This document shows positions 1-35,716 of a DNA stretch of 35,716 bases, in pieces; the stretch's first letter is position 1; every line of letters starts with the position of its first letter. This DNA is from a virus. The notes below the pieces were generated by a model. That model was given only the letters and a program-made list of their open reading frames with translations, ran no database searches and was not told where the DNA came from. The stretch lies in IMG/VR virus record IMGVR_UViG_3300017758_000043, positions 1 to 35,716 of that record. The stretch is one strand, 5' to 3'. The position numbers were made by a program, and so were the translations under genes.

Positions 1-2423
1 GTATTATACACACTCTCAGCAAGCTGCTCACCTATAGATTGTAGTGCTCCTGTTTCAAATTCTGCAGCACCACCGGCTAGTACGGTTAATCCTCCCTTGG
101 TTAGGGTACGACCTACACCCTTGCTCATTAAATTATTAAGGTCTTGTCTTACAAACTGAGCAAAAGTACTAGTTCCTGCAGTTGGGTTGACTGCTCTGAC
201 TTTTGCAAACTTAGATATAGCCCTTGCAGCTAAGCTATTAACTAAACCACTAGAGTTAATTATGTTTCTAAAACCTATATCCTCTAACACAGCAGTAACA
301 ATTGCAACAGGCACAGCTACAGCTCTTTGCTCATCCAAGTCTATGTTGTCAAAGTTAGGATTGTTAGCCATCTTATTCATCTGTGCCTCATTAGACTGAG
401 ACATTAACCTTAATATTCTTGTGGCTTTGTTGTTAACTTTTCTATTCTTTAATAATTTTTTACCTAGTTGAGGACCATACTTTGCAGTAAGTTGTGCGGC
501 TTTTTTAGGACCTGATTTTATAATACCCACAAAAGCAGGTATAGAATAAGCTACACCATGAAATGCTTTCTGTATATCATTACCATTATTTTTTATTGCC
601 TTTCTATAAGCCGCCCTACCATCTGTTTCTTGACCCACATAGGTGCTAAAAAAATCTCTAAACTTATCACGAGTCCCCTCTTCTAAATCCATCATTCCAA
701 CCACGCCTGTGTATCTGTTCCTGCTAAAGGCTCCACCCATGGCAGTACTCTTTGCTTTCTCGTAGTCAGTTATTGTTTCAGAAACCATTATATCGTCCCT
801 GCCTTCCATTAATGAAGACACTTCTGTGTCCTCGTATTCTCTTAAAGCTTTAGTTGATACGTCTTCATATATACTTTCGGTTAAAGAATGTAAATCATCT
901 CCATCTGCGTTCTCGATATTCTCTAATACAACCTGTAAATCATTTGGATTAAATTCCGATAACAAACCTTTAAGTTTCTTTTGGTCTATTACATCAAGTT
1001 CTTTTTTTGCAAGCAAAGTTTTTATACCTCTTAGTACATCATACTCATCTGAATCTAAATCAAGCTGTGCTTGCAAAACTCCTATAGTAACCCCCGTTTC
1101 ATCAAAATTAAACCCCTCTATATTATTTGTTAGCTGTGCAACTGCATAATCTACGTGCTCATCTGCTGCAAACCTGCTCTCAGATGCATCAAAGTTTTTA
1201 AGCTTAGGTGCAACATAAGTACCTATCTCTTCAAAAACAGATAGAAAAGCTCCACCTACACCTCCCATTACAGAAGTAAGGAGACGTTCTACTGCTTGAC
1301 CCTTATCACCTGATGTGTTTTGCATTAAGGTATATTCACCTACCATCTCATCAAGCTGTGCTCCTTTTGTTACAAAAGATTTCTGTCTGTTAATTAAGCT
1401 AGTTCGTGCAGAATCTAATACCTTAGAGGCTTCTTGGTATTCTTGATATAGTGGATTGTTAAGTAGCTCGTCTGCATTTTTTCCTGCAAAAGATTCTTTA
1501 TAAATTCTAGATAGTCTTAGTTTTTCTGCTGAATAATTTCTAACATCATCTGAAAACCTATCAACCTGAGTATTAAACAAAGTATTAAGCTTTACAAGCT
1601 GCTCTTTGTTTTGAATTTTGTTTAAATATTCTTGTTCGTTTTTTGAGGCTTGGTTAAACGCCTCTACTGATGCTTTCTTATTCTTAATTAGAAACTGACG
1701 AAGCTCTTCAGCTCTACCCTTGGCTCCTATTTCTAATGCGTCTGCAAAAGGCAAACCAAAAGCATCTAATGGTACTGTTAACTCCTGACCATTAGCAGAC
1801 TTAACCACCATCTTATCTCCTATTCCTGCCTCCTCAAAATCAAAACCATACTGATTGAATTTGTAATTCATCTCACCAACTACCTCGCCCTCTTCTCTAT
1901 CTCCTGTTAATTCAGAGTCAATTGAGTTGACGTTGGCAATAAATACATTTTCTCCTAAGTCTTTATTATAGTTATCACCTAAAATAGAAGTCGCAAAGGG
2001 GTCTGAGGTATCAAAGCTATCCTTTGTAAGATAGGACTCCGATGAAGTATCGCCTTGAGAATAACCTGAAGGTAATTCCCCACCTCCTTCTGTCTGTGGT
2101 AGAGGAAATAGTTCGTTTGGTACTTCCTGTGGAAGGTCCGGGTCTGTCTCGAATGGATTTTTTTTTTCAGGCACAGCTTCAGGTACACCTGCATCAGGAT
2201 TTATAGCAGAAGTGCTTACGTCCACAGGCTCAGGTGTAGTTTCAAAACTATAGGTACTATCAAAAACATCTCTAGATTTAGTGAACAAACCCTCTGAAGT
2301 TACCACTCCAAAAACTTTATCTCTATAAGATTCGTCTTGATATTCTTGTTGAAACACCTCAAAAGATTTTGTAAAAAAACCTTCGCTAATTAAAACGTCA
2401 TATAACTTTTTTAATTCGTCCAT
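1..2423 (-). CDS. Large internal virion (ejection) protein, 3' end cut by window edge
   Basis: An open frame of 807 codons starts at an ATG at 2423 and runs off the left edge without a stop. The first ~60 residues hold a tandem duplication: SEGFFTKSFEVFQQEY is followed by SEGLFTKSRDVFDSTY about 29 residues later. I recall similar N-terminal repeats in very large virion proteins of flavobacterial podoviruses. The rest is largely helical and charged, with an acidic linker (about residues 65-120) and, near the visible end, Ala/Gly-rich hydrophobic stretches. It is the last of three consecutive genes after the nozzle and cupin-like genes, as T7 gp14-gp15-gp16 follow the T7 nozzle, so I infer a DNA-ejection protein analogous to gp16. 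No catalytic motif is visible in this part. The phage-structural context is fairly sure; the function is inference. Confidence 0.6.
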   Translation of the reverse strand, partial: MDELKKLYDVLISEGFFTKSFEVFQQEYQDESYRDKVFGVVTSEGLFTKSRDVFDSTYSFETTPEPVDVSTSAINPDAGVPEAVPEKKNPFETDPDLPQEVPNELFPLPQTEGGGELPSGYSQGDTSSESYLTKDSFDTSDPFATSILGDNYNKDLGENVFIANVNSIDSELTGDREEGEVVGEMNYKFNQYGFDFEEAGIGDKMVVKSANGQELTVPLDAFGLPFADALEIGAKGRAEELRQFLIKNKKASVEAFNQASKNEQEYLNKIQNKEQLVKLNTLFNTQVDRFSDDVRNYSAEKLRLSRIYKESFAGKNADELLNNPLYQEYQEASKVLDSARTSLINRQKSFVTKGAQLDEMVGEYTLMQNTSGDKGQAVERLLTSVMGGVGGAFLSVFEEIGTYVAPKLKNFDASESRFAADEHVDYAVAQLTNNIEGFNFDETGVTIGVLQAQLDLDSDEYDVLRGIKTLLAKKELDVIDQKKLKGLLSEFNPNDLQVVLENIENADGDDLHSLTESIYEDVSTKALREYEDTEVSSLMEGRDDIMVSETITDYEKAKSTAMGGAFSRNRYTGVVGMMDLEEGTRDKFRDFFSTYVGQETDGRAAYRKAIKNNGNDIQKAFHGVAYSIPAFVGIIKSGPKKAAQLTAKYGPQLGKKLLKNRKVNNKATRILRLMSQSNEAQMNKMANNPNFDNIDLDEQRAVAVPVAIVTAVLEDIGFRNIINSSGLVNSLAARAISKFAKVRAVNPTAGTSTFAQFVRQDLNNLMSKGVGRTLTKGGLTVLAGGAAEFETGALQSIGEQLAESVYN

Positions 2424-2444
2424 CTATTTATTTATATTTTATTT

Positions 2445-4430
2445 TTATTCAGGGTCTAGTATTCCACCGCCACCTTTTCCTGACTGTTTTCCTCCGATAC
2501 TACCTCTTATAAAGTCTGATTGCGAATCAATCATTGCGGCAGGTAAATTACTCTTAATAAAATTACGTAAATCTAGTAGCTGTCTATCCATAACCACTCT
2601 ATCACTATCTATTACAAACGTAAATGGCTTGTCCCCTTCCTTTGCACCCGGCTTAATAATTTCTAACTCTTCACTAAAGCTTCCTGCGTTGTTAATTGTA
2701 AATCCGAAGCCTTCTAAGAATGGTTGTAATTTATTTTGTACTTCCTCATCATCTCCTATTAGAGTAGGTCCTTCCTCAGTATCCTTTAGTAATATATTAT
2801 CAGCTGTTATAACTGTATCAATATATCTGTTACCATACTGTTGAGTTGTCTCTTGAGATGAAGTTCCTGCACCTGTACTTGATTGTACAATAGAACCTAG
2901 CTCAACAGTTTCACCTGCTTTGTATTGTTTTTGTTTGACATAGTCGTCATAGCTTGCTTTAAATTTTTCTACTCTACCATCTTCAAACACCACTTCATAA
3001 ACACCATCTGTGTCGGTAGTTCTAGTTTCTTTTACCACACCTGTTCTTAATCCACCTGCTAAGTCAACACTATCTAAAATGTTTGGCACTCCTGTTAATA
3101 GTACAGCTGATTTAGCAAACGACTCAAAGCCCATAAGTTGTCCATTAGGTCCAACTAAAGGAACATCTTTAGTGGTACCATCGTTCATAGTTATGAATAT
3201 TGAATTACCTTTTTTCTGCACCTCAGAAACACCATCAAAGTTATCTCTAAAATATGTCTCAGCTGCTTTAACAGATGCTGCATCACCATAGTATATATCT
3301 GATAACATATTAAATGTAGTCTTGTCTTCGAGTTGTTGGTCTTTTTTATTAGTAACCGCTTGAGGGTCAAAGCCTCTACGACTTGAAGTGGTGGTTATTG
3401 TCTTATCAACACCATCATTTAGTCTTTCTATAATAGCATCCTTAACTTGCTTATATTGAGCCTCGGTAAATTCAGGCTCACCGCCTCTATTGTTTTTTCT
3501 GTCTAAAAATATTTCATTAGCCTTACGCTTTGTAGAGTCAGGCTCATATGTATACGTGTAGGGTTTATTGGTTGTCGGCTCTATAAGACCCTCATTAGTT
3601 AATATAGATGTTACATGAAGTGGATTAGCCATCATAGCATCTGCAGTATATCCTGCCCACTCAAAATATTCTTTTAGAACCTCATCATTACCTGTGTATC
3701 TTCCACCTTGAGAAGAAGTTTTATATATCATATCAAGACCACCTTGTCCTGCATACTTTACGTCTATCTCATCTATTATTCCTAGACCATCTACAGCAGC
3801 CGCAACGTTTTTTCTTACATCATAATAATCATACTCTCCTGCAAGGTTACCCATTAATTCAGGTACAGTTTGAAATGAGCTAGGGTCGGTATCCATCTTT
3901 CCGTCTTTCCATAACCCTATTGAAACCATTCCATTACTAGGATTAATTAATGCTTTAGAGTTTCTAAGGTTATACAAACCTTCAGCCTGTTCCATCTTCC
4001 ATTGCTCTAACATCTGTGCTCTTTTGGATGGGTCAGCAGCATTGATGCGTTCCATCTTAGTCTTATAAGCATCTTGGTAAGCCTCACCCAACTTAAACAT
4101 TTGTTTGTTAGATGAGTTTAGGTTTGCTCTAACAATAGCATAGTCACGAGGTTTTAAAATTCCTTGCTTTAATAATCTATCTTGTGTTAATAAAACTTGT
4201 GAGGCATCTGAAGTATAGTTAGCTACAAAAGTATTACCATCTACATATTCTCCTGATGGTGCGTTATCTAGGTTTTCAACCATCTCACGAGATGCATCTG
4301 CAAGCTCTTTCTTTTGAGCCTCTCTAGAGGCTACCTCAGCTTTTAATACATCTGTAAACTGTGAAGCAACTGCAGACCAATCTATGGCATTACTTGCCTC
4401 TCTTTTTACGTATCCAAATTTTGTTGCCAT
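2445..4430 (-). CDS. Putative internal virion / ejection protein (661 aa)
   Basis: A 661-residue, mostly helical, charged protein without signal peptide or clear transmembrane segment. It starts MATKFGYVKREA and ends in a short Gly-rich tail (GKGGGGILDPE). No enzymatic motif is visible. It lies 10 nt downstream of the Ala/Gln-rich membrane-type virion protein and 21 nt upstream of the very large partial protein. Position, size and order match the middle member of a three-protein ejectosome (compare T7 gp15) or the cargo proteins of crAss-like phages. This is a positional inference; I do not recognise the sequence itself with certainty. Confidence 0.55.
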   Translation of the reverse strand: MATKFGYVKREASNAIDWSAVASQFTDVLKAEVASREAQKKELADASREMVENLDNAPSGEYVDGNTFVANYTSDASQVLLTQDRLLKQGILKPRDYAIVRANLNSSNKQMFKLGEAYQDAYKTKMERINAADPSKRAQMLEQWKMEQAEGLYNLRNSKALINPSNGMVSIGLWKDGKMDTDPSSFQTVPELMGNLAGEYDYYDVRKNVAAAVDGLGIIDEIDVKYAGQGGLDMIYKTSSQGGRYTGNDEVLKEYFEWAGYTADAMMANPLHVTSILTNEGLIEPTTNKPYTYTYEPDSTKRKANEIFLDRKNNRGGEPEFTEAQYKQVKDAIIERLNDGVDKTITTTSSRRGFDPQAVTNKKDQQLEDKTTFNMLSDIYYGDAASVKAAETYFRDNFDGVSEVQKKGNSIFITMNDGTTKDVPLVGPNGQLMGFESFAKSAVLLTGVPNILDSVDLAGGLRTGVVKETRTTDTDGVYEVVFEDGRVEKFKASYDDYVKQKQYKAGETVELGSIVQSSTGAGTSSQETTQQYGNRYIDTVITADNILLKDTEEGPTLIGDDEEVQNKLQPFLEGFGFTINNAGSFSEELEIIKPGAKEGDKPFTFVIDSDRVVMDRQLLDLRNFIKSNLPAAMIDSQSDFIRGSIGGKQSGKGGGGILDPE

Positions 4431-4440
4431 ATTTTATTTT

Positions 4441-5445
4441 TTAAAAAGGTGCACTAGACATTAAGATATTTAATGCGGTTTGTTCTTGAGGAGTAATTGT
4501 ACCTGCTGTTTGCTTAGCTTGCAGTGCTAGTATTTGTTTTTGTCTTGCTTGTTGTGCAGGAGTTTGACCGGGGGAAAAGGCATTCTGTCCTGCTGTTGCT
4601 TGTCCAAAGGCAGCTTGATAAGACTCATTACCAAAGATTTGCATTTTTTGTTCATCACTTAAACTTCTTCTGAATTTTCTAAAATCAGAGTTGCTTCCTG
4701 CTCCTATAGCTGCAGGGTCAAAATTGGTAAAACCCTCACCTGCTTCTCCTTGACCTTTAATATCTCCAATATTAGAAAATTCATCGGCTGTAAACTGAGT
4801 ATTTCCTAAAGCTGCTTTTTGTGCTGCTGTCTGTTGACTATATAAAGGCACCAATGACGCACCTGCTTGTACTGTATTTATAGCACCTTGAATCCCTTGG
4901 GCTGTTTGTGCCTGTGCTCGTTGCTCTGCATCTGCTGCTGCCTGTTGTGCACCTGCTATTTCACCTAAGTCTAATTGAACATTTAAGTCTCTTAATCTTG
5001 AGTCTTCTTCCGCTACAGCTTTGTCTATTGCTTGTAGCTCTTGACCCATAGCTGTACGCACCTGCCCTTGTGCTGCTGTCTGTGCTTGTTGTAATCTACC
5101 TGCTGTAGCTGCCACACCTCTTTGGTCTCCCTCTTGTGACGCTTGCAAAGCTGTAGCTCCCTGCTGAAGGAGTGCTTCTCTTTGTAACTCATATGGTTCC
5201 TTCTTAATAGAAAGCTCTTCCATATAATTTATATCTAATCTTTTTCTTGCTGTACGCATCATAGCGTCTGCTTTAGAATCAGCTTCTCTTTGTGCTCTTT
5301 TAGATTTTCCTGCTTGAGCAAAAGAAAATGCAGTTCCACCTGCAGCTAAAGCTACTGACGCTATACCTAAAGCCAATCCTGTCATCTGTTGTTGACCGCC
5401 TTCTTCTACAGCTAATCTAACTATCTCTATAATTAATCCTGACAT
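4441..5445 (-). CDS. Ala/Gln-rich internal virion protein with N-terminal membrane segment
   Basis: 334 residues. An N-terminal hydrophobic Ala/Gly-rich helix (about residues 22-43, TGLALGIASVALAAGG) is followed by a long Ala/Gln-rich helical region (about 50-200) with heptad-like spacing and a flexible Gln/Gly-rich C-terminus. This resembles T7 gp14-type internal virion proteins that insert into the cell envelope during DNA ejection. The start overlaps the preceding gene by 13 nt. A second in-frame ATG at residue 21 (MTGLALG) would place the hydrophobic helix at the N-terminus and is a reasonable alternative start. It is the first of three presumed ejection proteins. The role is inferred from composition and gene order. 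Confidence 0.6.
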   Translation of the reverse strand: MSGLIIEIVRLAVEEGGQQQMTGLALGIASVALAAGGTAFSFAQAGKSKRAQREADSKADAMMRTARKRLDINYMEELSIKKEPYELQREALLQQGATALQASQEGDQRGVAATAGRLQQAQTAAQGQVRTAMGQELQAIDKAVAEEDSRLRDLNVQLDLGEIAGAQQAAADAEQRAQAQTAQGIQGAINTVQAGASLVPLYSQQTAAQKAALGNTQFTADEFSNIGDIKGQGEAGEGFTNFDPAAIGAGSNSDFRKFRRSLSDEQKMQIFGNESYQAAFGQATAGQNAFSPGQTPAQQARQKQILALQAKQTAGTITPQEQTALNILMSSAPF

Positions 5446-5957
5446 ATCAATTGTTTTTTTAAAATAATGTGTTCAGGCAAATCCATATAATTTTCTGTAT
5501 AAATATCTTTCTCTGCCTCTTCTACTGTTTCTTTATCAGTCTTATAAACACAGGACCAAATGCAATCTTCGTGCATATACGCAACTCTTTGTGTACCTGC
5601 CTCTGTTTGTACCACCATAGGTGCTTTGATTCTTTTTATCTCACCTGTATCTATTAGCACAGACATCTCTCCCTTCATAAAAAACGAAGGATGATTTGTC
5701 AAGTGTATAAAACTTACCACTAAAGACCCCTTTGGCATAAACAATTCTCGTGTATATAAACCATCTTTTATATGGTGCGTTACAGGAAATACTTCCTGCA
5801 TCTCATCAGTATGATGAGTAACAGCTCCGTTAATGGTTTGCAAGTTCTCTTTAAAATCAGCAATTGCCTCCCACAAAAGTCCTCGGTCAACATCAATTAA
5901 CTCTAGAAAATGTTCAGCAGACTTTTGCTTTTTCTTAAAAAACTTTAATATACCCAT
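5433..5957 (-). CDS. Cupin-like virion-associated protein (174 aa)
   Basis: After a Lys-rich N-terminus (GILKFFKKKQK), residues ~65-140 read as a cupin/RmlC-type beta-barrel: RELFMPKGSLVVSFIHLT, then FMKGEMSVLIDTGE, then KAPMVVQTEAGTQRVAY and a closing DCIWSCVYKT strand. I recall this small jelly-roll family next to tail and ejection genes in many podoviruses. The metal-binding His/Glu set of enzymatic cupins is incomplete (one His in FIHLTNH), so a structural or assembly role is more likely than an enzymatic one. It overlaps the following gene by 13 nt and lies 23 nt from the preceding one, so it belongs to the late tail operon. Fold confidence is moderate; function is unknown. Confidence 0.55.
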   Translation of the reverse strand: MGILKFFKKKQKSAEHFLELIDVDRGLLWEAIADFKENLQTINGAVTHHTDEMQEVFPVTHHIKDGLYTRELFMPKGSLVVSFIHLTNHPSFFMKGEMSVLIDTGEIKRIKAPMVVQTEAGTQRVAYMHEDCIWSCVYKTDKETVEEAEKDIYTENYMDLPEHIILKKQLICQD

Positions 5958-5980
5958 ATATCATACAAAGATACTAAATT

Positions 5981-6835
5981 TTAAGGAAAACTTTTCATTG
6001 CTTCTGACTCAACTGCAAATAGCTCTGAAGCTGTAGTGACATCTAGGGTTAACTCAAACACGCAGTAGTGTCCTAAAACACCATGTGATTCTGCTGTTGG
6101 ATTTTTAATAAAGAACCAATAGCCATCTACAGTAGGAATAAAAGTAGGCTGAGGTGCTCCTGCAAAACCACCTGTTGCTGCTGCTGTTGTGTTTATTTTA
6201 ATATTATTTTGCCCTGCAGGAAGGTTAACTATGGTTTCTGTTAAAACTCCCACAAATTGAGGTGTATCATAATTAGGTCCTGCAGCATAATACATATAAT
6301 CTCCTGCGGTAATTATACTTCCTACAGATATATTGTTATCAAAACCTACAATAACAGCTGCAGGAGCTACAGAGTTAATAGCATTGTTTACGCCAAGCCC
6401 GTTTACACTTCTTAGCTCCCATTGAGTTTCATTAGTATCAGGTCCTGTTGGTCCATCGCTTCTAACAAACCCAAACCATGCCCCTTCTTTTTTCACAAAA
6501 TAATTTACATCTATCTCACCATCTAATTGTATATCCGTAAACAACTTAGCATCCCAAGCATCATCGCTTTCAAGGTTTAATGTTTTAAAAATTTTATTTT
6601 GTAAAGGCTCTTGATTAAAAACACTTGTTATTCTAGATGGGTAATTAACTCCATAGTAATTATTTCTTGACTCATTTGTATTATGTCTCCATAGATTACC
6701 TCCATTAAAGCTATATAAATATTGATTCATTCCTTTAAGAAACTCTGCACCATATGAATAGAATGATGGAAATCCCTGTGAGTCTTCACTATAAGTTATA
6801 GTCGGTTTGTTTATTTTAGTTTCGCTTATGGACAT
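5981..6835 (-). CDS. Tail-tip/nozzle accessory protein (284 aa)
   Basis: The N-terminal half carries PSFYSYGAEFLKGMNQYLYS, an R-H-N/NNYYG segment, FNQEPLQNKIFKTLNLE and KKEGAWFGFVRSDG. I recall this pattern at the C-terminal end of the long nozzle proteins of related flavobacterial podoviruses. Here it is a separate gene, which suggests the nozzle is divided among polypeptides. The C-terminal half is Gly/Ala/Thr-rich beta structure. It overlaps the upstream 310-residue gene by 10 nt, implying coupled translation. Last of the three tail-tip genes before the cupin-like gene. Location at the tail tip is inference. Confidence 0.55.
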   Translation of the reverse strand: MSISETKINKPTITYSEDSQGFPSFYSYGAEFLKGMNQYLYSFNGGNLWRHNTNESRNNYYGVNYPSRITSVFNQEPLQNKIFKTLNLESDDAWDAKLFTDIQLDGEIDVNYFVKKEGAWFGFVRSDGPTGPDTNETQWELRSVNGLGVNNAINSVAPAAVIVGFDNNISVGSIITAGDYMYYAAGPNYDTPQFVGVLTETIVNLPAGQNNIKINTTAAATGGFAGAPQPTFIPTVDGYWFFIKNPTAESHGVLGHYCVFELTLDVTTASELFAVESEAMKSFP

Positions 6836-7758
6836 GGTGTTATGTTTGCTATTACTCCGTTAGTGTTTACTTCTACAATTGCTTTTCCTGATGGAGGATT
6901 CATTACATATGTACCTGCAGGTAGCGGTGTTAAACCACTACTGTCTTGGAAAACAAATTCATTTCTTTGAGGTTCACCCGGAGTGTTTCCTCTATTAGGT
7001 GCGTGAAAAAAGAACGTAGGGAATGAAGTTGTCGCACAATCATCTGAGCCTAGGTTAACAGATACTGAAGGTAATGCAGCAGGGCAATTTATTTCTAAGC
7101 TCCAACCCGTACCACAGTAACCTACAATTTCCACTTCACACGCATCACTATTATTATTTACCCTAGGAACCACTAGTGTAGTATACCCCGGTCCTGCTGC
7201 ATATAAAAACACATCCGCAGAAGTACCTGTTGCGGTTCCATTAAATCCAACAGAGTCAAAGACACCTGTTGTAGCATTGTATGTGAACTCCTCTAGACCT
7301 GAATACCCCCCACCATCTAGGGTTGTTCCCACTCCGGGAGAACAATCATTAGCTGAATTACCCGATATAGTTAAATTACCTGCTGCAGCTGCAGCATAAC
7401 CAAATATGTTTGAAGTAAGCTTATTATATACCACCCCATCAAATGTAGCCCTAATACCATCAGGGACGCTTACAGGGTCGAAGTAAATTAGTATGGCACC
7501 AAAGTCACCACCTGTACTAAATGTCAGCTTATAAACTCCTTGTGAGCCTGACGCAGCAATAGCAGAATCACAAGGTGCAAAGCACGATGGGCATGGGGTT
7601 GCTATTGAAAGGACACATCCAATCTGTTGCCTACATACAGTACCATCAGAATAAAATCCATCTGATGCACATATAGTTAAGTCCACATCAGTATATACTG
7701 CAGATGCAGTTGATAAGGTTGGTCCATCTATATAATAATTTCCTAAGCTTGCTGCCAT
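6826..7758 (-). CDS. Cys-containing tail-tip / receptor-binding candidate (310 aa)
   Basis: A beta-rich protein. After an N-terminal Cys cluster (ending PCPSC) comes a domain of the form GVYKLTFSTGGDFGAILIYF, PDGIRATFDGVVYNKL and LDGGGYSGLEEFTYN, then a C-terminal domain with HAPNRGNTPGEPQRNEFVF and LPAGTYV. I recall this domain pair in the tail proteins of related flavobacterial phages. The many Cys residues match the Cys-rich C-terminus of the giant protein just upstream, so the two may form one distal assembly. It starts 9 nt after the giant gene and overlaps the next gene by 10 nt. A host-recognition role is plausible but unproven. Confidence 0.5.
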   Translation of the reverse strand: MAASLGNYYIDGPTLSTASAVYTDVDLTICASDGFYSDGTVCRQQIGCVLSIATPCPSCFAPCDSAIAASGSQGVYKLTFSTGGDFGAILIYFDPVSVPDGIRATFDGVVYNKLTSNIFGYAAAAAGNLTISGNSANDCSPGVGTTLDGGGYSGLEEFTYNATTGVFDSVGFNGTATGTSADVFLYAAGPGYTTLVVPRVNNNSDACEVEIVGYCGTGWSLEINCPAALPSVSVNLGSDDCATTSFPTFFFHAPNRGNTPGEPQRNEFVFQDSSGLTPLPAGTYVMNPPSGKAIVEVNTNGVIANITPCP

Positions 7759-7767
7759 ATCTTTTAT

Positions 7768-10700
7768 TTATGTTGGTGTACAATCACACGTTTGAAATGT
7801 TACACTAAAGTTAAGAGGTTCTTGAGTAAAATCTTGAAGACATACTATCTGTACACCCCCTGCTGTTATATTAAAACTCTGAGCTATATTAAAGCAATCT
7901 ACGTAGGAAAATAATTTAGTAGTTGCAGTAATGTTTTCCACAAAGTATGCGTTACAGCATTGTCCGGACTCATTGCTTTCTTTAGACGCAGTAACAGGGT
8001 CTAATGTTGTAGCTATAACTTCGTACTTACACCCTATAAATGCACCGCCTGTTAAACTAACAAGTTGCCCTATGTTTTCTCCATCAAAACTTATGATTTG
8101 TGTATCAGGAGTACCTGTGTTTGGTTCTTGACATCTTTCAACTATTAAATTTAAAGAGCATCCACACAAGTGAGTTGCTGTTATATTTGTTAAAGTTGAA
8201 ATACTGTTTGCACAAACCTGTATAGATTGCCCTGCAGGAACAGTTCCGCTTTGAACAGCTCCTAAACAATCTACATAACTATAAGTACCCGATGAAAGAC
8301 CATTTGCTGCAAATTCATATTGGTCACATACTTGGTCACAATCTGTTTTTGTTCCTTGTATGTTAGATACGGTATCTGTTACACTAGCTTGAGTCACAGC
8401 AGTAACCACATATGTACAATTAGGATTAGCTGTTAGGTTAACAAAAGACCCAACAGTCACACCTGAAGTAGGAGGTATTATCTCGGTCAATGGACTAGTT
8501 GTAGTTGATAGTGAATCGTAGCATAATTCAACTAATAAGTTATCTGTTGGTTCCGGGTCAGGGTCACACTCACAACAAGCCTCTGCACACGAAACATCTG
8601 AGAAACATAATTCTATAGGCGTTGGTTCTCTATAGTCCCAAATTAAATACAAGAATTCATCACTAGTATTAGGCATAGGAAAGTTAGACTGATATGTAGG
8701 TGCCGCCCCCGATATAGGAGTTGATATTGTTGCAACATTTAATAACGCCTGAATTTGAGCAGGTGTGTTAGTATAAAGAGTTGAGCTTCTGTGATATCTA
8801 AATTTATTCAGAGCAGGATTAAATATAAAGTCATCACCTAATGCAGAGATTTTGTTGCTAATAATTCTTACAGTAGCACCATTGGCAGGAATTAAATTTC
8901 CACCTTGAGGTGCTGATGTGGATGTATATTGAGAAACAATCAAGCCTGTTCCACCATTAAATTCTATTTGTTCTGATTGTAACGCACTAGTAAACGTACC
9001 ATCAAGCCAACGATACTCGTTATGAACAAACTGACCCTCCTCATTGTTAGATGTTATTGCTACTTGAATAACAGTTATTGTTGGTGCATCGGGACAGTTT
9101 ACAGTAATCTCTACTAAGGTGCTTGAAGAAGAACCGTATGCTCCAAAATTAATAATTAATTCTTCTTCAGATACAAGGTTTTTATCAAATGTAATAGAAA
9201 CCAATCCATCCGATGTAATGTTGCCGCTTAAAACCACAGCTCCATTGTATGTTCCTGTATAAGGAATAGGTGTTCCGCTATAGTTTGTAACAAAAAATGT
9301 TACAGTAACAAGACCTACTAAATTACCAAGTTGATATATAAACTGTTCCGAATTACCATCTAAACTTATGGTTCTTGAAATACCACAATTTATTTCTTGT
9401 GGTGGTTGCGGTATTCCTAAATCAGAATTAGTTAATACGTATTCATTCATGTATGGGTCATAGCCACCAAGTTTAAAAGTGTCAAAGTCCTTAATAAAAA
9501 AATCTCTAAAGAAAGACCTCATTCCAAATTCAGATACAACTTGAAGTTGTTCTGATTGAGCTGAGCTTCCCTTTAGTTGAAGGACTGCTCCACGTTTTGC
9601 ATCTGTAAAAAATTTATCTGCACCCCAAACAGCATAACTCTCAGGGTTATTACTATTTCCGTAATCTTCTATTCTAGCAATTTGTGTTCCTAAAACTTCA
9701 GGCACAGATGTAACTGCTCCACCACCTGTGGAATCAGATAGTAAGTTTTTACCTTGTAAGACATAAGAAATTTTGTCTTCTTGAAGAACTAAAATATCAG
9801 TTTCTCTACCATCTAACACAGTAATTGGACCATAAGAATCCTCAAGCGGTTTAAAGTTTAATAAGCCTAAGTTAAATTCGTTTAGTTTATTTAAGTTTGT
9901 CTCATCATTAAATACACCACTATAAGTAATGTCAGCAAACCTATGTGCTTCCTTGTAGTCTTGAGCTGACGTGCTTGTTACTCTGTTTCCTAGAGCTAGA
10001 GGCTTACCTACTATAGAATCTTCTATTTTAAAACTTTCAACTCCATTTCCAAACGTGTAACAATTAAAAAATTCTGTATCTACAATAGCAGGTACTGCAT
10101 CAGTTTGACTCTGAACATTGCCTTCATGTATTGCTCCGCTTAATGTGGTGTAATCAATAGTTATATTTGCTATGCTTGAAGGAGGAGTGCTTGGACTTAC
10201 TACAGCTGAGTTACAATCTCCATAAACTGTTGTTATTCCTGCACCGGGATTTACTGTTACACTTGTGGTAACTCCTTCTACATCATAATCAAAAACTATA
10301 GGACTAGGTTCAACTGCATCTACCTCTAATTTTATTTCGCACTCTTCAGAAAAAATTTTAAAAGTTGTAGGCGACTCATACCATAAATCAGGCAAGGCAT
10401 CTTGAGGCTCTGATTCAAAAACTATCAAAGCGTCTGACCTTATTATAACTATTTCTACATCTAGATTTGACCTTCTGTTTCTACCTGCAAAAAGACCACC
10501 ACATCCCTCTGTACCTGAAAAAGCCAATACTTGCTTACCTGATAGTTCATCATTAGGTCCTACATAATCACAAAACTGTATGTAATTAAATCCTAGAGCA
10601 CAGGGAATAGCAGGAACTATTACATCATTCCCGAAAAAACTTAATGTTTGCCAAGTACCTACTGCAGGTAGATATTCAAACTCTGATGGTGTATCATTCG

Positions 10701-13260
10701 TGTCTGTTCTACACTCGGATGTACTTGTCAATCCCCCTATATTATCTCCATCCCAAAAAGCTTTTAAACTAGAGTAGTCTTGACTAGCAACAACCTCGGT
10801 TTCCCATATACATTCTCTTAATTCACACGCATTTCCACCGCCTCCATTTCTTTTATTAATATAATTAATCTGAATTGTAGAGCCTTCAGGAATATCAAAA
10901 GGAATAAATGCAAATGTTGAAGGGTCAAGTGGGTCATATGTTGACACATCAAAATCAGGGTTTGGCAAAGAGCACACATTTAAACTCACTAGTGGACAGC
11001 TTCCTTTTGAGTTCGATGACTTGTTGTCCTCAATTACAGGATTTTCCCCTAAACTAGTTGCTATTTGATTTGTTGCAATTCTCATATAAGTTCCTCCCGG
11101 AACTATAGCTTCATTACCTGAAACATCCGCAGGTGGTGGTTGAATAAAGTCAGCTAATTTAGCGTCTTTATCTAGAACTGTTACCGTAGTACACCTTTGC
11201 TTTGGACCATTAGTATCTGCTTTAACTAAAAGCTTATCTCCTATTTCAATTTTTTGAGAGTTTTCACCATTAAGTAAAAACCAAGTTGACCCAAGAGAAG
11301 CGTCTCTAAAAAACAAGTTGCTATATATAATGTCATAGTTTTCTTTATCAGGTTTAATACAAAATTTATAATACTTCGCCCAAGCAGGAGGAAGCTGTGT
11401 TGTAGGTATTGTTACCTGTATAGAATTTTGGTTTGCTAGGTTTCCGCATGGAACATATTGTGTATTGTTCTCACTAACTAAAGCTGTTGTAGCTCTTGAG
11501 AATTCATCCATATAAATAATACCAACTTCATACCCCCTATTACTATGTAGGCTTGTGGCGTTTGAAATCTTAGTATACTCAGCTTCTGCCAAACTTATGG
11601 TTAAGTATTCATAAGCCACATTAGCAGGGTTTAATTGGTCAACATATTGTAGTGCGTTTATTTGTATTCCTAGTACATCAGGAGTAGTTGGTGAAACTAT
11701 AATATCAAAAGGTTGAATTATACCTGTAATACCACTTGCTTGTTTTTGATAATTAACATCAAGCAAAAGTTGAGCAGCACAATTAAGTTCATCTGTTAAT
11801 GATATTCCATCACATGCATCTAAAAAAACAGGCTCCAATAATTGTATGGCATCAATAAAATCTTGGTCTTGAGCCAATTCAAATATATTGTTGTAGTCTT
11901 GTTTTAATCTATATTGAAAATTTAACTGAATAGCATTATTTACTTCCGTTAGTTGGTCAAACGAAGCGTCCCAAGAGTCGTGTATTAAATCTAGTTCAAT
12001 ACTTATTCCTGCTCCCTGCACTAACTCCAATCCTGTATAGTCAACCTCTACAATAACATCAGTAATATTTCTATTAGTTCCTGATATTGTATATTGCCCT
12101 GCTGATTTTGTTGCCTCTAGTACTCTAAAATCAATAGCTTCACTAATAAGCTCTGTGTTATATTCTAGTTTTAATGGCTCTCCTGTATAGTCTATTAGGT
12201 CACGCCCTTCAAAATAATTACCATACATTAAACGATTACCCATTAAAGTTTGTGACTTAGCTTTTAGTGGTACGTTATCAAATAATCTTAAAACTTCTGT
12301 ATCGGCTAGCACAGTAAATATTTTACTGTTACTAAAAGTATATAAGGATTCTGTGTTGTCAGCTATACCAAGGTCAGCTTTATTAAGCTTCTCTATAACT
12401 TTAATAATATTTGTGCTTATATCTTTAAATAATAAATCTATTCCAACAACAAGTTCCCCTCCACTATTATATGTTATCTCACAAATATTCGTAGTATTTA
12501 GCATACCTTGATTATTAGCCTGAGCTGAACTATATTTAAAATTACCCGGAATAAATGAGGGTGGACTAAATGGGGATGTAGCAGAGTATTCATTATCTGC
12601 ATATCTATATCTATATCCAAATGATACGAATCTATTTTCTAAATAATTGTTTTGTCCTGCTCCTTTTTTAGGCTCAATCAAAGGAGATGTGTAGGGAGGT
12701 CTTTTGATTACAAGTATAGCCTCTGCTGAAAATTGGTCAACAAAAGTAGCGGAAGGGTTTTCATAATTTCTATTAACATTAATAAATCTAGGTGCATTAA
12801 AGTTGTCTGTAAAAAACAATAGTTCACCTACAAAGTCTACGCCTAATATTAAATTTTGTTTGTCAAAGTTTAATGTTGTATTAACGCCACCTCCATCATC
12901 TAAGCTTATTATGTGGTATGTTAGTATTTCGTTCTTGGTTTCGAATGAAACTACCATGTCACATTTACCTGTTGCTCCTAAAGCAAAAGAAGGGTCATGA
13001 ACAAACCAATACATTGTCTCTTGCTCACCTAAAGCAAATGCACCAATGCATCTTGCATCAGAAGAAAGCTCCACTCCATTATATGATAAAGTAGTTAAGG
13101 ATTCATTTCCTTTAGAGTTTTCTACCGCACCAATCTCTGAGGCTTCAGTTGAACCTAATCGCACATTAATAGCATCAATGTACTGACCATTAGGTAAGAG
13201 TCTTTCATCAAGACTCTTATTCATTTTACCTGCTACAAAATTTCTTTGTACGTTTGCCAT
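7768..13260 (-). CDS. Giant nozzle (tail tube protein B/muzzle-like) protein, 1830 aa
   Basis: The N-terminus (RNFVAGKMNKSLDERLLPNG, then AINVRLGSTEASEIGAVEN) is the signature I associate with crAss-like muzzle/stabilisation proteins and T7 gp12-type nozzles, a beta-propeller that extends the short tail. Further family-like stretches are LQEDKISYVLQGKNLLSD, a DAKRGAVLQL segment and FGMRSFFRDFF near the middle. The last ~300 residues hold at least two copies of a Cys-rich module of the form Y-x(n)-YVDC-x(n)-G-x(n)-C, each ending in CGC or CDC, which could be receptor-binding or stability modules. Length is well above the ~800-1000 residues of ordinary nozzles. It starts 1 nt after the ring protein gene and heads the tail-tip genes. 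Confidence 0.7.
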   Translation of the reverse strand: MANVQRNFVAGKMNKSLDERLLPNGQYIDAINVRLGSTEASEIGAVENSKGNESLTTLSYNGVELSSDARCIGAFALGEQETMYWFVHDPSFALGATGKCDMVVSFETKNEILTYHIISLDDGGGVNTTLNFDKQNLILGVDFVGELLFFTDNFNAPRFINVNRNYENPSATFVDQFSAEAILVIKRPPYTSPLIEPKKGAGQNNYLENRFVSFGYRYRYADNEYSATSPFSPPSFIPGNFKYSSAQANNQGMLNTTNICEITYNSGGELVVGIDLLFKDISTNIIKVIEKLNKADLGIADNTESLYTFSNSKIFTVLADTEVLRLFDNVPLKAKSQTLMGNRLMYGNYFEGRDLIDYTGEPLKLEYNTELISEAIDFRVLEATKSAGQYTISGTNRNITDVIVEVDYTGLELVQGAGISIELDLIHDSWDASFDQLTEVNNAIQLNFQYRLKQDYNNIFELAQDQDFIDAIQLLEPVFLDACDGISLTDELNCAAQLLLDVNYQKQASGITGIIQPFDIIVSPTTPDVLGIQINALQYVDQLNPANVAYEYLTISLAEAEYTKISNATSLHSNRGYEVGIIYMDEFSRATTALVSENNTQYVPCGNLANQNSIQVTIPTTQLPPAWAKYYKFCIKPDKENYDIIYSNLFFRDASLGSTWFLLNGENSQKIEIGDKLLVKADTNGPKQRCTTVTVLDKDAKLADFIQPPPADVSGNEAIVPGGTYMRIATNQIATSLGENPVIEDNKSSNSKGSCPLVSLNVCSLPNPDFDVSTYDPLDPSTFAFIPFDIPEGSTIQINYINKRNGGGGNACELRECIWETEVVASQDYSSLKAFWDGDNIGGLTSTSECRTDTNDTPSEFEYLPAVGTWQTLSFFGNDVIVPAIPCALGFNYIQFCDYVGPNDELSGKQVLAFSGTEGCGGLFAGRNRRSNLDVEIVIIRSDALIVFESEPQDALPDLWYESPTTFKIFSEECEIKLEVDAVEPSPIVFDYDVEGVTTSVTVNPGAGITTVYGDCNSAVVSPSTPPSSIANITIDYTTLSGAIHEGNVQSQTDAVPAIVDTEFFNCYTFGNGVESFKIEDSIVGKPLALGNRVTSTSAQDYKEAHRFADITYSGVFNDETNLNKLNEFNLGLLNFKPLEDSYGPITVLDGRETDILVLQEDKISYVLQGKNLLSDSTGGGAVTSVPEVLGTQIARIEDYGNSNNPESYAVWGADKFFTDAKRGAVLQLKGSSAQSEQLQVVSEFGMRSFFRDFFIKDFDTFKLGGYDPYMNEYVLTNSDLGIPQPPQEINCGISRTISLDGNSEQFIYQLGNLVGLVTVTFFVTNYSGTPIPYTGTYNGAVVLSGNITSDGLVSITFDKNLVSEEELIINFGAYGSSSSTLVEITVNCPDAPTITVIQVAITSNNEEGQFVHNEYRWLDGTFTSALQSEQIEFNGGTGLIVSQYTSTSAPQGGNLIPANGATVRIISNKISALGDDFIFNPALNKFRYHRSSTLYTNTPAQIQALLNVATISTPISGAAPTYQSNFPMPNTSDEFLYLIWDYREPTPIELCFSDVSCAEACCECDPDPEPTDNLLVELCYDSLSTTTSPLTEIIPPTSGVTVGSFVNLTANPNCTYVVTAVTQASVTDTVSNIQGTKTDCDQVCDQYEFAANGLSSGTYSYVDCLGAVQSGTVPAGQSIQVCANSISTLTNITATHLCGCSLNLIVERCQEPNTGTPDTQIISFDGENIGQLVSLTGGAFIGCKYEVIATTLDPVTASKESNESGQCCNAYFVENITATTKLFSYVDCFNIAQSFNITAGGVQIVCLQDFTQEPLNFSVTFQTCDCTPT

Positions 13261-13261
13261 T

Positions 13262-14182
13262 CTATTTTATCCACTTATCTTTACCCCTCATATTCATTAA
13301 TAGTCTGCCGGGATGAATATTACTAATTCTAATTTTTGCGTTTCTTAATAAGGCTTGTTTGTTCTTTCTCACCCTATTAACAACGTACTCTTGGACACCT
13401 AACTTTGAACTTAGAATAGCGTATTCAATATATGCATAAATGTATTCTTCAAATAATTTATTAACACTAACTAAAGAGTTGTCTCCATTTTCCATTCCAT
13501 CAGAAACATATTCTAAGATACATTTTTCGTTAGACATTTCTGAGCTAAAATTTATAACCCCCCCTTTTTTATTTATAGAAAAAGTAGGATTAGCATTTGC
13601 AGTCTCTGTGTTTAAGCCATACCTTGCACCTATACCATAGTCAAAATACCAACACCCCTCGTAACACCATCCTTCTTCTCCGTTGAATATACTATTTTTA
13701 TTTAGATAAATACTTTTTAATCCTCCCGTTATTCTTTCAAAATCTAAATCAGAATATTGTGGTTTTAAAACATTTCCATCTACGTCAAATAATATACGAC
13801 AATCATTATCTTGTAAGTATGCGTCACTCCAATTTGTTTGAATGTTTTCAGTAAGAGGATAAAGTAATCCATTTTTAAAAACAGATATCCTTACCCAATT
13901 TACATAGTCAGAAGGTAATACAAATCTTAAACTATTACATACATCTAGTTCTAATATTTTTATTTCTTTAAAGGCATCATAATTTAATTCTTGAATACCT
14001 CTCTTTGCGTGAAACAGTATCTTAAATCTTTGCTCATTGTTTACCAAGGAATGATTTCCTGAGTACATCAATAAGAAGTTAGTTACAATATCTTCTAAGC
14101 TTACATATTGATATGACCCCCAATTAGCATCTTCAGGTGGGTTGCCTCCGTTCTCGTAATATTGATATGGTGTTATATACAT
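13262..14182 (-). CDS. Head-tail connector (ring/adaptor) protein, 306 aa
   Basis: The segment FKILFHAKRGIQELNYDAFK, then LELDVCNSLRFVLPSDYVNW and VRISVFKNG, closely resembles the ring proteins that sit under the portal in crAss-like phages (pattern AKRxxQExNYD ... LPxDYVNxVKIS). Such adaptors join the portal to the nozzle. The gene sits between the second ring candidate and the giant nozzle gene, the expected place for a connector. Spacing is 6 nt to the upstream gene and 1 nt to the downstream one. The C-terminus is basic and helical (RVRKNKQALLRNAKIRIS). Family assignment is from memory, with good context support. Confidence 0.65.
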   Translation of the reverse strand: MYITPYQYYENGGNPPEDANWGSYQYVSLEDIVTNFLLMYSGNHSLVNNEQRFKILFHAKRGIQELNYDAFKEIKILELDVCNSLRFVLPSDYVNWVRISVFKNGLLYPLTENIQTNWSDAYLQDNDCRILFDVDGNVLKPQYSDLDFERITGGLKSIYLNKNSIFNGEEGWCYEGCWYFDYGIGARYGLNTETANANPTFSINKKGGVINFSSEMSNEKCILEYVSDGMENGDNSLVSVNKLFEEYIYAYIEYAILSSKLGVQEYVVNRVRKNKQALLRNAKIRISNIHPGRLLMNMRGKDKWIK

Positions 14183-14188
14183 AAACTA

Positions 14189-15151
14189 TTATTTTTCATT
14201 GTTGTCTTCATACTGCTCATTTGCTTGTGCAAATTGTACCGCAGCTATTTCTCTTATTGACATGCCTGCGTATTGTAGTATCTTCATTACCACAGTTGGT
14301 TCGTCATCTAATGGTATCTCAAGGTCTTGATAAGATGGGTTGGACTGATTAAATACAGGCTCGCCTCCCGACAAAGAAGTGTATGTCCATTGAGGGTCAA
14401 AGGGATATCTTATATACTGACAAATAACTTGTCCCGGATTGTTAATCGTAGGAGGGAATATATCGCTAGATAAATTCTCTGTTGTGTATGCAGGGTATCC
14501 TAGACTTGGTGAAGTTAAGATAGAATTATTTAATAAAGTTATCTTACTGTGTGTAACCTTTTCTATTTCTTTGTACTTGTACTGCTGATATATAGTATAA
14601 TCTAAAGGTTGTGTATTAACTACACTAGGAGATATCCTCAAACTTGTCGCACTTATTACATCAATTATAGAAAGGTTGTATGTTATACCACCCACTACTA
14701 TTCCTACTATGTCTCCAACTTTTACCCCTCTTGAAATAAAATCTGCTCCTGCATCTATTATTTCATTAACACCAAAACCAAAGCCTGTCGTGGTTCCATT
14801 TGCTAGAATCACATCATTAACAAGCATCTTATTAATTAAAAAATAATCGTTATTGGTAGTCAATAAAGATGGCAATAAATAATTATTAGTGCTTGGAGTA
14901 CTTTGAGCTAAAGGTAGTGTTACTGAAAATGTATTGATTACCTCCTCATATCCTTTTGTGATGTCAGCGTATCCTGTACCTGACATTCTCTTATTTTCTT
15001 TGTTTAGCTGATAGTTGTATTGATAAAAATAATCTTCAAATATATCTAGCTGTGCTTGCTTTGCAAACAGATTAAAATCTTGTGGAGATATGTATCCGTA
15101 ATTATTTTTATTAAGAATAGCTAATACCGTATTTCGTACCGAGTTTATCAT
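14189..15151 (-). CDS. Second head-tail ring/gatekeeper candidate, 320 aa
   Basis: The N-terminus reads SVRNTVLAILNKNNYGYISP, then DFNLFAKQAQLDIFEDYFYQ and YNYQLNKENKRMSGTGY, a helical start I recall in connector-type proteins of flavobacterial podoviruses, always between the capsid and nozzle genes. A beta-rich middle follows (about 90-230), then a helical C-terminus (VVMKILQYAGMSIREIAAVQ) that could contact the portal. The leader carries its own -7 box (15169-15176) directly after a terminator, so this gene can begin a separate transcript. The next gene starts 6 nt downstream. The role is inferred from place and family recall. Confidence 0.6.
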   Translation of the reverse strand: MINSVRNTVLAILNKNNYGYISPQDFNLFAKQAQLDIFEDYFYQYNYQLNKENKRMSGTGYADITKGYEEVINTFSVTLPLAQSTPSTNNYLLPSLLTTNNDYFLINKMLVNDVILANGTTTGFGFGVNEIIDAGADFISRGVKVGDIVGIVVGGITYNLSIIDVISATSLRISPSVVNTQPLDYTIYQQYKYKEIEKVTHSKITLLNNSILTSPSLGYPAYTTENLSSDIFPPTINNPGQVICQYIRYPFDPQWTYTSLSGGEPVFNQSNPSYQDLEIPLDDEPTVVMKILQYAGMSIREIAAVQFAQANEQYEDNNEK

Positions 15152-15168
15152 TAATAAATTATTTTACA

Positions 15169-15176
15169 CAAAGATA
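15169..15176 (-). promoter_or_regulatory. -7 promoter element TATCTTTG
   Basis: Exact match to the Bacteroidota primary-sigma -7 consensus TAnnTTTG, 17 nt upstream of the 320-residue ring gene. It follows the U-tract of the terminator at 15180-15213 within a few bases, so the terminator stem occupies the place of the -33 region. No convincing -33 TTG is visible. Confidence 0.55.
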
Positions 15177-15179
15177 AAC

Positions 15180-15213
15180 AAAAAAAAAAGACCCCTTTGT
15201 TTTAAAGAGGTCT
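15180..15213 (-). terminator. Rho-independent terminator after the 248-aa gene
   Basis: On the minus strand a 10-bp stem (AGACCTCTTT with AAAGGGGTCT, one U-G wobble) encloses a 5-nt loop and is followed by about ten U. The wobble pairs only in minus-strand RNA, which fixes the orientation. It ends the transcript of the 248-residue gene. Confidence 0.85.
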
Positions 15214-15237
15214 CCTATAATTAATGATTATAATAAT

Positions 15238-15984
15238 CTAACTCAATTGTTTTTCTAAATATTCAAGTTTCTCAACTCCTTCATCAGATTGAAAGTAAGA
15301 AGAAATGACGTGCATTGGGTCTTCACCAAACGGTATTGTCAATAATCTTTTTTTGTTTGAAGGTAGATTAAAGTATACATCTTTATTTTTATTTCTGTAC
15401 GCTAATAATCTTTCATCAAAACATTTTTGAATTGTAGAATGTAATTTTAAAGAAGGGTCATCTAAAGCTTGTAGAAATTCTGCAGGATAGTTTCTTGCAT
15501 AAACCAACATATCTCTTTTTAACTCAGCAGTAGACATCTTTGTAACATCTCCTCTAAGAATAACTCTACCTAAAGATTCCATTTGGTCAACGTTTAATTG
15601 TTTTGCTGCAATTAATGCGTCCACTTCTACATTCATTAACTCTACTTCCTTAGCTGCATCTTTTGCAGTATCTACCTCTTCAAATTTTACACCATTTAAA
15701 GGATGATATGCTAAGAATTTTTGTAAAGCTTGGTTTTGTTTTGGAACTCTAAGTAATCCTGACTCAAATATAACAGGAGTAACAATTGAGTTACCATCTT
15801 GCTCATCTTTAAAAGGACTCATCTGATTTGTTGCGTATCTAATTTCTCTGTTCTGACCTGTTTCTTCATCGAAGTAAAGTAATGGTCTACGCTTTGAACT
15901 CTTGGAAGGAAGCATGAAACTTAATGGAGCCATGCCTCTAGTCAAACGATATACTCGTGACTTAATTTCTGTTTTTGTTTTCAT
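15238..15984 (-). CDS. Conserved phage structural-module protein (248 aa)
   Basis: I recognise the arrangement GMAPLSFMLPSKSSKRRPLL, then YATNQMSPFKDEQDGNSI, a central EVELMNVEVDALIAAK helix, and YFNLPSNKKRLLTIPFGEDP near the C-terminus as a family that recurs directly downstream of the capsid gene in marine Bacteroidota podoviruses. Its biochemical role is not known to me. The gene is flanked on both sides by strong terminators (16010-16047 and 15180-15213), so it is a one-gene unit. The leader lacks a clear TAnnTTTG box but has the ATTTGATTTAA element. A virion or head-completion role is likely from position only. Confidence 0.6.
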   Translation of the reverse strand: MKTKTEIKSRVYRLTRGMAPLSFMLPSKSSKRRPLLYFDEETGQNREIRYATNQMSPFKDEQDGNSIVTPVIFESGLLRVPKQNQALQKFLAYHPLNGVKFEEVDTAKDAAKEVELMNVEVDALIAAKQLNVDQMESLGRVILRGDVTKMSTAELKRDMLVYARNYPAEFLQALDDPSLKLHSTIQKCFDERLLAYRNKNKDVYFNLPSNKKRLLTIPFGEDPMHVISSYFQSDEGVEKLEYLEKQLS

Positions 15985-16009
15985 TATAATAAAAATTTAA
16001 TTTGATTTA

Positions 16010-16047
16010 AAAAAAAATAATTACCCTCGCCATTATGACGAGGGTAA
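16010..16047 (-). terminator. Rho-independent terminator after the capsid gene
   Basis: On the minus strand, TTACCCTCG pairs perfectly with CGAGGGTAA across a 9-nt inner segment that can extend the stem by a few pairs. The U-rich run at 16018-16010 follows. It begins 17 nt after the major capsid stop codon, so it probably sets the drop in expression after the capsid gene. Confidence 0.85.
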
Positions 16048-16063
16048 ATATTACTACCTATTA

Positions 16064-17545
16064 CTACTCTTCGAATAATACAAAGTTGTTTGCACCCATA
16101 ACACAAACACATCTTTCTGATAAGAAGTTTACTCTCATCTCATCAATGTCTGTGGTTGCTGCTCCACCTGCTGAACCTGTAATCCAAGTCTTGTAACGTC
16201 TGTCTTCAGTTTCTGAAGCTCTGTAACGTACATGAAGGAAAGGACGCTTAGCGTTTTTACCAAGTACTTGGTCATAAACACTTGTTGAACCTGCCGGTAC
16301 TAATAAACCTGTGATAGCACCTGAACCTGCAACAACAGGGTTGGTTGTTAAACCACCACGCATTGTTGGGTCGTTTAGGTACTTCCAATCAGACTTGTAG
16401 AAATCGTAACCTCTACGGAATCCTGTGAATCCTAAGTTCAAAGCCATTTCTTCATCGTTATCAAATAGTCCGTAAGACGTACCACCTGCTCCGTAAGAAT
16501 TTTGAGCCGCTAACATGTCATCAATATCGAATCCAAATTGTCTGTTAACAAAGATTACGTTCTCTTCAATAGAACCTTGCTTGTCTAGTCTGTCAATTAC
16601 TGCATCAAAGTCAGCTAAAGCGTCAGGGTTTCCACCGCCCCATAAGTTACCTCTTGTTCCTACAGCGTGGAATACACCTTCTGAACCAATGTAACCTGCA
16701 GCTGTTGCTCCTGAAGCTGCCTCTGCAGGTACTGCTTCAATCATTGCTGTCTCTAAGTAATCATCAAAACGTAAACGAGTTTCGTGCTCAGACTTTAGGT
16801 ACCATAAGTAACCTGAAGCACCATCTTCTGTTGTAATTTCAATCCATCCTATCTGAGCCATATCAGAACCATTTACTAGATATGTATCTTTTAAGATAAT
16901 TGGATTGTTTTCAAAGATGTAGTCATCAGATTCTAATGAACCATCCATTCCTGCTGTTCCTTTTTGGAACTCAGAACCATAGATAAATACAGTTACATCA
17001 CCGTTACCAACTCCTGTTCCTGCTGTTACTAAACCTGCAGCCTCATAGAAAGCTACAGAGAATTGTAAGATGTTACCACCAACAGCTACTGCTGTGATAA
17101 TACCTTTGTTCTCACCTGTACCACCATTCTGATTAATCACAACAGTTTGACCAACTCTAAGAGCCGGTGCACCTTGTGCGTCAAAAGGATTGCTTCCTGT
17201 GATTACAGTACCTACAGGGTTTGCACCTATAGCTGTATCATTGATTTGGAATGTTGCTACGTTAGCACCTGCTGCTGCTGCTGTTCCAACATCTGTATAT
17301 TTAATATGTAATCTTCCTTGTTCTGCCCATTTGATAAGGTCAGAATTAGAAGGCATCTCAGCTCCTACCATTCTTAAGAATGAGCTAAGGGTTCTGTTTC
17401 CATAACGTTCAAATTCTTTTTCGTATGTATCAGGAAGATACTGATTTAAGAAATCAAAGTTAGTAATGTAATTCGACTCCAATGGAACCTTCTGAGCACT
17501 AGGCTGTAAAGAAAATCCCGGAGTTGCGTTTAAAGCTCCTGCCAT
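16064..17545 (-). CDS. Major capsid protein
   Basis: 493 residues. The N-terminal region (YLPDTYEKEFERYGNRTLSS, then FLRMVGAEMPSNSDLIKWAE) has the look of the capsid N-arm I recall from marine flavobacterial podoviruses. A Gly/Ala/Val-rich beta region follows (about 85-200), then helical and loop segments (YLWYLKSEHETRLRFDDYLE) and a C-terminal MRVNFLSERCVCVMGANNF, consistent with an HK97-type fold. Supporting context: it lies directly after the scaffold candidate and portal, is of typical length, and is followed by a strong terminator, as expected for a very highly expressed gene. No sequence search was possible. Confidence 0.75.
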   Translation of the reverse strand: MAGALNATPGFSLQPSAQKVPLESNYITNFDFLNQYLPDTYEKEFERYGNRTLSSFLRMVGAEMPSNSDLIKWAEQGRLHIKYTDVGTAAAAGANVATFQINDTAIGANPVGTVITGSNPFDAQGAPALRVGQTVVINQNGGTGENKGIITAVAVGGNILQFSVAFYEAAGLVTAGTGVGNGDVTVFIYGSEFQKGTAGMDGSLESDDYIFENNPIILKDTYLVNGSDMAQIGWIEITTEDGASGYLWYLKSEHETRLRFDDYLETAMIEAVPAEAASGATAAGYIGSEGVFHAVGTRGNLWGGGNPDALADFDAVIDRLDKQGSIEENVIFVNRQFGFDIDDMLAAQNSYGAGGTSYGLFDNDEEMALNLGFTGFRRGYDFYKSDWKYLNDPTMRGGLTTNPVVAGSGAITGLLVPAGSTSVYDQVLGKNAKRPFLHVRYRASETEDRRYKTWITGSAGGAATTDIDEMRVNFLSERCVCVMGANNFVLFEE

Positions 17546-17567
17546 TTTTTTAATTTTTAATTGTTAA

Positions 17568-18698
17568 TTATTTTTTATTGCTTCTAATTTTAAGCCCCCT
17601 CCCATCACTTGGGTTGATTGCTCTAATTGTCATACCATCCTTCTTTGTAACTTGAGGTGCATCCCTCGTAGACATATTAACATTTTTCATTTTCTTTGTT
17701 ACATCTGTCGTTCCATCAGCTTGACCTTGTTCGTAAAAGAACTTAGCAAACCTTTCAGGATTTTGAGCAATCGAAACTGCTCTGTGGTATCCTTCTGCGT
17801 CAGACACTAAACCTGTTTCTTCATCAATAAACCTTTTAAATAAGTTTGATGAATCAGAATTCAAGCGTTTAATCTCATCCACATTCTTTGTAGGCAAAAA
17901 AGTTACTGTCTTATCTTCCCCAACTTTAAAGTCAAAACCTTTGAACTCATTGTGGAAAACTTCTTCGGTTTTATTTAAGAACCAATCTCTTTTTCTTTTT
18001 GCTTCTTCATCGAATGTATTAGCATCCTTCACATATGTATTGTAAGCTTCGAGTTGTTCCTTTTGCTCCTGAGAAAAAGTTGCCGTACTTGACTCAAGTG
18101 GCTCTTTGTACATCTCTTTTTGCGAATTGAAAAACTTTTTGGCTTTACCAATCTCTTTTTTAAAAGCTACTTTCTTTTTCTTAATTACATTTTCCTCATC
18201 AAGGTCTGCATCATAACTAAAGTCATCCATCATATAATCAATGTCTTCAGCATCTAATGCATCTTCTGTTGCGGAATAGTATTCTCTAAGAAGTTGCTTT
18301 TCGTCCATAGCTCCAAAGTCTCTATTCAACTTTGAATAGTCTTCGAAACTACGTCCTGTTTTTTTTCTGTACTCTAAATACGCTGCAACGTCTTCAGGTA
18401 TTTGTTCGTTTGCTTCTTTAGCGGCAAACAAATCATCAACTGATGCAACATCTTTATTGTATCTATTCTTAATAAATGAAAGAACGTCCTCCTCTTTTAA
18501 CTCTGAAGTTTGAGCGGCACTCTCTTGAGTAGCTTCTGCAGGCTGTGTAACTTGATTAGCTTCCTCTTGCGAAACTACAGGTGTTTCAATCTGCTCAGCT
18601 GTCTCTGTGTTGTTAGCAGCCTTATCTAAAACTGCCTCTTCTTTTTGAGCCATAGATTTTTCATCTATAGACCCAAGGTCTTTTACTTTAATTTCCAT
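17568..18698 (-). CDS. Scaffolding protein candidate (376 aa)
   Basis: Highly charged and predicted helical. The first ~95 residues are Glu/Gln/Thr-rich and low in complexity (AEQIETPVVSQEEANQVTQP), followed by an acidic central part (DAEDIDYMMDDFSYDADLDE), coiled-coil stretches, and a basic C-terminal tail (ending GRGLKIRSNKK). Acidic, coiled and with a basic end that can bind capsid protein is the classic profile of a scaffold. The position between portal and major capsid protein is also classic. The leader carries a TAACTTTG promoter box at 18715-18722. No protease motif is seen. Assignment is by composition and synteny. Confidence 0.65.
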   Translation of the reverse strand: MEIKVKDLGSIDEKSMAQKEEAVLDKAANNTETAEQIETPVVSQEEANQVTQPAEATQESAAQTSELKEEDVLSFIKNRYNKDVASVDDLFAAKEANEQIPEDVAAYLEYRKKTGRSFEDYSKLNRDFGAMDEKQLLREYYSATEDALDAEDIDYMMDDFSYDADLDEENVIKKKKVAFKKEIGKAKKFFNSQKEMYKEPLESSTATFSQEQKEQLEAYNTYVKDANTFDEEAKRKRDWFLNKTEEVFHNEFKGFDFKVGEDKTVTFLPTKNVDEIKRLNSDSSNLFKRFIDEETGLVSDAEGYHRAVSIAQNPERFAKFFYEQGQADGTTDVTKKMKNVNMSTRDAPQVTKKDGMTIRAINPSDGRGLKIRSNKK

Positions 18699-18714
18699 TT
18701 GATTTAATTTTTAA

Positions 18715-18722
18715 CAAAGTTA
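18715..18722 (-). promoter_or_regulatory. -7 promoter element TAACTTTG before scaffold-capsid unit
   Basis: Matches TAnnTTTG, 16 nt upstream of the scaffold ATG at 18698. A TTTG at 18739-18742 lies 16 bp upstream, close to but slightly shorter than the usual -33 spacing. It is placed to drive the scaffold and capsid genes. Confidence 0.55.
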
Positions 18723-18749
18723 ATAAATATTTTTCGTTCAAATTATTTA

Positions 18750-21185
18750 CTATCTTGGGTCGAACTCTGCTAGGTCAAACCCATCTAAGCTATCTTCATT
18801 TGATTCGAAGTTTTTAGGTGGAAGATTATTCTTCCTTTGATTTATAAGTTGTGATTGCTCAGTATTTTGCTGAGATATTCTTTTACCTTTAGCGGTCTCT
18901 CTTTGAGTCTCTCTACTTTGCAATGCATTTTCAGTCATACCATGTAACTGTAGATTGTAATTAAACTCTTCTGCCATTAACATCTTCTTCAACCCTGCTT
19001 CGTTGTTCATTTTCTCAATCTCAAACGATATCTCAGCTTGCTTGAGTTGCATCTTGCTTTCCATTTCCATTTGTGCTTTCTGCATTTCAGCTTGACTCTT
19101 AGCTTGCATAATTTGCATTTGTTGTTGAGAGGCAGCTTGTTGTTGCTGCATTTTCATTTTCTGCTCTTGCTCTTGCTTTTGCTTACGCTTTAGTTTTAAT
19201 AATTGATTAGCAAGCTTTAAGTTTTTTAATTCTCTTATATCAATTGCATCTTCTAGATTGATATCGTTTTTAGATAATGCCATTTGAATATTTTGCTCTA
19301 GCTGAGCCTTTTGTTCTTCATCAGGTGCAACATCTATAAATATACCAAAGTCATATATGTACAAGTCTGATATGTCATTTAGTATACTAACATTATATTT
19401 TCCAATCTTATTAATGAAGTCATCTTTAAAGTCAGAGTATTCTAAAATATCTCCAACTCTATATGTTAATGCTTCTGATAATGTTCTATAAATATATAAT
19501 GCACCATCAAGTATATGTCTAGTTGCTACGTTAGAATTTAATGCTGCTAACTTTTGTAGACCAACTAAAGAATTAGGGTCAGGGGAAGAAGCATCTCTAG
19601 CCTCATTTAATCCTGTTACTTGTCTAATCATACCTAAGTAATGATTATAGTTAGCGATAAGCATTTGTGTTTTCCCTGCTCCTGAGCTAGTGGTTAGTTC
19701 TTTTATAGGAACCTTACCTTGATTGTAATCTCCTTCTTGAGTATAGCTTCTACCAATAACAGAACCTGTTTGGAAATATAATCTTAAAGCATCTTCAGGA
19801 TTATATGCACCACCGGTACCTAAGTCAACTTCATTTAAACCATCTGCGTCAATATACACACCATCAGGAACTGTTCTAGCAATAACTTGTTGTAGCTTTA
19901 AGTGAGTAATCTGAATTAAATCTGCAAAAGGAATCATTCGTCTAACTAAAGACTCTATATTTCCTTTGTACATTCTTGGTGCTACTGCTACATAATTAGG
20001 AATAGCATGTTGACTAGCTGACTTAGGTCTTACCATGTTTTGAGCTAAATCCCATTTTAAAACAATGTTGGTTCCCATAACCATAACACCTTCATACCAT
20101 ACGTCAATAGTCTTTTCAATTTTTTCAAAGTTCCCATCTTCCATTACTTCAACAGGTGGGTTGAATTGGTCATCCTTTTCGATAACCTTACTACCTCCTG
20201 TTGCCATAATTTTTTTCTTGTATACTATTTTTTTAGTAGTCTTATAGTTGAAATACAAAAGAGTACAGGTATCTCTATAGAACATATCGTTCTCATAATA
20301 CTGAGCAACATTGTAATAGTCATACCAATTTTGACTGTACTTGCTTATTTCCTCTAAGTCTTCATTTGTTAACTCAGGGTCTATTTTCATTAATTCAATA
20401 ATCGGTAATGTCTTTACCTCGCCCCAATAGAAACAATCCTTAAAGTGAGGGTCTTCTGTGTAACTGTAAACAACGTTAGCAGGGTCAACATAAGATACCT
20501 CGACACCTGAGCCTAATAAAAATTCATGCTTAGCTATACCTATTCCTAATACTGCAATATCATAGTCACATCTTTTTCTTAAATCAATATAATGATTCTC
20601 TTCAAAGATGGTATTAATAGCTTCTTCATTAGCTATCTCTATTGAAGGCTTGTAATTAATTTGCATGTATAATGAAAGCTCCTCATCTGTTTGTGGGAGT
20701 TGGTCAGGGCTTACAGTAAAGGGGTCGAATCCTGATTGCTGCTGAACATCCATTAAGAAGTCTTTAGCAACCATCTGTGCTTCTACCATGTCTTGATACT
20801 TACTCCTTTTAGATTGAGACATTGCATCTTGAGCATATGCCTTTACCTTGAATAATCTATCAGACATCCCATTTACAACTATATCTACAAATTTAGGAAT
20901 GATAGGTACAGGAGTCCAATCTAAGTTTAGATAACTTAAGTCACCATCTACTGCTATTTCATTCTTGTATTTTGATACTGACTGCTCACCCCTTGCGTAT
21001 AAACGTAGTCGGTGAAAGTTTCTGAATTGATTGTAAAATCTACAACCTGACCCATCTCTTCTAAACCATTCATATTGTATAGCTTGACCTATTTGTAATC
21101 CATACTCTTTAGTTTCCTTTTCAGCGTCAGATACAAATTGACTTGGGAAAGCTGCAGATTTTATATTTACCTTTACATCTTTCAT
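18750..21185 (-). CDS. Portal protein
   Basis: 811 residues. The N-terminal half has the features of a large portal of the crAss-like/podovirus type: RFYNQFRNFHRLRLYARGEQ, then VPIIPKFVDIVVNGMSDRLF, and a conserved-looking FADLIQITHLKLQQVIARTV with VTGLNEARDASSPDPNSLVG further on. From about residue 650 to 735 there is a Gln/Lys/Met-rich coiled coil (KQKQEQEQKMKMQQQQAA), expected for the barrel/crown region. The acidic tail ends DLAEFDPR. Its start overlaps the large terminase stop by 4 nt (ATGA), so the two are translationally coupled. It forms the 12-fold vertex through which DNA is packaged and ejected. Confidence 0.85.
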   Translation of the reverse strand: MKDVKVNIKSAAFPSQFVSDAEKETKEYGLQIGQAIQYEWFRRDGSGCRFYNQFRNFHRLRLYARGEQSVSKYKNEIAVDGDLSYLNLDWTPVPIIPKFVDIVVNGMSDRLFKVKAYAQDAMSQSKRSKYQDMVEAQMVAKDFLMDVQQQSGFDPFTVSPDQLPQTDEELSLYMQINYKPSIEIANEEAINTIFEENHYIDLRKRCDYDIAVLGIGIAKHEFLLGSGVEVSYVDPANVVYSYTEDPHFKDCFYWGEVKTLPIIELMKIDPELTNEDLEEISKYSQNWYDYYNVAQYYENDMFYRDTCTLLYFNYKTTKKIVYKKKIMATGGSKVIEKDDQFNPPVEVMEDGNFEKIEKTIDVWYEGVMVMGTNIVLKWDLAQNMVRPKSASQHAIPNYVAVAPRMYKGNIESLVRRMIPFADLIQITHLKLQQVIARTVPDGVYIDADGLNEVDLGTGGAYNPEDALRLYFQTGSVIGRSYTQEGDYNQGKVPIKELTTSSGAGKTQMLIANYNHYLGMIRQVTGLNEARDASSPDPNSLVGLQKLAALNSNVATRHILDGALYIYRTLSEALTYRVGDILEYSDFKDDFINKIGKYNVSILNDISDLYIYDFGIFIDVAPDEEQKAQLEQNIQMALSKNDINLEDAIDIRELKNLKLANQLLKLKRKQKQEQEQKMKMQQQQAASQQQMQIMQAKSQAEMQKAQMEMESKMQLKQAEISFEIEKMNNEAGLKKMLMAEEFNYNLQLHGMTENALQSRETQRETAKGKRISQQNTEQSQLINQRKNNLPPKNFESNEDSLDGFDLAEFDPR

Positions 21186-23404
21186 CTAATTATTTCGCTT
21201 TGTATGCCGGTATTAGTATACCTTGCAAAGTTAAGTTTTATTTTTGACTCTTTTCTTTCAGTTACATATAAGTGTTTTTGACATGCCATTATAGCTAAAC
21301 CTGAGCTAATACTAGCATCATACTTAGTTCTGTTGTTAATATCAAATTTTGCCCAATCAGTTATAGTTCTGTTGAATGGCATAGTTCCCATCTCATCAGC
21401 AGGTCTAAAAACAGATTCAAAATCTAATCCTATATATTTTTCTATGTATGACTCTATAGCAGAAGCATGTGCCTGCTTAACACCTTCACTCGTATTTGGA
21501 ATACCCCCTAATTCTTTTTCAGTCTTAGATAGTTTATTAAATTGTTTATCAGGTCTATTGATACAATACTTTCTATAGCCTCTATTTTTAAAATGATACA
21601 ACAAACGAGGTTTATTATTCTCTACTAATATAGGCATTCCATAAAAAACACAAGCCATTAATACATCTTCAAAGAATATCTCGGCTGTTTGAGGTCTAGC
21701 TACATACTCTAGAAAAAATTCATTACTAGGTGCATCATCTATATTAAACTTAGTTAATCCATGTAGTGCTCCGTTGGAGCCTCCGCCTCCTACCACTCCA
21801 CTAATATCATATGAGTCACACCCAAAAGCACCTAGATGTTCATTACCGGGATACTTCTTTCCATTTTTCTGAATAGCATTGTTTTGAATATTAGATGATG
21901 GTAACCAAGAAATATTAAACCTACCTTTAGAGTCAGGAACCCAAATAACTTTAGAGTCTTTTATGCCGTTCTCCCATATAAACTTACCTCTTGTTATGTG
22001 ATGCTCTTTAATCATAGAATCATTATAATCTATTTGCTGATATAGCTTAGTAAGATTAAATATAGATTGCTTACTTTCATCTCTAAATGCATGAGACTCA
22101 GTGCGAGGGAACTGTCTGTAGTATTCGTTTAGTGCGTCTGCGTCTCCCTTCAGAGAGTCTACTTCTGCTTGCCAATAATCTATAGCACCTTGGTAAATCA
22201 TTTCACCATCTATTCCTTCAACTTCATGAGCAGGATTTTCTAAGACAGGCATTCCGTACCTATCTATAAAACCTTCCATGTTCCATTCCATTGGGATGAA
22301 AAGTGAATACATACCACTTTTGGTTTGACCATTAGCGTTTCGTGTTCTCACATCAGAGTCTTCATATAATTTTTTAAAATTACTACCACCTTTATCTAAT
22401 GCGTTTGATGTAGAACCCATCATGCATTTTCCAATTACCCTACTACCTAAACGTAAACAAGTTTTAGTTACCCTCCAATTATTTAATATGTTGTTTGGCT
22501 TAACCCACTTTCCACTTTCATCATGTACTAATAATAATAATTTTTCTCCATCATAAGAGTTGTCATCTGTATTCTTCCAATCAATAGTAGTATCTAGTCC
22601 CTCCATATCATCATCAAATACTTCATGCATATTTTTCTTTGTAATCTTAGAGGCAGGTATTCTAAAAGCTAATTCAGTTTTAGGTTTATCCATACCATCC
22701 ATAATAGGCTTAAAGAAAAATGGTAGTCTGCTATTTATAGGGACAACCTTATCAGTAAACATCTTCTTAGCATCAGCCCCGGTCTTAGATAAGATACCTA
22801 TCCTCGCATCTTTTGCTAAAGTGGCTGTGTTAATACATTCAGCTGAACCCATAAAAGAAAATCCTGAACGTCTTATTTTTAAATACACCATTCCAAAACT
22901 TCTAGCATCTGCTTTGCAAGCCTCCCAATATATAAACAAGGCTCTGTTTGCTTCTCTAAAATCAGGAGAACCGACATCAATTTTAGTCCACTGAAGATAC
23001 ATGTAATGAGAACCTGTTATGTATGTAGGTATACCCCTATTGAGAAACCAAAAGCCATCTTCTCTATAATCAAATTCTTTTTCAATATAATCTACATATT
23101 GGTCTTTAAAAGAGTTAGGCATTTCATTCCATTGAAATATAGATTTTATTTTTTCTAAATTACTTGGTAGTTCTTTTTTTTCCCAATATTGATTTAGTTT
23201 ATTTTCATGTCTTGAGTATACCTCTTTGGGTTTTTTAGGTAAGGCTATTTTTAAGTTAGAGATTTCTATTACGTTTCCTATTTGACCATTGCGAGATATA
23301 ATAACTACATCATATTTTTTGTTGTACCCATAAAGCCAACTTCGCCCTCTGTTTTTATTTGAGAGTACGTTTTTAGGTATATAATTTTTTAACTCCTTTA
23401 TCAT
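21182..23404 (-). CDS. terL: Terminase large subunit (TerL)
   Basis: 740 residues. ATPase half: a deviant Walker A at residues 176-187 (KIRRSGFSFMGS, a form typical of phage terminases) and a Walker B with catalytic Glu at 289-297 (LLLLVHDES, D295-E296), then a motif III-like MMGSTSNA at 328-335. Nuclease half: GCDSYD (D530, D533), VENNK (E595) and the closing YDASISSGLA (D696) fit the acidic residues of an RNase H-like headful nuclease. Length is normal. It pumps DNA through the portal and cuts the concatemer. It overlaps the upstream small gene and the downstream portal by 4 nt each (ATGA), giving a tight packaging operon. Confidence 0.9.
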   Translation of the reverse strand: MIKELKNYIPKNVLSNKNRGRSWLYGYNKKYDVVIISRNGQIGNVIEISNLKIALPKKPKEVYSRHENKLNQYWEKKELPSNLEKIKSIFQWNEMPNSFKDQYVDYIEKEFDYREDGFWFLNRGIPTYITGSHYMYLQWTKIDVGSPDFREANRALFIYWEACKADARSFGMVYLKIRRSGFSFMGSAECINTATLAKDARIGILSKTGADAKKMFTDKVVPINSRLPFFFKPIMDGMDKPKTELAFRIPASKITKKNMHEVFDDDMEGLDTTIDWKNTDDNSYDGEKLLLLVHDESGKWVKPNNILNNWRVTKTCLRLGSRVIGKCMMGSTSNALDKGGSNFKKLYEDSDVRTRNANGQTKSGMYSLFIPMEWNMEGFIDRYGMPVLENPAHEVEGIDGEMIYQGAIDYWQAEVDSLKGDADALNEYYRQFPRTESHAFRDESKQSIFNLTKLYQQIDYNDSMIKEHHITRGKFIWENGIKDSKVIWVPDSKGRFNISWLPSSNIQNNAIQKNGKKYPGNEHLGAFGCDSYDISGVVGGGGSNGALHGLTKFNIDDAPSNEFFLEYVARPQTAEIFFEDVLMACVFYGMPILVENNKPRLLYHFKNRGYRKYCINRPDKQFNKLSKTEKELGGIPNTSEGVKQAHASAIESYIEKYIGLDFESVFRPADEMGTMPFNRTITDWAKFDINNRTKYDASISSGLAIMACQKHLYVTERKESKIKLNFARYTNTGIQSEIIR

Positions 23405-23673
23405 TTAGAACGTCTTTCAGCAAAGCCTTGTTTTGTCATGGGTTTAGATTGTCCCATAGATATAGCTTCCTTCTCTGCTTCAATTTTATTTAGTATCTCA
23501 AAAGCATCCATGATACATAACTTTTTAGTGGCAGCAGCGTTCTTTAGCCTATCTGCCGATAAGTCATCTTCAGGGTTGTGTTTTATAATATCTTCTTTAG
23601 CAACTTTAATAAGTTGTTCCACAGCTCTGTACCCTGCTTGAATTATTTTTAATTTAGTTTCTTGAAGATTCAT
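23401..23673 (-). CDS. Terminase small subunit candidate (90 aa)
   Basis: A short helical protein starting MNLQETKLKIIQAGYRAVEQ and containing LSADRLKNAAATKKLCIMDA. It overlaps terL by 4 nt (ATGA). I recall this family directly upstream of terL in marine Bacteroidota phages. Position and size suggest the DNA-recognition (TerS) subunit, but no clear HTH is visible. I chose the ATG at 23673, which overlaps the previous gene by 20 nt; an ATG at 23733 would add 20 residues lying entirely within the previous gene and not resembling the family. Function is inferred from context only. Confidence 0.55.
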   Translation of the reverse strand: MNLQETKLKIIQAGYRAVEQLIKVAKEDIIKHNPEDDLSADRLKNAAATKKLCIMDAFEILNKIEAEKEAISMGQSKPMTKQGFAERRSK

Positions 23674-24229
23674 ATGCAATAATATTTTTAGACCTAATCC
23701 TGTAAAGTTTTTTTTCGTTAAACTTAAATTCATATTCTGAATCAGGCATAAACGTAACTATATCTCCCTTCTTAATACCATGTTTCTCTATAGAAGAACA
23801 TGTGTATTCCATCACACCCATTAAAGGTTCGTCAGAAAAAGGTTTGTATATATATGTTTCTGTAGCAGGTAACGGAGCAACAAAACAAAAAGGTTCTACA
23901 GCATACCACTTTGAATTATTTTTGTACATATAGTATTGAGTCTCGTCAATAAAAAACTTATCGTCTTTAAAAAAACTCTTACCACTTTGTCTCCTTCCAT
24001 ACATGTCGTTATAATATTTAAAAACATTATGATGAACTAAAAGCGTATCTCCTTGTTTTATAGGTCCTGTATAATTGATAGGTGTGTTTAATACAACAGC
24101 TTCACGATTTGAAAAAGAAGCTGACTCCTCAGAAGTATCTAGAATTATTTCTAAACCTTCAATAGTTTTTACATTATCATACCTCCTGTTGTTAGAAGGG
24201 GTGACAATGAATTGATTGGGTGATTGCAT
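23654..24229 (-). CDS. Double GroES-like (co-chaperonin fold) protein, 191 aa
   Basis: Two GroES-type signatures can be read. First: GLEIILDT (residues ~25-32, mobile-loop-like), then NREAVVLNTP and GPIKQGDTLLVHHNVF (about 55-70). Second: GIKKGDIVTFMPDSEYEF, then NEKKLYRIRSKNIIAYES (about 151-188), the same order as the GroES core (VGDIV-F ... Y ... DI-A). The protein is about twice the length of normal GroES and sits between structural genes and terL, far from the phage groES-groEL pair. I recall proteins of this type in marine phages. Interaction with GroEL and a role in capsid folding are inference; the second half lacks an obvious mobile loop. Confidence 0.6.
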   Translation of the reverse strand: MQSPNQFIVTPSNNRRYDNVKTIEGLEIILDTSEESASFSNREAVVLNTPINYTGPIKQGDTLLVHHNVFKYYNDMYGRRQSGKSFFKDDKFFIDETQYYMYKNNSKWYAVEPFCFVAPLPATETYIYKPFSDEPLMGVMEYTCSSIEKHGIKKGDIVTFMPDSEYEFKFNEKKLYRIRSKNIIAYESSRN

Positions 24230-24234
24230 TTAAT

Positions 24235-24465
24235 TTAAAAATTAATATTATATTCTAAGGATACAGGCATTGTTGAATTAAATTGTTTCCACAATAAAAC
24301 TTCATTCTCAATAGAATCTTCTATAAAGATTTGATAATTATCATCTTCTACATTAAACTTAATTAAGTGTATAGTGTAGTTTCCTCCAAGAACTTGTTGA
24401 CCAACAAGGTAATGCATTGCTCCCGATTTATAATCAGGACCTACTGAGATTTTTCTAATGTCCAT
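24235..24465 (-). CDS. Conserved small protein (76 aa), function unknown
   Basis: Begins MDIRKISVGPDYKSGAMHYL, then GGNYTIHLIKFN and an acidic DDNYQIFIEDS stretch. I recall similar short proteins just before the packaging genes of flavobacterial phages, but not a function. It is the first gene of the packaging transcript: a strong terminator ends the previous unit, a TATCTTTG box lies 19 nt upstream of the start, and the next gene begins 5 nt after its stop. No membrane segment is seen. Confidence 0.6.
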   Translation of the reverse strand: MDIRKISVGPDYKSGAMHYLVGQQVLGGNYTIHLIKFNVEDDNYQIFIEDSIENEVLLWKQFNSTMPVSLEYNINF

Positions 24466-24483
24466 TTTAAATTTGATTTAAAA

Positions 24484-24491
24484 CAAAGATA
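24484..24491 (-). promoter_or_regulatory. -7 promoter element TATCTTTG before packaging unit
   Basis: Exact TAnnTTTG match. On the minus strand it follows the U-tract of terminator 24495-24525 by three bases and is followed by the AAATCAAATTTAAA leader and the ATG at 24465. As at 15169-15176, the terminator stem occupies the -33 side. Confidence 0.6.
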
Positions 24492-24494
24492 GGC

Positions 24495-24525
24495 AAAAAA
24501 AAATACCCCTGAAAACAGAGGTATT
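24495..24525 (-). terminator. Rho-independent terminator downstream of fibre gene and structured RNA
   Basis: The minus strand gives a 9-bp stem (AATACCTCT with AGGGGTATT, one U-G wobble that pairs only in this orientation), a 6-nt loop and about nine U. It closes the transcript that holds the 325-residue gene and the candidate structured RNA. Confidence 0.88.
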
Positions 24526-24531
24526 ATTCGA

Positions 24532-24614
24532 GGGGGGTGGAAGTACGACAAACTCCACGAAGAAGTTATGCTTACAGAGCACTCGACAAACGAGTATTAC
24601 TTACAGGCACCCCC
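24532..24614 (-). ncRNA. Candidate structured RNA element (3' UTR or small RNA)
   Basis: Between the fibre stop codon (24624) and the terminator, the minus strand folds into a closed multi-branched shape. A 7-bp outer helix pairs GGGGGTG (24614-24608) with CACCCCC (24539-24533). Inside are hairpin ACTCG/CGAGT (24595-24581, 5-nt loop) and hairpin AACTTC/GGAGTT (5-nt loop). An alternative for the latter segment is a 5-bp stem with 7-nt loop directly inside the outer helix (GGAGT/ACTTC), which resembles a tRNA T-arm in geometry only. The GC-rich helix is striking in such AT-rich DNA. Product and role are unknown; it may stabilise the mRNA end or be released as a small RNA. Confidence 0.45.
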
Positions 24615-24623
24615 AATTTTTTA

Positions 24624-25601
24624 TCACACTCTTCTACTAATTTGTGGAGCATGACCTACTGCTATCACACATTTTTGAACAAAAGATGAACCGGTGGACT
24701 GATAAACCAATGTAACAGGCTCTGATGGTTGACCAAATATATATGGTACGGTATGATTTGTTAATGTAAAGTCAGGGTTAACAATTCCAATAACAAATCT
24801 CATTACTATTTTATTAGAAACCCTTACATCTCCTCCTGCGTCCCAAGGAGTGTTTGTGTTAAATGCTCCGTTTATAGAATTAACAGTGGGTCTAACAGCG
24901 TTCCTTACTTTGTTTTTTGCCAAATCAATTCCTATCGGATAGTTTAAATCAGTAATTGGTGTTGGTGTTAAAGCTTCCTCTACTAAAAATTGACATTGAT
25001 TAAAAGGAACTTGTATATATGTAGTTTGTCTTAAAGTTGGGTCTGAGAAATCAGCTGTTGCACCCGTTGCTAATATCTTTAATTCTGTAGCTATGTTCCA
25101 TTCTGTTACGATATCAGGATATTCAACGATATTTCCTGTTGCTTCATCAATACCTTCTTGACCGCCATTACCCCAATTAGTATTTCCAAATCTTGCTGTA
25201 GTGTATGTTCCATTAAGATGACTTGGATGGGTCCAACCTCCTTTTCTTTTTGGATAAATAGCAGCATAATCCGTAGTAACCTTGTTTGGTTTTTTAGTAT
25301 ACATGAAAAGCCTTGCCTCTTTAGTAGGGTCCAACCATGATTTATCGGCTCCGACAAGTCCTCTTATGCAGAGTTGATGATTTAATCCCCAATCTTCGTT
25401 AGGACTTACGCCATCTACAAATTTTCTTTTTATAACAAACATCTCAGGTGTCGGTATTCCATTAGCTGTTCCTACATAGCTAGCCAATCCATCAACGGTA
25501 ATATTTTTTGTTGCGTCCTGTGGAGAACCTGTTGTCTGTGATACAATTATTTTATCATCCCCTTGTGGTGTTACGATTGGATATGTTGCTATCTTTCCCA
25601 T
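24624..25601 (-). CDS. Tail-fibre-like / structural protein (325 aa)
   Basis: The N-terminus (ATYPIVTPQGDDKIIVSQT, then ATKNITVDGLASYVG) resembles the fibre attachment segment I recall in flavobacterial phages. The remaining ~250 residues are beta-rich and contain a Lys/Trp-rich patch (YPKRKGGWTHPSH) and many Asn/Thr, consistent with a fibre or adhesin tip. It follows the lysis cassette with no gap (stop at 25602, start at 25601) and is the last protein gene before the structured RNA and terminator. Receptor binding is inference; no enzyme motif is visible. Confidence 0.5.
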   Translation of the reverse strand: MGKIATYPIVTPQGDDKIIVSQTTGSPQDATKNITVDGLASYVGTANGIPTPEMFVIKRKFVDGVSPNEDWGLNHQLCIRGLVGADKSWLDPTKEARLFMYTKKPNKVTTDYAAIYPKRKGGWTHPSHLNGTYTTARFGNTNWGNGGQEGIDEATGNIVEYPDIVTEWNIATELKILATGATADFSDPTLRQTTYIQVPFNQCQFLVEEALTPTPITDLNYPIGIDLAKNKVRNAVRPTVNSINGAFNTNTPWDAGGDVRVSNKIVMRFVIGIVNPDFTLTNHTVPYIFGQPSEPVTLVYQSTGSSFVQKCVIAVGHAPQISRRV

Positions 25602-25841
25602 TTACTTTTTTGTTACGTCACCTGTCTTCAAATTTATAATAGAATCCTTACCATACTTTTTAATTAATTCATCTTCCATTTTAGAAAACTCAACTTGTAA
25701 GCTTTTAACTTGTGAAAATAAATTACTCTTTTGTATTTCTAATTCTCCTATAGCTAGTTTGAACTTTGTTAGTTGTTCATTAGCTTGTTGTAAATCCGAT
25801 AACTGTTGTTCGGTTAATTTTACATCTTGTACTTTTTCCAT
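25602..25841 (-). CDS. Small coiled-coil protein (79 aa) of the lysis region
   Basis: Nearly the whole protein is a predicted coiled coil (LTEQQLSDLQQANEQLTKFK, then KSNLFSQVKSLQVEFSKMED), ending in KYGKDSIINLKTGDVTKK. The closing INLKTG pattern is one I recall in small phage proteins of this kind. It has no signal peptide or Cys, so it is not an obvious spanin. A TATATTTG promoter box at 25865-25872 and the ATTTGATTTAA element precede the ATG. It lies between the holin and a fibre-like gene. Function is unknown. Confidence 0.6.
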   Translation of the reverse strand: MEKVQDVKLTEQQLSDLQQANEQLTKFKLAIGELEIQKSNLFSQVKSLQVEFSKMEDELIKKYGKDSIINLKTGDVTKK

Positions 25842-25864
25842 TTGATTTAATTGAAATATTTATA

Positions 25865-25872
25865 CAAATATA
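25865..25872 (-). promoter_or_regulatory. -7 promoter element TATATTTG before coiled-coil/fibre unit
   Basis: TAnnTTTG match in the 35-nt gap between the holin stop and the ATG at 25841, 23 nt upstream of that ATG. No clear -33 element is seen. Confidence 0.45.
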
Positions 25873-25876
25873 CTAT

Positions 25877-26272
25877 TTATTTTTTTGTCTCCGAATAGGT
25901 CTTCATCATCTTCTCTCCTGTCCTTCCCACTACGTATCCCCCTATTCCTATTTGAAGTAGGGTCCAAAACTCATCCTCTAATATAGGTATTCTTAAATCA
26001 AACAAAGGTCCAACAAACTTTACATAAATAACTATAAACCCAAAGGATAACATTAAAATTGGTCTCCAACTTCTTTGTAGCCAATTCCCTTTTGCTTCTG
26101 CAACTATAATTTCAGTTTGCATTTTTTGCAGCTCTAATTCTTTTTGAATTAAAATTTGCTTAATAACATTTTCTGCTTTTATTTTTTCTTCCTTAGAAGT
26201 AAAAAGATTATCTAATCCTCCAAGTAAATCTTTTACTACACTACCGCCAAACCAATCTATTATTTTTTTCAT
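25877..26272 (-). CDS. Holin (GTA/3TM holin type), 131 aa
   Basis: A helical N-terminal half (KEEKIKAENVIKQILIQKEL) leads into GNWLQRSWRPILMLSFGFIV (about residues 62-81), the W/RPI signature I associate with the three-TM holin family first described for gene-transfer-agent release. Two clear membrane helices follow (about 70-92 and 103-118), with GIGGYVVGRTGEK at the C-terminal one. Its start overlaps the amidase stop by 4 nt (ATGA), the expected pairing of holin and endolysin. It would permeabilise the inner membrane at the end of infection. Confidence is good from motif plus context. Confidence 0.75.
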   Translation of the reverse strand: MKKIIDWFGGSVVKDLLGGLDNLFTSKEEKIKAENVIKQILIQKELELQKMQTEIIVAEAKGNWLQRSWRPILMLSFGFIVIYVKFVGPLFDLRIPILEDEFWTLLQIGIGGYVVGRTGEKMMKTYSETKK

Positions 26273-26682
26273 ATATTTTTATATTGAGACTGCACATCAA
26301 AACTTGGACATGCTTTGTTAGAGAATTCATTGTGCCCATGAAGCGTAGCTTCCGGGTATATCTTGTTTAGTGTTTTAATAAGCAGTAGTAAACTTTCTTT
26401 TTGCTGAGGTGTCCTAGTATCCTTTGGAGTCTTACCATCTTTCTCAAGACCTCCTATGTAGCATATACCTATTGATGATTTATTCATGCCCTTTACGTGA
26501 GCACCAACCTCATCAATCATCCTACCTGTTTCGATTATTCCATCTATCAAAACTATAAAATGATAACCACATCCTTTCCATCCTCTAGCCTTATGCCATC
26601 TATCTATTACAGATGCATTTACAGAATCATCACACTCTCTTGTGGCTGAGCAATGTATAATAAGTTTATCGATGTTTCTCAT
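26269..26682 (-). CDS. Endolysin: N-acetylmuramoyl-L-alanine amidase (Amidase_2 / T7 lysozyme type)
   Basis: 137 residues, single domain. Zinc-ligand candidates are H10 (LIIHCSAT), H117 (LHGHNEF) and C125 (KACPSFDV), with Y40 (GCGYHFIV) and K123 in the places of the T7 lysozyme catalytic Tyr and Lys. The spacing fits T7-type zinc amidases, which cleave the bond between MurNAc and L-Ala in peptidoglycan. There is no signal peptide, so it needs the holin encoded by the overlapping next gene. The one-TM protein gene lies 41 nt upstream. Length is normal for a minimal amidase. Confidence 0.88.
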   Translation of the reverse strand: MRNIDKLIIHCSATRECDDSVNASVIDRWHKARGWKGCGYHFIVLIDGIIETGRMIDEVGAHVKGMNKSSIGICYIGGLEKDGKTPKDTRTPQQKESLLLLIKTLNKIYPEATLHGHNEFSNKACPSFDVQSQYKNI

Positions 26683-26723
26683 GTCAATGGTCTAGAGAAA
26701 TAATAATAGTATCAAAGACGATG

Positions 26724-26894
26724 CTATTTTTTTTTGTTCTTTTTATTCTGTTTTATATTTGTAACAGTTTTGTGAACAGTATATATAATTGTTGCAACTA
26801 GTAGTATTATCTTCAATGCCATTTCAAGTTGTGTAAAACTAATCGCCATTACGCTTGAGTTTAATCCGTATATCTTTAAATCTTCTATCGTCAT
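26724..26894 (-). CDS. Single-TM small protein, possible second holin/antiholin (56 aa)
   Basis: Translation begins MTIEDLKIYGLNSSVMAISF, has one hydrophobic helix (about residues 15-42, containing ALKIILLVATIIYTV) and a strongly basic end (IKQNKKNKKK). This N-out/C-in layout with a Lys tail is typical of small holin-like phage proteins. It lies just upstream of the amidase and GTA-type holin, completing a lysis cassette. Its ATG overlaps the stop of a 22-residue ORF (TAATG). The role is inferred from topology and neighbours. Confidence 0.55.
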   Translation of the reverse strand: MTIEDLKIYGLNSSVMAISFTQLEMALKIILLVATIIYTVHKTVTNIKQNKKNKKK

Positions 26895-26962
26895 TATCTT
26901 ATTTGATATTTAATGTGTAAATCATCAATCATTAATGTCGTGCCTGTGGTCCAATAATTCAT
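26894..26962 (-). CDS. Tiny coupled ORF (22 aa), doubtful
   Basis: An ORF from ATG 26962 (MNYWTTGTTLMIDDLHIKYQ, then IR) fills the gap between the 156-residue gene and the one-TM gene. It is linked to the latter by a TAATG overlap. It could be a leader peptide that feeds ribosomes into the membrane protein gene, or chance. No homology is recognised. Confidence 0.25.
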   Translation of the reverse strand: MNYWTTGTTLMIDDLHIKYQIR

Positions 26963-26963
26963 A

Positions 26964-27434
26964 TTACCAAAGAGCTACAATATTAGTTGCTGTTGTACCT
27001 GTAGCAAAAACCTGAATAACATTTACAGGTAGAACGAATCCTTCAGCTACATTTGAAAAAGTAACCTTGTCTCCGCCTGCGGTCTTAACTTCTAGATTAC
27101 CTGCACCTCCAACATAAAGTAAGCATCCATTGTTGTTTCCTCCATACGCATTAAACTTACTTGTTGCAGGAAAAGCTGTTGCAGGAACATTTAATGTTAA
27201 CTCGTTTCCAACAACTGATGTGATGATTGCTGAGTCTCCTCCCGGATTAACTATTATCATTCCCCTTACAAACCCTAATGTTACTAGGTCAATGGCAGGG
27301 TCAACAGTAATTGTGTTACCTGAGATAGAAACAACAGTCTGAGTTCCATCTACTACCATTATTTGCGGAATGGGTGCGTCATCACTAGGTGATACTTCCC
27401 ATGCTCTACTTGTATTTAACTTTTGATATGCCAT
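26964..27434 (-). CDS. Beta-rich virion protein (156 aa), decoration/structural type
   Basis: Begins MAYQKLNTSRAWEVSPSDDA and ends with GCLLYVGGAGNLEVKTAGGD, then GFVLPVNVIQVFATGTTATN. The pattern YVGGAGN ... LPVxVxxVxATGTTA is one I recall in short virion proteins of many marine phages. Here it carries an insert of about 55 residues in the middle (VDGTQTVVSISGNTITVDPA and onward). It lies 2 nt after the 137-residue gene. Likely a head or tail decoration protein; the exact site is unknown. Confidence 0.55.
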   Translation of the reverse strand: MAYQKLNTSRAWEVSPSDDAPIPQIMVVDGTQTVVSISGNTITVDPAIDLVTLGFVRGMIIVNPGGDSAIITSVVGNELTLNVPATAFPATSKFNAYGGNNNGCLLYVGGAGNLEVKTAGGDKVTFSNVAEGFVLPVNVIQVFATGTTATNIVALW

Positions 27435-27436
27435 AA

Positions 27437-27850
27437 TTATGATTCTTTAGGTGGAAATCTTTCTTGAAGTTTTTGAAGAAGGCTTTCACGTTTTTCTTGC
27501 ATTGCTTGCACTTTTTCTGCTTTTGTTTCAGGTTTTTTCCCTATAAAAGGAAGGTCTGTAGGAACCCCCTTTGGAGGTACTTTACCTATAAATTTAAGAG
27601 TCTTACCTGCGTAAGGCAATTTTTCAGGTTTGTCCTTAACGATAATTACAATCTCTGAATATTCTAAATCTTTTGTTGCATCGGGTGCAGGAAAATCATC
27701 TCCCTTTACTTTTCCTTTTTTTACATCTCCTACCAATACTTCTTCTGCTACTGCCTCTCCTTCGTATTTGTATTCTACTTTAAAGGTTGCATCTATCGGT
27801 TTAAGGACTGTTCCTTTAACATCTGTTACTTTTATTAATGTTTCTTCCAT
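27437..27850 (-). CDS. Unknown structural-module protein (137 aa)
   Basis: An N-terminal beta-rich part (KVTDVKGTVLKPIDATFKVE) is followed by Lys/Glu/Pro-rich repeats and a helical C-terminus (KAEKVQAMQEKRESLLQKLQ). Cytoplasmic or virion; no membrane segment or catalytic motif. It lies 4 nt after a virion-type gene and 2 nt before another, so co-transcription is certain in practice. I do not recognise a family. Confidence 0.5.
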   Translation of the reverse strand: MEETLIKVTDVKGTVLKPIDATFKVEYKYEGEAVAEEVLVGDVKKGKVKGDDFPAPDATKDLEYSEIVIIVKDKPEKLPYAGKTLKFIGKVPPKGVPTDLPFIGKKPETKAEKVQAMQEKRESLLQKLQERFPPKES

Positions 27851-27854
27851 TTCT

Positions 27855-28460
27855 TTAAGCTATTGTAAATTCTACAGTTGTTCCTTTTTCAACAATAAAG
27901 TCCATGTCCACATATGCATCACATTCAAAATTTGCAGCATCTGCTGCAACAATGTACATTGCATTAAACTCTATTGGGAATGTTGGTATGTTCTCTTGAT
28001 TAATATAAAATACTCCCGAAAGAGGTCTTGCTACTTCAGTCGCATCGTCAACCATTGCTCCAAAGTTTAATGGGTTATTAGTATACCCACCAAAACCATT
28101 AAAGTCTACGGACTCAATGTTAGAGCGATTGCTTATAAAAAATATATTACCTGCTCCAACCTCAATAGAACCGATAGCAACAACATGACTTGTAGCTTCA
28201 GGTGTTAGAGATGTAATACATTTTAAATTATAAGAATCATATTCAATACCACCTAGATTATATGTGGCAGCTAACTTAGAGATTCCTGCTAATTGTGCTT
28301 GGGTACCTATGTCTAGAGTGGTTGCTCCTGAAGCTCCACTCATTAATTCTTCGTAGGTATATATTTGTCTTTGACTATTTGTTAATCTTGATGCTCTTTC
28401 AGTTAAATTCTCTGAAGGACTAATTCCTACAAACTGTTCATTACTTTGTGGTGTTGCCAT
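27855..28460 (-). CDS. Virion/fibre-like protein (201 aa)
   Basis: The N-terminal ~40 residues (PQSNEQFVGISPSENLTERA, then SRLTNSQRQIYTYEELM) have the same layout as the start of the YadA-like fibre gene at 28985-29743 (FHTVSAEVDT ... TANSRREVFTMQDIV). This suggests both proteins use a common N-terminal anchor on the virion. The rest is beta-rich (IEYDSYNLKCITSLTPEATS; YVDMDFIVEKGTTVEFTIA). The leader contains a (TTTA)5 repeat. Likely a short fibre or tail decoration; this is inference from the shared N-terminus. Confidence 0.5.
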   Translation of the reverse strand: MATPQSNEQFVGISPSENLTERASRLTNSQRQIYTYEELMSGASGATTLDIGTQAQLAGISKLAATYNLGGIEYDSYNLKCITSLTPEATSHVVAIGSIEVGAGNIFFISNRSNIESVDFNGFGGYTNNPLNFGAMVDDATEVARPLSGVFYINQENIPTFPIEFNAMYIVAADAANFECDAYVDMDFIVEKGTTVEFTIA

Positions 28461-28464
28461 TCTT

Positions 28465-28484
28465 TTTATTTATTTATTTATTTA
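28465..28484 (-). repeat. (TTTA)5 microsatellite in a gene leader
   Basis: Five perfect TTTA units on the plus strand (TAAA in the transcript) lie 5-24 nt upstream of the ATG at 28460 and overlap the last codons and stop of the upstream 57-residue gene. A-rich leaders of this type help translation in Bacteroidota; a tandem tetranucleotide can also change length by slippage. Confidence 0.6.
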
Positions 28485-28651
28485 TTTTTATCGTATGGAA
28501 ACATTCTGTTTAGTGTGTCTTTTCGAGCACCACATCCACAGGGTTTGCCTGTTGCTTTAGCAACTCTATCTACCACTCTTTTTATTCCCGTAGCATTTGT
28601 AAATTTTTCTACAGTATCTCCGAATCCTCTTGATGTCATCCTTGGTTTCAT
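28478..28651 (-). CDS. Small conserved CGCG-motif phage protein (57 aa)
   Basis: Translation reads MKPRMTSRGFGDTVEKFTNA, then TGIKRVVDRVAKATGKPCGC, then GARKDTLNRMFPYDKNK. The GDTVEKFT..TGIK..VD and C-G-C-G-xRK patterns match a tiny protein I recall across flavobacterial phages. The Cys pair might bind metal. The promoter box TATATTTG ends 4 nt before the ATG, suggesting a leaderless transcript. Function is unknown. Confidence 0.65.
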   Translation of the reverse strand: MKPRMTSRGFGDTVEKFTNATGIKRVVDRVAKATGKPCGCGARKDTLNRMFPYDKNK

Positions 28652-28655
28652 AAAG

Positions 28656-28663
28656 CAAATATA
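28656..28663 (-). promoter_or_regulatory. -7 promoter element TATATTTG, 4 nt from ATG
   Basis: TAnnTTTG match with only CTTT between it and the ATG at 28651. A TTG lies 16 bp upstream on the minus strand. The expected transcription start falls on or beside the start codon. Confidence 0.5.
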
Positions 28664-28669
28664 ATTAAT

Positions 28670-28810
28670 TTATTTTTTGCAAGTACACAGTTTGTTTGGG
28701 CAAGAAGCTACGCTAAACATAAGTTTAGATACCATCCAATTCCATCCACATTGAAACTTACACCATATGGATTGCATCCACAATCCTATCTTAACTAATA
28801 ACTTTCCCAT
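28670..28810 (-). CDS. Small Cys-rich, possibly membrane-associated protein (46 aa)
   Basis: Reads MGKLLVKIGLWMQSIWCKFQ, then CGWNWMVSKLMFSVASCPNK, then LCTCKK. It is Trp/Met/Cys-rich, with a C-terminal CPNKLCTC cluster that could bind a metal. Its ATG overlaps the upstream stop as TAATG, showing coupling to the 50-residue gene. Similar short proteins ending in a CPNK-type Cys tail occur in related phages by my recollection. Function is unknown. Confidence 0.5.
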   Translation of the reverse strand: MGKLLVKIGLWMQSIWCKFQCGWNWMVSKLMFSVASCPNKLCTCKK

Positions 28811-28962
28811 TAGTGCATGTTTGAGTCAGCAGAATATGGATGCTCTCCATAATGCTTATACATTGCTTTAGATTCGTTGCGTCTATCTTTTAAAGATTGT
28901 TTCTTTTTTCCGTTACGCATTGCGATTGCTTCATTGTCTCTTGAGTTGTATCCTTGTTTCAT
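28810..28962 (-). CDS. Small basic conserved phage protein (50 aa)
   Basis: Reads MKQGYNSRDNEAIAMRNGKK, then KQSLKDRRNESKAMYKHYGE, then HPYSADSNMH. The SRDNEAI.MRNGK..QS..DRR.ES.AM pattern matches a family I remember from flavobacterial phage late regions. Strongly basic and hydrophilic. The stop overlaps the next start (TAATG). It may bind nucleic acid or be packaged; no direct evidence. Confidence 0.6.
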   Translation of the reverse strand: MKQGYNSRDNEAIAMRNGKKKQSLKDRRNESKAMYKHYGEHPYSADSNMH

Positions 28963-28984
28963 TTTTAGTTATTTTTAATTATTA

Positions 28985-29743
28985 CTATGGTACTATGTTT
29001 AATACTCCTGCGTTACTCCAAATTGAACCACTAGGTAGTCCTGTTGCTGATGTAGGTATACTTTTTATTGATAAATTCTCAACAAACGTACAATCTGCTC
29101 TATCTGATTCTAGGTTACTACCTATGAGGTGTGAGTTATTAAATGTAAGTGTGTCATTGTTATCACCACCTATTATAGTAGAGTAATCCGAGTCAGCGTC
29201 ATTTTGAGTTCCTCCGCCAATAAATGCTGATTGCCCTGTTGCACTATTAGAATTTCCACCAAAAACTCCTGACGAACTACCACTTGCGGTGTTGCCTATA
29301 CCTCCGCCGACTGCTGACCTACTACCTGTTGCGTCATTATTATTTCCACCGGCGACTGTTGACGATAAGCCACTTGAGATATTATCCACACCACCACCTA
29401 CTGTTGACCCTCCCGGGTTTGTGGTATTGCTTGCGAGGTTGCCTTTTCCACCACCAACAGTTGCGTGAAAACCTTCTGCAGTATTTGATTCCCCACCACT
29501 AACTGTTGCGTAAGGTTTATTTGCTTCGTTAGAAGACCCAACTCTTTGAGTTGATGTTTCTTGTCCGCTTCCCGGGAAGCTTCCTTCTTCAAAAATACTT
29601 GGTATACCTGCCCCGGCGGTATCAACAATATCCTGCATTGTAAATACTTCTCTTCTTGAATTTGCTGTTTCTGAACCTCTGTTTTCTGTATCTACTTCAG
29701 CTGATACAGTATGAAATTTTTGTGTACTTGGTATTGTTGCCAT
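28985..29743 (-). CDS. Fibre/adhesin with YadA-head-like repeats (252 aa)
   Basis: Residues ~1-45 (PSTQKFHTVSAEVDTENRGS, then REVFTMQDIV) form the presumed virion anchor. Residues ~78-210 are eight or so copies of a 15-16-residue repeat of the form (S/A)-x-V-x-G-G-x-x-N-x-A-x-G, for example STVAGGNNNDATGSR and SAVGGGIGNTASGSS. This is the pattern of the left-handed beta-roll in YadA/Hep_Hag trimeric adhesin heads. A short C-terminal domain follows (LPSGSIWSNAGVLNIVP). A trimeric host-binding fibre is the likely product. One repeat is lengthened by a few residues (SNTTNPG). The fold is well supported by the repeat; binding target unknown. Confidence 0.7.
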   Translation of the reverse strand: MATIPSTQKFHTVSAEVDTENRGSETANSRREVFTMQDIVDTAGAGIPSIFEEGSFPGSGQETSTQRVGSSNEANKPYATVSGGESNTAEGFHATVGGGKGNLASNTTNPGGSTVGGGVDNISSGLSSTVAGGNNNDATGSRSAVGGGIGNTASGSSSGVFGGNSNSATGQSAFIGGGTQNDADSDYSTIIGGDNNDTLTFNNSHLIGSNLESDRADCTFVENLSIKSIPTSATGLPSGSIWSNAGVLNIVP

Positions 29744-29757
29744 GATTTTTTTTTTAG

Positions 29758-29945
29758 TTATTTACTGCAACCAAAGTTTTTGGCAAAGTTTGCCATCTTT
29801 ACTATGCTTGGTTTATACTTCTTTGAATTTTTCATGACAGAACTAGCCGCACCACATACTGATTTCTTAGGCATATTTTTTTTGCCCAAGCAGTAAACTT
29901 TCCTTGGTTAGCTTTTTTAATTTTTATATCTTCTTGTTTTGCCAT
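29758..29945 (-). CDS. Small basic gene split by a -1 frameshift at an A8 tract
   Basis: ATG 29945 opens MAKQEDIKIKKANQGKFTAW, then AKK, and after eight A (29883-29876) the frame continues only a short way to a TGA. The -1 frame reads MPKKSVCGAASSVMKNSKKY, then KPSIVKMANFAKNFGCSK, to a TAA at 29758. Re-reading one A would give one ~62-residue basic protein whose two halves (GKFTAWAK... and ...K.YSP..VK.ANFAKN) match a single small phage family as I recall it. A AAA AAA is a canonical slippery sequence. It is either a programmed shift or transcriptional slippage, or a homopolymer length error in the assembly. Confidence 0.6.
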
Positions 29946-29958
29946 AACTTTTGTTTTA

Positions 29959-29966
29959 CAAATATA
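29959..29966 (-). promoter_or_regulatory. -7 promoter element TATATTTG before the frameshifted gene
   Basis: TAnnTTTG match starting directly after the stop codon of the 96-residue gene and 13 nt before the ATG at 29945. No clear -33 TTG. Confidence 0.4.
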
Positions 29967-30257
29967 CTAATATTTTCCTCGTTTATTTTTTGGACTTGAC
30001 TTGGTGCTACCTCCTGAACCTGCCCATAAATTTTTGCAGCTCCAATATCTAGCAGTCAGTTTTGACTTTGCGGTATCACACTTGTGTCTTGCCTTGAAAG
30101 ATTTTCTAGCAGCTGCACTATAGTTGTGTCCATATCCTTTGGCACCAAAGTGAATTAGCTTTTCTTTTCCACTCTCACAACCTTTAACCATTTTCTTTTT
30201 TCCTGCTCGGTCAGAAGGTCTAGGTTTATTGCAAGGCATTTTAGATTTGTCTGCCAT
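29967..30257 (-). CDS. Basic DUF5872-like protein (96 aa)
   Basis: Contains MVKGCESGKEKLIHFGAKGY, then GHNYSAAARKSFKARHKCDT, and KLTARYWSCKNLWAGSGG. This is the pattern I associate with DUF5872, found in phages and large algal viruses. Very Lys/Arg-rich with four spaced Cys (C9, C27, the Cys of KARHKC and the Cys of YWSC), so a metal-binding, nucleic-acid-associated role is possible. The start overlaps the stop of the DUF6321-like gene (TAATG), so the two are a coupled pair. Function is not known. Confidence 0.65.
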   Translation of the reverse strand: MADKSKMPCNKPRPSDRAGKKKMVKGCESGKEKLIHFGAKGYGHNYSAAARKSFKARHKCDTAKSKLTARYWSCKNLWAGSGGSTKSSPKNKRGKY

Positions 30258-30499
30258 TACTTTGTATATCTTTTAGTTACTCTTGCTCGTGGTGTATTAG
30301 CTACAACGGTTTTGCCGGAAGCTTTTTTCTTGCGTGCTGTCTTTGCTCTTTCTGCTTTAGTCATAGACTTGGCTTTAGCTAGTGGTAAGCAACGGTCAGG
30401 GTTCTTAGTGTCCTTGCTTGTACCACAAGCACCTTTGATAGAACCATCAAGTCCTATGCGTACCCACTTCTCATCTCTCCACTTCTTAAGCTCACCCAT
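30257..30499 (-). CDS. Basic DUF6321-like protein (80 aa)
   Basis: Reads GELKKWRDEKWVRIGLDGSI, then KGACGTSKDTKNPDRCLPLA, then KAKSMTKAERAKTARKKKAS. The GACGTSKDxKNPDRCLPxAKAxS..TKAERA core is the motif I connect with DUF6321 of phages and algal viruses. It is paired with the DUF5872-like gene here, as I recall from other virus genomes. Strongly basic with two Cys. Probably DNA- or RNA-associated; no proven role. Confidence 0.65.
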   Translation of the reverse strand: MGELKKWRDEKWVRIGLDGSIKGACGTSKDTKNPDRCLPLAKAKSMTKAERAKTARKKKASGKTVVANTPRARVTKRYTK

Positions 30500-30508
30500 T
30501 ACTTTTTA

Positions 30509-30661
30509 TTAAAATTGAGTTTTAGCTAAAGGTATGGACTTTCTTACCTTAGATTCTTTAACATTAAAAATACTATCTGTTTTTTTTAAATTACTTACAT
30601 ACGCTTGTTGTTCTTTACACTTTTCTAAAGAACGTCCTGTTTTACCTTTACATTTACTCAT
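30509..30661 (-). CDS. Small basic protein (50 aa)
   Basis: Reads MSKCKGKTGRSLEKCKEQQA, then YVSNLKKTDSIFNVKESKVR, then KSIPLAKTQF. Basic, with two Cys near the N-terminus (CKGKTGRSLEKC). Part of the row of tiny basic genes; 9 nt before the DUF6321-like gene. No family recognised with certainty. Confidence 0.5.
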   Translation of the reverse strand: MSKCKGKTGRSLEKCKEQQAYVSNLKKTDSIFNVKESKVRKSIPLAKTQF

Positions 30662-30663
30662 AA

Positions 30664-30716
30664 CTATTTCTTTTTAGATTTTCTATATTCTTTCATTGCT
30701 TCTTAAGCTCGCTCAT
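30664..30716 (-). other. Pair of micro-ORFs (7 and 10 codons), possible gene remnant
   Basis: MSELKKQ (30716-30693) starts inside the stop of the upstream gene (TAATG), and its TGA overlaps the ATG of MKEYRKSKKK (30696-30664). The joined reading would be a 17-residue basic peptide. It may be a decayed small gene or simply spacer. Confidence 0.25.
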
Positions 30717-30877
30717 TAGTATCCTTTTTTAGGAGAATACATGTTAGGGTTGTACTTAATAGAACCATTCATTACCTTAGAGAATTCACTTGCTTGTGCT
30801 TTACCCATAGCATTGTATGGAAATTCTCGTGTCATTTTTTTTCCTGTGTTTCCACATTTATAAGTTACTGTTGGCAT
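30716..30877 (-). CDS. Small basic conserved phage protein (53 aa)
   Basis: Reads MPTVTYKCGNTGKKMTREFP, then YNAMGKAQASEFSKVMNGSI, then KYNPNMYSPKKGY. The layout P.V.YKCG..GK..T..F.Y...GK.QA..F.K.MNG matches a short family in flavobacterial phages by my recollection. Basic, soluble, function unknown. 2 nt after the preceding gene. Confidence 0.55.
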   Translation of the reverse strand: MPTVTYKCGNTGKKMTREFPYNAMGKAQASEFSKVMNGSIKYNPNMYSPKKGY

Positions 30878-30879
30878 AA

Positions 30880-31038
30880 TTATTTCTTTTTAGATTTCTT
30901 AGCGTAGTTAGGGTCCTTGCAATACTTACTTGCAGCCATGTTAGCATAAGCAGAAGGGTATGTATCAAAGGTTCTCTTTGCCCATGCAATTCCTGCAGGA
31001 CATATCTTATTTCCTTTTGTTCTACCTTTCTTTGCCAT
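30880..31038 (-). CDS. Small basic protein with SAYAN motif (52 aa)
   Basis: Reads MAKKGRTKGNKICPAGIAWA, then KRTFDTYPSAYANMAASKYC, then KDPNYAKKSKKK. The core CPxGIxxAKRTFDTYPSAYANMxASKYCKDPNY is a pattern I recall from marine phages and some algal viruses, often near DUF5872/DUF6321-like genes. Two Cys and a poly-Lys tail. Likely nucleic-acid-associated; function is unproven. Confidence 0.6.
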   Translation of the reverse strand: MAKKGRTKGNKICPAGIAWAKRTFDTYPSAYANMAASKYCKDPNYAKKSKKK

Positions 31039-31042
31039 TAGT

Positions 31043-31297
31043 TTAAGCTATGCCATCTCTTGACATGTTATTAAATCCTCTTTGTCTTAAGTCCCTATCT
31101 TCTCTCCTTTGATTCTGTGCCTTTGCTCTCTTTTGAATTCTTTTACTTTTATTAAGAAGTCTTTTCTCTTTCTTCATCCTTCCCTCATCTAAAGCAATGT
31201 TAGACTTTGCACATACCTTGATTGCCTTTAACTCTCTCTTGGTTGCTTCTGAAATAGGTCTTTTACCTAATACTTCTTTCCTACATCTTTGACTCAT
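31043..31297 (-). CDS. Arg/Lys-rich protein (84 aa)
   Basis: Very basic, mostly helical: SQRCRKEVLGKRPISEATKR near the start, then KKEKRLLNKSKRIQKRAKAQ and QRREDRDLRQRG. The charge pattern suggests nucleic-acid binding, perhaps DNA condensation or packaging in the virion. Its start overlaps the previous gene's stop by 4 nt (ATGA). No known family recognised. Confidence 0.5.
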   Translation of the reverse strand: MSQRCRKEVLGKRPISEATKRELKAIKVCAKSNIALDEGRMKKEKRLLNKSKRIQKRAKAQNQRREDRDLRQRGFNNMSRDGIA

Positions 31298-31575
31298 ATC
31301 TTTTGTTTTTTGGTTCCTTTAAATCCTTTTAATTTTGCTAGCCCCATAAGGGTGTTGCTATAATTATTCCTTGAAGGTTTTTTAATTGATGGCTTTACTC
31401 CTGCTGAGCTTATTATATTTTCAGCTTGTGAATTTTTAATAGCCATATCTTTTAACTCAGTGAACGATGCTAAGGTCTGATTAAGAGCTACACTCATAGG
31501 ACTGTTTCCTAATACAGGAGTAGTCAAAGTCTTCTCTTGTTTTGGAGCTGTTGGTATTTTAGTATCTTTGGTCAT
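31294..31575 (-). CDS. First gene of the late cluster (93 aa), unknown
   Basis: Soluble, Lys-rich protein with N-terminal TKIPTAPKQEKTLTTPVL, a helical middle (ALNQTLASFTELKDMAIKNS) and a basic C-terminus (LAKLKGFKGTKKQKI). It is the promoter-proximal gene of the leftward cluster: a TAACTTTG box ends 4 nt before its ATG, and it faces the wHTH gene across 30 bp. Overlaps the next gene by 4 nt. Function is unknown. Confidence 0.5.
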   Translation of the reverse strand: MTKDTKIPTAPKQEKTLTTPVLGNSPMSVALNQTLASFTELKDMAIKNSQAENIISSAGVKPSIKKPSRNNYSNTLMGLAKLKGFKGTKKQKI

Positions 31576-31579
31576 AATG

Positions 31580-31587
31580 CAAAGTTA
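31580..31587 (-). promoter_or_regulatory. -7 promoter element TAACTTTG, 4 nt from ATG (late cluster)
   Basis: TAnnTTTG match with only CATT before the ATG at 31575, so transcription probably starts at or next to the codon. It lies in the 30-bp gap shared with the divergent wHTH gene, whose product could act here. Confidence 0.5.
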
Positions 31588-31605
31588 ATAAAATAAAATT
31601 TATAG

Positions 31606-32004
31606 ATGGATTCAGAAAATTACTTGAAGTATTGGAGAGTTGTTAGATACTATATTAAAAAGAAATATAATCTAACTACAGCAGAACTAGAGGTGTTGTT
31701 GTTTTTAAAAACAGAGGGTAGGTTTTCTCGTAATGACTTTGACACATTCAATGAAGTTGTCAGTTGGGACAAGAAACGTTTTGAAAGATTAAGACAACAA
31801 GGTTGGATTGAAGTATTTAGAAAGAAGCATGGCAAACACAAAGCACTATATCAGCTTACGTATAAATCAAAAAGAGTTATAGCTTCAGTATACTCTAAGT
31901 TAAACGGTGGAACTATTCCTACGTCTGTGTTTAGTAATAAGAGCTATACTGATAAAGTATATAGAAACCTTATAGAACAACTACGACATCCCTCTCCTGA
32001 ATAA
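31606..32004 (+). CDS. Winged-helix (MarR-like) DNA-binding regulator, 132 aa
   Basis: After an N-terminal helix (YLKYWRVVRYYIKKKYN) the segment LTTAELEVLLFLKTEGRFSR (residues ~23-42) reads as the first helices of a winged HTH. Next comes SWDKKRFERLRQQGWIEVFR, a recognition helix running into a beta wing, then KALYQLTYKSKRVIASVYSK. I recall this family in flavobacterial phages. It is the only plus-strand gene within the leftward module, separated from the first late gene by 30 bp, and overlaps groES at its 3' end by 35 bp (convergent). It probably regulates the divergent late promoter; this is inference from fold and layout. Confidence 0.7.
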   Translation: MDSENYLKYWRVVRYYIKKKYNLTTAELEVLLFLKTEGRFSRNDFDTFNEVVSWDKKRFERLRQQGWIEVFRKKHGKHKALYQLTYKSKRVIASVYSKLNGGTIPTSVFSNKSYTDKVYRNLIEQLRHPSPE

Positions 32005-32227
32005 CCGTAATCTTTTTTCCTTCGATTAAAAGAGTGTGTGCATTCCTGAAGTCATAGTATACCTCATCGCTCTCTACTATTCCTTGAACTTCATTACCCA
32101 CGCCATGAACCTTCCCTTTATGGTATCTTCTACTTTGTGCTTCGTGATTCGTTAATAATATTCCTGACTCAGTTCTTATCTCTTCTTCTATTGGCTCGAT
32201 TAAAATATATTTACTTATTGGTCTCAT
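31970..32227 (-). CDS. groES: Co-chaperonin GroES
   Basis: 85 residues against ~97 for bacterial GroES. It shows the family order: MRPISKYILIEPIEEE, mobile loop with ESGILLTN (the GIVL-type GroEL contact), HKGKVHGVGNEV, SDEVYYDF, and the closing VIQERDVVVVL. It caps the GroEL ring encoded just upstream (18 nt spacing). Short GroES proteins of this type are known from phages. Its 3' end overlaps the convergent wHTH gene by 35 bp, leaving no room for a separate terminator. Confidence 0.88.
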   Translation of the reverse strand: MRPISKYILIEPIEEEIRTESGILLTNHEAQSRRYHKGKVHGVGNEVQGIVESDEVYYDFRNAHTLLIEGKKITVIQERDVVVVL

Positions 32228-32245
32228 GTGTTTTATTTAATTATT

Positions 32246-33850
32246 CTAACTCTTCTTTCTATGCATTGTTATAATAGCATTGGTAGATAGTAAAGTAACT
32301 GCAACACTTATTGCATTTTGTAAGGCTGACCTTGTGACTTTTACAGGGTCTATAACTCCCATGCTAATCATGTCACCCCACTTCTCGTTCTTTACATCAA
32401 AGCCTTGTCCCCATTCTCTACTCTTACAGTCGTCTCCTTCTTCATACATAGAAGCATCCATCCCTGCATTAGCAAGTATTTGTATTAGTGGAGCTTGCAA
32501 TGAAGTTCCTAAAATTGCGTAAGCAATTTTTTTTGCGGAAATATCCTCTCTCTTACTATGATGCTCGTAATCCTTCCCTATCGAGTACAAAGATAATCCA
32601 CCACCGGGTAGTATACCTTCTTCTAGTGCTGACTTAACTGCACACACAGCATCGTCCACTCTATCATATAATTCTTTTTGTTCTAGGTCTGTATTACCTC
32701 CAACATATATTACACCAATGCCACCGGTTAGTGATGCAATTCTTTTTTCTATAAAGCTTCTTAATTGTTTGTCTTTGGAAATCCCATGCTGAACCCACAA
32801 CTCTTCTACTCTATTATCTACTGCTTCCTGATTATCTGCTGTGTCATCTTTGATGATGATACTTGAGTCCCGACCAACTATCACCTTAGCACAGTGACCC
32901 AAGTCACCAAAGTTTATTAAGCTCAAATCATCTCCTGTCTCTCCACTAAAATATGTGGCACCTACTGCAAGAGCAATGTCGTTCATAAGTTCGTGTTGTC
33001 TGTATCCAAAGTCAGGTGGTGGAATGTTTACAATCTTAAGACTGTTCTTCATTACATTCGCTGCCATTGTATTTATGAAACCTTGAGAGCATGGTGCAAT
33101 AATCATTAACTGCTTCTGCTCGCTGATGATTGGCTTGAGTACACTTTCGATTTGCAATATGCTATTTATTTCGGTATCACATACCAACACATACACATCC
33201 TCCATTACGCATTCGTCATGCTTGTGGTTATTGATAAACAAATGTGAACTCCACCCTCTGTCTATCTTAATCCCTTTAGTGCTTTCGAAAAACGTTTCGT
33301 GGTTCTTTGATTTCTCTACCGTAACTATTCCATCCTTACCAACTTGCTTGTATACCTCAGCAATTTGTTTTCCTATCTTCTCATCATTGTTCGCTGATAT
33401 CACAGCTACATCTTTTAACTTACTACCGGATACCTTCTTGCCCTTCTTCGTAAGCGTCTTTATCATTACCTCACACTCCTGTTGTAAAACTTTTAAAACC
33501 TCTGTTCGATTTACACCCTCATCTATCTTAACCATACCCTCCTTGACTAACGCTTCAGTCAATACAATTGCAGTAGTCGTTCCATCTCCTGCTGAGGTTG
33601 CAGTCTTGTCTGCCGCTTCCTTCATAATACGTACCGCTAAATTCTCCACAGCGTCTAATAAGAAAATAGACTTGGCTACAGTTACACCATCTTTGGTTAC
33701 TGTAATTCCATGTGTATGTTCTTGTGACTCTATGAGAACTGTGTTCCCTCGTGGACCTAATGTAGACTTGACTGCTTTAGCAATCTGTGTTATTCCTGAT
33801 AGTAATTTCTCTCGACCATCGGAATCGAAGTGTAGCTGTTTTGGATTCAT
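32246..33850 (-). CDS. groEL: Phage chaperonin GroEL
   Basis: 534 residues, full length. It has LGPRGNTV (31-38), TKDGVT (52-57, D54), GDGTTTA (88-94, D89), DRVDDAVCAVKSALEEG (D400 in the place of E. coli D398, needed for ATP hydrolysis), LPGGG (414-418) and GVIDPVKVTRSALQNA (498-513). The C-terminus ends MHRKKS and lacks the GGM repeats of bacterial GroEL. The apical domain is divergent. Forms the folding ring that works with GroES from the next gene. The leader carries a TATCTTTG box at 33877-33884. The target is presumably phage virion protein such as capsid (inference). Confidence 0.95.
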   Translation of the reverse strand: MNPKQLHFDSDGREKLLSGITQIAKAVKSTLGPRGNTVLIESQEHTHGITVTKDGVTVAKSIFLLDAVENLAVRIMKEAADKTATSAGDGTTTAIVLTEALVKEGMVKIDEGVNRTEVLKVLQQECEVMIKTLTKKGKKVSGSKLKDVAVISANNDEKIGKQIAEVYKQVGKDGIVTVEKSKNHETFFESTKGIKIDRGWSSHLFINNHKHDECVMEDVYVLVCDTEINSILQIESVLKPIISEQKQLMIIAPCSQGFINTMAANVMKNSLKIVNIPPPDFGYRQHELMNDIALAVGATYFSGETGDDLSLINFGDLGHCAKVIVGRDSSIIIKDDTADNQEAVDNRVEELWVQHGISKDKQLRSFIEKRIASLTGGIGVIYVGGNTDLEQKELYDRVDDAVCAVKSALEEGILPGGGLSLYSIGKDYEHHSKREDISAKKIAYAILGTSLQAPLIQILANAGMDASMYEEGDDCKSREWGQGFDVKNEKWGDMISMGVIDPVKVTRSALQNAISVAVTLLSTNAIITMHRKKS

Positions 33851-33876
33851 GTTAAATTAAATTTGATTATTTTTAG

Positions 33877-33884
33877 CAAAGATA
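33877..33884 (-). promoter_or_regulatory. -7 promoter element TATCTTTG before groEL-groES
   Basis: TAnnTTTG match 26 nt upstream of the groEL ATG at 33850, in the 51-bp gap with the divergent 52-residue gene. The leader also holds the ATTTGATT element. Confidence 0.55.
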
Positions 33885-33901
33885 AACAAAATATTTGCAA
33901 C

Positions 33902-34060
33902 ATGGAAGAATGGGTATTAAGTATTGCGTTTCACTTTCCTCATGACAGACTAGCTATCGGTTGGGAATTTATAAATGCAGACGATAAAGAAAACTACTAC
34001 ACAATAAATGTATTTTTATTTATAGCAACACTTACACTAGATATGTACCCACGTAAATAA
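33902..34060 (+). CDS. Small conserved phage protein (52 aa)
   Basis: Reads MEEWVLSIAFHFPHDRLAIG, then WEFINADDKENYYTINVFLF, then IATLTLDMYPRK. The pattern W.....FHFPH.RLA.GWEFI..DDK.NYYT...FLFI.TLTLD matches a tiny protein I remember from flavobacterial phages; no function known. I chose the ATG at 33902 rather than an in-frame ATG at 33863, because the latter lies inside the groEL promoter region and a promoter-like AATATTTG ends 4 nt before 33902. Divergent from groEL. Confidence 0.6.
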   Translation: MEEWVLSIAFHFPHDRLAIGWEFINADDKENYYTINVFLFIATLTLDMYPRK

Positions 34061-34134
34061 TGTAGAGTTTTTGTCTCCCTACTCTCTCTCTCTTATTATA
34101 CACACAAAGATTTTTTTTCCATATACGAGGCTTT
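34061..34134. other. Non-coding spacer left of the repeat array
   Basis: Starts after the 52-residue gene. It holds a (CT)5 run and a T8 run but no convincing terminator hairpin for the plus-strand gene. Nothing else is visible. Confidence 0.4.
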
Positions 34135-34238
34135 AAACTTAACATACTTAACATTATTAAATTAATATATTAATAATCAATTAGTTATAAAAATAAAGTC
34201 TACATAAAGTTAACATAAAGTCTACATCAACTTAACAT
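34135..34238. repeat. Iteron-like array of 11-bp direct repeats around an AT palindrome (origin candidate)
   Basis: Four tandem 11-mers without gaps: AAAGTCTACAT (34195-34205), AAAGTTAACAT (34206-34216), AAAGTCTACAT (34217-34227), CAACTTAACAT (34228-34238). Two more copies lie at 34135-34154 (AAACTTAACAT, then a 9-bp ACTTAACAT). Between the groups is almost pure A/T, including a perfect palindrome at 34161-34174. An 11-bp period puts each copy on the same face of the helix, as in replication iterons or cooperative operator arrays. The origin role is inference. Confidence 0.55.
34161..34174. repeat. Perfect 14-bp AT palindrome
   Basis: ATTAATATATTAAT is its own reverse complement and is embedded in a longer imperfect dyad (ATTATTA ... 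TAATAAT). It sits between the two groups of 11-bp repeats and could be a DNA-unwinding element or a dimer site. Confidence 0.5.
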
Positions 34239-34245
34239 ATATAAA

Positions 34246-34277
34246 CAAAAAAGAGGAAGCTACTATTAGCTCCCCCT
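34246..34277 (-). terminator. Rho-independent terminator after the 66-aa gene
   Basis: On the minus strand an 11-bp stem (34277-34267 with 34262-34252, three G-U wobbles that pair only in this orientation) encloses a 4-nt loop and is followed by six U. It stops the leftward transcript of the 66-residue gene before it enters the repeat array. Confidence 0.8.
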
Positions 34278-34335
34278 ATTATTGGTTAGTCAAAACACTA
34301 CTAAAGCCTAACCTAAAAAAACTATCTCGATATAG

Positions 34336-34536
34336 TTATCTTTTAAATAAGTCTATGTTAGCTTGTGATAACTCATTACCCTCTGCTATCATTTGAACCT
34401 TATCATATCTTTTTGCATTCGCTCTCATTTGAGCTAACTTAGTAATACCCATCTCAGGTGATGGTGCCATATTAATAAGTCTTCCATCTTCTACTTTATA
34501 TCCTTGCATTGATGGTGGAATATTTAACTTTCTCAT
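34336..34536 (-). CDS. Small protein of unknown function (66 aa), single-gene unit
   Basis: Reads MRKLNIPPSMQGYKVEDGRL, then INMAPSPEMGITKLAQMRAN, then a basic/helical C-terminus (KRYDKVQMIAEGNELSQANI, ending DLFKR). I chose the ATG at 34536 because a TATCTTTG promoter box lies 23 nt upstream; a longer in-frame start at 34587 would place the promoter inside the gene. It has its own promoter and terminator, so it is expressed independently of the late module. No family recognised. Confidence 0.55.
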   Translation of the reverse strand: MRKLNIPPSMQGYKVEDGRLINMAPSPEMGITKLAQMRANAKRYDKVQMIAEGNELSQANIDLFKR

Positions 34537-34559
34537 AATAATAATTGTTGGTTGAATTA

Positions 34560-34567
34560 CAAAGATA
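34560..34567 (-). promoter_or_regulatory. -7 promoter element TATCTTTG for the 66-aa gene
   Basis: TAnnTTTG match upstream of ATG 34536. Nearby, a 9-bp direct repeat ATATAGCAT occurs at 34586-34594 and 34602-34610 (16-bp period), about 20-45 bp upstream of the box, where an activator could bind. Confidence 0.55.
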
Positions 34568-34610
34568 ATAAATTTATTTAGATGCATATAGCATTTGGGT
34601 TATATAGCAT

Positions 34611-34977
34611 GACACGCAAGTGACCCCCATCCCGAAACCCATTTTTTTTTGCTTTGATTTTTTCAATTCCTAATTTTTATCTCGGATTTTTTGCCGTTTT
34701 TCTTTTGTGCTACCGGTACCAATGTGCTGCCTAGCTGTGCAGCTCCCTGTATCCTGTGGCTGTGTATTAATCCTGTCCCATTTAACGTAGATGTAACCCC
34801 ATTGCACTAGCCTCCCAAGGCTATGCGTATACTAAACAAAGTATATAGGCAATAGCCTTCCCTCGTTAACCCCTGCACGACACATTATATATATAAACAA
34901 ACATACCCAAAAACACCTCTTGCAACTTATTGATAGTCAGCGACTTATAACAAATATTAAAAATAATTAAAAAAAAG
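34611..34977. other. Non-coding region with long hairpin and locally higher GC
   Basis: No ORF worth calling. Contents: a T9 run at ~34642; a GC-richer segment at about 34700-34880 with short dyads (TACCGGTA; AGCTGTGCAGCT); and a long hairpin at 34817-34859 with a perfect 8-bp outer arm (AAGGCTAT / ATAGCCTT) and a 6-bp inner arm (GTATAC / GTATAT). It could be an untranslated RNA, part of the origin, or a packaging site. Nothing identifies which. Confidence 0.4.
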
Positions 34978-35009
34978 TTTGGTAGATACATATATATAGA
35001 CTAGATTTG
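34978..35009 (+). promoter_or_regulatory. Strong flavobacterial-type promoter, rightward (early genes)
   Basis: TTTG at 34978-34981, exactly 20 bp, then TAGATTTG at 35002-35009: a full match to the Bacteroidota -33/-7 consensus (TTTG, N19-21, TAnnTTTG). It is preceded by an A-rich stretch resembling an UP element. Transcription should start near 35015 and run into the genes at the right edge. Confidence 0.75.
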
Positions 35010-35271
35010 TACCGGAGATAAACGTTCCTTGACATTTTGAGATATAACGCACTGACAATCAGTTAGTTAGCTAATTTAAGCTTTCTATCTCGCTGATAAT
35101 CAGCTAGTTATAGCGTACGTTGTGTGAACAATAGTAGTACTAGATACCTATGGGTGCTATGATGATAACCAAATTTTTACCGCTAGGCGGAGCGAAAATC
35201 TAAGGGCTATTGGTGTAACAACAAAACTAACTAACACCTGCTAGAGCAGGCTAGTGTAAGCGATTGCACAA
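35010..35271 (+). promoter_or_regulatory. Structured early leader with boxA-like element, dyads and hairpins
   Basis: A boxA-like CGTTCCTTGACA lies at 35023-35034 (8 of 12 bases match E. coli boxA TGCTCTTTAACA). Two 5-3-5 dyads follow with matched changes: ACTGA-caa-TCAGT (35051-35063) and GCTGA-taa-TCAGC (35092-35104), 41 bp apart, each followed by TAGTTA. Then a 17-codon ORF at 35150-35203 (MGAMMITKFLPLGGAKI), a CCGC-TAG-GCGG hairpin (35180-35190) and a bulged hairpin at 35234-35257 (CTGC-TAGA-GCAG core). The layout suggests antitermination or operator control; this is inference. Confidence 0.5.
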
Positions 35272-35340
35272 ATGAGAGCAAAACTCATGTTAGTAGCTAA
35301 CAGCATAAAGCCCTTTGCGACAAACACAGGCATTATTAAG

Positions 35341-35595
35341 ATGAAAACACTACAAGACTTATTTGAATTACAAGGTAAGGCGGTACAAAAATACAGCACA
35401 TCAGAAGTATATGGTGATGTGTTTTTTAGCTATTCCGGTCACGTTAACCAAATGGATGTAACCTACTATCCATTGGGATGGGACAAAAAAGACGAGGCAA
35501 CAAAGTACGAATTTACTACCTATCTAACTGATGAAGGCATCCAAGCCATGTATTGGTGGATAATTGTTAACCTAAGAGTAACCAACAGAAAATAA
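35341..35595 (+). CDS. Early-region hypothetical protein (84 aa)
   Basis: Reads MKTLQDLFELQGKAVQKYST, then SEVYGDVFFSYSGHVNQMDV, then TYYPLGWDKKDEATKYEFTT and a Trp-rich end (AMYWWIIVNLRVTNRK). I chose the ATG at 35341 because it opens the recognisable domain; an in-frame ATG at 35272 would add 23 residues with no clear fold. First rightward gene after the strong promoter and structured leader, so probably expressed early. No known function. Confidence 0.5.
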   Translation: MKTLQDLFELQGKAVQKYSTSEVYGDVFFSYSGHVNQMDVTYYPLGWDKKDEATKYEFTTYLTDEGIQAMYWWIIVNLRVTNRK

Positions 35596-35609
35596 TAAAT
35601 AAAAACACT

Positions 35610-35716
35610 ATGGCAAAATTAAGAAATCACACCAAAAAAAGACAGGCAACAGCTAATGAAATAGCTAAGGCTATCATTATTGACAAGCTAGAAAACTTTT
35701 TCTACTTCACTGATAA
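35610..35716 (+). CDS. Partial early gene cut by right window edge
   Basis: ATG at 35610 opens MAKLRNHTKKRQATANEIAK, then AIIIDKLENFFYFTD, still open at the edge (35 codons seen). The N-terminus is basic, then helical. It lies 14 nt after the previous gene with an A-rich leader. Too little is visible to name it. Confidence 0.5.
   Translation, partial: MAKLRNHTKKRQATANEIAKAIIIDKLENFFYFTD

Follow-up and report, generated by a model that had tools for sequence, protein, structure and literature searches.

The element at approximately positions 34060–34277 of the window—a viral contig record analyzed over its whole length of 35,716 bases—is best explained as belonging to a family of Bacteroidota podoviruses and having the layout of an oriC or iteron origin in miniature. 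We consider it reasonably probable that this oriC-like or iteron-like element is an initiator-binding site, probably serving as an origin at groEL, while its counterpart at the primase gene would be another origin or a control site. This reading is the best supported because the repeats are conserved, an IHF-like bend site accompanies them, duplex stability is lowest here, the element is free of its flanking genes, and relatives encode replication genes together with DnaA domain IV proteins. The initial annotation, which had proposed an iteron-type origin, is thus upheld in part: an origin-like, initiator-binding element stands, while the palindrome and the uniform 11-bp phasing are not conserved. 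The record stops before the replication genes; statements about the right arm rest on relatives, and the window's own protein B gene and second element would lie beyond the end of the record.

The right repeat array consists of four gapless 11-mers on the + strand at 34195–34238 (AAAGTCTACAT, AAAGTTAACAT, AAAGTCTACAT, CAACTTAACAT), as previously described; the first three match AAAGTYWACAT exactly and CAACTTAACAT departs from it by two mismatches. It is the top four-copy tandem array of period 9–25 in the whole window. Matches at lag 11 occupy 25 of 33 positions, whereas 300 shuffles of the window gave no more than 24, and the score was not reached in any of 2000 local shuffles; the tandem direct repeats characteristic of iteron origins are therefore present above chance. 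The two further copies first reported as part of the same series are real, but they form a left pair of ACTTAACAT (34137–34145 and 34146–34154, + strand) spaced at 9 bp rather than 11 bp, a pair that nearly all relatives retain in the form YRACAT-N3-YRACAT. An inverted copy, AAACTCTACAT, lies at the left edge of the element (34060–34070, − strand), and inverted copies occur at the same place in relatives. Uniform 11-bp spacing is not conserved among relatives.

Nearest-neighbor energies place the weakest 60-bp duplex of the whole window at 34153–34212 and the weakest 100-bp duplex at 34144–34243, in line with the proposed AT-rich unwinding zone; as in iteron origins, low-stability A/T-rich duplex thus adjoins the repeats. 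Duplex stability at the element is also low in relatives, though not always the lowest of the genome. A CT-rich tract and A/T-rich stretch to the left of the repeats (34079–34136) form a candidate unwinding side; the tract is kept in relatives as CT or TA repeats, and in several of them the weakest duplex falls within this side. The perfect 14-bp A/T palindrome ATTAATATATTAAT (34161–34174) exists as described, but it is not a conserved part of the element: palindromes of this length arise in 5% of local shuffles, and the symmetry is broken in two relatives (G001 and G002), the first of which is the closest sister and reads ATTAATATACTAGT. The palindrome is probably incidental, and we rejected it as the functional core. 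Directly beside it, at 34175–34187 (+ strand), lies AATCAATTAGTTA, a sequence match to the IHF consensus WATCAANNNNTTR as printed in PMC10380432. At this position, 23 of 26 aligned elements, counting that of the window, have an IHF-like site (WATCARNNNNTTR), against a whole-genome background of approximately 10–15 such matches per genome; the strict WATCAANNNNTTR is present in 19, and the three elements that do not match WATCARNNNNTTR are one or two mismatches away from it. Bacteroidota hosts may be without true IHF; HU is its ubiquitous paralogue (PMC10380432). No phage-encoded HU/IHF homolog exceeded the cut-off in relatives, while control genomes were positive.

Genes of the window run nearly all leftward, including that for the terminase large subunit (21182–23404) and the phage-encoded pair groES (31970–32227, − strand) and groEL (32246–33850, − strand), which together span 31970–33850. 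groEL is the landmark to the left of the element—it was found beside it in essentially all long relatives examined—and has a TAnnTTTG-type motif of its own at 33877–33884. The rightward arm begins near 35272, so that on a large scale the element does lie between leftward and rightward arms, as had been stated; its nearest ORFs, however, are convergent. One is a small rightward ORF of 52 aa (33902–34060, + strand), found only in near relatives and missing in most. The other is a small leftward gene of 83 aa (34336–34587, − strand) without a Pfam match, whose relatives follow the element in most genomes; its product has a conserved core, EMGITKLAQMR...KVQMIAEG. The right border of the element is the intrinsic terminator of this gene (34252–34277, − strand), where 11 pairs are followed by a T-run (−16.8 kcal/mol, z −3.6); the leftward terminator claimed beside the repeats is convincing, and a hairpin occupies the same place in most relatives. 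No Rfam match for a structured RNA was found across 30000–35716.

Several other features of the region were observed. Three IHF-like cores (AGTCAGCGACTTA, AATCAGTTAGTTA, and AATCAGCTAGTTA at 34935–34947, 35057–35069, and 35098–35110) flank a Bacteroidota-type promoter, TTTG-N20-TAGATTTG, at 34978–35009, which from its sequence would fire the rightward early arm. Approximately 260 bp (35010–35272), again with no Rfam match, are untranslated between this promoter and the first rightward ORF. On the other side, an ORF at 31606–32004 (+ strand) overlaps groES in antisense and matches a PHROG of transcriptional regulators; a gene in the same place in phage MW202828 is annotated as "repressor protein."

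The nearest relatives are IMG/VR contigs and one annotated phage, MW202828 (60,850 bp, circular); more distant relatives include Flavobacterium, Cellulophaga, and Tenacibaculum phages. The layout of the groEL-side element (element 1) recurs upstream of groEL in 26 relatives, with TerL identity of 72%–98% in the subset for which it was measured. From the left, the order is often an inverted copy, then a CT/TA-repeat tract, an A/T-rich stretch, and a YRACAT pair 9 bp apart; an IHF-consensus site such as TAATCAATTAGTTA takes the center, followed by two to four words approximately 11 bp apart, often another inverted copy, a hairpin in most genomes as the right border, and then the small leftward gene. 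The repeats are therefore retained in sister phages along with the flanking genes, as an architecture with changing sequence. Some relatives have acquired genes or tRNAs to one side or the other of the element and still retain it, which argues that it is kept for itself rather than as part of a neighbor. In G008, 1.9 kb separate it from groEL. By eye, tRNA-like sequences adjoin the element, three in a row in G026 (L202–L204) and singly in G048 (L226) and G067 (L265). Generic YRACA density was tried as a genome-wide locator and discarded as too unspecific, other windows scoring equally high.

A profile of the element (nhmmer) identified a second element in 24 of the 26 relatives, weak matches aside. 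Element 2 has the orientation of element 1 and lies approximately 10 kb from it, immediately upstream of the primase-helicase start codon; among 45 genomes inspected, it is missing in G004, G016, G057, G062, and G076. The profile found no third site able to serve as an origin. A single origin, as first annotated, is accordingly in question: there may be two, or a regulatory role may fall to one of the sites. For element 2, the options are a second origin and regulation of the primase gene, separately or together. Since element 1 is the more constant (26 of 26 relatives as compared with 24 of 26, with G004 and G016 having only element 1), it is favored as the main origin.

The repeat words of the two elements change together. 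Words differ by lineage (TCAACAT, TCGACAT, GTTAACAT, CAACAG), and across lineages the repeat cores are of YRACA, AAGCA, TAGGTA, and RTCAT types. The unusual words AAGCAC (G049–G051), TAGGTA (G018), and RTCAT (G009, G067) represent cores that arose in at least four separate lineages, and in all of these genomes the unusual core of element 1 is matched in the existing element 2. Among 32 representatives, similarity of the two elements within a genome was 0.392, as compared with 0.185 ± 0.022 for shuffled pairs; none of 10,000 permutations was as similar as the true pairs, under a permutation that leaves ancestry shared between neighboring genomes in place. This concerted change suggests that one shared trans-acting DNA-binding protein probably reads both elements.

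Candidates for such a protein are found in relatives with a complete right arm, which encode two small DnaA domain IV proteins, A (approximately 100 aa) and B (130–190 aa, with a helix-turn-helix and, by eye, a coiled-coil-like tail); in G016 only protein A was seen. In MW202828, A and B are encoded at 51033–51335 and 60107–60676. Four of the five A/B proteins tested exceed the Pfam cut-off of 31.5 bits for PF08299 (Bac_DnaA_C), and the B protein of G014 falls below it at 25.8 bits; a profile of B matches 1J1V, the entry for E. coli DnaA domain IV, at 3e-7. A Pfam scan of ten right-arm and flanking proteins of relatives recovered the DnaA domain IV proteins and no Rep family (RepA/pi/TrfA). 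AAA+ DnaA (PF00308) gave no match above the cut-off in any of the 26 records, while control genomes were positive; the full-length AAA+ DnaA that accompanies oriC in the same genome is thus not found here. Replication enzyme domains in relatives are BT4734-like_N, PriCT_1, and DUF5906. Because the recognition helix is nearly constant in A (HSSIIHG) and variable in B, B is the likelier reader and most likely binds the repeats. In E. coli DnaA, D433 is a base-contacting position (PMC5043019); of 149 columns of B, the equivalent of D433 is the most associated with the repeat base, and with base states assigned by hand from aligned elements, all 10 phages with Asp at this position have the TCG-type repeat, as compared with 7 of 31 others. 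However, 4 of 521 GroEL columns associate with the repeat base equally well, and the tree offers too few independent switches for a test of the association of B with the repeats. We rejected this covariation as independent proof, given confounding by ancestry; the assignment of protein to repeat is suggestive.

The rival explanation to be taken most seriously, though we judge it unlikely, is that of a regulatory operator: a DnaA-like protein would control the primase operon and the groEL/late side through looping by an IHF bend, as happens in repression complexes, and neither site would be an origin. Element 2 immediately precedes the primase start codon and in most genomes follows a terminator-like hairpin, which means that the promoter of the primase has to lie within or close to this element; a TAnnTTTG motif of Bacteroidota type occurs there in 5 of 39 cases. 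Element 1 has a terminator on one side and the leftward groEL unit on the other, and two sites per genome also fit regulation. However, in 24 of 26 genomes groEL carries a −7-like motif of its own, 16–52 bp from the gene start and away from element 1; element 1 also drives no rightward gene and stays intact when genes are inserted on its groEL side or tRNAs on the other. Moreover, operators do not need very low duplex stability. Less probable again is that the element adjusts the level of replication by binding the initiator, in the manner of titration or control loci such as datA, DARS, and P1 incA, with the true origin elsewhere, perhaps at element 2. The E. coli datA locus is likewise non-coding and joins an IHF site to DnaA boxes (PMC10380432), and this reading also fits two elements per genome; against it stand the greater constancy of element 1 and the lack of a third origin-like site in the profile search. 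The datA locus differs in acting via hydrolysis of DnaA-bound ATP, which is impossible without AAA+.

Two other explanations draw on the pairing of repeats with a bend site, and we regard each as highly improbable. A packaging site would resemble lambda cosB, in which repeats serving as terminase boxes are joined to an IHF site, but with two equal sites approximately 10 kb apart, each genome would be cut twice; furthermore, the element is approximately 10 kb from terL, contig ends have no fixed position, and the assemblies of five relatives are circular, with overlaps of 92–136 nt, in place of the single site at fixed DNA ends that typifies cosB. Lambda attP and P1 parS also join repeats to IHF sites, so an attachment site or partition centromere could share this layout; however, no tyrosine integrase was found in 18 records and no ParA-type ATPase in 26 (PF13614 only), with control genomes positive in both searches, and two sites per genome also speak against these roles. 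GC skew does not help to locate an origin. The test put forward in the initial annotation does place the minimum within about 1.6 kb of the element (0–1.6 kb right of groEL in 14 genomes), but gene-strand skew is near equal in three segments (0.155, 0.159, and 0.151), indicating that skew follows transcription; we rejected it as an origin test, since gene direction alone explains it.

Among known systems, the left half of E. coli oriC (DUE–DnaA boxes–IHF site–DnaA boxes) shares with the element an A/T-rich side, boxes flanking an IHF/HU-type bend site (here recognized by sequence), and a DnaA domain IV protein as candidate reader; in oriC, the bend made by IHF brings the unwound DNA to the initiator (PMC10380432). 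The DnaA box TTATNCACA also has a right half similar to the repeat core TCRACA; however, the full box is not matched, the words being AAAGTYWACAT here and TCRACAT in relatives. The phages further differ from oriC in lacking AAA+ DnaA, in having a DUF5906 (D5-like) helicase rather than DnaB, and in carrying two copies per genome. The iteron plasmid origins R6K gamma and P1 oriR have tandem direct repeats near the helical pitch, an A/T-rich part, an IHF-type site, and a second repeat locus, all of which have counterparts in the element, but no RepA/pi-type Rep was seen here, and the repeats are short (7–11 bp) and accompanied by DnaA domain IV proteins. Phage P4 has two repeat loci, ori and crr—which, like P1 oriR and incA, are paired origin and control loci—and a primase-helicase replication protein; two loci with co-varying repeats are observed here. 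The alpha protein of P4 carries its own origin-binding domain, whereas a separate DnaA domain IV protein is proposed for the present family. The cultured Flavobacterium elemo phages have a TerL 45% identical and a TOPRIM primase/helicase; proteins A and B have no match in them.

Under the initiator-binding reading, protein B, a DnaA domain IV without AAA+, would load on the repeats, and a host protein of HU/IHF type would bind and bend the center, a bend that could join the two repeat groups. The weak duplex would then open and replication would start here, with the BT4734/PriCT/DUF5906 primase-helicase entering the opened duplex; element 2, at the primase start codon, would act as a second origin or control site. 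A broader proposal, which we put forward tentatively, is that this large phage family initiates replication at two matching origins, both read by a DnaA reduced to domain IV, and that the specificities of initiator and repeats have re-evolved jointly several times. No phage origin of this type was found described in the open-access literature.

For most phages identified only from metagenomes, the origin is not known; in this family, which spans at least several hundred contigs, both a conserved, repeat-coded element and a likely reader for it can be put forward. If the DNA-binding domain of DnaA alone initiates replication, box recognition would be separable from AAA+ unwinding, and the family would offer dozens of naturally varied protein–DNA pairs from which the specificity code of DnaA domain IV could be read. 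If the broader proposal is true, the family would also provide a natural series of orthogonal initiator–origin pairs. The presence of two co-varying sites 10 kb apart makes control by one origin or by two directly testable.
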